A DNA stretch of 55,093 bases. It comes from Clostridiales bacterium. GTDB lineage: Bacteria; Bacillota; Clostridia; Peptostreptococcales; Natronincolaceae. The notes under the pieces are model-generated. The model did no database searches and was not told the DNA's origin. It saw only the letters and a list, made by a program, of their open reading frames with translations. The stretch spans positions 1 through 55,093 of the forward strand of contig JAAYPJ010000023.1 of the NCBI GenBank assembly GCA_012519835.1, in the 5' to 3' direction. Below are positions 1 to 55,093 of the stretch, one piece after another (within the stretch, counting starts at the first letter, position 1; each line of letters starts with the position of its first letter). A program made the translations under genes and the position numbers.

Positions 1-243
1 CCCGAATTGTCACCATCCCTTTTTCAAAAACCGCCTTTTTTCTATATTATCAAGCACTTTAGAACAACCTTCCCAATCTAGTGTTTTACATCCCTATTAT
101 ATCTGTTTTCAAAAGGATGCTTGTCCGGTACTTCATCTATCAATTTCATTGCTTCTTCTTTCCTACCTAATGCAATTTTTATCCAAACGTCTTCTAATAT
201 ATTAGGTAACAGTTATAGGTTCAATTTTTATCTGATTTTCCAT
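1..243 (-). pseudogene. degraded gene remnant, unknown function
   Basis: Read on the minus strand, this stretch gives protein-like sequence that changes frame at least once. One piece reads ...EDVWIKIALGRKEEAMKLID... and ends at a stop near base 84. A shift of one frame continues at once with LDWEGCSKVLDNIEKRRF and stops at base 10. An ATG at 241-243 opens a third short frame. The amino acid composition (charged, helical, rich in Lys and Glu) resembles real coding sequence more than random translation. No family was recognised. I infer a decayed or frameshifted gene whose rest may lie left of the window. A sequencing indel is an alternative. Confidence 0.35.
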
Positions 244-681
244 CTCTGTAAATATTTCTATACTTCATATTTATTATATTATGTCAAATTTTCCCATGAT
301 TTTGTTAAGACTTGGACCCTTATTGGGAATTTTGGGACAATAATTGTTACTGTTCACACCCTGCCATCAAAACGCCCCCTGCCAATAGCCGACTGTGCAA
401 AATTTCAAGTAATTCCTATGTATACAGCAAATATACAACACAATGAATACTATTGTGTGAATCATAAGCTAATGTGTTGTAAATATGGCATGAATTGGAA
501 TAAATCCCGTAAAATTCGTGCACTAATTGAAATTTTGCACATTTTTACTCTTATCTTAGAATTTGCACGTATTATCCACATCATGACAAACGAAAGCGTT
601 ATTTTCACATGCAGATCCCTCGTTAGTCAAATCATTCTGCCCGTCTCGGGATGACAAAAGTAGCAGCCCTCATAGCAACAG
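244..681. other. intergenic region, no gene seen
   Basis: A frame open on the plus strand here has no ribosome binding site, no recognisable domain and low-complexity composition, so I do not treat it as a gene. The stretch holds an imperfect inverted repeat around 432-492 (ATATACAACACA ... TGTGTTGTAAATAT) and one copy of a dispersed repeat at 613-660. Nothing else was recognised. Confidence 0.5.
613..660 (+). repeat. dispersed intergenic repeat, family A, copy 1
   Basis: This is one of six copies of an approximately 45-bp element with the core CCGTCTCAGGATGACA, preceded by GATCCTTCGCGGGTCAAAC in the better copies. This copy is diverged at its left end (GATCCCTCGTTAGTCAAAT). All six copies in the window point the same way and lie between genes. 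Confidence 0.7.
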
Positions 682-1233
682 CTATGACCTGGTCAACCTA
701 TCGACTCTTTTTAACATATTCGGTATTCTATATCGGCCATCTAAATTCTTAATCAGGTTTGCGGCAAAACCCGTTTCAATCCCGATACTACTGACATATA
801 AAGGCCTGTTGCTTTCGCCCCTGTATACCTTAATATAGTTTCTACTGTTGACAAAATAGGATTTTGCAACCCCGATAACAGGAATCCTTCCCTCTAATGC
901 TCTGTATAAATGTCCACCGAGTCCTATTTTACCATCCTTTAATAAAACGTACCCATCAACTATGACCAGGTTGATATCCCTTTTAATTTCCCAATAAACT
1001 TCAAGTATACCCGGCAATTCTCTTTTGTAAAATTCACCCGGTATGTATTTTTCTGTAGGCCTTGTTATTTTGCAATACTCGAGTATATTTTTTTCAATAG
1101 TTCCCGTTTCAAACAATATACAGCAAGTTTTAGCACAATCTTCACGATAATAAGCATCAAAGCAAGCTATTTTATAATTATCCATCTGTCGTTCATCACC
1201 TTGTCCAACTTTTATGAATTTACACTGTTTCAT
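682..1233 (-). CDS. nfi: endonuclease V-like protein
   Basis: This 183-aa protein matches the core of endonuclease V, which cuts DNA next to deaminated bases such as deoxyinosine. With the start used here, the likely metal-binding acids are D26 (CFDAYY), E72 (KRELP) and D93 (IVDGYV). They are accompanied by the family signatures YIPGEF, GLGGHLY, IPVIGVAKS, PLYVSS and a C-terminal RYRIPNMLKRVDRLTR. It is shorter at the N terminus than the usual enzyme of about 225 aa. I chose the ATG at 1233 because AGGTG lies six bases upstream. In-frame ATGs at 1242 and 1185 are alternatives. The start overlaps the end of the upstream DUF503 gene by 14 bases, which suggests translational coupling. Endonuclease activity is inferred from the motifs only. 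Confidence 0.75.
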   Translation of the reverse strand: MKQCKFIKVGQGDERQMDNYKIACFDAYYREDCAKTCCILFETGTIEKNILEYCKITRPTEKYIPGEFYKRELPGILEVYWEIKRDINLVIVDGYVLLKDGKIGLGGHLYRALEGRIPVIGVAKSYFVNSRNYIKVYRGESNRPLYVSSIGIETGFAANLIKNLDGRYRIPNMLKRVDRLTRS

Positions 1234-1504
1234 GCATAACACCTACTATTTCCGCATCCGTGTTATCTTCAATAAAATTAATGATATGTTCATAAATGCG
1301 ATCTGCCTGAACCGCATTAATTGATACGTAAGCAAGCCCTAATATAATAGTTTGATGTGTGTTTTGCTCGTCTACCTCGGCAATGGATACATTAAACTTG
1401 TTGCTTACTTTCGAACATATACTTTTTACAATTCCCCTTTTTTCTTTGAGTGAATGCACCCAAGGAGCATAAAGTTTTATTATAATTGTTTTAACTATCA
1501 TCAT
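1220..1504 (-). CDS. DUF503 family protein (YlxP-like)
   Basis: This is a 94-aa protein of the DUF503 family, a small ferredoxin-fold protein common in Firmicutes and often found beside infB or rbfA in other genomes. The family signatures HSLKEKRGIVKSI and KFNVSIAEVDEQ are present, and the length is normal. GGAG lies five bases before the ATG. Here it sits between cinA and the endonuclease V-like gene, all on the minus strand, rather than in a translation operon. The biochemical role of the family is not established, though it has been discussed in connection with ribosome maturation. Confidence 0.85.
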   Translation of the reverse strand: MMIVKTIIIKLYAPWVHSLKEKRGIVKSICSKVSNKFNVSIAEVDEQNTHQTIILGLAYVSINAVQADRIYEHIINFIEDNTDAEIVGVMHETV

Positions 1505-1570
1505 TACATCTCCGTATATAGACCTATTTTTTTCTTCAAGGACTGTATAATATGCAGTCTATTATTCTCC

Positions 1571-2800
1571 TTATAATATTTCCCTTCTGATAAGATCCAA
1601 TGCCGTATTTGCCAGCCTATTCCTTATTCTACTTCTGCTACCGCTTGTATTTATCTTTTCAACCTTTGTAACGCCATTTATACAAATTCCTATATATGCA
1701 AGTCCCACAGGGTGAGTTTCTGTACCCCCGTCGGGCCCCGCTATACCCGTAATAGATACTCCTATATCAGTACCTGCAACCCTGCGTATACCTTCTGCCA
1801 TTTCTTTAGCCGTTTCTTCACTGACAGCGCCATGTTTCCCCAATGTTTCAGGTTTTATTCCCAGAAGCCTGACCTTGGATTGATTGCTATATGAAACAAC
1901 CCCTTCCATAAAGACAGAAGATATCCCGGGATAGTTGATTAACCGTGCCGATAAAAGTCCCCCCGTACACGATTCGGCAGTAGCGATGGTTAGCCTCTTT
2001 TCGATTAGGAGTTCGCCCACCACGGCCTCCAGGCTTATATTTCCCTCTCCGTAAACATAAATACCCAATCTGTCCCTTATTTGGTTTTCAACGGGGGCAA
2101 TCAGCCTTTCCGCTTCTTCTCGTGTGGATGCACTTGCCGCTATTCTGATGGTTATAGCCCGTGCCTTGGAATATGGAGCCACTGTAGGATTTGTCTGATT
2201 TTCTATAATATCCATTATCATTTCCTCCATTTGTCCCTCGCCTATACCCGTAACATTGAGGGTTTTAGACACAAATACCTTATCCCGATATTTTTGTAAA
2301 TAGGGAATGATATGTTTTTCAAACAATGGCACATTCTCCCTTGGCGGCCCCGGCAGCAAAATTAATTTTATATCCTTATCTTCGATAATACATGCCGGAG
2401 CAGTGCCGACCGAATTTGGCAAAACAATGGAGCCCTCCGGAAAATATCCTTGTTTTCTATTCCCATCATTTACAGACAATCCTCTTTTCGCGAAAAACTC
2501 CCGTATTGCTTCCAAGGATTCCTCATGAGGCACCATCTTTTTATTCAAAAATTGGGCTGCAACCTCCTTAGTTATATCGTCTTTTGTGGGTCCAAGTCCC
2601 CCCGTGGTGATCACCAAGTCTGCCCTGCCAAAAGCTATTTTATATGCTTCATGCAGCCTTTCCGCATTATCCCCAACAACGGATTGATAATAGGTATCAA
2701 TCCCCAAATTAGCCAGTTCCTTTGCAATATACTGTGCATTTGTGTTGACTGTCTCTCCTAACAGTAGTTCTGTGCCGACAGCAATAATTTCCGCTTTCAA
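1571..2800 (-). CDS. cinA: CinA: NMN deamidase / competence-damage protein
   Basis: This 409-aa protein has the two-domain CinA layout. The N-terminal molybdopterin-binding-like domain carries ITTGGLGPTKDD and LLPGPPRENVP. The C-terminal domain carries TIATAESCTGGLLSARLINYPG and SITGIAGPDGGT, and in this family removes the amide from nicotinamide mononucleotide to recycle pyridine nucleotides. The start is a TTG at 2800. AGAGGTGG lies five bases upstream, and translation then begins KAEIIAVGTELLLG, as in the family. The in-frame GTG at 2809 lies inside the ribosome binding site. The gene lies 66 bases upstream of DUF503. Confidence 0.92.
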   Translation of the reverse strand: MKAEIIAVGTELLLGETVNTNAQYIAKELANLGIDTYYQSVVGDNAERLHEAYKIAFGRADLVITTGGLGPTKDDITKEVAAQFLNKKMVPHEESLEAIREFFAKRGLSVNDGNRKQGYFPEGSIVLPNSVGTAPACIIEDKDIKLILLPGPPRENVPLFEKHIIPYLQKYRDKVFVSKTLNVTGIGEGQMEEMIMDIIENQTNPTVAPYSKARAITIRIAASASTREEAERLIAPVENQIRDRLGIYVYGEGNISLEAVVGELLIEKRLTIATAESCTGGLLSARLINYPGISSVFMEGVVSYSNQSKVRLLGIKPETLGKHGAVSEETAKEMAEGIRRVAGTDIGVSITGIAGPDGGTETHPVGLAYIGICINGVTKVEKINTSGSRSRIRNRLANTALDLIRREIL

Positions 2801-2968
2801 ACTTGCCACCTCTTTATTAATCAGTTTTTCTCTATATTGTTCTACATATATTCTATTTTACTACAAAAAGTCCTTTGTTATATACCTAAAAATGAAAACC
2901 CCTTCTCAAATGGGGAGAAAGGGTCTTCGTTGTTGAATTTAATGCGAACTAAGTATGAATTCAGTTTA

Positions 2969-4240
2969 TTATGATTTAGGTATGCAAATCACTTGGCCTA
3001 CCTGCAGATTGTTGGGATTTACACCCGGATTTGCCTTCTCTATGGCTGCTACTGTGGTATCGAATCTTTTTGCAAGTAAGAAAAATGTGTCACCGGATTT
3101 GATTGTATATTCAGATGTACCGCTTGGGCATTTGCCTGATGGTGGTGGTGTGGTTCCGGATCCGGGTATGCAGATTACCTGGCCTATTTGTAGATTGTTG
3201 GGATTTACGCCCGGGTTTGCTCGTTGTATGGCTTCCACTGTGGTGCCAAATCTCTGTGCCAATGTAAAGAACGTATCGCCCGCCTTAATCGTATATTCAA
3301 ATGTGCCACTCGGACATTTGCTTGGAGGCGGTGTTGGCCCTGTGCCGGGTATGCAGATTACCTGGCCTATTTGCAGCCTGTTGGGATCTACACCCGGGTT
3401 CGCTCGTTGTATGGCTTCTACTGTGGTATTAAATTCCTGTGCAAGTGTGAAAAATGTATCGCCTGCTTTAACTGTGTATTCAAATGTGCCGCTCGGGCAT
3501 TTGCTTGGCGGCGGTGTTGGCCCTGTGCCGGGTATGCAGATTACCTGGCCTATTTGCAGCCTGTTGGGATCTACACCCGGGTTCGCTCGTTGTATGGCTG
3601 CTACTGTGGTATTAAATTCCTGTGCAAGTGTGAAAAATGTATCGCCTGCTTTAACTGTGTATTCAAATGTGCCGCTCGGACATTTGCTCGGTGGCGGTGT
3701 TGCTCCCGGTATGCAAATTATCTGACCTATTTGTAAATTATCAGGGTTAACGTCCGGATTAGCTGCAAGTAATGCATCCAGACTCACATTAAACCTTCTG
3801 GCGATGGTAAAGAATGTATCCCCTGCCTGAACAGTGTATGGCATAGTACCTGCGGGACAGGTAGTCGGTGGTGGCATCGCTCCCGGTATACAGATTACCT
3901 GACCTATTTGTAAATTGTCGGGGTTAATGCCGGGGTTCGCTGCGAGTAATGCGTCAAGGCTTACATTAAACTTTCTGGCAATAGTAAAGAACGTATCTCC
4001 TGCTTGAATAGTATAGGGCATTGTCCCTGACGGACAGGTAGTTGGTGGTGGCATTACTCCGGGTATACAGATTACCTGGCCTATTTGTAAATTGTCAGGA
4101 TTAACACCGGGGTTAGCCGCGAGCAATGCATCCAAATTTACATCGAATTTCATAGCGATAGTAAAAAACGTGTCCCCTGCCTGAACGGTATACGGCATGG
4201 TACCCGTGGGGCATTGAAGTTTATGACTAAAATAATACAT
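2969..4240 (-). CDS. seven-LysM repeat protein
   Basis: This 423-aa protein is built almost entirely from seven LysM domains of about 55-60 residues. Each begins with CPxGT, contains the core AGDTFFTIAxxF and ends with LQIGQVICIPG, joined by Pro-rich linkers. LysM domains bind N-acetylglucosamine polymers such as peptidoglycan. There is no signal peptide and no catalytic domain. In spore formers, proteins of this shape are often found in the spore coat or cortex, but that role is inference here. GAGGAGG lies ten bases before the ATG. Two neighbouring repeat units are almost identical at DNA level, with a period of 180 bp (3351-3501 against 3531-3681), which points to recent duplication. Confidence 0.85.
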   Translation of the reverse strand: MYYFSHKLQCPTGTMPYTVQAGDTFFTIAMKFDVNLDALLAANPGVNPDNLQIGQVICIPGVMPPPTTCPSGTMPYTIQAGDTFFTIARKFNVSLDALLAANPGINPDNLQIGQVICIPGAMPPPTTCPAGTMPYTVQAGDTFFTIARRFNVSLDALLAANPDVNPDNLQIGQIICIPGATPPPSKCPSGTFEYTVKAGDTFFTLAQEFNTTVAAIQRANPGVDPNRLQIGQVICIPGTGPTPPPSKCPSGTFEYTVKAGDTFFTLAQEFNTTVEAIQRANPGVDPNRLQIGQVICIPGTGPTPPPSKCPSGTFEYTIKAGDTFFTLAQRFGTTVEAIQRANPGVNPNNLQIGQVICIPGSGTTPPPSGKCPSGTSEYTIKSGDTFFLLAKRFDTTVAAIEKANPGVNPNNLQVGQVICIPKS

Positions 4241-4451
4241 TGTCTGTTAACCTCCTCGTTGAACAATTATTGTTTTTTTATACACCGTCAGCATATAAAC
4301 GCAAAACGCTAACAGTATATTTAATACAGTATATTCAGAAGGTTAAAAGTTGTTCTTGTATAAATTTGCAAATGCCCCCTCTTGCTAAAACCATTTATCA
4401 CATATTGAAACAAAATTAGCACAAAATATGCTAATATAAGGTTACTGTCTA

Positions 4452-4480
4452 TTGACTCTGCTATAGGGATATAATATGTT
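4452..4480 (+). promoter_or_regulatory. predicted sigma-A promoter of luxS
   Basis: TTGACT and TATGTT are separated by 17 bases, and the luxS ATG follows 36 bases after the -10 element. The -35 matches the consensus at five of six positions; the -10 is weaker. The rest of the 275-base gap to the divergent LysM gene showed no riboswitch that I could recognise. Confidence 0.55.
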
Positions 4481-4515
4481 TAAACTATACAACTTCCGAG
4501 AGGAGCGATTGTAAT

Positions 4516-4962
4516 ATGGAAGAAATTATTGTGGAGAGCTTTACAATGGATCATACAAAGGTCAGTGCACCCTTTGTCAGAAAATGCGGCATTATTACTA
4601 CTCCCAAAGGAGATATTATAACTAAATTTGATTTGAGGTTTACTCAACCAAATGTTCATATTATGCCCACAGGCGCAGTCCATGCCCTTGAGCATCTGTT
4701 AGCGGGATATATTCGTGAAGAACTCAAGGATGTCATAGACATCTCCCCAATGGGCTGCAGAACAGGCTTTTATTTGACTTTGGTTGGCCGGATTACCGAA
4801 AAGGAGGTAGCTGGGGCCCTCATCAACGCCCTGGAGAAAGTTGTTGAGGCAGAGGAAGTCCCCGCGGCCAATCCTGTACAATGCGGTAACTATAGGGATA
4901 TGTCTCTGTTCGGCGCTAAGGAATATGCTAAAGAAGTATTAGAAAAGTTAAAGAACAGGTAA
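4516..4962 (+). CDS. luxS: S-ribosylhomocysteine lyase LuxS
   Basis: This 148-aa protein cleaves S-ribosylhomocysteine to homocysteine and the AI-2 precursor DPD in the activated methyl cycle. The metal site is visible as H56-A-L-E59-H60 plus C123 (VQCGNY), and the catalytic C81 lies in ISPMGCRTGFY. Length and motif order are normal for the family. GAGAGGAG lies eight bases before the ATG. It is the only plus-strand gene in this part of the window and appears to be transcribed alone. Sequence does not show whether AI-2 is used for signalling or is only a by-product of methionine recycling. Confidence 0.95.
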   Translation: MEEIIVESFTMDHTKVSAPFVRKCGIITTPKGDIITKFDLRFTQPNVHIMPTGAVHALEHLLAGYIREELKDVIDISPMGCRTGFYLTLVGRITEKEVAGALINALEKVVEAEEVPAANPVQCGNYRDMSLFGAKEYAKEVLEKLKNR

Positions 4963-4993
4963 TAGGGTAGAGGCAGACGACTCTGTCTGCCCA

Positions 4994-5015
4994 GGGTGGA
5001 CAGGGTTGTCCACCC
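4994..5015. repeat. stem-loop downstream of luxS
   Basis: GGGTGGACA and TGTCCACCC form a perfect 9-bp stem with a 4-base loop, 32 bases after the luxS stop. There is no T-run after it on either strand, so it is not a standard intrinsic terminator, although it may still end or protect the luxS transcript. Confidence 0.5.
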
Positions 5016-5043
5016 CTACGATTTTCATAGCAATAACATTCGA

Positions 5044-5107
5044 AAAACCACGGGGACAGGACCTTTGGTCAAAAAAGACTGACCACAGGCTCTGTCCCCA
5101 TGGTTTT
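5044..5107. repeat. dispersed hairpin repeat, family B, copy 1
   Basis: This is a 64-base imperfect hairpin. The outer arms AAAACCA and TGGTTTT and the inner arms GGGGACAG and CTGTCCCC pair, followed by a weaker GACC...GGTC stretch. A second copy lies at 8014-8077 in the same orientation. Both lie downstream of genes. It resembles a small non-autonomous palindromic element. Confidence 0.7.
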
Positions 5108-5177
5108 GAGGGAAAGGTCTCCGGTTGAAAAAAATCCGGCCATAGGCTAGATCCCTGTGGTTTCTTATCGCAAATTT

Positions 5178-7034
5178 TTATATACTGTTTATTTTCATGA
5201 CCCTCATGGAATTGAGTACAGCTATAAGCGCAACCCCTACATCCGCAAATACCGCTTCCCACATAGTTGCAATGCCGCCTGCGCCCGATACCAATATAAT
5301 AATCTTTACGGCAATCGCAAACAAAATATTTTGCCACACAATACGGTTCGTTCTTTTGGCTATTTTTATTGCACCGACCAGTTTCATCGGCTCATCAGTC
5401 ATTAAAACAACATCCGCCGCCTCTACGGCCGCGTCGGAACCCAGCCCGCCCATAGCCACACCAATATCTGCCCTGGCCAGTACGGGTGCATCGTTAATAC
5501 CGTCACCGACAAAGACCAACTTTTTCTTTGATGATTTTTGTTTACTGAGCAGCTCAATTTCTTTGACTTTTTCGTCAGGCAATAATTCAGAATATACTTC
5601 ATCTATTCCTAACTCACCCGCCACTTTTTTGCCTACACTTTCATTATCCCCCGTAAGCATGATAGTTTTGTTTACGCCGATGGCCTTTAACATGCTGATT
5701 GTGTCCTTGGAATCCTCTCTTAATTCATCGGATATTACAATAGAACCCGCAAATACTCCATCTACCGCTATATATATTGCGGTTCCGACAGTCTCCACCG
5801 GCCTGTATAAAATCCCTTCTCTGTCCATAAATTTTTTGTTTCCGGCCAAGATTTCTTTACCTTTTACTTTTGCCCTGACACCATACCCTGACATTTCCTC
5901 ATAATTTTCAATATTCTCTTTGTTTATCTCTTTTCCGTAAGCCGCCAAAATTGATGTGGCTATAGGATGGTTAGAATAGCTTTCCGCATGGGCGGCATAT
6001 TCTAACAGTTCATCTTTTGAAACACCCGTATCGGTATTTATTTCCGTAACCTTGAATACTCCCTTTGTCAGTGTACCGGTTTTATCAAATACCACAATGT
6101 CAACATTGTTTAATGCTTCTAAATAATTTCCGCCCTTTACAAGGATCCCATGTCTTGACGCACCGCCGATTCCGCCAAAAAATCCTAAGGGTATGGAAAT
6201 TACCAGTGCACAGGGACAGGAAATTACGAGGAATACAAGGGCTCTGTATATCCAGTCCGATAAAACGGCACCCTCAACTATAAGTGGCGGGACAATTGCT
6301 AGAGCAAGGGCCACAAATACGACCACCGGGGTATAATATCTTGCAAATTTTGTGATGAAATTTTCCGTAGAAGCTTTTTTGCTGCCGGAATCCTCTACCA
6401 ATTTTAAAATTTTAGATACCGTCGATTCTTCAAATCCTTTAGTAACTTCAATTGTTAACAAACCATCCATATTTATAAAACCACCTAATACGGTATCTCC
6501 TGTTTCGACTTCCCTGGGCACGGATTCACCTGTTAAAGCAGAGGTGTTTACCATTGAATTCCCTTCTGTGACAATCCCGTCTAAGGGAACTTTTTCCCCG
6601 GGTTTTACTATTATATAATTGCCAACAGAGACATCAATCGGAGAAATTTTTTTTTCGTTTTCCCCTATTTTAAGATTTGCATAATCCGGCCTTATATCCA
6701 TCAACTGTGTAATTGATTTTCTGGAACGATGTACCGCCATATCCTGTAGGGATTCCCCAATCCGGTAAAAAAGCATTACGGCTACACCCTCGGGAAATTG
6801 CCCAATGGCAAAGGCACCTATAGTCGCTATGCCCATTAAAAAGTTTTCATCAAAAATCCGGCCTCTCAATATGTTTTTACCCGCTCTTTGTAGTACTTCA
6901 CCGCCTATAATTAAATAACCTATGAGATAAAATATAAATTTTATCTTATCCGGCATTTTGAAAATCAGGGCCGCCACAAACAATGCGGTACCCATACCTA
7001 CTAAAATAAGTTCCTTACGTGATTGCTCGTCCAT
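5178..7034 (-). CDS. cadA: P1B-type heavy-metal ATPase (CadA/ZntA type)
   Basis: This 618-aa protein is a P-type ATPase that exports soft metal ions (Zn, Cd or Pb type) at the cost of ATP. Visible motifs are TGES at 168-171, the transmembrane metal site CPC at 273-275, the phosphorylated D317 in DKTGT, SNHP for ATP binding and GDGINDAP. It lacks the N-terminal heavy-metal-associated domain (no GMTCxxC) that most CadA proteins carry; the first membrane segments begin almost at once. AAGGGGG lies before the ATG. It is probably transcribed alone: terminator-like structure separates it from msrA. Metal choice is inferred from the CPC-type core and cannot be fixed from sequence. Confidence 0.88.
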   Translation of the reverse strand: MDEQSRKELILVGMGTALFVAALIFKMPDKIKFIFYLIGYLIIGGEVLQRAGKNILRGRIFDENFLMGIATIGAFAIGQFPEGVAVMLFYRIGESLQDMAVHRSRKSITQLMDIRPDYANLKIGENEKKISPIDVSVGNYIIVKPGEKVPLDGIVTEGNSMVNTSALTGESVPREVETGDTVLGGFINMDGLLTIEVTKGFEESTVSKILKLVEDSGSKKASTENFITKFARYYTPVVVFVALALAIVPPLIVEGAVLSDWIYRALVFLVISCPCALVISIPLGFFGGIGGASRHGILVKGGNYLEALNNVDIVVFDKTGTLTKGVFKVTEINTDTGVSKDELLEYAAHAESYSNHPIATSILAAYGKEINKENIENYEEMSGYGVRAKVKGKEILAGNKKFMDREGILYRPVETVGTAIYIAVDGVFAGSIVISDELREDSKDTISMLKAIGVNKTIMLTGDNESVGKKVAGELGIDEVYSELLPDEKVKEIELLSKQKSSKKKLVFVGDGINDAPVLARADIGVAMGGLGSDAAVEAADVVLMTDEPMKLVGAIKIAKRTNRIVWQNILFAIAVKIIILVSGAGGIATMWEAVFADVGVALIAVLNSMRVMKINSI

Positions 7035-7167
7035 GTCCGCCCCCTTAATATTATGTTCTTCATCTTACCATTCTTTCCTTATGATATATGAGTATGTATT
7101 ATATTATAATCATGTCTTTTTATCAATGGCATATCTTTTATATTTTTTGCATGGTACCTTTTACATG

Positions 7168-7197
7168 AAAAAACCCGGAAAGATATATCCCCCGGGT
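7168..7197 (-). terminator. intrinsic terminator after msrA
   Basis: On the minus strand ACCCGG pairs with CCGGGT across a 13-base loop and is followed by six T. It lies 67 bases past the msrA stop. Confidence 0.65.
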
Positions 7198-7263
7198 CCT
7201 GTCAATTTTTAATCTAATCTGATACCTGCAATTACCGTTTTTATTTAATTGTGAATATACCTG

Positions 7264-7896
7264 CTATCCCAGTTTTTCCAACACATTTATTAATTTATCA
7301 CGATTTTCTTCGGGAACATCTAAATCTTTCAACTCATCTTTTAAAGAAGACATCTCAATGCCGCCCGCAATGTACCCATTGACACGGGCAACCAGTGTTG
7401 AAGTAACAAATTCATCAAAGCTGTTGTACATTGGCCTCAATTCCTTATATACCTTTGATGTGTTTTGTAAATAGTATTTTTGATGATATTCTTCTGCAGG
7501 ATAGAAATTTTCAAACTGCACCATGTCCGTATACAGTGTGTGTCCTCTTTTGTCCTCAAATTGTTTTTTTATCTCCATTGCTTCCTGTTTTTGAACATCA
7601 TCGTGATAAAAGACGATGGACATATACTGTCTTTTGATTCTATATTTTGGATTATGTGCATTCCAAAATATGTTTAAAAGTCTGGTATAACTTATAATAT
7701 CCGGGTCGTAAACAATTTTAACTGTTTCCGTATGGTCAACCAGGTTATGATAACTGGGATCAGTCGTAGTTCCTCCGGCATATCCGGCCACGGTACTGAT
7801 TACCCCTTTTTGGCTCCCAAATAGAGCGTCCGGTCCCCAAAATCAGCCTAAAGCAAGGGTCGCTGTGGAAAATTTGTTGTTATCTATAGCGTTTAT
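7264..7896 (-). CDS. msrA: selenocysteine-containing peptide methionine sulfoxide reductase MsrA
   Basis: MsrA reduces methionine-S-sulfoxide in proteins. Its active site is normally GCFWG. Here the frame reads LALG-UGA-FWGPDALFGSQ followed by VAGYAGGTT, so the catalytic Cys is replaced by a UGA codon at 7843-7845, read as selenocysteine. Reading through it gives about 210 aa. There is no Cys anywhere in the protein, so no resolving Cys; selenoprotein MsrAs of this kind are known in some clostridia. A standard caller would start at the GTG at 7791 and lose the active site. The start is unclear: GGAGGG is followed seven bases later by ATA (7894-7896), and no ATG is in frame. TTG at 7918-7920 is the alternative. 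The C terminus has an extra charged helix. Confidence 0.85.
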
Positions 7897-8013
7897 GTTA
7901 AATCCCTCCCTGACAAACAAATTGGTTATAATTAAGGTCTCTCTATAATATAATGCCCGTTTCTTATAACTTTTAGCCTGATAGAAATCTCGGGGATAGA
8001 AAACCATGGGGAG

Positions 8014-8077
8014 AAAACCATGGGGACAGGACCTTTGGTCGAAAAAGACTGCCCACAGGCTCTGTCTCCATGGTTTT
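8014..8077. repeat. dispersed hairpin repeat, family B, copy 2
   Basis: This is the second copy of the hairpin element seen at 5044-5107, in the same orientation, with a few substitutions (for example CTGTCTCC for CTGTCCCC). It lies between the DJ-1/PfpI gene and msrA, next to a family A repeat. Confidence 0.7.
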
Positions 8078-8093
8078 ACATGGTTTTAAGCAT

Positions 8094-8141
8094 AGATCTC
8101 TCGCAGGCCAAACTCATACTGTCCGTCTCGGGATGACAAAA
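8094..8141 (+). repeat. dispersed intergenic repeat, family A, copy 2
   Basis: The core CCGTCTCGGGATGACA is intact and the left part is diverged. It lies just downstream of the DJ-1/PfpI gene. Confidence 0.7.
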
Positions 8142-8160
8142 ATGTAGGTTTTCATAGCGA

Positions 8161-8709
8161 CTAAAAATCGGTAAACATTTCTCCTTTCAATTTGTTTACC
8201 ATTTCTTCACCCGCCAAATAGTCGACTACCTCAAAAGCAAATTCCAGGGCCGCACCGGGGCCTTTGCCCGTTATAGTATTGTTATCCACAACCACCCTGT
8301 CGTCCACATAGTTGCAAGAAGGCATTTCCTCGCCAAAGCCGGGATAACTGGTTGCTTTTCTGCCTTTTAACACCCCGGCCCTTTCCAATACAATAGGAGC
8401 CGCACAGATTGCGGATACCAGCTTGCCATCTTTATCAAGGGACTTGACCATGTTGATAACTCTTTCATCATCCCTTAAATTAACGGAACCCGGCATCCCA
8501 CCCGGCAACAGGATACCGTCAAACCCATCAACATCGATTTCATCTATAAACATATCAGCAATTATTATGATATCATGGGCTCCTTTTACCTTTAAATCGC
8601 CCAGGGAAACGGTGGTTACTCCAATATCGGCCCTCCTAAGCACATCTACAGCAGTTATGGCTTCTATTTCTTCCAATCCTTGAGCTAACGGAACTATAAT
8701 TTTTTTCAT
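8161..8709 (-). CDS. DJ-1/PfpI family protein
   Basis: This 182-aa protein belongs to the DJ-1/PfpI (YajL/ThiJ) group of class I glutamine amidotransferase-like proteins. The nucleophile elbow is SAICAAPIVL with C102, and the conserved acid E14 is in GLEEIEA; LLPGGMPG is also typical. Family members have been linked to repair of glycated or oxidised protein, chaperone activity or deglycase activity, and the true role is debated. Length is normal. It lies upstream of msrA on the same strand, but about 260 bases of repeat-rich DNA separate them, so shared transcription is doubtful. The shared theme of oxidative damage repair is suggestive only. Confidence 0.88.
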   Translation of the reverse strand: MKKIIVPLAQGLEEIEAITAVDVLRRADIGVTTVSLGDLKVKGAHDIIIIADMFIDEIDVDGFDGILLPGGMPGSVNLRDDERVINMVKSLDKDGKLVSAICAAPIVLERAGVLKGRKATSYPGFGEEMPSCNYVDDRVVVDNNTITGKGPGAALEFAFEVVDYLAGEEMVNKLKGEMFTDF

Positions 8710-8874
8710 TGCTATTTCGGCAAAATTTCTTCGCCTTCCTCCCTTCCGTATCGTTTTATAACCTAATTATATATTAATATGTGCATTTTTCAAAATTTAA
8801 CGATTATATTTAGGGAAATATTTTAAATAGTTTTTGTTTCTGATGAAATACTAATAACAAGGAGTGTGATTTAT

Positions 8875-9042
8875 ATGCCTAAAAATAAATTTAAACAAAA
8901 AAACATGGCCGTACCCATTGAAAATCATAAAACTGCAGCATGGTCGGATATAAAAGATTTAAAACGGGAGTCTAAAGTTTTTGTTCCCAGTGAACTAGAA
9001 GTAAGAAATGCCAAGGAATGGGTTGATACTAACCAAAAGTAA
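8875..9042 (+). CDS. DUF3787 family small protein
   Basis: This is a 55-aa protein, preceded by AAGGAG ten bases before the ATG and followed immediately by an intrinsic terminator. It is acidic-basic mixed and hydrophilic, with the segments VPIENHKTAAWSDI and VRNAKEWVDTNQK that I recall from the clostridial DUF3787 family. No function is established for the family. It is a free-standing gene with its own terminator, which suggests real expression. Confidence 0.7.
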   Translation: MPKNKFKQKNMAVPIENHKTAAWSDIKDLKRESKVFVPSELEVRNAKEWVDTNQK

Positions 9043-9047
9043 AAAAC

Positions 9048-9097
9048 ATGCTCGGGAATGGGCTTTTAAATAAAAGCGATTTCCTGAGCATTTTTTT
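9048..9097 (+). terminator. intrinsic terminator after the DUF3787 gene
   Basis: ATGCTCGGGAA pairs with TTCCTGAGCAT, with inner GCTTTT/AAAAGC pairing, followed by seven T. Confidence 0.85.
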
Positions 9098-9167
9098 GCA
9101 AAATACAAGGAAGATGGCTTGCTTTGTCCTTTATGACAAATTACCACAATTCTCCCCATATAGCGAC

Positions 9168-9196
9168 TTGACACAGTCAGGCAATAATAATATAGT
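9168..9196 (+). promoter_or_regulatory. predicted sigma-A promoter of the opp operon
   Basis: A perfect TTGACA is followed after 17 bases by TATAGT. It lies 66 bases upstream of the oppA start codon. Confidence 0.7.
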
Positions 9197-9262
9197 TACT
9201 ACAAAGACTTTTATTTCCTCTATAGATAAACTATGGATTAAATTAATATAAGGGGGATTTTT

Positions 9263-10906
9263 ATGAAAAAGAAATTGGTGTCGTTTGTTGTCGTTTTACT
9301 TGCACTAGTGATGATTGTAACAGGATGTTCTTCCCCGGCCGACAAAACAGGAGGGAAAAATACGGAAAGCCCTAAAAAGAAAATCCTAAGGGCAAATAAC
9401 GGCAGTGAGCCCGGTTCATTAGATCCGGCATTGGCCCAAGGAACCCATGAATCATGGATTTTGGAAAACATTTTTGAAGGCCTTATGACTTTTAATGAAA
9501 ATGGGGAACTGGTTGAAGGTATGGCTGAAAACTATAAGATATCCGAAGACGAAATAACCTATACCTTCACACTCCGCGATGGGATAACCTGGACAAATGG
9601 CGATCCGGTTACAGCCGAAGATTTTGAATACTCTTGGAAGAGGGTCCTAGCACCCGAGACAGCCAGCGGCTACGCCTCAATACTGTATTGTATAAAAGGA
9701 GCGGAGGCATACAATACCGGCAAAGGTTCGGTGGACGATGTTTCAGTTACCGCCTTAGATGAAAAAACTCTCGAAATAACCCTGGAAATACCTACTGCAT
9801 ATTTCCTGGAACTAACCGCATTCTATACATATTTTCCGATAAACAAAAATGTTGTCGAAGAAAACCCGGATTGGGCGAAGGATCCGGCTACTCATGTAAG
9901 TAACGGACCGTTCAAATTAGTTGAATGGAAACACAATAACAAAATAGTACTGGAAAAAAACGAACATTATTATAATAAAAAGAAAATTAAATTAGACGGT
10001 ATTGATCTGGATATTTTGGAAGATCAGAATACTGCTTGGCAAAAATACCGAGGTGAAGAATATGACCTTCTGATAGATGTTCCGGCTTCGGTAGTTGATC
10101 AACTTAAACAAACAGGAAGTCCGGAATTAGAAATCGGGCTGCAAGTCGGTACATATTACTATAATATAAATCCGGATGTTAGGCCATTTAATAACGCAAA
10201 GGTAAGAAAAGGCCTTTCAATGGCTATAGACCGCGAGATGATAGTTGAGCAAGTAACCCAAGGCGGACAGATCCCCGCAGTAGGCGTGGTACCTCCGGGA
10301 ATGGAGGATGAAAACGGTAATGATTTTAGAAAATCAACAGGGGACTTGATTGAATATAATACAGAGGAAGCTAAAAAACTGTTTGATGAAGGTTTAACCG
10401 AGGAAGGTATGGCCATTGAAAAGTTTAACAATTCCAACTTTGTAATCCTTTATAATACTGCAGAATCCCAGAGGAAGATAGCAGAGGCCATTCAAGAAAT
10501 GTGGCGGGAAGTTTTAGGAATTAAAATAGGACTTGAAAATGTTGATTTCCAGACAAAACTTAAAAGAGAACAGTCAGGTGATTATCAGGTTTCAAGATCC
10601 GGTTGGATGGGAGACTTCATGGACCCTATAACTTTCCTAGGTTTATGGTGGTCGGAGTGTGCTTTTAACGATGTTAAATACAATAATCCCGAATATGATG
10701 CACTGATCAAAGAAGCAAAGTCCACAAATGACCAAAATGTCCGCATGGCTGCTATGAAAAAAGCAGAAGCCATATTAATGAAAGACATGCCGGTAATCCC
10801 GATATATTTCTATACTCAACCTTTTACCGTTAAATCAAATGTATCCGGCGTATTTAAGGTTCCGGTCAGATATCCGACAATCACATATGCAGATATAATT
10901 GAGTAA
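9263..10906 (+). CDS. oppA: oligopeptide ABC transporter substrate-binding lipoprotein
   Basis: This 547-aa protein is an SBP family 5 (OppA-type) receptor that binds peptides outside the membrane and delivers them to the importer. A lipoprotein signal peptide ends at the lipobox VTGC with C22. The mature part carries LRANNGSEPGSLDPALA and the family signature around YTFTLRDGITWTNGDPVTAEDF. AAGGGGGA precedes the ATG. It is the first gene of oppABCDF, and a 16-bp stem-loop separates it from oppB, which would allow more receptor than permease to be made. Peptide uptake fits an amino-acid-fermenting lifestyle. Confidence 0.93.
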   Translation: MKKKLVSFVVVLLALVMIVTGCSSPADKTGGKNTESPKKKILRANNGSEPGSLDPALAQGTHESWILENIFEGLMTFNENGELVEGMAENYKISEDEITYTFTLRDGITWTNGDPVTAEDFEYSWKRVLAPETASGYASILYCIKGAEAYNTGKGSVDDVSVTALDEKTLEITLEIPTAYFLELTAFYTYFPINKNVVEENPDWAKDPATHVSNGPFKLVEWKHNNKIVLEKNEHYYNKKKIKLDGIDLDILEDQNTAWQKYRGEEYDLLIDVPASVVDQLKQTGSPELEIGLQVGTYYYNINPDVRPFNNAKVRKGLSMAIDREMIVEQVTQGGQIPAVGVVPPGMEDENGNDFRKSTGDLIEYNTEEAKKLFDEGLTEEGMAIEKFNNSNFVILYNTAESQRKIAEAIQEMWREVLGIKIGLENVDFQTKLKREQSGDYQVSRSGWMGDFMDPITFLGLWWSECAFNDVKYNNPEYDALIKEAKSTNDQNVRMAAMKKAEAILMKDMPVIPIYFYTQPFTVKSNVSGVFKVPVRYPTITYADIIE

Positions 10907-10925
10907 AAAAATAATAAAAACAAGC

Positions 10926-10961
10926 ATGAAATCAAGTGGCATTTATGCCACTTGATTTCAT
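10926..10961 (+). promoter_or_regulatory. stem-loop between oppA and oppB
   Basis: ATGAAATCAAGTGGCA and its exact reverse complement form a 16-bp stem with a 4-base loop. No T-run follows, so it looks like a transcript-stabilising or partial-termination element that raises oppA mRNA over the permease genes. Confidence 0.7.
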
Positions 10962-10989
10962 GTAACTATTATAGAAAAGAGGATAATAT

Positions 10990-11922
10990 ATGTCTAAATA
11001 TATTTTTAAGAGATTGCTCTTATCTATAATAACTATATGGGCGGTTATAACTATTACATTCGTGTTGATGAATACAGTGCCGGGAAACCCCTTTGCAAAT
11101 GAAAACAGAAGGATCCCGGAAAATATATATGAAAACCTGATAAGGAAATATGGATTGGACAAGCCGAAAAGCGAACAATACATTACATATCTGAAAAATA
11201 TTGCAAGATTTGACTTCGGTGAATCAATGAGATCCGACGCTGAAACAGTAAATGAAATGATTAATAGGGGCTTTCCTGTTTCAGCCGCCTTGGGATTTGA
11301 AGCCCTTCTTATATCTTTAATATTTGGCCCCATATTAGGAACCATTGCAGCCTTATATCAAAATAAAACCCCCGATTATATTTCAATGATAATTTCAATT
11401 ATAGGAGTCTCAGTCCCCGGTTTTCTTATGGGAACGTTTTTGATCCAATTTATCGCCACAAAATTTGATTGGGTACCCATTGGAGGATGGGGGGAATTTA
11501 GACATACTATATTACCGTCAATTACACTAGCAATGATGCCTTTGGCTCAAATATCCAGGCTTATGCGTTCCGGTATGTTGGAAATCCTGAACCAGGATTA
11601 TTTAAAAACAGCAGGTTCAAAAGGTCTTACCAAATCCGTTATCATTATGAAACATGCAGTCAGAAACGCAATATTGCCAATCATATCAATATTGGGTACT
11701 ACTATATCAAATCTTTTAGCAGGCAGTTTTGTCGTTGAAAAAATATTCGGAATACCCGGTATCGGAATGTTCTTTGTTAATTCCGTATTCAACAGAGATT
11801 ATACATTGATAATGGGGGTAACCGTATTTTATGCCATTGTATTGATAACAATGATGTTTTTGGTTGATATTGCGTATACATTGATTGATCCGAGAATCAG
11901 ACTCATTAAGGGGGGCCATTGA
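10990..11922 (+). CDS. oppB: oligopeptide ABC transporter permease OppB
   Basis: This 310-aa inner-membrane protein forms half of the peptide channel. The N terminus (KYIFKRLLLSIITIWAVITI) is typical of the DppB/OppB family. About six membrane helices and the EAA loop that contacts the ATPases (YLKTAGSKGLTKSVIIMKHAVRNA) are visible. AGAGGA lies seven bases before the ATG. It is followed directly by oppC, whose start lies one base past its stop codon. Confidence 0.93.
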   Translation: MSKYIFKRLLLSIITIWAVITITFVLMNTVPGNPFANENRRIPENIYENLIRKYGLDKPKSEQYITYLKNIARFDFGESMRSDAETVNEMINRGFPVSAALGFEALLISLIFGPILGTIAALYQNKTPDYISMIISIIGVSVPGFLMGTFLIQFIATKFDWVPIGGWGEFRHTILPSITLAMMPLAQISRLMRSGMLEILNQDYLKTAGSKGLTKSVIIMKHAVRNAILPIISILGTTISNLLAGSFVVEKIFGIPGIGMFFVNSVFNRDYTLIMGVTVFYAIVLITMMFLVDIAYTLIDPRIRLIKGGH

Positions 11923-11923
11923 T

Positions 11924-12865
11924 ATGGGTGGTCTTGCCTTTAAGCAAGATATGTTTGAAAAAGTTTCAAGGAAAAGCCATAAAACCGTCGAAATAAAACG
12001 CCCTACTATTAGGTATTGGGAGGGTGTGTGGCACAGATTAAGACAAAATAAATTAGCCATGACAGGACTGATAATTCTTATTATAATGGGTATTATGTCC
12101 ATTGTCGGAACCCGAATAAGCGGATATCGTTATTATGAACAGGATTTAACTAAAATAAATCAAGCCCCGAATAGTGATTATCGGTTTGGAACCGATGAAC
12201 TGGGCAGAGATTTATTTAGCAGAGTATGGTTGGGAACAAGGTACTCCCTGATAATCGGAATCTGCGCAGCATTGATAGACTTTTTGATTGGTGTTCTATA
12301 TGGGGGAATTGCAGGTATGTCATCCCGCGGAGTAGATGTCGCCATGATGCGTGTAGCGGAAATAATATACAGTATCCCCCATATGTTGGTTGTGATACTG
12401 ATTTCGGTAGTATTTTCAACCTCCGGAACCGGTACATCTGTATTTATTCTTATACTTGCAATGACTATCACCGGCTGGGTACCCATGGCCAATCTGGTAA
12501 GGGGGCAAGTGCTCCAACTTAAGGAATCCGAATACTCCTTAGCTGCCGAATCCTTAGGCGCGTCAAAAGGATGGATATTGAAAAAACATATTATTCCTAA
12601 TGCTTTGGGGCCCATCCTGATAAATGTAACTATTACCATTCCGAAGGCAATATTTTCCGAAGCTACGTTGAGTTTTATGGGGCTAGGATTGCAACCCCCC
12701 AGCCCAAGTCTGGGAACATTAACAAATGATGGCCTGGCAGGTATGGCGGTAGGGCGTTACTATCAAATAGTTATTCCGTCAATATTTATTTCATTATTAA
12801 TGTTTTCCTTTAATGTACTGGGTGATGGTTTGAGGGATGCCCTGGACCCGAAATTACGCAGGTAG
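11924..12865 (+). CDS. oppC: oligopeptide ABC transporter permease OppC
   Basis: This 313-aa membrane protein is the second permease of the importer. It has the OppC/DppC N-terminal segment (WHRLRQNKLAMTGLIILI), the GTDELGRDLFSRVWLGTRYSL motif and the EAA loop AESLGASKGWILKKHIIPN. I chose the ATG at 11924 because AAGGGGGG lies eight bases upstream. An in-frame ATG at 11885 would overlap oppB by 38 bases and adds residues that do not resemble the family. Confidence 0.93.
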   Translation: MGGLAFKQDMFEKVSRKSHKTVEIKRPTIRYWEGVWHRLRQNKLAMTGLIILIIMGIMSIVGTRISGYRYYEQDLTKINQAPNSDYRFGTDELGRDLFSRVWLGTRYSLIIGICAALIDFLIGVLYGGIAGMSSRGVDVAMMRVAEIIYSIPHMLVVILISVVFSTSGTGTSVFILILAMTITGWVPMANLVRGQVLQLKESEYSLAAESLGASKGWILKKHIIPNALGPILINVTITIPKAIFSEATLSFMGLGLQPPSPSLGTLTNDGLAGMAVGRYYQIVIPSIFISLLMFSFNVLGDGLRDALDPKLRR

Positions 12866-12879
12866 GAGGAAGTGAAAAT

Positions 12880-13884
12880 ATGGGGAAATTGTTAGATGTA
12901 AAAGACCTGGCAATATCTTTTCAAACCTGTTTTGGTGAAATTGAAGCGATACGTGGCATCAGCTTCCATATAAATAAAGGGGAAACCGTGGCTATAGTGG
13001 GAGAATCGGGTTGCGGGAAAAGTGTTATGTCCGGTTCCCTGGTGCAACTTCTTCAAATGCCACCTGCATATTATAAAAGTGGAAAAATTTTGTTTCAAGG
13101 TGAAGATATAGTACAAAAAAGTGAAAAAGAAATGCGGGATATCCGTGGAAATAAAATTTCCATGATATTTCAGGATCCGGTGACCTCCCTGAATCCAACT
13201 ATGAAAATAGGGAAACAAATAATTGAGGGAATAGTAAAACATCAGGATTTAAATAAAGACGAGGCAAGAAAAAAAACCATTGAAATGTTGGAATTGGTGT
13301 CGATACCACAGCCTGAAAAAAGGGTCGTTCAATATCCCCACGAACTTTCGATCGGTATGTGTCAAAGGATTATGATTGCAATTGCAATGGTATCAAATCC
13401 GGAATTATTGATTGCGGATGAACCTACTACCGCGCTTGATGTAACAGTTCAAGCCCAGATATTAGATATTATGAAAGGGATTCAAAACAAACTCGGGACC
13501 TCTATTATTTTAATCACTCATGATCTGGGTATAGTTGCCGATATGAGCGACAGAGTCATAATCATGTACGCCGGCAAATTTGTGGAAGAAGGAAATGTAA
13601 TGGAGATTTTTAATAATCCAATGCATCCTTATACCGGAAAGTTACTCGGTAGTGTTCCCCGGTTGAATATGAGCAGATCCGAATCACTTCATTCAATTGA
13701 AGGCTCCCCGCCGGATTTATATAAACCTCCTGCAGGATGTCCGTTCTTTGATAGATGTGATAAGGCAATGTATATATGTGAGCATAACATGCCAAAAAGG
13801 AATTATCACTCGGATACCCATTATAGTTGCTGTTGGTTGAATTGCCCAATGGCAAAAGATACGGCTGAAGGAAATGAAATCTAA
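12880..13884 (+). CDS. oppD: oligopeptide ABC transporter ATP-binding protein OppD
   Basis: This 334-aa ATPase energises peptide import. Walker A is GESGCGKS, the Walker B region is [12 protein letters not shown] and the switch histidine is in LITHD. The C terminus carries the oligopeptide-transporter extension with the CPFFDRC cluster. The ABC signature reads LSIGMCQR instead of the usual LSGGMRQR, so the first Gly is an Ile; OppF keeps a normal [18 protein letters not shown] precedes the ATG. Its stop codon overlaps the oppF start by one base. The changed signature may weaken one of the two ATP sites. Confidence 0.93.
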
Positions 13885-14867
13885 TGAAAAGACCTCTAAT
13901 TTCAGTAAGAAATCTAAAAAAATATTTTAATGTTGGGCGGGGAAAATTTTTGAAGGCAGTGGACGGCATTAGTTTTGATATATACCCCGGAGAGACTTTC
14001 GGTTTGGTTGGGGAATCGGGCTGTGGCAAATCCACGGCGGGAAGAACAATAATCAGATTATATGAACCGACTGACGGCGAAACCATATTTAATGACAAAA
14101 ATATATATGATTTATCCCGAAATGAAATGCGAAAATTCAGAAGAGATTTCCAGATGATTTTTCAAAATCCATATGCTTCATTAGATCCGAGAATGCCGGT
14201 ACGGGACATTGTGGCGGAACCTCTAGACATTCATAATATATATAGCAATTCAAATGAACGCCGCAGGAGAGTAATCGAACTGTTAAATCTTGTTGGATTA
14301 GATGAGAAACACGCCGATCGTTTCCCCCATGAGTTTTCAGGCGGACAACGCCAACGGATTGGAATTGCAAGAGCCCTTGCGTTAAATCCAAAATTTATAG
14401 TCTGTGATGAACCTATGTCGGCATTAGATGTATCAATTCAAGCTCAAATTGCTAATCTTTTGAAAGATTTGCAAAGGAACTTGGGTCTTACTTATTTATT
14501 CATAGCTCATGATTTATCCATAGTCAGATATATGTCTGACAGGGTTGGCGTAATGTATCTCGGCCACATAATAGAATTGGCTGATTCAGGAGATTTATAT
14601 GACAACCCAATCCATCCGTATACCCAAGCACTGCTATCTGCTATACCGATTCCTAATCCTCAAGAGCAAAGAAATAAGCATAGGATAGTGCTCGGGGGAG
14701 ATGTGCCAAGTCCCATAAATCCGAAGGAAAATTGCAGATTTGAAGGCAGATGTCCTTATGTTTTGGACGTATGCAAAAAAAAAGAGCCAAGACTCAGGGA
14801 GGTTAAGAAAAATCACTTTGTGGCTTGTCACAGAGCCAATGAAATTATAGGTGGGATGTTAAACTAA
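13884..14867 (+). CDS. oppF: oligopeptide ABC transporter ATP-binding protein OppF
   Basis: This 327-aa ATPase is the partner of OppD. Walker A (GESGCGKS), signature (EFSGGQRQR), Walker B ([12 protein letters not shown]) and the switch His (FIAHD) are all intact, followed by the C-terminal oligopeptide domain with CRFEGRCPY. It starts at the A of the OppD stop codon, so the two are translationally coupled. It is the last gene of the operon. The next gene is convergent, 14 bases away, and no separate terminator is visible between them. Confidence 0.93.
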
Positions 14868-14881
14868 TCCTGAAATCCTTA

Positions 14882-15469
14882 TTAAATACCTTGGAAGTGC
14901 CCTTCCCTGCGTATAATCATTTCTTCCTGGAAAAATTGAAAGGCCCCCAACATAAGAAATATGTCTCCTATGCTCAATATTTTTGGCAATGGATATGGTT
15001 TTGGAATTAGAATGATATCAGCTAAATAAATAAATTTTGTATTCCTGTCTGCAGCCTCATGTTTAATGTCGGATTCCCTATGAGGCAATTGAACTTCAAT
15101 ATCAATTCTATTTTTTATTCCTGTTATTCCATCAGGGAATACGGGCATTTTCCCGCTGTTACCAACCATTACTATAAAATTTAGAGCCAGACCTATCAGG
15201 AATAATTTCATATAGTTTTTCCTAATATTAAATATTATCGGTATCAACATGAAAAAAAACATAAATATGACTACATATATGAGATATTCTTTAAAGATTT
15301 TATCTGCTAAAGCAATACCCATCTTTTTACCTATCGATAGAAAACCTTGAATCAAAGCAACTATTATAAATAAATGCCATCCTTTAATATAAACGTTTTC
15401 TAAATTTCTTAAATGTCCTCCCCTTAGTTTGGCTACTATTATAGATAGAATTGCCGGTTCTAAAAACAT
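14882..15469 (-). CDS. DUF5317 family membrane protein
   Basis: This 195-aa integral membrane protein has about five hydrophobic segments and the C-terminal motif SIGDIFLMLGAFQFFQE found in the DUF5317 family. A hydrophilic stretch of about 50 residues before the last helix carries PVFPDGI. It lies two bases downstream of the HD-GYP gene on the same strand, so the two are almost certainly co-transcribed. Function is unknown; the pairing suggests a link to cyclic-di-nucleotide or stress signalling at the membrane, which is inference. Confidence 0.75.
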   Translation of the reverse strand: MFLEPAILSIIVAKLRGGHLRNLENVYIKGWHLFIIVALIQGFLSIGKKMGIALADKIFKEYLIYVVIFMFFFMLIPIIFNIRKNYMKLFLIGLALNFIVMVGNSGKMPVFPDGITGIKNRIDIEVQLPHRESDIKHEAADRNTKFIYLADIILIPKPYPLPKILSIGDIFLMLGAFQFFQEEMIIRREGHFQGI

Positions 15470-15471
15470 AT

Positions 15472-16722
15472 CTATATCCCTCGTGATTCTATAACTTCAA
15501 TAAATTTTTCCGCAAGGACAGGGTGAAATTGTGTGCCTGCATTTTTCTCTATCTCCTCGACAGCTTCTTCCTGAGTTAAAGCCTTTCTGTATGGTCTGTC
15601 AGAGGTCATAGCATCATAGGAATCCGCGATTGCAAGAATGCAGGCTTCTATGGGAATTTCATCCCCCTTCAGGCCATCGGGATATCCGGTACCGTCATAT
15701 CTTTCGTGGTGATGCTTGATTATCCCCGTGGTACCCTTCAGAAAATCCACATTACAAACTATTTCGGCTCCGATAGCAGGGTGCTCCATAATATGCTGGT
15801 ATTCCTCCTGAGTTAGTCCCGCGGCTTTATTTAATATTTGATCATCTATGCCAATCTTGCCTATATCATGAAGAGCCGCGGCAATCTTTATATTTTGGAC
15901 TCTTCCAAATGACAGATCAAACGCTTCTGCCAATGCCACGGCATACTTCTCCACCCTATTGGAATGTCCACTGGTGAACGGATCCTTCGCCTCAAGTGAT
16001 TTTATCAGTGCCTGTATGGTAGACAGATATACATTCCTCATGTCTACATAGAGCTTGAAGGAATACCTTGCTAAAAGTAACGGGCCTAAAAATAGAATAA
16101 CGGCTCCGTAGCCATAGTCTATGTATGCAAGAGCAATTATGATTCCCACGGTTCCAACGGCAATTGAGCTTAACAATGTTCCCTTAATATTTCCCAGCCA
16201 GATCCTGGTAAACTTTTGTACGTTTAAAGCAGACAGAAAACCTGAAATAATGGTTGTATTTAAAAGTATGCCTGTAAAGAGTATAAAAAGAGTTGAAAAT
16301 AATGAAAACTTACCGACCCTTCCTCCTATTGACAAATAGATCAGGGAAATTAATGACGTCACTATTATACTCTGTGACATATTAAAAATTGTTTTATAAG
16401 CCGGCAAATTTAATGTATGTATATAACCTCGTTCCGGCACCTTTGGAATCCTGAATAATAGCCCGAGCACAGATGAAATGGTAGCTAATATGGGACCGCC
16501 TACAATAACGGTTGCAATATTGATTGCATATCCGACAGATACCCCGATGGTGTTATTGGGCATGGGAATCAACAATGATTCCACAACTATAGATAGAATA
16601 ATCCAAAATATTAATAATTTAAACTCCGGAATATTAAAATTAAAAAGCAAATATACATATAGGGATGTCGCAATTATTGCTATAAACCCCAGATAAATTT
16701 TTGCTTTATTGTTTAAATTCAT
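15472..16722 (-). CDS. membrane HD-GYP domain phosphohydrolase
   Basis: In this 416-aa protein roughly residues 1-215 form multiple membrane helices, followed by an HD-GYP domain. The motifs are SGHSNRVEKYA, the metal pair in AALHDIGKIG, and HHERYDGTGYPDGLKG with EACILAIADSYDAMTSDRPYR. HD-GYP proteins typically hydrolyse cyclic di-GMP to GMP, so this is probably a membrane sensor that lowers c-di-GMP. AAGGGGA precedes the ATG. It is followed by the DUF5317 gene in an operon and preceded by a tiny peptide gene with a structured leader. The signal sensed by the membrane part cannot be told from sequence. Confidence 0.88.
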   Translation of the reverse strand: MNLNNKAKIYLGFIAIIATSLYVYLLFNFNIPEFKLLIFWIILSIVVESLLIPMPNNTIGVSVGYAINIATVIVGGPILATISSVLGLLFRIPKVPERGYIHTLNLPAYKTIFNMSQSIIVTSLISLIYLSIGGRVGKFSLFSTLFILFTGILLNTTIISGFLSALNVQKFTRIWLGNIKGTLLSSIAVGTVGIIIALAYIDYGYGAVILFLGPLLLARYSFKLYVDMRNVYLSTIQALIKSLEAKDPFTSGHSNRVEKYAVALAEAFDLSFGRVQNIKIAAALHDIGKIGIDDQILNKAAGLTQEEYQHIMEHPAIGAEIVCNVDFLKGTTGIIKHHHERYDGTGYPDGLKGDEIPIEACILAIADSYDAMTSDRPYRKALTQEEAVEEIEKNAGTQFHPVLAEKFIEVIESRGI

Positions 16723-16836
16723 TATATTTCCCCTTTTTGGTGTTGAAACAATTGTTTAACAACCATAACCTGTCTGTGTCCGAATATAAAGTTAATCCCA
16801 ATTTATTAAAATTAACGCCGGCTAATTTATATCAAA

Positions 16837-16914
16837 CTAGATCAGTGTATAATTGGCGCCTGCCGCTAATAACAAAGCAAGCACGCTCATTAATGCTATT
16901 GCTATTTTTTTCAT
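16837..16914 (-). CDS. possible 25-aa hydrophobic peptide upstream of the HD-GYP gene
   Basis: A short frame begins MKKIAIALMSVLALLL and ends AGANYTLI. It looks like a bare signal sequence or small membrane peptide. AAGGGGG lies nine bases before the ATG, a good ribosome site for this genome. The start codon directly abuts a 10-bp inverted repeat that could hide that site. The gene lies 114 bases upstream of the HD-GYP gene on the same strand, in a 360-base gap with nothing else recognised. It has no Cys, so it does not fit AgrD-type autoinducers. It could be a leader peptide; chance is possible. Confidence 0.4.
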   Translation of the reverse strand: MKKIAIALMSVLALLLAAGANYTLI

Positions 16915-16972
16915 CGAATATAGCCCCCTTTGAGAGTACTATGCTGTTCGCTAGTGCAGCATGCTATATTCG
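16915..16972 (-). promoter_or_regulatory. RNA hairpin that could mask the ribosome binding site of the 25-aa peptide
   Basis: On the minus strand CGAATATAGC pairs perfectly with GCTATATTCG, which lies directly before the peptide ATG. Inside this, ATGCTG pairs with CAGCAT. The Shine-Dalgarno GGGGG lies in the internal loop. A second inverted pair, GCCGGCTAATT at 16820 and its complement near 16990, brackets the whole unit. Confidence 0.5.
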
Positions 16973-17082
16973 CTTCGCTAAAAAAATGTATAATTAGCCG
17001 GCAATGTTGCCATTTATTCAGTATAAGTATCGGACAAAACTGTTTGCAGTTTTATTACATCACCACAACAAATTAAGGACAC

Positions 17083-17703
17083 TTATTTCGTTACTACACG
17101 ATTTATCGCATCTAATGTTGCTTTTACCACAGCAACCTCATAACTATTGCCTATTAGGCAGGACCCGCATAACCTCTGCTCAACACTGTCATTTATTCCT
17201 GTAATAACCACAAGTATGGCTTTATTATCAGGTGTAAATATAGTCCTTATATCTTCAAATGCAAAAGTATAATCACAATCATAATCGCATGCTTCCTCAA
17301 TTGTCTTTAAGGTTACATCTACCAGCATCCTGTCCCTATTTCTAATGGTATTCACCCCGGAAATAGTGTTCTCATAGACTTTGTCTGAATTCCTTATGCT
17401 TACCTTTATTGCTGCCTTTGAACCTAAAATATCACTGGAAACCCCTTCTAATTTTAGTCTGTGTTTTGTCTTTTTTAGGCCCTTATCCGAAATTTGTGCG
17501 ATACTTATTTTTTTATAATCTACGGGGATATCATAACTTGCTGCGAGGACTGATTGGATGTCCCGGGCTACTTGTTTCGCGCCTCTTGTATCATTAGAAA
17601 CAATATGTATCTCATGTATTTGATCGCTTTCGTTTGTAACAATTTTACAGGAAACAACTGAATCTATCATTTCTAAACTGTTTTCTATACTTAATAAATC
17701 CAT
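17083..17703 (-). CDS. conserved-looking hypothetical protein
   Basis: I do not recognise this 206-aa soluble protein. It has no signal peptide or membrane segment. The sequence alternates strand and helix, with an N-terminal part (KIVTNESDQIHEIHIVSND ... RGAKQVARDIQSVL) and a C-terminal part ending in a LCGSCLIGNSYEVAVVKAT motif that contains two Cys in CGSC. The ATG at 17703 is preferred because GGGGG lies six bases upstream; an in-frame ATG at 17721 has no such site. It lies upstream of the peptide and HD-GYP genes on the same strand and may share their transcript. Confidence 0.7.
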   Translation of the reverse strand: MDLLSIENSLEMIDSVVSCKIVTNESDQIHEIHIVSNDTRGAKQVARDIQSVLAASYDIPVDYKKISIAQISDKGLKKTKHRLKLEGVSSDILGSKAAIKVSIRNSDKVYENTISGVNTIRNRDRMLVDVTLKTIEEACDYDCDYTFAFEDIRTIFTPDNKAILVVITGINDSVEQRLCGSCLIGNSYEVAVVKATLDAINRVVTK

Positions 17704-17830
17704 AATATCCCCCATCTTCATTAAATTTTACTGTTGTTTAAATAATAGCACTATTTTACCATATATTCAACAAAATTTTACATTGCACCACTGAACTGGT
17801 AAAATCTAATGAAAATTATGGTATTTAACA

Positions 17831-17857
17831 AGGGCTGACCTTATTAGGGTCAGCCCT
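17831..17857 (-). terminator. stem-loop terminator after nifJ
   Basis: AGGGCTGACC and GGTCAGCCCT form a perfect 10-bp stem, 59 bases past the nifJ stop. On the minus strand it is followed by the moderately T-rich TGTTAAAT. Confidence 0.65.
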
Positions 17858-17916
17858 CACTGTATATTACTACATAACACAAACGATAACAAACTATCGG
17901 TAGATTGAAGCATACA

Positions 17917-20900
17917 TCAATACTCCATTTCCGCTAATTTCCTGTAAATTTCATATGTATCCCTGGCGTCCTTCTCCGCAGCATTGAACAATTCATCTGC
18001 CGAATCCGGGAACACATTCATGATTTGGGAATACCTAATCTCGCTATGGATATAATCTCTGAATGGCTTTGTCGGCTCTTTGGAATCCAATATGAATGGA
18101 TTCTTACCCTGTTCTTTTAATTCGGGGTTGAATCTGTATAGATACCAATATCCGGCTTCTACAGCCCTTTTTTGTTGTCTGACAGAGGCCCCCATGCCGG
18201 CCTTGATACCGTGACTGATACATGGAGCATAACAGATAATAAGTGACGGCCCTTTATAGGCTTCCGCCTCGGTAACTGCCCTTATGAAATGATTCATACT
18301 GGCACCGAGTGCTACCCTTGCTACATAAACATAGCCGTAAGTCATAGCCATTAAACCCAGGTCTTTTTTTCGTATTTTCTTGCCCGATGCCGCAAACTTG
18401 GCTACCGCGGCTGTGGGCGTCGCCTTGGAGGCCTGCCCACCGGTGTTCGAATATACTTCCGTATCCATCACCAAAATATTTATGTCCTCACCGGATGCGA
18501 TTACATGATCGAGTCCCCCATAACCTATATCATATGCCCATCCGTCTCCGCCTATTATCCATATGGATTTTTTGACTAAATGGTCCCTCCGTTCGGAAAT
18601 TTCCCTTATTATAGGATGTTCCATATTGTCAGGTGCATCCATCAATTGTAGGAGTTCCTCGGTGATTTCCTTGGTCTTCTCCCCATCTTCTTTGTTTGCT
18701 AACCATCGTCTGAACAAATTTTTATAGCTTTCATCCAGATCAGATTCCAGGCCTTCTTCCATCAGATCGGCTATTTTGCTCCTTGCCTGTTTAGAAGCTA
18801 AGGCCATACCGTAACCGAATTCCGCATTGTCTTCAAAGAGCGAATTCGCCCAGGAAGGCCCTTTGCCGGAGGGCAACGTCGAGTATGCAATGGCGGGAGC
18901 ACTGGCGCCCCAAATTGAGGAACAACCTGTTGAATTTGCAATCATCATTCTGTCGCCATAAAGTTGGGTGAGCAATTTTATATAGGCTGTTTCCCCGCAA
19001 CCGGGGCATGCACCGCTGAATTCCAAAAGTGGCATTGCAAATTGGCTCCCTTTTACAGTTTTCTTGTCCGCCAGGTTATCCTTATATTTTATATTGTTAA
19101 CAGCATATTCCCAGTTTTCCGCCTGCCTGACAATTTCCTTTCCCGCGTCCACCATAACCAATGCTTTTCCGGGTGCCGGACAGATATCCGCACAATTGGC
19201 GCACCCCGTACAGTCTAACGGGCTTATCTGAATACGATAGCCCAAACCCTCCAACCCTTTGCCTGTAGCCTCTACAGTTTCAAAGGTATCCGGTTTGTTC
19301 TGCATCTCTTCCTCATCTAGAAGAAAGGGTCTGATGGTGGCATGAGGACAAATGTAGGAACACTGGTTGCACTGGATGCATTTTTCTGTCTGCCATTGGG
19401 GCAATGTTACGGCGATCCCTCTTTTTTCATAGGATGTTGTTCCAAGGGGGAATGTCCCGTCTTCCATGCCTATGAAGGCGCTCACCGGCAGTTCGTCGCC
19501 TTCATGTCTTGCCATGGGCCTTTGTATATTTCTGACAAAGTCGGGTTCGTCCTTTATGGGTTTCGGGCGGACAGGGTCGTCCACACTTGCATCCTTCCAA
19601 TTAGCGGGAACATCCACCTTAACCAATTCGTTTGCCCCTCTTTCCACTGCTTCGTAATTCATTTTTACAATTCTTTCACCTTTTCTGCCGTAGGTGTCTG
19701 CTATGGCTTCTTTCAAATATTCAACAGCATCTTCCATCGGGATAATCTGTGCCAATTTAAAGAATGCAGATTGCATGATCATATTAATCCTGCCACCCAA
19801 TCCTATCTCCCTGGCGATGTTTACCGCATCAATGATATAAAAATTAATATTTTTATCGGCTATGGTTTTTCTGATAGTCGCCGGAATTTTACTCTCCAGT
19901 TCTTCTGCAGACCAGGAACAATTTAATACGAAGGTTCCATTTTCCTTTAGCCCTTTTAAAAGGTCATAATGGTAGACATAAGAACTGTTATGGCAAGCAA
20001 TAAAATCGGCGTTATAGATTAAATAAGGTGATTTTATGGGATTCTTACCAAATCTCAGATGGGATATGGTAGTACCGCCCGATTTTTTACTATCGTAGGA
20101 AAAATATGCCTGGGAATACAGGTCGGTTTTATCCCCTATAATTTTAACCGCTGTTTTGTTGGCCCCTACCGTGCCATCGGAACCCAGTCCCCAAAATTTA
20201 CAGCTGACGGTGCCTTCCGGCGTGGTTTCTATAATATCCCCTTCAGGAAGGGACGTATTGGTTACATCATCCACTATTCCGATGGTAAAACCGTCCTTCG
20301 GTTCATCATCTTTTAAATTATTGAATACGGCGATAATCTGGGAAGGGGTGGTATCTTTTGAACCCAGTCCATACCTTCCCCCAACAATTACGGGTTGATT
20401 GTCTTTTCCGTAAAACAGACTTCTGACATCCTTATAAAGAGGTTCACCCGATGACCCAGGTTCTTTTGTTCTATCCAATACTGCGATATTTTTTACTGTC
20501 TTTGGAAGCACATTAAAGAAATATTTCTCCGAGAAAGGCCTGTAAAGATGCACTTCTATAACACCAAGCTTTTCCCCTCTCTCGTTCAGATAGTCCACTA
20601 CCTCTTCTATTGTCTCACACACGGAGCCCATCGCAACAATGATGTTTTCCGCATCCTCTGCTCCGTAATAAACAAAAGGTTTATATTCCCTTCCTGTAAT
20701 TTTGCTAATTTCATCCATATAATTTGCAACTATGTCCGGAACCTTATCGTAAAATCTGTTTGCTGCTTCTCTGCCCTGAAAATAAATATCCGGGTTCTGT
20801 GCTGTTCCCCTGAGCACAGGATGCTCCGGATTTAATGCCCTATCCCTGAATTGTTTCAATTCCTCATAATCCAATAGCTCCGCCAGGTCTTTATATTCGA

Positions 20901-21456
20901 TAATGTCTACATTTTGAAATTCGTGGGATGTCCTAAAGCCATCGAAAAAGTGTAAAAACGGAACCCTGCTCTTGATGGCTGCCAGATGCGCTATTCCCGC
21001 TAAATCCACGATTTCTTGTACACTGGCGGAAGCCAACAGTGCAAACCCGGTCTGCCTGGTGGCCATCACGTCTTGGTGATCCCCGAATATGGATAGGGCA
21101 TGGGTTGCAACAGCCCTTGCACTGACATGAAACACAGCCGGAAGGAGCCCTCCGGCTATTTTGTACATATCCGGAATCATAAGGAGCAGTCCCTGGGAGG
21201 CGGTATATGTTGTAGTCAATGCCCCGGCCTGCAAAGAGCCGTGTACTGCCCCCGCTGCACCCGCTTCTGATTGAAGTTCTGCCACTCTTACCGATTGTCC
21301 GAATATATTTTTCTTGCCGTGAGCAGCCCATTCGTCTACACCCTCCGCCATGGGGGAAGACGGTGTAATAGGATATATAGCTGCCACCTCGGTAAAAGCA
21401 TAGGACATATGAGCAGCAGCTTCGTTACCGTCCATTGTTCTTCTTGTTCTATTCAT
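17917..21456 (-). CDS. nifJ: pyruvate:ferredoxin (flavodoxin) oxidoreductase
   Basis: This 1179-aa single-chain enzyme oxidises pyruvate with CoA to acetyl-CoA and CO2 and passes electrons to ferredoxin, the central step of anaerobic pyruvate metabolism. Domains in order are the pyruvate/thiamine domain (N-terminal), the middle gamma-like domain, a two [4Fe-4S] ferredoxin domain with CIQCNQCSYICPH and CTGCANCADICP, and the C-terminal thiamine pyrophosphate domain with GDGWAYDIGYGGLDHV. Length is normal for the family. GGAGAAGG precedes the ATG. It is transcribed alone: the upstream lysC gene has its own terminator, and a stem-loop follows nifJ. Confidence 0.96.
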   Translation of the reverse strand: MNRTRRTMDGNEAAAHMSYAFTEVAAIYPITPSSPMAEGVDEWAAHGKKNIFGQSVRVAELQSEAGAAGAVHGSLQAGALTTTYTASQGLLLMIPDMYKIAGGLLPAVFHVSARAVATHALSIFGDHQDVMATRQTGFALLASASVQEIVDLAGIAHLAAIKSRVPFLHFFDGFRTSHEFQNVDIIEYKDLAELLDYEELKQFRDRALNPEHPVLRGTAQNPDIYFQGREAANRFYDKVPDIVANYMDEISKITGREYKPFVYYGAEDAENIIVAMGSVCETIEEVVDYLNERGEKLGVIEVHLYRPFSEKYFFNVLPKTVKNIAVLDRTKEPGSSGEPLYKDVRSLFYGKDNQPVIVGGRYGLGSKDTTPSQIIAVFNNLKDDEPKDGFTIGIVDDVTNTSLPEGDIIETTPEGTVSCKFWGLGSDGTVGANKTAVKIIGDKTDLYSQAYFSYDSKKSGGTTISHLRFGKNPIKSPYLIYNADFIACHNSSYVYHYDLLKGLKENGTFVLNCSWSAEELESKIPATIRKTIADKNINFYIIDAVNIAREIGLGGRINMIMQSAFFKLAQIIPMEDAVEYLKEAIADTYGRKGERIVKMNYEAVERGANELVKVDVPANWKDASVDDPVRPKPIKDEPDFVRNIQRPMARHEGDELPVSAFIGMEDGTFPLGTTSYEKRGIAVTLPQWQTEKCIQCNQCSYICPHATIRPFLLDEEEMQNKPDTFETVEATGKGLEGLGYRIQISPLDCTGCANCADICPAPGKALVMVDAGKEIVRQAENWEYAVNNIKYKDNLADKKTVKGSQFAMPLLEFSGACPGCGETAYIKLLTQLYGDRMMIANSTGCSSIWGASAPAIAYSTLPSGKGPSWANSLFEDNAEFGYGMALASKQARSKIADLMEEGLESDLDESYKNLFRRWLANKEDGEKTKEITEELLQLMDAPDNMEHPIIREISERRDHLVKKSIWIIGGDGWAYDIGYGGLDHVIASGEDINILVMDTEVYSNTGGQASKATPTAAVAKFAASGKKIRKKDLGLMAMTYGYVYVARVALGASMNHFIRAVTEAEAYKGPSLIICYAPCISHGIKAGMGASVRQQKRAVEAGYWYLYRFNPELKEQGKNPFILDSKEPTKPFRDYIHSEIRYSQIMNVFPDSADELFNAAEKDARDTYEIYRKLAEMEY

Positions 21457-21512
21457 TTTCCTTCTCCTCTTGTGACGATTTTGTTATATTATGTTTATTA
21501 TTTTACTTTCAT

Positions 21513-21628
21513 ATAATAATCATGCACAGATGGGGAAAGATTAAAGGTGAAAAATAAAGATCGTTCGAATGAATTCGAACCTGCATTAATAATAATCATG
21601 CGCAAACGGAGGAAGATTAAATGTAAAT
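21513..21628. promoter_or_regulatory. direct repeat and palindrome upstream of nifJ
   Basis: Two imperfect copies of a 41-base sequence (core AATAATCATGC and AAGATTAAA) lie at 21513-21553 and 21588-21628. Between them is the palindrome GTTCGAATGAATTCGAAC (21563-21580), which has 8-bp arms. The block ends 57 bases before the nifJ start and probably holds its promoter and a regulator site. The remaining part of the 358-base gap carries the lysC terminator and family A repeats. Confidence 0.5.
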
Positions 21629-21654
21629 TAAAAAAGTGGACAAAAACGTCCACT
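21629..21654 (-). terminator. intrinsic terminator of the hom-lysC operon
   Basis: On the minus strand AGTGGAC pairs with GTCCACT across a 6-base loop and is followed by six T. Confidence 0.8.
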
Positions 21655-21717
21655 CATACAAATATACATATGTAATAATTGTCACCCTAAACGAATAGAT
21701 GAGCCCTGAACAACCTA

Positions 21718-21806
21718 GATCCTTCGCGGGTCAAACTTATTCTGCTCGTCTCAGGATGACATACCACATCGGACCGGACTTATTCTGTCCGTCTTGGATG
21801 ACAAAA
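21718..21806 (+). repeat. dispersed intergenic repeat, family A, copy 3 (one full, one partial)
   Basis: A full copy (GATCCTTCGCGGGTCAAAC ... CGTCTCAGGATGACA) is followed within 20 bases by a second, partial copy (TTATTCTGTCCGTCTTGGATGACA), which suggests tandem duplication of part of the element. It lies just downstream of lysC. Confidence 0.75.
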
Positions 21807-21814
21807 CCCTATAT

Positions 21815-23029
21815 TTATGCATCCAATTTAAATTTACTATGAAGCTCATTCACAGCTTCCACAGCTCTATAATCCTTAATTATACATGAAATTTTAATTT
21901 CGGATGTGCTTATCATTTCAAGGTTTATACCCAAATTATAAAGAGTTTCAAAAAACAGAGTTATTACCGAGGGGTCCCCCATTATCCCTGTTCCTACTAT
22001 AGACAATTTAACTACAGCATCATCGGATATAACTTCCTTCGCGTTTATTTCTTTACATATGTCTTTTGTTATATGTAAAGCCCTATTTAAATCCTGACTT
22101 TTAACTGAAAAAGAAATATCATTAACCGCGTTTCTGTGCACATTTTGGATTATCATATCTATCCCGATATTAGCCTCGCATATCTTTGAAAAGATATTAT
22201 AGGCTATGCCCGGCCTATCCGGCACCTCTAATATAGATATTTTGGCTATATCCCTATCTAAAGTTATCCCTCTGACTATGGCTTTTTCCATATCGACAGC
22301 CTCCCTTACATTTGTTCCCTCGCTGTTATTAAGACTCGACCTGACAGCTAGAGGCACATTAAAATTCCTGGCTATTTCAACAGCCCTCGGGTGAAGAACT
22401 TTAGCACCGAGTTTTGCCAATTCCAACATTTCATCATATGAAATATACTTCAAAAGTTTTGCCTTTGGAACTATCCTTGGATCAGTGGTATATATCCCGT
22501 CTACATCTGTATATATTTCGCATTTTTTTGCCCCGACCGCAGCCGCCAAAGCTACGGCGGTAGTATCCGAACCTCCGCGTCCCAGCGTCACTATATCTCC
22601 ATCACAATTTTCTCCCTGAAATCCCGCAACTATTACAATATTATCCTTTGATAACTCATTTTTTAACCTTTTCGTATCTATATTTTCTATACGTGCATTA
22701 TTATAACCGCTGTACACCAATATACCGCACTGTGAACCTGTCAATGAAATCGCATTATATCCCATGCATTGGATTGCCATAGCCAACAAGGACATGGACA
22801 CTTGTTCACCTGTCGATAAAAGCATATCCATCTCCCGCGGTGCAGGCTCAGCACATATTTCACAGGCCATACTGATTAAATTATCCGTAGTTTTCCCCAT
22901 CGCCGAAACTACTACAATCATTGAGTTCCCTAATAACTTGGTTTCAATAATGCGTTTTGCAACATTTTTAACTTTGTCTATGGTTTCTAAAGACGAACCG
23001 CCATATTTTTGCACAATAATGTCTTCCAT
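21815..23029 (-). CDS. lysC: aspartate kinase
   Basis: This 404-aa enzyme phosphorylates aspartate, the first step toward lysine, threonine and methionine. The kinase domain begins IIVQKYGGSS and carries the GFQGENCDGDIVTLGRGGSD region. Two ACT domains follow from about residue 260 (ISILEVPDRPGIAYNIFSKI and VKLSIVGTGIMGDPSVITLF) and normally bind end-product inhibitors. I chose the ATG at 23029 because GGGGGG lies eight to nine bases upstream; the ATG at 23035 is too close to it. It is the second gene of hom-lysC, divergent from thrCB. Being a stand-alone enzyme with hom and thr genes, it is likely threonine-controlled, which is inference. Confidence 0.94.
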   Translation of the reverse strand: MEDIIVQKYGGSSLETIDKVKNVAKRIIETKLLGNSMIVVVSAMGKTTDNLISMACEICAEPAPREMDMLLSTGEQVSMSLLAMAIQCMGYNAISLTGSQCGILVYSGYNNARIENIDTKRLKNELSKDNIVIVAGFQGENCDGDIVTLGRGGSDTTAVALAAAVGAKKCEIYTDVDGIYTTDPRIVPKAKLLKYISYDEMLELAKLGAKVLHPRAVEIARNFNVPLAVRSSLNNSEGTNVREAVDMEKAIVRGITLDRDIAKISILEVPDRPGIAYNIFSKICEANIGIDMIIQNVHRNAVNDISFSVKSQDLNRALHITKDICKEINAKEVISDDAVVKLSIVGTGIMGDPSVITLFFETLYNLGINLEMISTSEIKISCIIKDYRAVEAVNELHSKFKLDA

Positions 23030-23058
23030 AAACATGCCCCCCTTAATTAAAAACTGAG

Positions 23059-24342
23059 CTATACTACCAACTCATTGAAACTTTCTAAATTTAATTCCTG
23101 AATAAAACAATAATCTTCGGAATTTATCCTGGCATAGCAGGACCTGCCCTTTATCTCTAAATTTTCTATCAAATTGTTGATCTCCTGTCTGCTTATGTTT
23201 TGCAATATTAAAACTAAACTCTCTTCTCCCTTAACGAGTCTGTATTTCAGTTTATATTTGTTTATTGTCTTCAGAATAAAATCTGATTCCTTTTGGCTCT
23301 CCAAAAAAATTCTGAGATAATAATTGCTCAATATTTTAGGTGTATTGCTTGGTTTTCTTCTTCTTTCTATATCAATAGGGTTAAACTCTCCATTTATTAT
23401 ATCTATAATATCCGTAACTACAGCATTGCCGGTCGGATTTTTCCCGGCACCCTGGCCGTAAAATTGTAAATTGCCCACCACATCTCCATCGATAGATACA
23501 ATGTTAAAGGCATCGTTTACATTAGCCATGATAGAATTTGTATTTAACAGTACAGGTTCTACAGAAGCATCAAAATCAAGATCATTAGAATACGCACTGC
23601 CCACCAGTTTTATTGTCAATCCTAATTTCTTAAAAAAATCGATGTCAAACGCAGAAATGGAGGTTATTCCCCTACAATCAACATCTTCAAAAGTCACATT
23701 ATAACCAAAGGCTATAGATGATAAGATGGATATTTTTCTTGCCGCATCGTAGCCCTCAATATCGTCAGTCGGGTCAGCTTCCGCAAATCCTACCTTCCGG
23801 GCTAGGACTAAGGCCTCTTTGAAATCTAAACCCTCTTCTATCATTTTAGATAAAATAAAGTTAGTTGTTCCATTTAATATTCCTTTTATTTCTTTTATTT
23901 TATTAAATTTTATTAATTCCTTCAGAGGTTTAATTATTGGAATCCCACCGGCCACGCTGGCCTCAAATAAAATCCCTCTGTTATTTTTTTTAGCTAAATT
24001 AGTTAAACCCAAGAAATCATGGGACAAAACAGCCTTGTTAGCCGTTACTACATGTTTCCCGTTTTCCAGTGCCCTTGTTATATATGTATGAGCAGGCTCG
24101 ATTCCGCCTATCAGCTCAACAACTATATCAATATCAGGGTCATCCAGTATATCTGATGGATTATCTGTCAATACCTTACGGTCAACTATAGGATTCCTGT
24201 TTTTTTCTAAATCGTTAACTAATATTTTAGAAATTTCAACTGTTTTTTTGGTTTGCTCTTCTATAGCGGATTTCTTCTCTGAAAGTATTTCGCATACCCC
24301 TGATCCTACAGTTCCCAGGCCGAGTAATCCAATTTTAACCAT
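23059..24342 (-). CDS. hom: homoserine dehydrogenase
   Basis: This 427-aa enzyme reduces aspartate semialdehyde to homoserine. The N-terminal NAD(P)-binding motif is GLLGLGTVGSGV. The catalytic-domain signatures ANKAVLSHD and GILNGTTNFILSKM...ARKVGFAEADPTDDIEGYDAARK are present. A C-terminal ACT-like region starts near residue 345. AAGGAGAGG precedes the ATG. It is the first gene of the minus-strand hom-lysC pair, and shares a 148-base divergent control region with thrC. Confidence 0.94.
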   Translation of the reverse strand: MVKIGLLGLGTVGSGVCEILSEKKSAIEEQTKKTVEISKILVNDLEKNRNPIVDRKVLTDNPSDILDDPDIDIVVELIGGIEPAHTYITRALENGKHVVTANKAVLSHDFLGLTNLAKKNNRGILFEASVAGGIPIIKPLKELIKFNKIKEIKGILNGTTNFILSKMIEEGLDFKEALVLARKVGFAEADPTDDIEGYDAARKISILSSIAFGYNVTFEDVDCRGITSISAFDIDFFKKLGLTIKLVGSAYSNDLDFDASVEPVLLNTNSIMANVNDAFNIVSIDGDVVGNLQFYGQGAGKNPTGNAVVTDIIDIINGEFNPIDIERRRKPSNTPKILSNYYLRIFLESQKESDFILKTINKYKLKYRLVKGEESLVLILQNISRQEINNLIENLEIKGRSCYARINSEDYCFIQELNLESFNELVV

Positions 24343-24490
24343 CGTAAATCATCCTCTCCTTTTGTTGTCTGATAAAAAACACTTGTTTTTCTATGAAAAA
24401 CATTATATCATATAATATACCAGAATCGACATAACAATTATACCTTATTTTTAAAACTTTTCAAAATCTAACTTTTTGGGGGGAAATAGC

Positions 24491-25978
24491 ATGAAAAACA
24501 TAATGTATAACAGTACAAGAGGCGAAGACATTGACGTTTCTTCCATAGAAGCCCTCGTTAGGGGCATTGCCTATGACGGAGGGCTGTATGTGCCTACACG
24601 CTTTTACGATATTGGTGATTTGAATCGATTGATGGATTTGAGTTATAAAGACTTAGCTCTCGAAATTATCAGGGCCTTTTTCCCCGAATTTTCTGAAACA
24701 GAAATTTTGAATTATATAGAGGGCGCATATGATAATAAATTTAATACGTCTCAAATAGCACCTATAGTAAACACGGCCGGTGTTTATTTTTTGGAGCTTT
24801 TCCATGGCCCCACTTTAGCATTTAAAGATATGGCACTTACATTATTACCTTATCTGCTGATGGGGGCCAGTAAAAAAAACAATAATCCTGCCGAGATAGT
24901 AATACTTACCGCCACCTCCGGTGATACGGGAAAGGCGGCTCTTGAAGCTTTTAAGGATGTAAAAGGTACCAAAATAATTGTATTATTTCCCTCAGAGGGA
25001 GTAAGTGAAATTCAAAAAAGACAGATGATAACGCAGGAAGGAAACAATACATTTGTAATTGCTATAAAAGGATGCTTTGATGACGCTCAAAATGCTGTTA
25101 AACAAATATTTGCAGATAAAGAATTTAACAATATTGCTAAAAATAAGGGATATATCCTTTCTTCCGCAAATTCGATAAATGTCGGGAGATTGATACCCCA
25201 AACAGTATATTATTTTTACGCCTACCTGCAGATGTTGAAGACCGGCGCACTGACTGCAAAGGAGAAAATAAATATAGTCGTGCCCACCGGTAATTTCGGA
25301 AACATACTGGCGGCTTATTATTGTACCAAAATGGGGCTGCCGGTAAATAAATTAATCTGCGCCTCGAATGAAAATAATGTGCTTTATGATTTTTTTAAAA
25401 CCGGTATGTATGACAAACGAAGAACCTTGAGACCAACCATATCCCCATCTATGGATATTATTATTTCCAGCAACCTCGAAAGGCTTTTATATGACATAAG
25501 CGGTGAGGACGCAGAATTTGTCAGAAACATGATGAAAGACCTGAACGAAAAAGGATACTATGAGGTGTCCGATAGATTAAGGGATAACATGAATCTCTTT
25601 TATGGAGGGTATGCCGACGAATCCGATACACTTGCAGCTATTGAAGATGTGTACAACAAAAGTAACTATCTGATGGATACACATACAGCCGTTGCGTATT
25701 CCGTATATAAAAACTATTTTAATACAACGGGGGACAACACCAAAACAGTGGTGGCTTCTACCGCAAGCCCGTTTAAGTTTGCCCGAAGTGTGTGTGATGC
25801 ACTGAAAATGGACACAAAAAATGCCACAGATTTTGAACTGGTCAGACTGCTTTCCAATAAAACCGACATACCGATACCGTCCCCTATATATAATCTCGAA
25901 ACCAAACCGATTTTTCATAATATATTATGTGAAAAAGATGACGTTAGGGACACAATTAAAAATATTTTGGGAATCTAG
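24491..25978 (+). CDS. thrC: threonine synthase
   Basis: This 495-aa PLP enzyme converts O-phosphohomoserine to threonine. The PLP lysine lies in HGPTLAFKDMAL, with the phosphate-binding TATSGDTGKAALEAF; this is the longer class, typical of bacteria and fungi (N-terminal NSTRGED). I chose the ATG at 24491 because GGGGGG lies seven bases upstream; the in-frame start at 24476 lies before it. It is followed after ten bases by thrB. Confidence 0.95.
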   Translation: MKNIMYNSTRGEDIDVSSIEALVRGIAYDGGLYVPTRFYDIGDLNRLMDLSYKDLALEIIRAFFPEFSETEILNYIEGAYDNKFNTSQIAPIVNTAGVYFLELFHGPTLAFKDMALTLLPYLLMGASKKNNNPAEIVILTATSGDTGKAALEAFKDVKGTKIIVLFPSEGVSEIQKRQMITQEGNNTFVIAIKGCFDDAQNAVKQIFADKEFNNIAKNKGYILSSANSINVGRLIPQTVYYFYAYLQMLKTGALTAKEKINIVVPTGNFGNILAAYYCTKMGLPVNKLICASNENNVLYDFFKTGMYDKRRTLRPTISPSMDIIISSNLERLLYDISGEDAEFVRNMMKDLNEKGYYEVSDRLRDNMNLFYGGYADESDTLAAIEDVYNKSNYLMDTHTAVAYSVYKNYFNTTGDNTKTVVASTASPFKFARSVCDALKMDTKNATDFELVRLLSNKTDIPIPSPIYNLETKPIFHNILCEKDDVRDTIKNILGI

Positions 25979-25988
25979 GTGATACAAT

Positions 25989-26876
25989 ATGATAAAAATA
26001 ACGGTCCCCGCAACCACTGCAAATATAGGACCAGGGTTCGATTGTTTAGGAATGGCACTGAATCTGTATGCAGACATTACATTTGAGGAGATAGAGGAAG
26101 GTCTGGTAATTGAAGGTTGCCAACCCGAATACCAAAACGAAGATAATTTGATATATCAATCCATGTTAGGAATATTTAAAAAAGCAAGATATAGACACAG
26201 AGGTATAAAAATTACTATAAATAGTGACATACCTATATCCAGAGGCTTGGGCAGCAGTGCCGCCTGTATATTGGCAGGCATAATGGCCGCCAATGAAATA
26301 GCCGACGCCCGACTCACAAAACAGCAAATATTAAAAATTGCTACACAAATAGAAGGACACCCCGACAATGTTACGCCTGCCCTATTTGGCGGAATGATTG
26401 TATCGGTATACGATAACGATGAGGTATATTTCAGTAAAATACCTTTAAATGATTCCGTGGACTTTTATGCACTAATACCCAATTTTACGCTTTCAACTTC
26501 CCAGGCAAGGTCTGTCCTTCCGAAACAGATTTCTTTTGATGACGCCACATTTAATGTAGGCCGTGTTGCATTGATGATAGCTTCCTTCTTTAACGGCAGT
26601 TTAGACTTGTTAAATGTTTCTATAAAAGATAGGTTACATCAAAAATATAGGGGGGCATTGATCCATGAATATGACACCATAATGGAAAAACTCGATGATT
26701 TGCAAATAAAAGGGGCCTTTTTGAGCGGTGCCGGCCCTACAATAATAGCTATTGCAAATAAAGACGACAGCACGGTAGAACCCGCCATCACAAACATATT
26801 GCAAAGCCTGGAAAATCGTTGGTTGCTTAAGAAACTTTGTACAGAAATTAACGGGGCTATTGTCGGAAGGGGGTAA
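25989..26876 (+). CDS. thrB: homoserine kinase
   Basis: This 295-aa GHMP-family kinase makes O-phosphohomoserine for ThrC. The N terminus ITVPATTANIGPGFDCLGMAL, the ATP-binding PISRGLGSSAACILAG and the C-terminal LSGAGPTIIAIA are typical. GGTGATACAAT lies between the thrC stop and this ATG. It lies in an operon with thrC and pheB. Confidence 0.95.
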   Translation: MIKITVPATTANIGPGFDCLGMALNLYADITFEEIEEGLVIEGCQPEYQNEDNLIYQSMLGIFKKARYRHRGIKITINSDIPISRGLGSSAACILAGIMAANEIADARLTKQQILKIATQIEGHPDNVTPALFGGMIVSVYDNDEVYFSKIPLNDSVDFYALIPNFTLSTSQARSVLPKQISFDDATFNVGRVALMIASFFNGSLDLLNVSIKDRLHQKYRGALIHEYDTIMEKLDDLQIKGAFLSGAGPTIIAIANKDDSTVEPAITNILQSLENRWLLKKLCTEINGAIVGRG

Positions 26877-26884
26877 ATTGATAG

Positions 26885-27325
26885 ATGAAAGAGAGTAGTT
26901 TTTTAATAATAGATAAGGAAATACTGCCGGATATATTTGAAAAGGTTGTGGAAGCTAAGGTATTATTAAAAATCGGCAAAGTTAAAAGTGTAACAGAGGC
27001 TGTAAAACAAGTCGGAATCAGCAGGAGTGCATTTTATAAATATAAGGATTATGTACATCCGCTTACCGACGGGCCTGTAGGCAAGAAGGTTGCACTGTCT
27101 TTTCTTTTGAGTCACAAGACAGGGGTATTGTCCAATGTACTACAAATAATATCCCGTAATAATTGTAATATTCTTACCATTAACCAGGAACCGCCTGTCA
27201 ACAATATTGCCAGTGTAAACATGGTATTTGACATTACCCATATCGAAAAAAAGATGGAAGACATAATCTGTGAAATAGAAACCGTCGAAGGTGTAGAAAG
27301 ACTGGAACTTGTTGCAATGGAATAA
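26885..27325 (+). CDS. pheB: ACT domain protein PheB (UPF0735)
   Basis: This 146-aa protein has an N-terminal helix-turn-helix-like part ([23 protein letters not shown]) and a C-terminal ACT domain ([28 protein letters not shown]), the layout of the UPF0735/PheB family. ACT domains bind amino acids. The gene often lies beside hom or thrB in Firmicutes, as here where it is the third gene of thrC-thrB-pheB. A regulatory role in threonine or aromatic amino acid metabolism is likely but not proven. Confidence 0.88.
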
Positions 27326-27358
27326 AATGTGGCATGGGGACGCTTTGTTTGCCACATT
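27326..27358. repeat. 33-bp repeat, left copy of an inverted pair
   Basis: This sequence starts AATGTGGCATGGGGACGC and ends GTTTGCCACATT, so it is itself a hairpin (AATGTGGC/GCCACATT). Its reverse complement matches 29994-30026 at 31 of 33 positions. The two copies bracket the YcdB/SLH gene. Confidence 0.75.
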
Positions 27359-27395
27359 TGGAAAGGGCACAGAGGGACAGCAGGCTGCGTAACGC

Positions 27396-27465
27396 CGACA
27401 CAGAGGGACGGTCCTTTTGTGTTGTTGGAAAAACACAACACAAAAGGACCGTCCCTGCTGTGTCG
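27396..27465. repeat. 70-base near-perfect hairpin
   Basis: A 21-bp perfect stem (GGGACGGTCCTTTTGTGTTG plus one more base, with its exact complement) closes a 9-base loop and is extended outward by CGACACAG and CTGTGTCG after a short bulge. Elements with a GGGACGGTCC core are common between genes in anaerobic Firmicutes. It may also separate pheB from the convergent YcdB/SLH gene. Confidence 0.75.
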
Positions 27466-27530
27466 TTCTAGCTTCGTGTCATTCTGAGACAGGCAGTATT
27501 AACGATGCCTACGAAGAATCCCGCTTTTAG

Positions 27531-27579
27531 GGATCCTTCGCGGGTCAAACCTATTCTGCACGCCTCAGGATGACAAAAA
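27531..27579 (+). repeat. dispersed intergenic repeat, family A, copy 4
   Basis: This is a full copy (GATCCTTCGCGGGTCAAAC ... GCCTCAGGATGACAAAA). Immediately left of it, CATTCTGAGACAGGCAG and CTACGAAGAATCCCGC look like a related companion unit. Confidence 0.75.
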
Positions 27580-27624
27580 TGTGGGAAAAGTGCTTTTTCA
27601 CACATTTTGCCGTCCCTGCTGTTT

Positions 27625-29886
27625 CTATTTACTGACGTCTTTATAGTTCCCTATAAATTGATACATATGGTGAATAAATTTACCCCTTTCAAGGTTTGTG
27701 TCAGGAGCAAATTCGGTTTCCATATCTTTGTCACCAAATATATTATAATATTTTGCTAAAGCTGTGTAGCCGACGTCCTCGGCCTTTATAGACCCTTTGT
27801 CTGTATACGGCGATTTAAAAATGAGGAAATACTTGGCTAACTCTTTTTGTTTCATAGCATTTATAACCCATTTTGACAATTCAATTTTGCTGATTTTTTC
27901 GTCCGGTTTAAAATAATCTCCTTTATCGATAATGCCGGACTCCACCCCGGCTTCAATGTATTTATAATAGGGGTCGTCCTTTGAAATATCCTTAAAGTAA
28001 TCTTTGTCGGACTTTCTATAATACCTATCAACGTTGTAGGCCTTATATGTCCAACCTATTTCCACTATCCATTTCAATGCATCCTTGCGTAACAGGGCTT
28101 CATTCGGTTTAAAGAATTCATCTGTTACTTTTAACACTCCCATTTTATCCATAAATACAATGTCTTTTTCATATTCATGGCCTTCTATATCTTTAAATTG
28201 GGTTAGCTCCTTTTTCTTCTCCTCAAATTCTTCCCCTGAATAATCCAGAAACTTGCCGGTTGCTCCGTCTACATAAATAAAACTGAAACTCTTTATTGAA
28301 TACACAGGCAATAATTCTTTTATGGGCAGTTCCAGGCCTTCCTTTTCATATTTATCTAAATCTTTTAACTGCACCAAATATTTTTCAAAGCCCACCTTGT
28401 CATAAAAAACCTTATGTGCATCTTTGCTGTTTAATATAGATTCGGGCTTTTGTACTTCCACATCATACCATCTGTAATTCAAGTGAATGATTTCTTTTGT
28501 ATTCTTGTCTACATCCATTCTTACACGGTTATCTTCAAAAGGAATTTTATCTATATACCTGGGGCTTGATATGCCGATTCTGTTTTCATCCTTGACTACA
28601 TTTTCATCTATCTCCAATTGTAGCTGTTCTCTGATTCCCGGAAACATTTTTTGAATTTTTTCTTCTGCAAAACTTACGCAATCCCTGGCTACCTTTTTGA
28701 ATTCCTCTGTGTCTTCAGGACCTTTTGTCTTCGCAATTGGCCTATATTCATTTTTGCTGTAATAAATCTCCAATACCTTACCGTTTTCGGCATCTACCGC
28801 TGCATTGATATATTTGTCCCCTTCCTTGGAATACCAATACAAAATCCAAAATTTGCCCTTGACTTCGGCATAATAATTTGTATAACTGGTATTGTTTAGT
28901 TTGACATCGTCCAGATCCACATTATCTTTAAGTATATCTATAATTGCCTGCTCCGCTTTTTCCTTAGAAATGACCCCTTCTTCCGGTATTGTTTCTATTC
29001 CGGCATCCAATGAAGCCATTTCCTTCATCCTCATGCCTTCATCACCACCGGCACCGCCTATGGGCCCAAAATAATTCCAATTATACAGTTCGTCATGGGA
29101 TAACAGTCTCCCCGTGACAGCGTCGATTTTATCGCTTTCCTTCGGCGCATAAATGTACACGGGAGTTAAAACTATACTTTTGCTGTCCTCGGGATTATAT
29201 TTATTCAGTCTTACATATTTGAGTTTTAATCTATTATCCCTCTCAAATAATTCTCTGGCTTTTTGCTCGCTCAAAAGCTGTTTATTCCCCTCATAACTTG
29301 CTTCATCCCATTTCATTTCGTAGGATACGACCTTTCCGTTTACACCGGATACATTAACTACAAAATAGTTGTTTGGAAAAAATTCACCCTTTAGTTTTCT
29401 GACAAACATAAAATAATAGTTGTCTGAACCCTGTTCCATATCGTATAAATAATACGGAATAAATGTAGGCGCTTCGACGGTAACCTCCTCTGTTTCCTTA
29501 AACTTTTCTCTTTCCAATGACTTGATAAAATCTGTAGCAATCTTTTTGGCCTCATCCCGAAGCAGTTTTACAACACCCTCATAATCCTTGTTGCCCCAAC
29601 TATTAAATGAAATTATTTTTCCGGTGTCAGCTTCCATGGTGACAGAGATCTGACTATTCTCCTTTTCAAAACTTAAATTCCAAAACTGCTTTTGTTGTAT
29701 ATCTCTGGTGTATAAATCACTATACTGTAGTTTATAATCCTCCTTTATGTGTAGCCTTCCCCTCGCCAACTTTTCCACTTGTGCCTTAGTTAAAATTGAA
29801 GATTTTGCTTGCCCATATCCAATCGGTGTTATTGTTCCTAAAAACAATGCAAGTGTAATAACAAGGATCATCATTCTTTTAAACAT
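27625..29886 (-). CDS. YcdB/YcdC repeat surface protein with SLH-like C terminus
   Basis: This 753-aa secreted protein has an N-terminal signal peptide (MFKRMMILVITLALFLGTIT, cut near GYGQA), then several YcdB/YcdC and PepSY-like repeats of the type xxxVDAENGKVLEIYY and MEADTGKIISFNSW. From about residue 590 it has S-layer-homology-like segments (RKDALKWIVEIGW, KISKIELSKWVINAM, LERGKFIHHMYQFI), which anchor proteins to the cell wall. I chose the ATG at 29886 because GGGGGG lies six bases upstream, whereas an in-frame start at 29922 would put 12 residues before the signal peptide. The role is unknown; PepSY-like repeats are often inhibitory or binding modules. The gene is bracketed by an inverted 33-bp repeat. 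Confidence 0.8.
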   Translation of the reverse strand: MFKRMMILVITLALFLGTITPIGYGQAKSSILTKAQVEKLARGRLHIKEDYKLQYSDLYTRDIQQKQFWNLSFEKENSQISVTMEADTGKIISFNSWGNKDYEGVVKLLRDEAKKIATDFIKSLEREKFKETEEVTVEAPTFIPYYLYDMEQGSDNYYFMFVRKLKGEFFPNNYFVVNVSGVNGKVVSYEMKWDEASYEGNKQLLSEQKARELFERDNRLKLKYVRLNKYNPEDSKSIVLTPVYIYAPKESDKIDAVTGRLLSHDELYNWNYFGPIGGAGGDEGMRMKEMASLDAGIETIPEEGVISKEKAEQAIIDILKDNVDLDDVKLNNTSYTNYYAEVKGKFWILYWYSKEGDKYINAAVDAENGKVLEIYYSKNEYRPIAKTKGPEDTEEFKKVARDCVSFAEEKIQKMFPGIREQLQLEIDENVVKDENRIGISSPRYIDKIPFEDNRVRMDVDKNTKEIIHLNYRWYDVEVQKPESILNSKDAHKVFYDKVGFEKYLVQLKDLDKYEKEGLELPIKELLPVYSIKSFSFIYVDGATGKFLDYSGEEFEEKKKELTQFKDIEGHEYEKDIVFMDKMGVLKVTDEFFKPNEALLRKDALKWIVEIGWTYKAYNVDRYYRKSDKDYFKDISKDDPYYKYIEAGVESGIIDKGDYFKPDEKISKIELSKWVINAMKQKELAKYFLIFKSPYTDKGSIKAEDVGYTALAKYYNIFGDKDMETEFAPDTNLERGKFIHHMYQFIGNYKDVSK

Positions 29887-29993
29887 TTCAATCCCCCCAT
29901 ATTTTTTGTTTTTAATATCCAATATATATGTCTATAATTTTAGACGCAGAACAAGAAAAACGGTTCCATATGTCGGGCGATGTTTCGCCCAAA

Positions 29994-30026
29994 AATGTGG
30001 CAAACAAAGCGTCCCCGTGCCGCATT
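29994..30026. repeat. 33-bp repeat, right copy of an inverted pair
   Basis: This is the inverted copy of 27326-27358, with two mismatches. Next to it is a small hairpin, GGGCGA TGTT TCGCCC (29975-29990). Confidence 0.75.
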
Positions 30027-30031
30027 GCTAT

Positions 30032-30076
30032 GGGAATAAAAAAGCAACTTTAATGCAAAGTTGCTTTTTTATTCCC
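30032..30076 (-). terminator. intrinsic terminator of the liv operon
   Basis: A perfect 20-bp stem (arms GGGAATAAAAAAGCAACTTT and its complement) closes a 5-base loop. On the minus strand the right arm ends with GCTTTTTTATT. The structure overlaps the livF stop codon at 30069-30071. Confidence 0.85.
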
Positions 30077-30773
30077 CAAGATAGGCTTTCTTCACTTCTT
30101 CGTTACGCAAGAGGTTTTCTGCGGTATCCTCAAGCACTATGTTGCCCGTTTCAATAACAAAACCCTTATTAGCTATGGATAAAGCCATTCTGGCATTTTG
30201 TTCCACCAACAAAATGGTGGTTCCTGCCCGATTTATTTCCGATATAATGTTAAAAATGTTTGCCACGATTTTTGGTGCAAGCCCCATAGACGGTTCGTCT
30301 AAAAGCAATAATTTAGGCCTGGCCATCAGTGCCCGGCCTATTGCCAGCATCTGTTGTTCACCTCCGGAAAGGGTACCGGCAACTTGCTTCTTCCGATCCC
30401 TGAGTATGGGAAACAGGTCAAAGACCTTTTCCAGATCTTCTTTAACCTCCAAACGATTTTTGTTGAGATATGCCCCCAACTGAAGATTTTCCAACACTGA
30501 CATCCTTGGAAAAACCCTGCGCCCCTCAGGGACCATGACTATACCTGCCCCAACAATATCCGATGTAGGATTATTCGTAATGTCGTTATCCAAAAAACAA
30601 ACCTCTCCGGAAGTGGCAGGTACTAAACCGCAAATAGTTTTTAATGTTGTGGTCTTACCCGCACCGTTTCCCCCTATAATTGTTACGATTTCCCCTTGTT
30701 CAACATCCAGGGATATTCCCTTCAGAGCACAAATATTGCCATAATAGGTTACTATGTCTTCTAAGGTCAGCAT
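30069..30773 (-). CDS. livF: branched-chain amino acid ABC transporter ATPase LivF
   Basis: This 234-aa ATPase has Walker A GGNGAGKTT, signature LSGGEQQMLAIGRAL, Walker B LLLLDEPSMGLAP and the LivF-type C terminus (NEEVKKAYLGE). It works with LivG to power uptake of leucine, isoleucine, valine or related amino acids. It is the last gene of livKHMGF. The ATG overlaps the end of livG by seven bases, and AAGGAGG inside the livG tail serves as ribosome site. Confidence 0.93.
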   Translation of the reverse strand: MLTLEDIVTYYGNICALKGISLDVEQGEIVTIIGGNGAGKTTTLKTICGLVPATSGEVCFLDNDITNNPTSDIVGAGIVMVPEGRRVFPRMSVLENLQLGAYLNKNRLEVKEDLEKVFDLFPILRDRKKQVAGTLSGGEQQMLAIGRALMARPKLLLLDEPSMGLAPKIVANIFNIISEINRAGTTILLVEQNARMALSIANKGFVIETGNIVLEDTAENLLRNEEVKKAYLGE

Positions 30774-31606
30774 ACATAAGCCTCCTTAGCCTTCTTGACC
30801 TCCTTGGCCTCCTTGACCTTTTTAATCTCTCTGGTTTCCCTGCGGAAATCGTCCCCAAGGTATGCCTTAATAACTTTTTCATCATTTTTAACCTCATCGG
30901 GAGGGCCGTCTGCAATTTTTTTGCCATAGTCAAGCACCATAATCCGTCGGGAGATATCCATGACCAATTTCATATCATGTTCTATCAAAAGCACGGTTTT
31001 CCCTGTATTATTGAGTTTCTCGATTAATTTAATCAGCTCATTGGTTTCTTGATGATTCATGCCCGCAGCGGGTTCATCAAGCAAAATGAGTTCAGGATCG
31101 GTGGCTAGGGCGCGAGCCATTTCCAGACGCCGTTGTTTACCGTATGGAAGGTTTTTCGCTTTCTCCATGTATACATCATCGAGGTCAACAAATTTCAAAA
31201 CATCCATAACTTTTTCCCTAACTAGAGCCTCCTCCCTCCGAACGGACGGGGTTTTAAACATAGCCCCAAAAACACCGGCCTTTGTGCGGCAATGCTGTCC
31301 GATTATCACATTGTCAAGGACACTCATCTCCTTAAATAGTCTGATGTTTTGAAAGGTCCGTGCAATACCCAGTTTAGTTATTTCATAGGGTTTCAAATTT
31401 TTAATCTCTTTTTTCCTGAAACATATTTCACCTTTAGTGGGTGAATATATTCCTGTTAAAAGGTTAAAAAGGGTAGTCTTACCCGCGCCGTTAGGCCCTA
31501 TGATACTGAGTACCTCACCTTTGTTTATTTTTATATCTACAGAGTTCAGGGCTGAAAGACCTCCGAAAACCATGCTTAAATTGTTACCTTCTAGAAGTTC
31601 CATCAT
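30767..31606 (-). CDS. livG: branched-chain amino acid ABC transporter ATPase LivG
   Basis: This 279-aa ATPase has Walker A GPNGAGKTT, the NLPYGKQRRLEMARALA signature segment, Walker B LILLDEPAAGMN and the switch His in IEHD. The family usually ends at VIKAYLGxx. Here a Lys/Glu-rich tail of about 20 residues (IKKVKEAKEVKKAKEAYVC) follows. The DNA of this tail is a run of 9-base units containing AAGGAG or AAGAAG (30781-30818), immediately upstream of livF. Confidence 0.93.
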   Translation of the reverse strand: MMELLEGNNLSMVFGGLSALNSVDIKINKGEVLSIIGPNGAGKTTLFNLLTGIYSPTKGEICFRKKEIKNLKPYEITKLGIARTFQNIRLFKEMSVLDNVIIGQHCRTKAGVFGAMFKTPSVRREEALVREKVMDVLKFVDLDDVYMEKAKNLPYGKQRRLEMARALATDPELILLDEPAAGMNHQETNELIKLIEKLNNTGKTVLLIEHDMKLVMDISRRIMVLDYGKKIADGPPDEVKNDEKVIKAYLGDDFRRETREIKKVKEAKEVKKAKEAYVC

Positions 31607-32466
31607 AGCCCTCCTTTCTCAAGTGACTTTTCACGTTTTTTATTTGAAAGGGACGATTCACTAATTATTCCCTGGGGTTTCACAATCATCATAACAACAA
31701 GCAGCAAGCCGTAAAGAACCATACGGTATTGAGCCACAACCGGGGATACCGAACGCAGAAATTCCGGTAGAATCGTTATAATAGCCGCACCGAATACTGC
31801 ACCATATGTATTCCCCATGCCACCCAAGACTACCATGCACAATATTTCTATTGATCTCATAAAACCGAAATCTTTCGGATTGATATATCGGAATAAAAAA
31901 GCATACAATCCTCCGGCTAGGCCGGCATAAAAGGCACCAATAACAAAGGCCAAGATTTTAAATCGAGTTGTATTGATTCCCATTGATTCAGCCGCTAATT
32001 CGTCTTCACGTATAGCAATAAAAGATTTTCCGACACGGGAGTTTATTATTCGATTGAGTGAGAAAATGACCAAAACAAGCGCTGCCGCTGCCACATAAAC
32101 ATTTGTAACTTTTGGTATACCTCGGAGTCCCATGGGACCTCCTGTGATTTTTAAATTGAGCAATATGTTTTTCGTAATCTCCCCAAAGCCTAAGGTAGCT
32201 ATGGCAAGATAATCTCCTTTAAGCCTCAAAGTCGGCACCCCTATAACGAACCCGAAAAAGGCTGCCACCGCGGCGCCCAGAATAATAGACACCAAAAAGG
32301 GCGATTGCAATTTTAATGCGAACAAGGTAGCAGCATATGCTCCCAGACCCATAAAGGTTGCATGGCCCAGAGAAAGCTGGCCTGTATAGCCTGATACCAA
32401 ATTAAGACTTACTGCTAATATAGAGTTTATTATAATGACTGTCAATATCTGTGAATAATAGCTCAA
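31603..32466 (-). CDS. livM: branched-chain amino acid ABC transporter permease LivM
   Basis: This 287-aa integral membrane protein has the LivM family signatures NLVSGYTGQLSLGHATFMGLGAY and LAAESMGINTTRFKILAFVIGAFYAGLAGGL. It forms the membrane channel with LivH. It overlaps the livG start by four bases and lies ten bases after livH. Confidence 0.93.
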   Translation of the reverse strand: MSYYSQILTVIIINSILAVSLNLVSGYTGQLSLGHATFMGLGAYAATLFALKLQSPFLVSIILGAAVAAFFGFVIGVPTLRLKGDYLAIATLGFGEITKNILLNLKITGGPMGLRGIPKVTNVYVAAAALVLVIFSLNRIINSRVGKSFIAIREDELAAESMGINTTRFKILAFVIGAFYAGLAGGLYAFLFRYINPKDFGFMRSIEILCMVVLGGMGNTYGAVFGAAIITILPEFLRSVSPVVAQYRMVLYGLLLVVMMIVKPQGIISESSLSNKKREKSLEKGGL

Positions 32467-32476
32467 ATCATCTCAC

Positions 32477-33346
32477 CTACACCTTCTCTTGAATCCTGCG
32501 GCTCAAAAGCCCTGTGGGCTTGAGCAATAAAATAAAAATCAAAACCGCAAAAGCGATAGCATCCTTATACCTTGATATATATACAGCCCCGAGCATTTCA
32601 ATTAAACCCAGAAATAAGCCTCCCAACATTGCACCGGGAACGCTTCCGATTCCACCCAACACAGCAGCTACAAATCCTTTTAAGCCGGGGAAAAATCCCA
32701 TCATAGGATCCGCCGAATTAAAATAGATGCCTACAAGCACCCCGGCAGCCCCGCCCAATGCCGAGCCAATGGCAAAAGTAAATGAAACTACCTGGTCTAT
32801 TTTTATACCCATCAACTGTGCTGTCTCTTTGTCTTGGGCGGTAGCCCTCATGGCCTGACCGAGTCTCGTCTTTTGTATTAAAAGATGCAACCCCACCATA
32901 AGAACAACTGATACTAACAAGATTATAAGCTGTAATGAAGAAATTTGCAAATTACCCAATCTTAAATTTGTAACATTAAAATTAGCAGGAAAAGCCCTTG
33001 CCTGGGGACCTGCCGACATCAAAACCGCGTTTTGTAAAAAAATCGATACTCCAATTGCACTGATAAGAGAAGCTATACGGTTAGCCCTTCTCAAAGGCTT
33101 ATAAGCGATCTTTTCGATTATAATCCCTAAAAGACATGATGCAGCCATGCTCAAAAGAAGTGCCACAATAAAAGGTAATTTGTAAACAGATACCATTATA
33201 AGGCCGATAAAAGCTCCAATCATATATATTTCACTATGCGCAAAATTAATCAGTTCAAGAATTCCATAAACCATCGTGTATCCTAGGGCTATAAGTGAAT
33301 AAGTGCTGCCAAGTGTTAGTCCGTTTATTATCTGTTCAAAAACCAT
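32477..33346 (-). CDS. livH: branched-chain amino acid ABC transporter permease LivH
   Basis: This 289-aa membrane protein has the LivH signatures IINGLTLGSTYSLIALGYTMVYG, INFAHSEIYMIGAF and GLKGFVAAVLGGIGSVPGAMLGG. It is separated from the receptor gene livK by an 80-base gap with a strong stem-loop. Confidence 0.93.
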   Translation of the reverse strand: MVFEQIINGLTLGSTYSLIALGYTMVYGILELINFAHSEIYMIGAFIGLIMVSVYKLPFIVALLLSMAASCLLGIIIEKIAYKPLRRANRIASLISAIGVSIFLQNAVLMSAGPQARAFPANFNVTNLRLGNLQISSLQLIILLVSVVLMVGLHLLIQKTRLGQAMRATAQDKETAQLMGIKIDQVVSFTFAIGSALGGAAGVLVGIYFNSADPMMGFFPGLKGFVAAVLGGIGSVPGAMLGGLFLGLIEMLGAVYISRYKDAIAFAVLIFILLLKPTGLLSRRIQEKV

Positions 33347-33378
33347 TTGTCAAATCCATTCCTTTCCATAGGACAAAG

Positions 33379-33406
33379 TCAATGGATGGAGTGTTCCATC
33401 CATTGA
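33379..33406 (-). promoter_or_regulatory. stem-loop between livK and livH
   Basis: TCAATGGATGGA and its exact complement form a 12-bp stem with a GTGT loop. There is no T-run. It mirrors the stem-loop between oppA and oppB and probably sets a higher level of receptor mRNA. Confidence 0.65.
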
Positions 33407-33426
33407 ACATTGAGCATAAAGAATTC

Positions 33427-34620
33427 TTATCGAAGTTTTGTAAACTTGCCGTTTTCAACTTTGAGTATAATTATATCCTTTACAACGTCCCCAATGGGTG
33501 TGAAAGAAGTGCTGCCTGTGATTCCGGGATAATCCTTAATTTTCAACATCTCTTTTTGATGTGCTTCCCCGCCTACGCCACCGGCATTTTCAATTGCGGT
33601 AAGTAAAATCATAGCCGCATCATAGGCTTGGGCAGCGAACATATCGGGTTCTTCATTGAATTTACTCTTAAATGCCTTAACGAATTTTTGTGCATTTTCA
33701 GCAGGGTCGTCTGTAAAGAATCCGGCTGTAAAAACAGAACCTTCTACAGCATCTCCACCGAGTTCAACCAAAATTGGAGAATAGAAACCGTCAGCACCGA
33801 GAATCGCAACGTCCAAACCCTGTTCCTTGGCCTGTTGTGCTATCTTAGCAGCCTCGGTATAGTAACCCGCTATATATAAAGCGTCCGGGTTTTTACCCTT
33901 TAGCTTGGTTAATTGTGTCCTGAAGTCCTTCTCACCATCATTATATGTTTCAATACCTGTCACTTCCGCAAGCTCTTTGGCTCTTTTTTCAAATGCATCT
34001 TTCAAAGAAAGACCATAATCATTATTTGTAAACATCACAGCAAACTTTTTGAGCCCCAATTCTTCCACGGCAAATTCCGCCAACTGAACGGCTTGGACCT
34101 CATCAGACAAACAATTTCTGAAAACATAATCGCCTATCTCCGGAACGCCTACCGCCGTCGAAGAAGAAGATATCATTACAACCTTTGCATCGTTGGTTAT
34201 AGGTCCCGCAGTCATCGTTTCCGAACTGATTACTCCGCCAACTATAGCAGTAACTTTATCCCGTTCAACAAGCTTTGATGCGGCATTTGCAGTTTCAGTT
34301 TGCTCTCCACGAGTATCTTCCGATATCAAGCGAACCGGTTTCCCATTAATTCCGCCCTTTTGATTAAATTCGTCAACAGCAACTTCTACACCTTTTTTGG
34401 TACTTATGCCATAACTGGCAACGTCTCCGGTAAGAGGACCTATTGTACCGATTTTTATTTCTTCTTTTACTTCTTCTTTTGTTGTTTTACCTCCGGTCTC
34501 CTCTTCGCCCCGGGAAATGTCCGGGCCCTTGGTCTCCTCTTTTTTGCCGCATCCTGATAATAATCCTACAACCAGGACAACCGCTAAAAATAAAATTAAA
34601 AATTTCGATTGTTTACGCAT
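33427..34620 (-). CDS. livK: branched-chain amino acid ABC transporter substrate-binding lipoprotein
   Basis: This 397-aa receptor of the LivJ/LivK (periplasmic-binding type 1) family has a lipoprotein signal peptide with LLSGC (C24), then a Lys/Glu/Thr-rich linker, then the binding core with IKIGTIGPLTGDVASYGIST and KPVRLISEDTRGEQTETANAASKLV. It captures amino acids outside the membrane. It is the first gene of livKHMGF. AAGGGGG lies before the ATG. Confidence 0.92.
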   Translation of the reverse strand: MRKQSKFLILFLAVVLVVGLLSGCGKKEETKGPDISRGEEETGGKTTKEEVKEEIKIGTIGPLTGDVASYGISTKKGVEVAVDEFNQKGGINGKPVRLISEDTRGEQTETANAASKLVERDKVTAIVGGVISSETMTAGPITNDAKVVMISSSSTAVGVPEIGDYVFRNCLSDEVQAVQLAEFAVEELGLKKFAVMFTNNDYGLSLKDAFEKRAKELAEVTGIETYNDGEKDFRTQLTKLKGKNPDALYIAGYYTEAAKIAQQAKEQGLDVAILGADGFYSPILVELGGDAVEGSVFTAGFFTDDPAENAQKFVKAFKSKFNEEPDMFAAQAYDAAMILLTAIENAGGVGGEAHQKEMLKIKDYPGITGSTSFTPIGDVVKDIIILKVENGKFTKLR

Positions 34621-34957
34621 TAAAAAACCCCCTTAAAATATTTAAAATAGCAAAACAATTTTAGCCAAGCGGATCAATTTATATATAGATATACAAAATA
34701 GTCCCTTTATATGATCCCTCATTTACTACAATATTTTGTTAGCCGTTGTCACCCCCTCAACATACAAAAATGACAAACTACTCATGACAAAACTATAATT
34801 AAGTATACTTCCGCGGAACCAAAAATCATTAGGATTTATATCATATTATAATCTACTTTGGCTGAAATGTCATTAATAAAAATGACATTTTATAAATAAG
34901 CTTGCATAAAGTATGCATAATTAAATCTTTATAGGAAGAATGTGGATTTAGCATAGG
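34621..34957. other. intergenic region upstream of livK
   Basis: This 337-base A/T-rich gap separates rnr and livK, both on the minus strand. A 10-bp stem-loop (AAATGTCATT ... AATGACATTT, 34865-34890) lies past the rnr end and may end that transcript, though no clear T-run follows. No T-box or riboswitch was recognised, and no promoter was clear enough to call. Confidence 0.5.
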
Positions 34958-37072
34958 TTAAATCATAAAATCAATTTCTTTTTGTGCTATATTTACCCTG
35001 TTTACTTTTACCTTTATGGCATCACCTATCCTATATGTCTTTTTTCGCATTTCACCTGTCAATATATGCCGTTCACTGTCATAAATATAATAATCGTCGT
35101 ACAAATAGCTCAAAGGGATTAAACCCTCAATCGTATTATCCAGTTCCACAAATATGCCAAAAGAGGTGAGTCCCGAAATAATCCCTTCATACTCTTCCCC
35201 TATCCTGTCTGCCATATATTCTACTTTTTTCAGGTCTGTTGTTTCCCTTTCCGCTTCATCTGCTACCCTTTCCCTGATCGAAGATTGTTCCGCAACCCCG
35301 GGTACTATCTCCCTCAGCCGACTTATCCTTTCGTTATCTAACTTTCCGTTAATGGCTTCCTTTATAATACGATGTATCTCAAGGTCCGGATATCTCCTGA
35401 TCGGCGCCGTAAAATGACAATAGTGTTCTGCGGCCAGTCCAAAATGCCCTAAACCTTTGTCGGCGTACCTGGCCTTTTTGAGTGACCTCAGCATCAAAGT
35501 ATTTATTAATCTCTCCTCTTTAGCGCCCTTCACTTTTTCCAACAAATCCTGTAAGGCCTTTGGATGTATCCCGGTGTTTAACCCCTTTAAGTGGTACCCA
35601 AAATTATAAATAAATTCGTTGAATTCCTCGAGTTTTTCCAAACTCGGGTCTTCGTGAACCCTGTACACAAAGGGGACATCCTGCCAATAAAAATGTTCTG
35701 CAATGGTTTCATTACAGATCAACATAAATTCCTCTATTATGCGATTAGCGATGCGCCTTTCATATTTTATAATATCAACCGGTTTGCCATCCTTGTCCAA
35801 AATTACTTTGGTTTCCGGGAAATCGAAATCTATTGCTCCTCTGTTTTCCCTGTGTTTCTTTAATATCAAGCAGAGTTCTTCCATCATTTTGAATTCGTTT
35901 AACAGATGCGAATATTTATCCTTTAAATTTTGATCATCCTTTTCTAAAATGTCGGAGATATCTTCGTATATCATTCTCTCTTTTACATTAATAACACTTT
36001 CCGCAATTTCATGATTAATAACTTCGCCTTTTTTGTTTATTTCCATAAACACGGATAGGGTCAGTCTGTCCACCTTTGGGTTGAGACTGCAGATCCCGTT
36101 TGATAATTTGCGGGGCAACATAGGCACAACTCTGTCCACCAGATATACACTTGTTCCCCTTTCTAATGCTTCTTTATCTAAAGCTGTTCCCTCCCTGACG
36201 TAATGGGTTACATCCGCAATATGTACTCCCAGCTTAAAATTTCCGTTAGACAGTTTTTCTATAGATACCGCATCGTCTAAATCTTTGGCATCCGCCCCGT
36301 CTATAGTTATAGTGGTCATATCTCTCAAATCTTTTCTATTTGCCTTTTCCTTTTCACTTACTTCATCTGAAATATTTTTGATTTCTGCTTCCACTTTTTT
36401 TGGAAAATCAACGGTCAGATTATATTTTCTCATTATGGATAGAATGTCTACCCCCACATCATCCCTATGTCCGATTATCTCTATAATTTTTCCTTCCGGG
36501 TTTCTCCTGGCGTCGGGCCATTTTATAATTTCACAAACCACCTTATCTCCTTCCTTAACCTCACCCATTTCCTCTTTAGGAATAAAGATATCTGTGACTA
36601 TTTTGGGATCATCCGGAATTACAAAACCGAAATTTCTGTTATTTTCATATACACCTATAACCTCGGGATTAGCCCTTTCCAATATTCTTATTATTTCCCC
36701 TTCGGTTTTTTTACAAAAATCCCGATACACCGTATCTTTTCTTGCTACTACCTTATCATTGTTCATAGCACCGTTTATTAAGTTAGCGGGAATAAATACA
36801 TCGGTTATTCCGGGTTTATCAGGAACCACAAATCCATAACCTTTTTGGTTCATCTGTAATCTTCCAACAACCAAACCCATCCGTTCGGGAACACCATACC
36901 TCTTTTTTCTTGTCTTAATAATAAGGCCCTCTTCAACCATATCGTTTAGCAGGCTGGAAAAAAGCCTGTTTTGCTTTCTGTCTATCTCAAAAATATCCAT
37001 AAGTTCTTTTTTCAACATTGGATTATAAGCCTTCTCATGCATAAACTCCAAGAGTTTTTCCTTTACTAACAA
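34958..37072 (-). CDS. rnr: ribonuclease R
   Basis: This 704-aa 3'-to-5' exoribonuclease degrades structured RNA and takes part in rRNA and tmRNA-linked turnover. Domains in order are an N-terminal winged-helix region, two cold-shock domains (about residues 70-220), the RNB catalytic domain with DGADAKDLDDAVSIE, and a C-terminal S1 domain (EEYEGIISGLTSFGIFVELDN). Length is at the short end but normal for clostridia, which often lack the basic tail. The start is a TTG at 37072: GGAGGGG lies five bases upstream and no ATG is near. In many Firmicutes it follows secG, as here, and precedes smpB, which is not present in this window. Confidence 0.94.
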   Translation of the reverse strand: MLVKEKLLEFMHEKAYNPMLKKELMDIFEIDRKQNRLFSSLLNDMVEEGLIIKTRKKRYGVPERMGLVVGRLQMNQKGYGFVVPDKPGITDVFIPANLINGAMNNDKVVARKDTVYRDFCKKTEGEIIRILERANPEVIGVYENNRNFGFVIPDDPKIVTDIFIPKEEMGEVKEGDKVVCEIIKWPDARRNPEGKIIEIIGHRDDVGVDILSIMRKYNLTVDFPKKVEAEIKNISDEVSEKEKANRKDLRDMTTITIDGADAKDLDDAVSIEKLSNGNFKLGVHIADVTHYVREGTALDKEALERGTSVYLVDRVVPMLPRKLSNGICSLNPKVDRLTLSVFMEINKKGEVINHEIAESVINVKERMIYEDISDILEKDDQNLKDKYSHLLNEFKMMEELCLILKKHRENRGAIDFDFPETKVILDKDGKPVDIIKYERRIANRIIEEFMLICNETIAEHFYWQDVPFVYRVHEDPSLEKLEEFNEFIYNFGYHLKGLNTGIHPKALQDLLEKVKGAKEERLINTLMLRSLKKARYADKGLGHFGLAAEHYCHFTAPIRRYPDLEIHRIIKEAINGKLDNERISRLREIVPGVAEQSSIRERVADEAERETTDLKKVEYMADRIGEEYEGIISGLTSFGIFVELDNTIEGLIPLSYLYDDYYIYDSERHILTGEMRKKTYRIGDAIKVKVNRVNIAQKEIDFMI

Positions 37073-37142
37073 AAAATCCCCTCCTTCTTTTATAGTATTA
37101 TTACTTATTTTTTATTATTTAACCAAAACCGTGTTTACAAGT

Positions 37143-37173
37143 AAAAAAGCCCTCAATCCATCAGATCAAGAGC
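37143..37173 (-). terminator. intrinsic terminator after secG
   Basis: On the minus strand GCTCTTGATC pairs with GATTGAGGGC (including G-T pairs) over a 5-base loop and is followed by six T. Confidence 0.7.
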
Positions 37174-37201
37174 CTATGTCTATGCTATACGGATTTATTT
37201 T

Positions 37202-37435
37202 CTATTGAATTTTAATCAAAATAACAGCGATAGCTATAAATATAAATGCAGTTATTTTTGTAACCTTGCTCAATAGAGCATCAAAACCCCTGTTTTGCCT
37301 GGACCATAACTGTGCCCCGCCTCCGGAAATTGCACCCGAAAGTCCTTCCCCCTTGCCTGATTGTAACAATATACTCACTATAAGCACAATACATACTATA
37401 ACCTGTATAACCATTAAAATCATTCTCAATTGCAT
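37202..37435 (-). CDS. secG: protein translocase subunit SecG
   Basis: This membrane protein of about 77 aa is the small SecG subunit of the SecYEG channel. Two membrane helices are separated by LLQSGKGEGLSGAISGGGAQLW, the family hallmark. The ATG at 37435 gives the usual length and has GGAAGG four bases upstream. In-frame starts further up (37462) have no ribosome site. It follows eno in the order eno-secG-rnr found in many Firmicutes. Confidence 0.9.
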   Translation of the reverse strand: MQLRMILMVIQVIVCIVLIVSILLQSGKGEGLSGAISGGGAQLWSRQNRGFDALLSKVTKITAFIFIAIAVILIKIQ

Positions 37436-37542
37436 CACGCCTTCCACAATCATATTCAACATTCACATTGTAACATAGCAAACCGATAAAATCAATCAGA
37501 CTTCTATTTCTGCATATGAAAATTGTTCGCCTCAAAACAACA

Positions 37543-37590
37543 CAGATCCTTCGGGGGTCAAACTCATTCTGTCCGTCTCAGGATGACATT
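37543..37590 (+). repeat. dispersed intergenic repeat, family A, copy 5
   Basis: This is a full copy (GATCCTTCGGGGGTCAAAC ... CGTCTCAGGATGACA) directly downstream of eno. Confidence 0.75.
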
Positions 37591-37600
37591 AAGCAATAGT

Positions 37601-40449
<2,849 letters not shown>

Positions 40450-40463
40450 CCTTATCTTCCTTC

Positions 40464-41210
40464 CTAAAAGTTAACAATCCCCAAAAATTCTTCTGCCTTT
40501 AAGCTGGCTCCCCCAACCAAAGCCCCATCAATATCTGTTTCATTCATAATTTCTGTGGCATTAGACGGTTTAACACTGCCACCATATTGAATTCTGACTC
40601 TTTCGGAAACTTCTATACCATATTTATTTTGTAGCAGAAAACGAATATAGGCTATCACTTCATTTGCATCCTGTGATGAAGCAGTTTTGCCTGTGCCTAT
40701 GGCCCATACCGGTTCATATGCAATTACCACGTCATTCATCCCATCTTTGCCAACACCTTCCAGGGCCGTCAGGGTTTGTCTTTTAACAATATCGAATGTT
40801 TTATTTTTCTCCCTTTCATTCAATGTTTCTCCAACACATATTATCGGTTTTAGACCTTTTTCAATAGCCTTGATCACCTTTTTGTTTACAACCTCATCTG
40901 TTTCACCAAAATACTGCCTTCTTTCGGAGTGGCCGATTATTACATAATCTACCCCTAAATCCTTCAACATATTTGCCGAAATTTCCCCGGTAAAGGCTCC
41001 TTCGTCTTCCCAATGCATATTTTGAGCCCCAAGTTTTACTTTAGATCCTTCAATGGCCTTTTTGACCTCACTGATAACGGTGAAGGGGCAACACACAACA
41101 ACCTCAACGTCGGTTTTATTTGTTTCATCCTTTATTTCATCTACTAATTCCAACGCTTCATTCATTGTCTTATTCATTTTCCAGTTACCAGCAATAATAG
41201 GCTTACGCAT
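40464..41210 (-). CDS. tpiA: triosephosphate isomerase
   Basis: This 248-aa TIM barrel starts KPIIAGNWKMNKT, with catalytic His in IIGHSERRQYFGE, catalytic Glu in AYEPVWAIGTGK and the phosphate loop QYGGSVKPSNA. It lies 16 bases after pgk in the glycolytic operon. Confidence 0.97.
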   Translation of the reverse strand: MRKPIIAGNWKMNKTMNEALELVDEIKDETNKTDVEVVVCCPFTVISEVKKAIEGSKVKLGAQNMHWEDEGAFTGEISANMLKDLGVDYVIIGHSERRQYFGETDEVVNKKVIKAIEKGLKPIICVGETLNEREKNKTFDIVKRQTLTALEGVGKDGMNDVVIAYEPVWAIGTGKTASSQDANEVIAYIRFLLQNKYGIEVSERVRIQYGGSVKPSNATEIMNETDIDGALVGGASLKAEEFLGIVNF

Positions 41211-41226
41211 ATTTTAACACCTCGTT

Positions 41227-42426
41227 TTATTTATTTTCCAGTGCGTCTATTCCCGGTAATATCTTGCCTTCCAGGAGTTCTAAGGATGCTCCTCCGCCTG
41301 TGGAAATATGAGTCATTTTATCCGCCAGACCGAATTTTTCTACAGCAGCAGCACTGTCCCCACCACCCACAATTGTCGTGGCACCACTATTTGCCATGGC
41401 TTGCGCAATTTCTCCGGTACCTTTGGCAAAGACAGGCATTTCAAACACACCCACAGGCCCATTCCAAATTATAGTCCTTGCATCGTCTATCTTTTTAATG
41501 AATAATTCTGCAGTTTTTTCACCGATATCCATTCCCATCATTGTCTCCGGGATACTATCAGCATCCACAGTCCAATGTTCCGTGTCCGGGGCAAATTCTT
41601 TTGCCACGACTATGTCAAGCGGCAATAAAAATTCTATACCCTTTTCTTTAGCCTTTTCAATTAAATCGGCTGCCAAATCTATTTTGTCTTCCTCTAACAA
41701 GGATTGCCCCACTTCGTATCCCTTTGACTTCAGAAAAGTATACGCCATACCCCCGCCGATTATTAAAGTATCAACCTTATCTATCAAATTTTCAATAATA
41801 CCGATCTTGTCGGAAACCTTAGCTCCCCCCAAAATTACAACAAAAGGCCTCTCAGGCGCCCCCAGCGCCCCCCCCATAATTTTTAACTCTTTTTCTATCA
41901 AAAGTCCCATAGCCGAAGGTAAGAATGCAGCTATGCCTGCAGTTGAGGAATGCGCCCTGTGAGCAGCACCAAATGCATCATTGACATATACATCCCCCAG
42001 TGATGCAAGTTCCCTTGAAAAAACCTCATCATTTTTTTCCTCTTCTTTGCGAAAACGCGTATTTTGAAGCAGCAAAATTTCACCCTGTTTCAGTTCCCTT
42101 GCCAAATTTTTGGTAACATCGCCGGTTACTGAATCATCGTCTGCGAATTTTATTTCCTTCCCAACCAATTGGGCAACCCTTCCCACTATAAGTTTCAATG
42201 AATACTTGGGATCAGGTTTTCCTTTTGGCCTGCCCAAATGGGACATCAAAATCACAGAACCGCCATTGTTTAATATGTACGTTATGGTTGGCACCGCTGC
42301 CCTGATCCTTGTATCATCAGTAATATTGCCTTCCTCATCTATCGGGACATTAAAGTCACATCTTGTTAATACCCTTTTACCTCTAACTTCTAACTCCTCT
42401 ATTGTTTTTTTATCGAACATTCCCAT
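41227..42426 (-). CDS. pgk: phosphoglycerate kinase
   Basis: This 399-aa enzyme makes ATP from 1,3-bisphosphoglycerate. [20 protein letters not shown], the hinge and the nucleotide-binding [13 protein letters not shown] are intact. The ATG at 42426 has GGGAGGGA six bases upstream and gives the normal length; the frame stays open for another 76 codons upstream, but that part contains a family A repeat and is not coding. It is the first gene of the glycolytic operon. gap, which usually precedes pgk in Firmicutes, is absent here. Confidence 0.97.
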
Positions 42427-42464
42427 ATAATATTCCCTCCCGCATATACACAGATACAAGATTA

Positions 42465-42512
42465 CAGATCCTTCGCGGTAACCGTTAATACTGTCCGTCT
42501 CAGGATGACAAA
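42465..42512 (+). repeat. dispersed intergenic repeat, family A, copy 6
   Basis: AGATCCTTCGCGG, a diverged middle, and CTGTCCGTCTCAGGATGACA. It lies just before the pgk ribosome binding site and so inside the likely pgk leader. Confidence 0.7.
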
Positions 42513-42641
42513 AAAGTATAAAATATACTTCCCCGCATAGTCTGTTATCTCCGCTGTGTCTTATTACTAAACTATCGTTATAACAATTAGTATGTATTAT
42601 TAGTCTGTTAGTATACACTGCCCATGAACGATTACCGAACA

Positions 42642-42696
42642 AACGATTGTTCAACGATTGTTCAACGATTGCTTAACTATTGTTCAACTATTGTTA
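42642..42696. repeat. five tandem 11-bp repeats upstream of pgk
   Basis: The unit AACGATTGTTC occurs at 42642 and 42653, then AACGATTGCTT (42664), AACTATTGTTC (42675) and AACTATTGTTA (42686), with a further related unit AACGATTACCG at 42627. The spacing is one helical turn, which would place the same base on one face of the DNA. It lies about 215-270 bases upstream of the pgk start. Confidence 0.8.
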
Positions 42697-42853
42697 TTTC
42701 CTATATGTTACCATATCTTAATATATAATTGAAACCTTTCTTGATGTAAAATAATTGTTGAGCGTATGTTTTCTATTTAAAACAACTATTTCTGATTGTT
42801 GTTTATTTCATAAATAGTTTATACCGATAACCTGGATTAACATCCCGACTATT

Positions 42854-42904
42854 AAAAATGCCCCTTTCTGTTTTTATCTAACCTCAGAAAGGAGCATTTT
42901 TTTT
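42854..42904. terminator. intrinsic terminator after the amidase gene
   Basis: AAAATGC-CCTTTCTG pairs with CAGAAAGG-GCATTTT across a 14-base loop. There is a T-run on both strands (eight T on plus, five on minus), so it may work in both directions. It begins 23 bases after the amidase stop. Confidence 0.8.
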
Positions 42905-42926
42905 ATGTCTATTTTATGTTATTTGG

Positions 42927-43835
42927 TTATATGGATTCGATCAACTGTTGTGTAGAAATCACGTACTTCGGGATCGCCGCCCTTACGGTTACCTTGGGAT
43001 CTACAACCTGGGATATTTTTAAATCAACCGATAGGCTTGCAAATACATATGCATCCTCCCACCCTATACCTAAGGAATCCTGAATATGCTTCACAGCTTG
43101 GCTTGCAGATTCGTATACCGCTTCCTCTAAATTATTACCTGAAGCAATTATCATAATATGTTCATCCGTTTCCACAAAGGGCCATTTGGTGGCTTTGCCC
43201 TTTAACAAACCAACTTCGAGGACTACCTCGGCGGGGATTTCAAGTCCGGTGAAACAGACTTCTCCATCCCCCATAACAGCATGGCAATCACCCAATGCCA
43301 ATAACGCGCCTTTTTGTCTGACAGGGAAATACAACGTAGAGCCGGCCTTAATGTCCGTGGTATCCATATTGCCGCCATGTTTCCATGGGCTATCTGTCGG
43401 CCATTCCCCATCCTCGTCTGCAGGTGCGACCCCTATTACGCCTATCATAGGTTTTATCGGCATTTTAATTCCGTGGAATACTGCTTGTCCATCTTCGATT
43501 TCTATAACCCTTATAACCGGTTTTGTAACTTGATCTCCCAGGGCCCCTTCGTTTGGGACAACAGCCACTACCCCCTTACTTTTTACATCGATGCTGATAA
43601 TCTTCAGTTTCAGCAGATCGCCCGGTTCGGCGCCTTCTATATATATGGGACCTGTGGCAGGATTCAATCTATCATAATCAATCTCCGCTAAGACTTGTTC
43701 CTCACTGGTTATTTGTTGATAAAAACAGTCATTTGTCTCCACTTTAATAACGTCACCCGGTGAAATCGTTTCTACTGCTTCCATGCTCGGTTTAAATTTG
43801 TAGATAACCTTATCTCCCGAAACCAGCTTCACCAT
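42927..43835 (-). CDS. acetamidase/formamidase family protein
   Basis: This 302-aa protein of the FmdA/AmdA family hydrolyses small amides such as formamide or acetamide to the acid and ammonia. Typical segments are ATGPIYIEGAEPGDLLKLKI, MIGVIGVAPA, HGGNMDTTDIKAGSTLYFPV and ALGDCHAVMGDGEVCFTGLE. I chose the ATG at 43835 because GGGGG lies five bases upstream. It is the last gene of the creatinase cluster, but a terminator-like hairpin stands between it and the symporter gene, so it may be only partly co-transcribed. Its substrate is unknown. It is not related to creatininase or to carbamoylsarcosine amidase by sequence motifs I can see. Confidence 0.85.
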   Translation of the reverse strand: MVKLVSGDKVIYKFKPSMEAVETISPGDVIKVETNDCFYQQITSEEQVLAEIDYDRLNPATGPIYIEGAEPGDLLKLKIISIDVKSKGVVAVVPNEGALGDQVTKPVIRVIEIEDGQAVFHGIKMPIKPMIGVIGVAPADEDGEWPTDSPWKHGGNMDTTDIKAGSTLYFPVRQKGALLALGDCHAVMGDGEVCFTGLEIPAEVVLEVGLLKGKATKWPFVETDEHIMIIASGNNLEEAVYESASQAVKHIQDSLGIGWEDAYVFASLSVDLKISQVVDPKVTVRAAIPKYVISTQQLIESI

Positions 43836-43887
43836 ATACACCCCCTACATTAAAAATTCAAAAGGCTTGTTGTAGCAATTAATTAGA

Positions 43888-43939
43888 ATCAGGGTTATCC
43901 CACCCCTTATGGGAATAGGCAGGATAACCCTGATCTTTT
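43888..43939. terminator. terminator-like hairpin between symporter and amidase genes
   Basis: ATCAGGGTTATCC pairs perfectly with GGATAACCCTGAT. Five T follow on the plus strand; on the minus strand the tail is TCTAATTAATT, a weaker terminator. It may reduce read-through into the amidase gene. Confidence 0.65.
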
Positions 43940-44015
43940 TGGTCATTTCCCCGTTGTCATCTATTTTTATTATGAATGAGTCGATAATTAAATTAATAAT
44001 ATATGCCCGAATTCT

Positions 44016-45482
44016 CTAACTGAGCCCTCCACTTGCCTCCAATTGCTCGGGTTTTCTGACCCCTCCATTGGTGACATATCCCATTATAACATATACTATG
44101 CATCCTGCTGCTCCGGCTATGAGTGGTATTTGAACCCAACCGAAGTTGGACCAAATTGCTAATATAACATTTCCGAAGAACCCGACAAGCATAGATACAA
44201 AGCAGGTACGCAGATCGGCCTCAATGAATACACGCATAATTGTCGGTGCCACAAAGGCGGATATCAGTCCACCTGTACCGATGTATGCTATATGGGTAAT
44301 CATTCCTTGAGGTGCAAAGAATGTCAGTATCAGCGTCCAAATAGTAGTAACCAATACCGCTAATCGGTTGAGCAAACTCGCATATTTTGATTCCCTGTTG
44401 GCAATGGATACAAACATATCGTAGGATAATGCGGAGGCTAAGGATTGCAACACCGAACTGACCGTTGAAAGCATTGCAAACAGGATAAACAACATTATCA
44501 TACCACCTATTGCGGGATGTAAGAAATCTTTTAGAAAAAGTGGCATTGCGCTATCGGCAATAGGCAGATTCGGATTCTTGTAATACATGTAAAGGCCGAC
44601 AAAGGGTGGAAGACTCAAAAGAAGTCCGTAAGGTGCTGTAATTAAAGCCATCACATGTATTTTTATATCATCCTTTAATGAAAGAAAACGTACCGACATA
44701 TAGGGTAGTACTGTGGTAAATAAGAGTGCATAAGGGAATACCAGCCATGCATTGAATTTGCCGACACCATAGGGGTCTGCAGTTGAAGGGTTGATGAATT
44801 CGGGATTCATCTGGGCAACCTTAGAAAGCAATTGTCCCATAGGAATATCCCTTATGATTACTACATATACAACTATTGAGGCTATCAACATCCCCATACA
44901 CATAATTGTATCTGTGACAGCAACAGCCAATAATCCGCCTTGCATTGTGAATATAACAACAACTGCCAATAGTATCAAAGATCCGGCCAATTGGCTGATA
45001 CCAAGCCATTCCGATGCTATAAGACCTACCGCCCTGATTTGACCTATCATATAAACTGAAAGGAAGACAAAGGTGGCCAGGCCGGCAAAAAAGTGAACCA
45101 ATCTTTTTTGATTGCTTGTACCCCTATGAGTTGATGCCAAATAATGCGGAATTGTCAGTCCACCGTGTTTTGCCGCTTGTTTACGCATGTAGTTCGCAAA
45201 CAACAAAACACCAAAGGTTATTGCAGGGGCGTAAAAGTAATTTGCAAATATTTCAATCGTGCCATAGGCATAAGTAGCCCCGGGAGAACCTATAAATCCC
45301 CATCCGCTAAAACCTGTTGCCATAAGTGTACCTGCTCCTACAAAAGCGCCTACCTGTTTTGCCGCCAGTAAAAATCCTTCACCACTGGATGTTTGGGTCC
45401 TTTCAACTATTCTGCGTGTGATTTCACCGACAACAATTAAACCGACTGAAGCCAATATAAATATTATCCAGTTTGGATTCAT
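44016..45482 (-). CDS. sodium:solute symporter (SSS family), probable creatine/sarcosine uptake
   Basis: This 488-aa protein has about 13 membrane helices and the SSS-type core (GTLMATGFSGWGFIGSPGATY and QGGLLAVAVTDTIMCMGMLI). SSS proteins import small solutes with Na+. The ATG overlaps the stop of the 46-aa accessory peptide gene in ATGA, so the two are translationally coupled. Substrate is inferred only from its place in an apparent operon with creatinase: creatine is most likely, and sarcosine or betaine-like compounds are alternatives. Confidence 0.88.
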   Translation of the reverse strand: MNPNWIIFILASVGLIVVGEITRRIVERTQTSSGEGFLLAAKQVGAFVGAGTLMATGFSGWGFIGSPGATYAYGTIEIFANYFYAPAITFGVLLFANYMRKQAAKHGGLTIPHYLASTHRGTSNQKRLVHFFAGLATFVFLSVYMIGQIRAVGLIASEWLGISQLAGSLILLAVVVIFTMQGGLLAVAVTDTIMCMGMLIASIVVYVVIIRDIPMGQLLSKVAQMNPEFINPSTADPYGVGKFNAWLVFPYALLFTTVLPYMSVRFLSLKDDIKIHVMALITAPYGLLLSLPPFVGLYMYYKNPNLPIADSAMPLFLKDFLHPAIGGMIMLFILFAMLSTVSSVLQSLASALSYDMFVSIANRESKYASLLNRLAVLVTTIWTLILTFFAPQGMITHIAYIGTGGLISAFVAPTIMRVFIEADLRTCFVSMLVGFFGNVILAIWSNFGWVQIPLIAGAAGCIVYVIMGYVTNGGVRKPEQLEASGGLS

Positions 45483-45619
45483 TTAACATCACCTCTCTTT
45501 TTCTTAAATACTTCTTCGTACAAAACTATAACGATCGGAATAACAAAGAGAGCAACGGTTACGTATATAAATGAATCCATAGTCCAGGAACCTGTTAACA
45601 TGGTAGTCCAAGAATCCAT
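45479..45619 (-). CDS. 46-aa single-helix peptide, putative symporter small accessory protein
   Basis: This small gene starts MDSWTTMLTGSWTMDSF, runs through one membrane helix (about residues 16-34, YVTVALFVIPIVIVLY) and ends with a positively charged tail (FKKKRGDVK). AGGAGG lies six bases before the ATG, and its TGA overlaps the start of the symporter gene. One-helix proteins of this kind are known partners encoded before SSS and NSS symporters. It is too short for most gene callers. Position, ribosome site and overlap make it very likely real; its partnership with the symporter is inference from context. Confidence 0.85.
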   Translation of the reverse strand: MDSWTTMLTGSWTMDSFIYVTVALFVIPIVIVLYEEVFKKKRGDVK

Positions 45620-45770
45620 TGCATTACCTCCTTAAATTTTAATCCAGATTATTGTAAATCGTCAAGTAACCCGCGGGTTGCCTATTTATTCTGCTAATGA
45701 CTATCTGATTTTTTGCGCGCTAACCTCAATAATGGCATATGCTTGTGTGTAAAATCAACAATATAGATAA

Positions 45771-47009
45771 TTATCTTTTGATTATATTGTGTTCGGGTCC
45801 ATACGGGAATTTTGTTACATTTTCAGTTTCGCCGTTTTCATGAATGATTAGTATATCATGCTCACGATATCCGCCGGCTCCCGGCTGTCCATTCGGTATC
45901 AAAATCATCGGTTCCATTGAGATTGTCATACCCGGTTCAAATACGGTGTCTATATCCTCACGAAGCTCTAATCCTGCTTCCCGTCCATAATAGTGGGACA
46001 GTATTCCAAATGAATGGCCATAACCGAATGTACGATTTGACAATACACCATAGCCCCTATATATTTCATTTAATTCGTTGGCTATATCTTTGCATACGGC
46101 ACCGGGCTTAACCAGCTTTGCTCCGGCTTCGAGAACCTCAACGTTAATGTTCCAGTATTTCAGCGATGCTTCATCAACATCCTGGAAGAATAGGGTCCTT
46201 TCCAGGGCGGTGTAATATCCGGCTATCATAGCAAAGGTATTCAGATTTAAAACATCCCCCGGTTGAATTTTTCTGGTTGTAGGCCAGGTATGGGCCCCAT
46301 CCGTGTTCATTCCGGACTGGAACCAAACCCAGGAATCTCTAAGGTCCAGATGTGGATACAATTTGGCTATTTCACGGGTCATGGCTTCCGTACCTGCAAG
46401 GGCAACCTCATATTCAGGCACTCCTTCGGCTATCGCTTCGGCTACCGCATATCCGCCGACGTCACAAACCCTTGCGCCGTTTGTAATTAAATCCAACTCC
46501 TCTTTTGATTTAACCATTCTGAATTTCATTAAATCAAAAGCAACATCAACAAATTCAAATTCCGGGAATGAAATCTCGAGTTGTTTGCGTATACTGAGAG
46601 TAACAAAATCATACTCAATTCCCAGGCGTCCTTTTGTAATACCTGCATCTTTCAGTACTGTTTGCACAGCATAGAAAAAGTTGTCCCTTCTCCAGTCTGT
46701 ATGCGCTATGTTGTCGCCGAAGCTTCTCCTCCATGGCATTCCGCCATCAACATTGGGTGTTATGGTTACATGTTTATCCTGTGTCACAAGCAAACCGGTA
46801 TGTCTGCCAAAGGAAGTGTATAGGTAGCCGCTGTAGTAATTAACGTTATGATACGAGGTGAATAATACCGCATCGATGTCTTTTTCCCCCATGTAGTTAC
46901 GTAGTTTGGTATTTCTGTTTGTCATTTCTTCCTTAGAAAAAACGGGTTTTTCCTTTTCGCCAATCCTAATAATTTTTGTCCTTTCAAGACCGTCCAAAAA
47001 CTCCGACAT
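45771..47009 (-). CDS. creatinase (creatine amidinohydrolase, M24 fold)
   Basis: This 412-aa protein is of the pita-bread (M24) fold. Creatinase hydrolyses creatine to sarcosine and urea without a metal. The residues known from the Pseudomonas putida enzyme line up at a constant offset: F67 and R69 (YTSFGRH; carboxylate binding), catalytic H240 (MNTDGAH), E270 (YTALERTLFF), R343 (YGREAGLELRED) and E366 (SMEPMI). The long strings TSYHNVNYYS, WRRDNFF and PGAGGYREHDILI also match my memory of creatinases. I chose the ATG at 47009 because GGGGGAG lies five bases upstream. The frame is open up to 47069, but that part is leader RNA. It is the first gene of the sigma-54-type operon. Confidence 0.87.
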   Translation of the reverse strand: MSEFLDGLERTKIIRIGEKEKPVFSKEEMTNRNTKLRNYMGEKDIDAVLFTSYHNVNYYSGYLYTSFGRHTGLLVTQDKHVTITPNVDGGMPWRRSFGDNIAHTDWRRDNFFYAVQTVLKDAGITKGRLGIEYDFVTLSIRKQLEISFPEFEFVDVAFDLMKFRMVKSKEELDLITNGARVCDVGGYAVAEAIAEGVPEYEVALAGTEAMTREIAKLYPHLDLRDSWVWFQSGMNTDGAHTWPTTRKIQPGDVLNLNTFAMIAGYYTALERTLFFQDVDEASLKYWNINVEVLEAGAKLVKPGAVCKDIANELNEIYRGYGVLSNRTFGYGHSFGILSHYYGREAGLELREDIDTVFEPGMTISMEPMILIPNGQPGAGGYREHDILIIHENGETENVTKFPYGPEHNIIKR

Positions 47010-47153
47010 TTTTTCTCCCCCTTTGTTTTGAAATAAATTTTCCAACACCTGCTGCCAAGCAATTGCCATGCGAAGGAATTAACAAAATATAAAATTCCTA
47101 AAATTCCTTCGCCCCTCGTAATAACGTAACAAGACTACCTGCAATTATAATTG

Positions 47154-47169
47154 TGCAATTATCGTGCCA
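47154..47169 (-). promoter_or_regulatory. sigma-54 (-24/-12) promoter of the creatinase operon
   Basis: On the minus strand the sequence is TGGCACGATAATTGCA, identical to the consensus TGGCACG-N4-TTGCA, with GG and GC separated by ten bases. The predicted start of transcription is near 47143, giving a leader of about 134 bases. The upstream part of the 384-base gap (47170-47290) should hold activator sites; AAAATT...AATTTT near 47206-47226 is a weak dyad. The genes for sigma-54 and a sigma-54 activator lie directly upstream. Confidence 0.85.
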
Positions 47170-47290
47170 AAGTCCCTTGCCATAAAAAATCTATATTATT
47201 ATTTCAAAATTCAGGAGATAAATTTTAGGATTATAGGGCCCTCATAGCAACAACAGTCATATATTGTTTCTTGGTTACAAAAAATTACAC

Positions 47291-47326
47291 AATAATTAAC
47301 TCCCTCTTAAAAGGGAGTTAATTATT
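47291..47326. terminator. terminator after the sigma-54 activator gene
   Basis: A perfect 15-bp stem (AATAATTAACTCCCT and its complement) closes a 6-base loop, 68 bases past the activator stop. It isolates the creatinase operon from upstream transcription. Confidence 0.75.
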
Positions 47327-47393
47327 TTATTTATATCAAACAAATTTGGAATCTTTCAACACAATGTAAGGAATTTTGTCCTCCGGAAGGAAT

Positions 47394-48854
47394 TTATTCC
47401 TCATCGAATTGTAGCTTGGTTCCCCATGCCTTAAATTTTTTACGTATGGTACTTGCATCTATCCCCAATATATCCGCCATTTCAGAAGTACTTTTGCACC
47501 CCTTCATAACCCTGATAAGCAAATTTTTCTCATAACTCCTAAGCGATTCCTTGTAGTTTATATTTTCCAATGTTTGGTTTATATAACTTTTATCCAGGAG
47601 AAAGTCTATTCCATTGTTTATTAAGTCCTCAACCTCGATACATTCCCCTCCTGAGGTTACAACAAGTCTTTCAATCATGTTTTCAAGTTCTCTTATATTC
47701 CCCGGCCAGTCATGTTTTATCAACAATCTGGTTACCTCAGGTGTAAATTTTTTATTGAAACCGAACTTTTTATTGTAATGATCCAACAAAACTAGGATAA
47801 GACCGGGTATATCCTCTTTTCTTTCTCTGAGCGGAGGAATAACAATTGGTATTACATTTAGCCTGTAATATAAATCCTCCCTGAATTTTTTCTGATTCAC
47901 CATTTCTTCTAAATCTCTATTGGTTGCGGCGATAATTCTTATGTCTACATCGACGGGCTCCTTGCCCCCTATTGGCATTATTTTTCTGTCTTGTATAACA
48001 CGAAGAAGTTTAACCTGCAAATCTAGTGGAAGTTCCCCTATTTCGTCTAAAAATAGGGTACCTGTATTAGCAAGTTCAATTAATCCGACCTTGCCGCCAC
48101 TGTTGGCCCCCGTAAAGGATCCTTTTTTATATCCAAACAGTTCCGATTCGAGCAACTTTTCCGGTATTGCACCACAATCTATTTTTATAAAGGGTTTGGT
48201 AGTCCTCAGACTATTCCTATGGATTATCTCTGTCAGCAATCCCTTACCGACACCTGATTCACCCTGTATTAATACAGTAGAATCCACCGACGCAACCCTG
48301 ACAGCTAAGTCTATCACCCTTTTCATCTTGGGGCTACTGGTTATCATTCCCTTGTTTTCCAACTGATTTTTTCTGAGGTGTTCTAATTCCTCCTCATATA
48401 TATCTTTTATATATTTAATTTCACCCAAACTCTTTTTTAGGTTGGTGATTTCAGTAATATCCCTTGCTATTGCTATTGTACGAAAAATTTTACCGTCCTT
48501 AAATATTGGGGTGCCTGTGGCCAATAAATCCCTGCCGTTTACCCTCTGAATCATAGTAACAGGTGCCCCTCGTTCCAGACATTCAATAGTTACGGACTCC
48601 GAATAAATGCCTTCCTTCACCAGCTCCCTCATATTTTTGCCAATGGTATCCTCCGCCCTGATTCCATCAATTATTTCACACATTCTATTAAACCGCACCG
48701 TAACCCCGTCCGGGTCCGAAATATGGATCCCAATGCTGGCCGTATCCATAATAGCATTAAGCTCACATTCCAGTTCCGCGTTTTTGCTTTCTAATTTATT
48801 TATAATTTCATTCAATTCCTCATTGGACATGTTTCTAATTTCAGCAATTTCCAC
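47394..48854 (-). CDS. PAS-AAA+-Fis sigma-54-dependent transcription activator
   Basis: This 486-aa protein has an N-terminal coiled segment (about 1-35), a PAS domain (about 36-145), a linker helix, the AAA+ domain (about 165-395) and a C-terminal Fis-type helix-turn-helix (STSEMADILGIDASTIRKKF). Walker A is GESGVGKG, the sigma-54 contact loop is GSFTGA (a known variant of GAFTGA), and GTLFLDEIGELP is Walker B. Such proteins bind upstream DNA and use ATP to open sigma-54 promoters. The PAS domain suggests a small ligand or redox signal; creatine or sarcosine is a reasonable guess. The start is a GTG with AAGGGGG ten bases upstream. It lies between rpoN and the creatinase operon. Confidence 0.92.
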   Translation of the reverse strand: MEIAEIRNMSNEELNEIINKLESKNAELECELNAIMDTASIGIHISDPDGVTVRFNRMCEIIDGIRAEDTIGKNMRELVKEGIYSESVTIECLERGAPVTMIQRVNGRDLLATGTPIFKDGKIFRTIAIARDITEITNLKKSLGEIKYIKDIYEEELEHLRKNQLENKGMITSSPKMKRVIDLAVRVASVDSTVLIQGESGVGKGLLTEIIHRNSLRTTKPFIKIDCGAIPEKLLESELFGYKKGSFTGANSGGKVGLIELANTGTLFLDEIGELPLDLQVKLLRVIQDRKIMPIGGKEPVDVDIRIIAATNRDLEEMVNQKKFREDLYYRLNVIPIVIPPLRERKEDIPGLILVLLDHYNKKFGFNKKFTPEVTRLLIKHDWPGNIRELENMIERLVVTSGGECIEVEDLINNGIDFLLDKSYINQTLENINYKESLRSYEKNLLIRVMKGCKSTSEMADILGIDASTIRKKFKAWGTKLQFDEE

Positions 48855-48923
48855 CTAGCTACAACCCCCTTAATATTTCAACAATATTCTGATAAAGCTT
48901 ACATGGGATTTCATAAACTCCTG

Positions 48924-50321
48924 CTAAATACAATACCTTTTTCTTTTTGAAGATGGTGGTATATCCAGCTCACTTCTATATTTGGCTATGGTTCTTCTGG
49001 ATATGTTTATACCTTTATTTTTTAGCTCATTTGCTATTTTTTCATCGCTCAGAGGTTTTTTACAGTCCTCTTTGTTGACTATATTTTTAATAAAAGTCTT
49101 TATATTCCTTGCGGAAATTTCTTCACCTGAATCCTTTCTAAATCCACCGGAAAAGAAATATTTTAACTCAAACATACCGAAAGATGTACTCATATATTTT
49201 CCGTTTGTAGCCCTACTGACCGTCGATTCATGGATCCCAATTTCATCCGCAACCTCTTTCAGCGTCATAGGTTTCAGGTATCTCCTCCCGTTTTCAAAGA
49301 AAGCACTCTGTTTTTTTACTATTGTTTCGCATACTCTATGAATTGTTCTTTTTCTTTGCTCAATGCTTTTTATCAGCCAAACCGCAGAATTAAACTGCGC
49401 ATTCAAAAATTTATTGACATCAGAATTCTCATCGCCTGAAGCCATCATCTTCTTATAATCATTACGTATAACTAATCCCAAGCCACCATAATCATTATCT
49501 AATGTTATATATTCTTTTCCGATTTTCCTGACTATAACATCGGGAATAATGTACCTATTTTGACTGCATGCGAAATTTCTGCCCGGCCTTGGTTCCAATT
49601 TCTTTATAAAATCACAATAACCCTGAACCTTTTTCAAGGTTGTCCCTAGTTGTCTGGCAATATAAGGATATCTGTTTGAAGCAATGTCAGACAAGTGTTT
49701 CTCCACCAGGGCATAAATTTTTCTGTCTTTTATGTCTAACAAACGTAGTTGAATCAATAGGCATTCTTCCAACGTTCTTGCGCCCACACCGGGAGGATCA
49801 AGAGTCTGAATTACCTGCAAAATATTTTCAACAATAGATTGCTCCTGATTAAAACAAGCTGCAATCTCTTCAACAGTGGCCATAAGGTAACCCCTATCGT
49901 CTATGCTGTTTATTATATATTCTCCAATTTTAATATGTTTCTTATCTGCCATAGTCAGGTTATATTGGAATAACAAATGCTCCTGCAATGTAGTCTCTTT
50001 TGAAACAACATTCTCAAAGTTAAATTCATTACCCTCATTATAGTAGGCACCCTTTGTATATTCAAAATTATTAAAATCTTCGGTATATTCCTTCCAGTCA
50101 ATTCCTTTTATCCTGTCTTTTTCAGATTCTATATCTAACAGATATTCATCTTCAACAGTTTCTTCCATTTTTTCTAATATCGGATTCATTTCTAACTGCT
50201 CGTTGATGTATTCTTCCAACTCCAAAGGGGTGAACTGTAATATTTGAATTGCCTGTTGTAACTGAGGAGTCATAACCAATTTTTGTGATTGTTCTAATTG
50301 TGGACTAAACCCTATTTCTAT
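48924..50321 (-). CDS. rpoN: RNA polymerase sigma-54 factor
   Basis: This protein of about 465 aa is sigma-54. The N-terminal activator-interacting region is FSPQLEQSQKLVMTPQLQQAIQILQ, then the core-binding region, the helix-turn-helix (TLKEVADEIGIHESTVSRATNGKYM) and the RpoN box (ISRRTIAKYR). The start codon is unusual. GGGGG lies eight bases before an ATA (50319-50321), where the protein would begin like family members; the nearest in-frame alternatives are a GTG at 50330, inside that ribosome site, and an ATG at 50351 without one. It precedes the PAS-AAA+ activator gene and follows grdD across a terminator. Confidence 0.92.
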   Translation of the reverse strand: MEIGFSPQLEQSQKLVMTPQLQQAIQILQFTPLELEEYINEQLEMNPILEKMEETVEDEYLLDIESEKDRIKGIDWKEYTEDFNNFEYTKGAYYNEGNEFNFENVVSKETTLQEHLLFQYNLTMADKKHIKIGEYIINSIDDRGYLMATVEEIAACFNQEQSIVENILQVIQTLDPPGVGARTLEECLLIQLRLLDIKDRKIYALVEKHLSDIASNRYPYIARQLGTTLKKVQGYCDFIKKLEPRPGRNFACSQNRYIIPDVIVRKIGKEYITLDNDYGGLGLVIRNDYKKMMASGDENSDVNKFLNAQFNSAVWLIKSIEQRKRTIHRVCETIVKKQSAFFENGRRYLKPMTLKEVADEIGIHESTVSRATNGKYMSTSFGMFELKYFFSGGFRKDSGEEISARNIKTFIKNIVNKEDCKKPLSDEKIANELKNKGINISRRTIAKYRSELDIPPSSKRKRYCI

Positions 50322-50419
50322 AAGAACCACCCCCGAATGATATAATAACATCTGACTTTATTGTACCATCTAATTTAAATCTAATAAAGTACCCGGGGGT
50401 TTTTACTAAAATTGGCATA

Positions 50420-50457
50420 AAAATTGCTAAAACCCTAAGTAGAGTTTTAGCAATTTT
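50420..50457 (-). terminator. intrinsic terminator of the grd operon
   Basis: On the minus strand AAAATTGCTAAAAC pairs with GTTTTAGCAATTTT across a 10-base loop and ends in a T-run. It begins 30 bases past the grdD stop and separates grd from rpoN. Confidence 0.8.
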
Positions 50458-50487
50458 CATTTTTTATTATATTGTATCATAAATTTT

Positions 50488-51657
50488 CTACAGATATCCT
50501 GCTGCCTTGATTGCCTCGGTTGCTGCTTCTATTTTTTCTTCATTTACCAACACCACAGGACCGGTACAACCCATTCCGCCTTCAGCGTAAATTCCCACTT
50601 TCCAAACTGCTATAACAGCATCATCTATGTCTAGAACGTCTATGCCGGAAATCTCTCCTGTTACAATCTCTGCAGGAGGTGCTTCTACCTTTTCTTCAGC
50701 TTTAGGTTTGTCAGCTTCCATCAGACCGTCTATAATACCGTCTAAACCGGCCTTTCTGGCTGCTGCAAATTCTGCCTTTACAACCTCTTTTATGTTACCT
50801 AACGCAAGTTCGCCGGCAAATTGTAACGCACCTGCGGCAACCGGTGAGCCTGATGCCCTTGATAGAATCAGTACTACTCTATCGTAACCATCGCCACCTA
50901 CGCCGGGTCCGTATCCAAACCCTGCTGCTTCGTAACTTCCACCTGTAGCATAGGAAGAGAATACCTTCATCAGAATGTTTCCTGTAAGCGTATCTTGTAC
51001 CATTATATCAGGAGTTCCTGCAAGAAGGTCGTTACCTCTCATTACAACTCCACCGTCTGCCCTCATAGATTCTGCAAAGTTTATTTTGTATCCGTTTTCA
51101 CTAAGTGTTCTTAAGGTCCTCTCTACGGTTCTTGCACCGTCAACATTCAGAAGTCCTACAGTAGGTTCTTCTTTTCCAATAGCCTTCGCTACAGCAATAC
51201 CACATATCGCGTTCTTAACCATAGCTACTATTCTATGTGAGGCCGTTGACCCTGTAGTAGAAGCTAAAATCATTTCCCTACCCTTAGCCGGCGTAACAAC
51301 TCTACCGATAGTTGCAACCCCTATCGGGAAAGGATAATGTGCTGTAACACAAGCCTGTATATATCCGCTGTCTAAAAGTTCTTCCATTTTTTTATGAGCT
51401 TCATCCTCATTGTTAGCTTCTGCTATTTCAAGATCCGTATCCATGTCCTTAGGTCCGATTAGTACAATGTCATACCCTTTTGCAACCCTGGATGCTATTT
51501 CGGCGCCTCTGACCAGATTTTCAACTCCATGCTCATTACCTACAGTGGTAATACCTACTTTGACTTTTTTGCCAAAGTCGCCTGTTTCTATACCGTCCGC
51601 TATGTCATTCAATACCCTGCTTACCATATCCCTAACGACTTTATTGTCTTCAGCCAT
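50488..51657 (-). CDS. grdD: glycine/sarcosine/betaine reductase complex component C, alpha subunit
   Basis: This 389-aa subunit of protein C takes the carboxymethyl group from selenoprotein A and releases acetyl phosphate with GrdC. The conserved Cys that carries the acetyl thioester lies near residue 364 in GGMGCTGPVVL. The central part resembles phosphate acetyltransferase/PlsX-like proteins (LLNVDGARTVERTL, GTPDIMVQDTLTGNILMKVFSSY). It lies 14 bases after grdC and ends the operon. Protein C serves the glycine, sarcosine and betaine reductases alike. Confidence 0.93.
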   Translation of the reverse strand: MAEDNKVVRDMVSRVLNDIADGIETGDFGKKVKVGITTVGNEHGVENLVRGAEIASRVAKGYDIVLIGPKDMDTDLEIAEANNEDEAHKKMEELLDSGYIQACVTAHYPFPIGVATIGRVVTPAKGREMILASTTGSTASHRIVAMVKNAICGIAVAKAIGKEEPTVGLLNVDGARTVERTLRTLSENGYKINFAESMRADGGVVMRGNDLLAGTPDIMVQDTLTGNILMKVFSSYATGGSYEAAGFGYGPGVGGDGYDRVVLILSRASGSPVAAGALQFAGELALGNIKEVVKAEFAAARKAGLDGIIDGLMEADKPKAEEKVEAPPAEIVTGEISGIDVLDIDDAVIAVWKVGIYAEGGMGCTGPVVLVNEEKIEAATEAIKAAGYL

Positions 51658-51671
51658 TAATGTTCACCCCC

Positions 51672-53213
51672 TTATTCTACTGATAAGTGCGATGCGAAAC
51701 CTCTTATTGCCTCAGCTATCATGGATTTTATTTCTTCTTCGGAAACTCCTACGGCTTCTGCTTCACCCTCACCGGTGTTTTGTTCCATAATTATGGATAC
51801 ACCGTCAAATAAGTTTGTCATTCTACCAAGGAACAAGCTTCCTTTTCCGATAATCATGGCTCTGTTTATGTTACCTTCTTTAAGGTCTTCTATAGCAAAT
51901 CCCATATATGGAACTCCTGAAGGTATATGTCCTTGTGTAGGAGCCCAACCCGGCATACCGAATTCATCGGCAAAAGTGCCCACTGCTGCTCTGTCTAAAT
52001 CGCCTTTCTTAACTCCCAATGCCGCGATCATCTTATAGTTAGCTTCCGGAACGTCTCCCGCTCCTGCAGGTTTTGTAATATCCGGATTTTGCATTTCAGC
52101 TGAATATTTATTCACATCAGTTATCTTGAGTCCGCCTCTTTCTAAAGGTTCGGTAACCAAGGATGAAATAACTGCCTGTGGAGAAGAACCCGTACCTACA
52201 GTGTGCTTACCTACAAGATCAGATCTGAGTATAGGACTGACGCCGTCATCGTCACCAATCAATATGGCAAATCCGGCCACAACGTCTTCCAATATAGGTA
52301 TGTCTTGTCTTACGTGGTCTTTACCGTTCATTCCAAGCTTTGCAGTCGCACCGCCGGCTACAATAACCACATTTTTATATGTGCCTGAGCGTACTAATGC
52401 GGCAGCTTCGATCAAAGCATGGACAGGAGCGGCACAAAATCCTCTGGTATCGGAACCTGATGCATTTACGGCTCCCACTTGTTCTGCTACAGCTTTTGCA
52501 AAGTTTCCTCCGCCCCTTTGGTTCATATCCCCGCAGGCTTCTTCGGAACACTCTATAACATAATCAACTATAGCCGGGTCAATATCATTTTTGTGTAAAA
52601 GTTGCAAGAAAGCCAATACAGCCGAGGCTTTAGATGCTATGTTCTCAAGCATTACGTGAGCACTCAGGTTTACGTCTATAGCATGCGCCCTCTTAACACA
52701 ACCCACAATTTCATTGTCATGATATAATGCCTCTGCACCTTGTTCCTCGATAAGTTTATTAATGGCATCGGCATCATCGCCATCCTTTAATCTGCCTACC
52801 ATGTCTTCGGTTACTAAAGGATAAGCAGCTATTTTATCTTTTATTGCAGCTGTGAAATCCTTGCTTAGCGAAACCAGATCAAAGGAGTCAACTATTTTCA
52901 TAAATCCAATAAATTCGTCCTGTGGAGTAATCTCGCCAAGTTTACCGTCTCTTTCCGCGCCTTCTACTTTTTTGTCATACCATGGTGCCTCATAATTTTT
53001 TAATTCTTCGGGCCTCAATGAACCTATATAAACCTGGTTCGGAGGATAAGCTACAACATCCTCATAACTACGCAAACTTTCCGGAACCTTTTTTAGATAT
53101 TCAGAGTCCGGATTTACCACCATTTCGGTTGTTTGTGTAGTACCATTATAAAAAACCATGTCCGGTGTATGCACAAGAACATACCCGGCAGCCTTTGCTA
53201 CAGCATACGACAT
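51672..53213 (-). CDS. grdC: glycine/sarcosine/betaine reductase complex component C, beta subunit
   Basis: This 513-aa subunit has a ketoacyl synthase III-like C-terminal half (DTRGFCAAPVHALIEAAALVRSG, WAPTQGHIPSGVPYMGFA) and begins SYAVAKAAGYVLVHTPDMV, as in known GrdC. Together with GrdD it forms acetyl phosphate, which yields ATP. I chose the ATG at 53213 because GGGGG lies eight bases upstream; an in-frame ATG at 53228 lies before that site. A 28-bp palindrome stands in the 182-base gap to grdB. Confidence 0.94.
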   Translation of the reverse strand: MSYAVAKAAGYVLVHTPDMVFYNGTTQTTEMVVNPDSEYLKKVPESLRSYEDVVAYPPNQVYIGSLRPEELKNYEAPWYDKKVEGAERDGKLGEITPQDEFIGFMKIVDSFDLVSLSKDFTAAIKDKIAAYPLVTEDMVGRLKDGDDADAINKLIEEQGAEALYHDNEIVGCVKRAHAIDVNLSAHVMLENIASKASAVLAFLQLLHKNDIDPAIVDYVIECSEEACGDMNQRGGGNFAKAVAEQVGAVNASGSDTRGFCAAPVHALIEAAALVRSGTYKNVVIVAGGATAKLGMNGKDHVRQDIPILEDVVAGFAILIGDDDGVSPILRSDLVGKHTVGTGSSPQAVISSLVTEPLERGGLKITDVNKYSAEMQNPDITKPAGAGDVPEANYKMIAALGVKKGDLDRAAVGTFADEFGMPGWAPTQGHIPSGVPYMGFAIEDLKEGNINRAMIIGKGSLFLGRMTNLFDGVSIIMEQNTGEGEAEAVGVSEEEIKSMIAEAIRGFASHLSVE

Positions 53214-53315
53214 AAACGACACCCCCAAAAAAATTTTTATCCTAGTACACTATATACTTAATACATATACCTATTATTCATATTTTAAACATATATTTAT
53301 ACATTTATATATTCA

Positions 53316-53343
53316 AATAGATGGGTGTTAACACCCATCTATT
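53316..53343. promoter_or_regulatory. 28-bp perfect palindrome between grdB and grdC
   Basis: The arms AATAGATGGGTGTT and their exact complement meet without a loop, so the RNA would form a strong hairpin. The following minus-strand sequence is A/T-rich but has no T-run. It may cause partial termination or protect the grdAB transcript, so that the selenoproteins A and B are made in excess over C. Confidence 0.7.
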
Positions 53344-53395
53344 CAATTGGTATTTGTTATCTTAAGTGTGTATTGTCTTTAAATGTAACGAAACC

Positions 53396-54709
53396 TTAGA
53401 ATGCTTCGAATACTTCCTGTCCGTCAACTTCTGTTGATAAGGCTTCTAGTGCTTTTTCTACAAGTCTTCTTCTTAATGCTTTTTCTTCAACAGGATCTAA
53501 AGCCGGATTTCCTAGTGGATGTGGAATAGCGATTGTAGGTACTATTCTGTTAGCTCCAACTGTTAATGAGATAGGCACAATTGTACACATATGTACTACA
53601 GGAATGCCTGCTCTTTCAACTTCTTTTACTAGTGTTGCTCCGCAACGTGTACAGGTACCTCATGTTGAAGTAGTTATAACTGCATCAACACCGTCAGCTA
53701 CCAGTTCTTTTGCGAAAGCTTCGGCATACTTCTTAGCACTTGCAACAGCTGTACCGTTTCCAACTGTAGCGTAGTAAATGTTATGCAATGAGCCAATCTT
53801 GCCTTCTTTTTCTAGGTCTCTTAATACGTCTACCGGAAGTACTCTGTTAGGATCTGCATTGGCATATACCGGGTCATATCCACCATGAGCGGTTTCATGA
53901 GTTTCTGATGTTAATACATCAAATCCGGAAATATCATATCTTCCATATTTGGATGCACTTGAAGATTCGATTTTATCAGGATTGCCCTTAGGAACAATAC
54001 CACCGGATGTTACTAAACCAATTTTTGCCTTGGTTATATCTTTTACAGCCGGGTTCGGGAATACCCTGTCGAATGCAGGCATCGGATACTCGGTTACAAA
54101 CTCTTCGCCTTTCAGCTTTTTGATAAGCATGTCAACAGCTCTTTTTGAGCCTCTTTCTTCAGCAAAGTAGTTTACCCTAATACCTCTTTCCATGTAATTA
54201 TCTTCGTCAGGTGTTCCGATTTCTTCACCTTTTAATAATTTAAGAGCAAGTGATGTAAGTGCAGGTATAGCTTGCCCCATAGTAGCAGCCGAGTTACCGG
54301 TCTTTACAATATATACATCGGATTTATACATATCAGCACCCGGGTTCTCTACATACATAGCTGTTACAGCAGGGATACCTAATTTTTCGCTCACTGCCTT
54401 TGTTACCGCACCGGCAGCAACTCCGTATCTACCAGCGTTAAATGCAGGACCTGCTATGAAAAGATCTGGATTGTATTTTTCAACCATTTCAAGTACCGCA
54501 GCTTCAGCTTCTTCCAAATGTTCGTTGAAATAGGTGTCACCGCAGATAACTGTTGCTATAATTTCAGCGTTATCTCCTAATGCCGCATTTAAGCCTATCC
54601 CAGGACCTACTACTCCTTCTCTTACTTCAGGCTTATGATCAGCTTTTTCTTCTCCACCGATTCCAGCGAAAAACTGATTTATATAATGAACAACTTTTTT
54701 CTTGCTCAT
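53396..54709 (-). CDS. grdB: glycine reductase component B, selenoprotein subunit (GrdB)
   Basis: This 437-aa protein has an in-frame UGA at 53660-53662, read as selenocysteine 350 in TTST-U-GTCTRCG. Protein B activates the substrate amine and hands the carbon to GrdA. The N-terminal part carries VVHYINQFFAGIGGEEKAD and IAGPAFNAGRYGVAAG; after the UGA come VVHMCTIVPISLTVGANRIVP and HPLGNPALDPVEEKALRRRL. A caller that stops at UGA would give two pieces of 349 and 64-87 aa. The substrate-specific paralogs GrdF (sarcosine) and GrdH (betaine) are very similar, so glycine is favoured by the grdA-B-C-D order and my memory of the sequence, not proven. Confidence 0.93.
53634..53646 (-). promoter_or_regulatory. 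candidate SECIS hairpin of grdB
   Basis: Starting 14 bases after the UGA, GTTGC-GGA-GCAAC forms a 5-bp stem with a three-base loop in the mRNA. Bacterial SECIS elements sit at about this distance. It is small, and clostridial SECIS elements are poorly conserved, so this is a candidate only. Confidence 0.45.
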
Positions 54710-54773
54710 GTTTTCCCCCCTCTCTCATTTTTAACGGGAATTTATTTAATCATTCTTAGATTTTTGGAAATTA

Positions 54774-55093
54774 TTATCCTCTTACTTCGTTCATTGCTGC
54801 AATGATCTCATCAACATCGAGTACCATTTCCATCATGCCGATTTGATCATCATAAACATCTTCATCTACTGCGTCTTTAAATTGTGGTTCTACTGCGTGA
54901 TATGCTGTTAGTCCTAACTGGACTCCTGCTAAAGGACCTGCAAAGGTTGGGTCTCCTGTTGTAACAGTGTCTCCCATTAATTTTGCGGATTGGGCTTCTG
55001 CTCCTCCCAAGATTACTACTATATCTTCCGCCGGATATTTTTCAGCAATATCCTTTACCCTTTGTTGATTTTCAAGGTCCATAGCACCTGCAG
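54774..55093 (-). CDS. grdA: glycine/sarcosine/betaine reductase complex selenoprotein A (GrdA), partial
   Basis: This is the C-terminal part (about 106 residues) of GrdA, cut by the window edge. The first residues inside the window are [13 protein letters not shown]; in known GrdA the selenocysteine motif [14 protein letters not shown] stands here, so the UGA codon should lie about four bases beyond base 55093. The Met in GAMD is internal, not the start. GrdA carries the carboxymethyl-selenoether from protein B to protein C. The family is about 157 aa long. It lies 64 bases upstream of grdB, first of the four grd genes seen. Confidence 0.93.

Follow-up and report, generated by a model that had tools for sequence, protein, structure and literature searches.

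The physiology of anaerobic creatine fermentation has been familiar for decades. The locus described here raises the question of which gene cleaves creatine in such anaerobes, and whether it lies with the reductase genes that would use the product. We analysed 55,093 nucleotides of a Clostridiales bacterium (family Natronincolaceae; assembly GCA_012519835.1, contig JAAYPJ010000023.1), hereafter referred to as the window. Tissierella creatinophila converts creatine anaerobically to sarcosine and then to acetate and methylamine, and its genome paper reports that genes for creatine amidinohydrolase or creatine reductase were not detected (PMC5364220). That genome has two creatininase genes and a sarcosine reductase and no reported creatinase, the reverse of the genome studied here (PMC5364220). 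A paper on the Pseudomonas putida creatinase lists Clostridium among the creatinase producers, citing a physiology paper from 1992 (PMC5650733).

Table 1. Features of the creatinase locus and the neighbouring grd genes, by position in the window.
Feature	Coordinates	Strand	Evidence
Acetamidase/formamidase-family protein	42927..43841	-	PF03069 128 bits; putative acetamidase 2f4l 1e-72
Sodium:solute symporter	44016..45482	-	PF00474 115 bits
46-aa hydrophobic protein	45479..45619	-	Sequence reading; own ribosome-binding site, overlaps symporter start
Very likely creatinase (creatine amidinohydrolase), 412 aa	45771..47009	-	phmmer, active-site residues, tree, Foldseek
11-bp perfect inverted repeat GCGAAGGAATT/AATTCCTTCGC	47070..47112	-	Leader, between promoter and start codon
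Sigma-54 (-24/-12) promoter TGGCACGATAATTGCA	47154..47169	-	Exact motif, 145 bases upstream of creatinase start
Terminator-like hairpin	47291..47326	-	Between activator gene and creatinase promoter
PAS sigma-54-dependent activator without receiver domain	47394..48854	-	Sigma54_activat 235 bits, PAS_9, HTH (Pfam)
rpoN (sigma-54)	48924..50351	-	TIGR02395 461 bits
grdD, reductase component C alpha	50488..51657	-	NF040747 565 bits
grdC, reductase component C beta	51672..53228	-	NF040746 807 bits
grdB, glycine-type selenoprotein B, Sec at residue 350 (in-frame TGA)	53395..54709	-	TIGR01917 761 bits
SECIS element for grdB	53622..53659	-	Rfam RF01990 44.5 bits
grdA, cut by contig end	54774..55091	-	NF040748 matched from model position 44

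The initial annotation gave no strand for the gene. The plus strand of the gene region carries many stop codons, and the intact reading frame lies on the minus strand. The start codon at 47009 has a strong Shine-Dalgarno sequence (aaagggggagaaaaaATG), and a longer alternative frame from 47069 has none. Pfam assigned Creatinase_N and Peptidase_M24 domains. Because these domains alone cannot tell a creatinase from a prolidase, we relied on a phmmer comparison with all solved structures. The P. putida creatinase 1CHM matched with 539 bits (E 6e-161; 60% identity over 397 residues), and the creatine amidinohydrolases 1CHM, 7YTO and 1KP0 together spanned 525-539 bits. The best other M24 matches were prolidases at 80 bits, and an ectoine hydrolase reached 52 bits. 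Identity to the organism's own other M24 peptidase is 23%. Over its full length, the protein is nearer to creatinases (EC 3.5.3.3) than to any M24 peptidase.

The initial annotation had listed six residues important in creatinase as kept (F67, R69, H240, E270, R343 and E366), and all are present. They are invariant in every aligned creatinase that covers each position, the P. putida (1CHM) and Alcaligenes (7YTO) enzymes among them, whereas neither the organism's own M24 peptidase nor either of two prolidase-type proteins has F67, R69 or E270. In our alignment the six correspond to positions 61, 63, 231, 261, 334 and 357 of the 1CHM chain as indexed there, which we take to be residues 62, 64, 232, 262, 335 and 358 in the usual numbering; the roles of F, R, H, E, R and E in catalysis and substrate binding are presumably those given for the P. 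putida enzyme in the 1CHM literature. The protein has the catalytic histidine and the substrate residues of a creatinase. The five metal-ligand positions, which read D, D, H, E, E in M24 peptidases, are N257, A268, H332, E366 and H384, identical in other creatinases. H332 and E366 are kept and the ligands D, D and E are lost, so that the dinuclear metal site of M24 peptidases and prolidases is gone, as in every creatinase of the alignment. One feature counts against creatine hydrolysis: the residue adjoining the catalytic H240 is T241, where N is nearly universal in the alignment.

Phylogeny and predicted fold agree with this assignment. In a maximum-likelihood tree of 30 proteins, none of them DddP, the window protein falls among creatinases and not prolidases, the placement that the initial annotation had proposed to check. 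It forms one clade with two Peptoclostridium proteins (support 99/97). Its sister group (98/98) consists of actinobacterial creatinases, from Arthrobacter and from a GC-rich sequence of faecal origin related to it, and peptidases lie outside the creatinase clade (100/99). No DddP entry occurred among the 60 PDB matches listed. The AlphaFold model is of moderate confidence (pLDDT 78, shallow alignment; low at residues 232-239 and 328-352, which are active-site loops). The top Foldseek matches of this model were all creatinases, with TM scores of 0.86-0.87 compared with 0.6-0.7 for prolidases.

Two other identities were weighed. That the protein is a generic M24 peptidase, an ectoine hydrolase or a DddP-like enzyme is scarcely credible: the Pfam domain names and the RefSeq labels of its homologues do read M24 metallopeptidase, but a gap of 450 bits separates it from any peptidase or ectoine hydrolase, and the lost metal ligands and the position in the tree point the same way. 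Scores, residues and tree effectively refute these readings; with the models for the ectoine hydrolase DoeA the protein reached 76 and 75 bits, against NCBIfam cut-offs of 575-613. An enzyme acting mainly on another guanidino compound, such as guanidinoacetate, is quite improbable. The unusual T241 beside the catalytic histidine would fit such a substrate, as would a relative of the neighbouring symporter encoded near an amidinotransferase that would make guanidinoacetate; against it, all direct substrate-contact residues of the P. putida creatinase are identical and overall identity to the solved creatinases is 60%. The claim that this is a true creatinase is thus strongly supported. The window gene very likely encodes a genuine creatinase, and its product very likely converts creatine to sarcosine and urea. 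It is a new member of a known family, an ordinary enzyme in an informative setting.

Read along the minus strand, that setting begins with grdA (cut), grdB, grdC, grdD, rpoN, the PAS activator, the hairpin, the promoter and the creatinase gene. The 46-aa protein, the symporter, the formamidase-family gene and a pgk-tpi-gpm-eno run follow. The promoter is the only exact match to the sigma-54 motif in the window, where 0.03 would be expected. With a -24/-12 promoter and an adjacent gene for an enhancer-binding protein, the arrangement has the marks of a sigma-54-dependent operon, and the whole is likely a sigma-54-driven creatine cassette. We regard the PAS protein as a candidate regulator. A homologue (76%) occurs in the one genus-mate searched; we rejected that genome as an outgroup for gain of the cassette because the homologue lies at a contig end, so that the absence of a creatinase there is uninformative. 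In Clostridioides, grdGF is under sigma-54 control by SarR (PMC6615313). This is a similar case of a sigma-54 activator and sarcosine metabolism in a Stickland clostridium, although creatinase is not mentioned there.

The genes downstream of the creatinase received assignments of different strength. The symporter is a candidate creatine importer and belongs to an uncommon family: at E < 1e-100 it turned up in a single genome of the 291 from the class, that of the window itself. The plasmid collection contained one relative, a Photobacterium protein (41%), and ~1.7 kb downstream of it lies a homologue of arginine:glycine amidinotransferase, a weak hint of guanidino-compound transport. The 46-aa protein, for which Pfam gave no match, is possibly an accessory subunit. 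We found no support for the formamidase-family protein as a urea hydrolase, and a review notes that urea inhibits the FmdA enzyme of M. methylotrophus (PMC10781810). In base composition the cassette does not stand out clearly as foreign.

The initial annotation placed the gene in an anaerobic Stickland fermenter, about 4 kb from a selenium-dependent grd operon. The selenocysteine-containing glycine reductase genes bear out the first point, and the distance is 3.5 kb, measured between the grdD end at 50488 and the creatinase start at 47009, a gap filled by rpoN and the sigma-54 activator. With TGA read as selenocysteine, GrdB has 437 aa. It scored 761 bits with the glycine GrdB model (cut-off 602) and 725 with the GrdF model, below the cut-off of 800, compared with 858 bits for the P. 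acidaminophilum GrdF (NCBIfam). It is 72-78% identical to the GrdB of many family and order members, and the family shares this operon, without creatinase. A grdE fragment on another contig, C119, is 84% identical to the GrdE of relatives and 65% to GrdG. Model scores and the identity to widespread glycine GrdB led us to reject the operon as a sarcosine reductase. The glycine-type call rests on scores and identities and not on tree rooting, because a quick GrdB tree had weak deep support and placed GrdF inside the clostridial set.

The grd operon is split over the window contig, which ends inside grdA (55091), and C119 (L022, 3977-4352), which holds grdX and the first 125 grdE codons before it ends; ~1 kb is missing between them. 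The genome comprises 159 contigs and is reported to be 99.88% complete, with contig breaks inside grdE and grdA. PF07355 and PF09338 occur once each. Searches of these fragmented 159 contigs found no second GrdB or second GrdE/G, no sarcosine-specific GrdF/GrdG, no creatininase and no urease alpha subunit. Elsewhere, a gammaproteobacterial megareplicon, of Photobacterium sp. DA100 (L030, 1787-2607) carries two tandem grdA genes beside grdC, grdD, grdE/G and a TGA-containing grdB.

We compared the gene with creatinases elsewhere. The closest match is WP_242842524.1 of Peptoclostridium acidaminophilum (72% identity), encoded on the 808-kb megaplasmid EAL2_808p (NZ_CP007453.1, 763273-764511; L020, 20001-21239). 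Its sequence identifies it as a creatinase, which the RefSeq label "M24 family metallopeptidase" hides. In searches that covered 98 relatives, 391 genomes of the class and 394 of the order, genes similar at E < 1e-60 occur only in two Peptoclostridium genomes and the window genome. The P. acidaminophilum gene order is a sensor kinase with a solute-binding domain, a sigma-54 response regulator, grdG, grdF, a BCCT transporter, the creatinase and grdA; in a congener the available contig shows this order up to the creatinase. The congener has an exact sigma-54 promoter before grdG and P. acidaminophilum a version with one mismatch. The two settings share a clade, an order of Clostridia and a nearby sigma-54 regulator, whereas only the Peptoclostridium creatinase is flanked by sarcosine-reductase genes. 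A dedicated locus joining creatinase to sarcosine reductase, as anticipated in the initial annotation, is not evident in the window, its grd operon being of glycine type, and is present in its nearest relative, where grdG and grdF lie in one cluster with the creatinase. The regulators also differ (a two-component sensor and response regulator versus the PAS activator), as do the transporters, BCCT versus sodium symporter; the difference in transporter family counts against the explanation that we favour below. The P. acidaminophilum genome paper (PMC4056300) names the sarcosine reductase clusters and not the creatinase. An earlier report of this gene elsewhere is possible.

Creatinases of the P. 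putida (1CHM) and Alcaligenes/Actinobacillus (7YTO, 1KP0) type resemble the window protein at ~60% identity over the full length, with the same active site and the same loss of metal ligands. Their hosts are aerobes or facultative bacteria, in which the genes tend to accompany those for creatininase and sarcosine oxidase, and other creatinases occur beside creatininase, sarcosine oxidase and transporter genes. The window gene differs in its sigma-54 promoter and in belonging to a Stickland anaerobe, in whose genome no creatininase was found. A creatinase-like gene was also present in 420 plasmid records, 264 of them from Klebsiella and 103 from Acinetobacter, and its usual label was M24 metallopeptidase or aminopeptidase P. 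Conjugative or mobilizable plasmids are numerous among these, and the few genes examined (e.g., L073, L074 and L036) group with creatinases. The record MT836898.1 (L076), which comes from human faeces and is titled "Bacteriophage sp." and marked unverified, is a GC-rich, actinobacterial-looking stretch. It carries a creatinase gene and genes resembling those for sarcosine oxidase, BCCT transporters and creatininase. Its putative BCCT transporter, an ORF read by eye, precedes the creatininase-like and creatinase genes and matches the Peptoclostridium BCCT. We rejected a phage origin of this creatinase, which groups with Arthrobacter in a stretch of that composition.

How far the closeness of creatinase and grd genes reflects function depends on what the ancestral order was. 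One relative (L068) has grdE-A-B-C-D, further genes, rpoN, cggR, gapA and pgk, with cggR, gapA and the glycolytic genes named from sequence, and in another (L071) rpoN directly follows grdD, with pgk further on. The five-gene cassette thus holds the cggR-gapA position, and proximity of grd and rpoN is probably ancestral, so that the nearness of the window creatinase to grd is weaker functional evidence than it looks, and the Peptoclostridium cluster is stronger. Neither cggR nor gapA, which lie between rpoN and pgk in L068, is present at 42430-48924 of the window.

The explanation that we favour as a whole, with a probability of roughly 0.86, combines these elements. A metal-independent creatine amidinohydrolase would hydrolyse creatine to sarcosine and urea. 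Its gene would be the first of a sigma-54-dependent operon with the 46-aa membrane protein, the symporter and perhaps the formamidase-family gene, and the PAS-type enhancer-binding protein, whose gene lies immediately upstream, is its probable activator. Creatine probably enters through the sodium symporter. Sarcosine would then be disposed of in Stickland metabolism, as electron acceptor or by export, and urea would be excreted. Since no creatininase and no urease were found, creatine itself rather than creatinine is the compound expected to be taken up, and urea should be left over. The enzyme family, active site, promoter motif, gene order and kinship to the Peptoclostridium creatinase are read from the DNA itself; catalysis in vivo, the symporter substrate, the regulator ligand and the reduction of sarcosine we infer from them.

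The fate of sarcosine separates two further explanations. A complete creatine-to-sarcosine-reductase pathway may or may not exist in this organism. GrdF/GrdG, creatininase and urease were not found, so that the assembly contains only part of the downstream pathway, a point against the favoured explanation. It is a serious possibility, a little short of an even chance, that the creatinase is real and its nearness to grd incidental, a mobile creatine cassette having settled between rpoN and pgk, with sarcosine exported or otherwise used. The orders of L071 and L068, both without creatinase, the glycine-type GrdB and GrdE, the creatinase's own promoter and upstream terminator, and the single GrdB and single GrdE/G of the genome all favour this. 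The same gene nevertheless sits inside the sarcosine reductase cluster of Peptoclostridium, and since contig breaks fall exactly within grdE and grdA, the assembly could lack a second grd locus. A sarcosine reductase (GrdF/GrdG) might instead reside in such unassembled sequence, completing a Stickland pathway from creatine to methylamine and acetyl-phosphate as in Peptoclostridium. We hold this to be slightly less probable. The clusters around the closest creatinases and the contig ends inside grd genes are consistent with it, and in a cell that has no urease one would expect sarcosine to be what is useful in creatine; but the genome is reported to be nearly complete, and no GrdF/GrdG fragment appeared beyond one N-terminus, of GrdE type by its identities.

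A broader view, which we consider unlikely, takes the cassette for a creatine module that is self-contained and spreads horizontally. Its sigma-54 activator, creatinase, small membrane protein, sodium symporter and amidase-family enzyme would enable an anaerobe with a small genome and a glycine reductase to subsist on creatine from a host. The amidase-family protein would then process the urea or an amide formed from creatine, and sarcosine would go to an unusual reductase. Genomes of the window genus are ~1.6 Mb, compared with 2.7-5.4 Mb for most other sampled family members.

Under the favoured explanation of a sigma-54-controlled creatinase operon, kinship with the Peptoclostridium genes points to a missing gene for anaerobic creatine breakdown. 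The clade formed by the window and the two Peptoclostridium genomes would provide a testable gene for the anaerobic creatine-cleaving step together with a sigma-54 regulatory context, and may serve as a marker for spotting creatine-using anaerobes in metagenomes.
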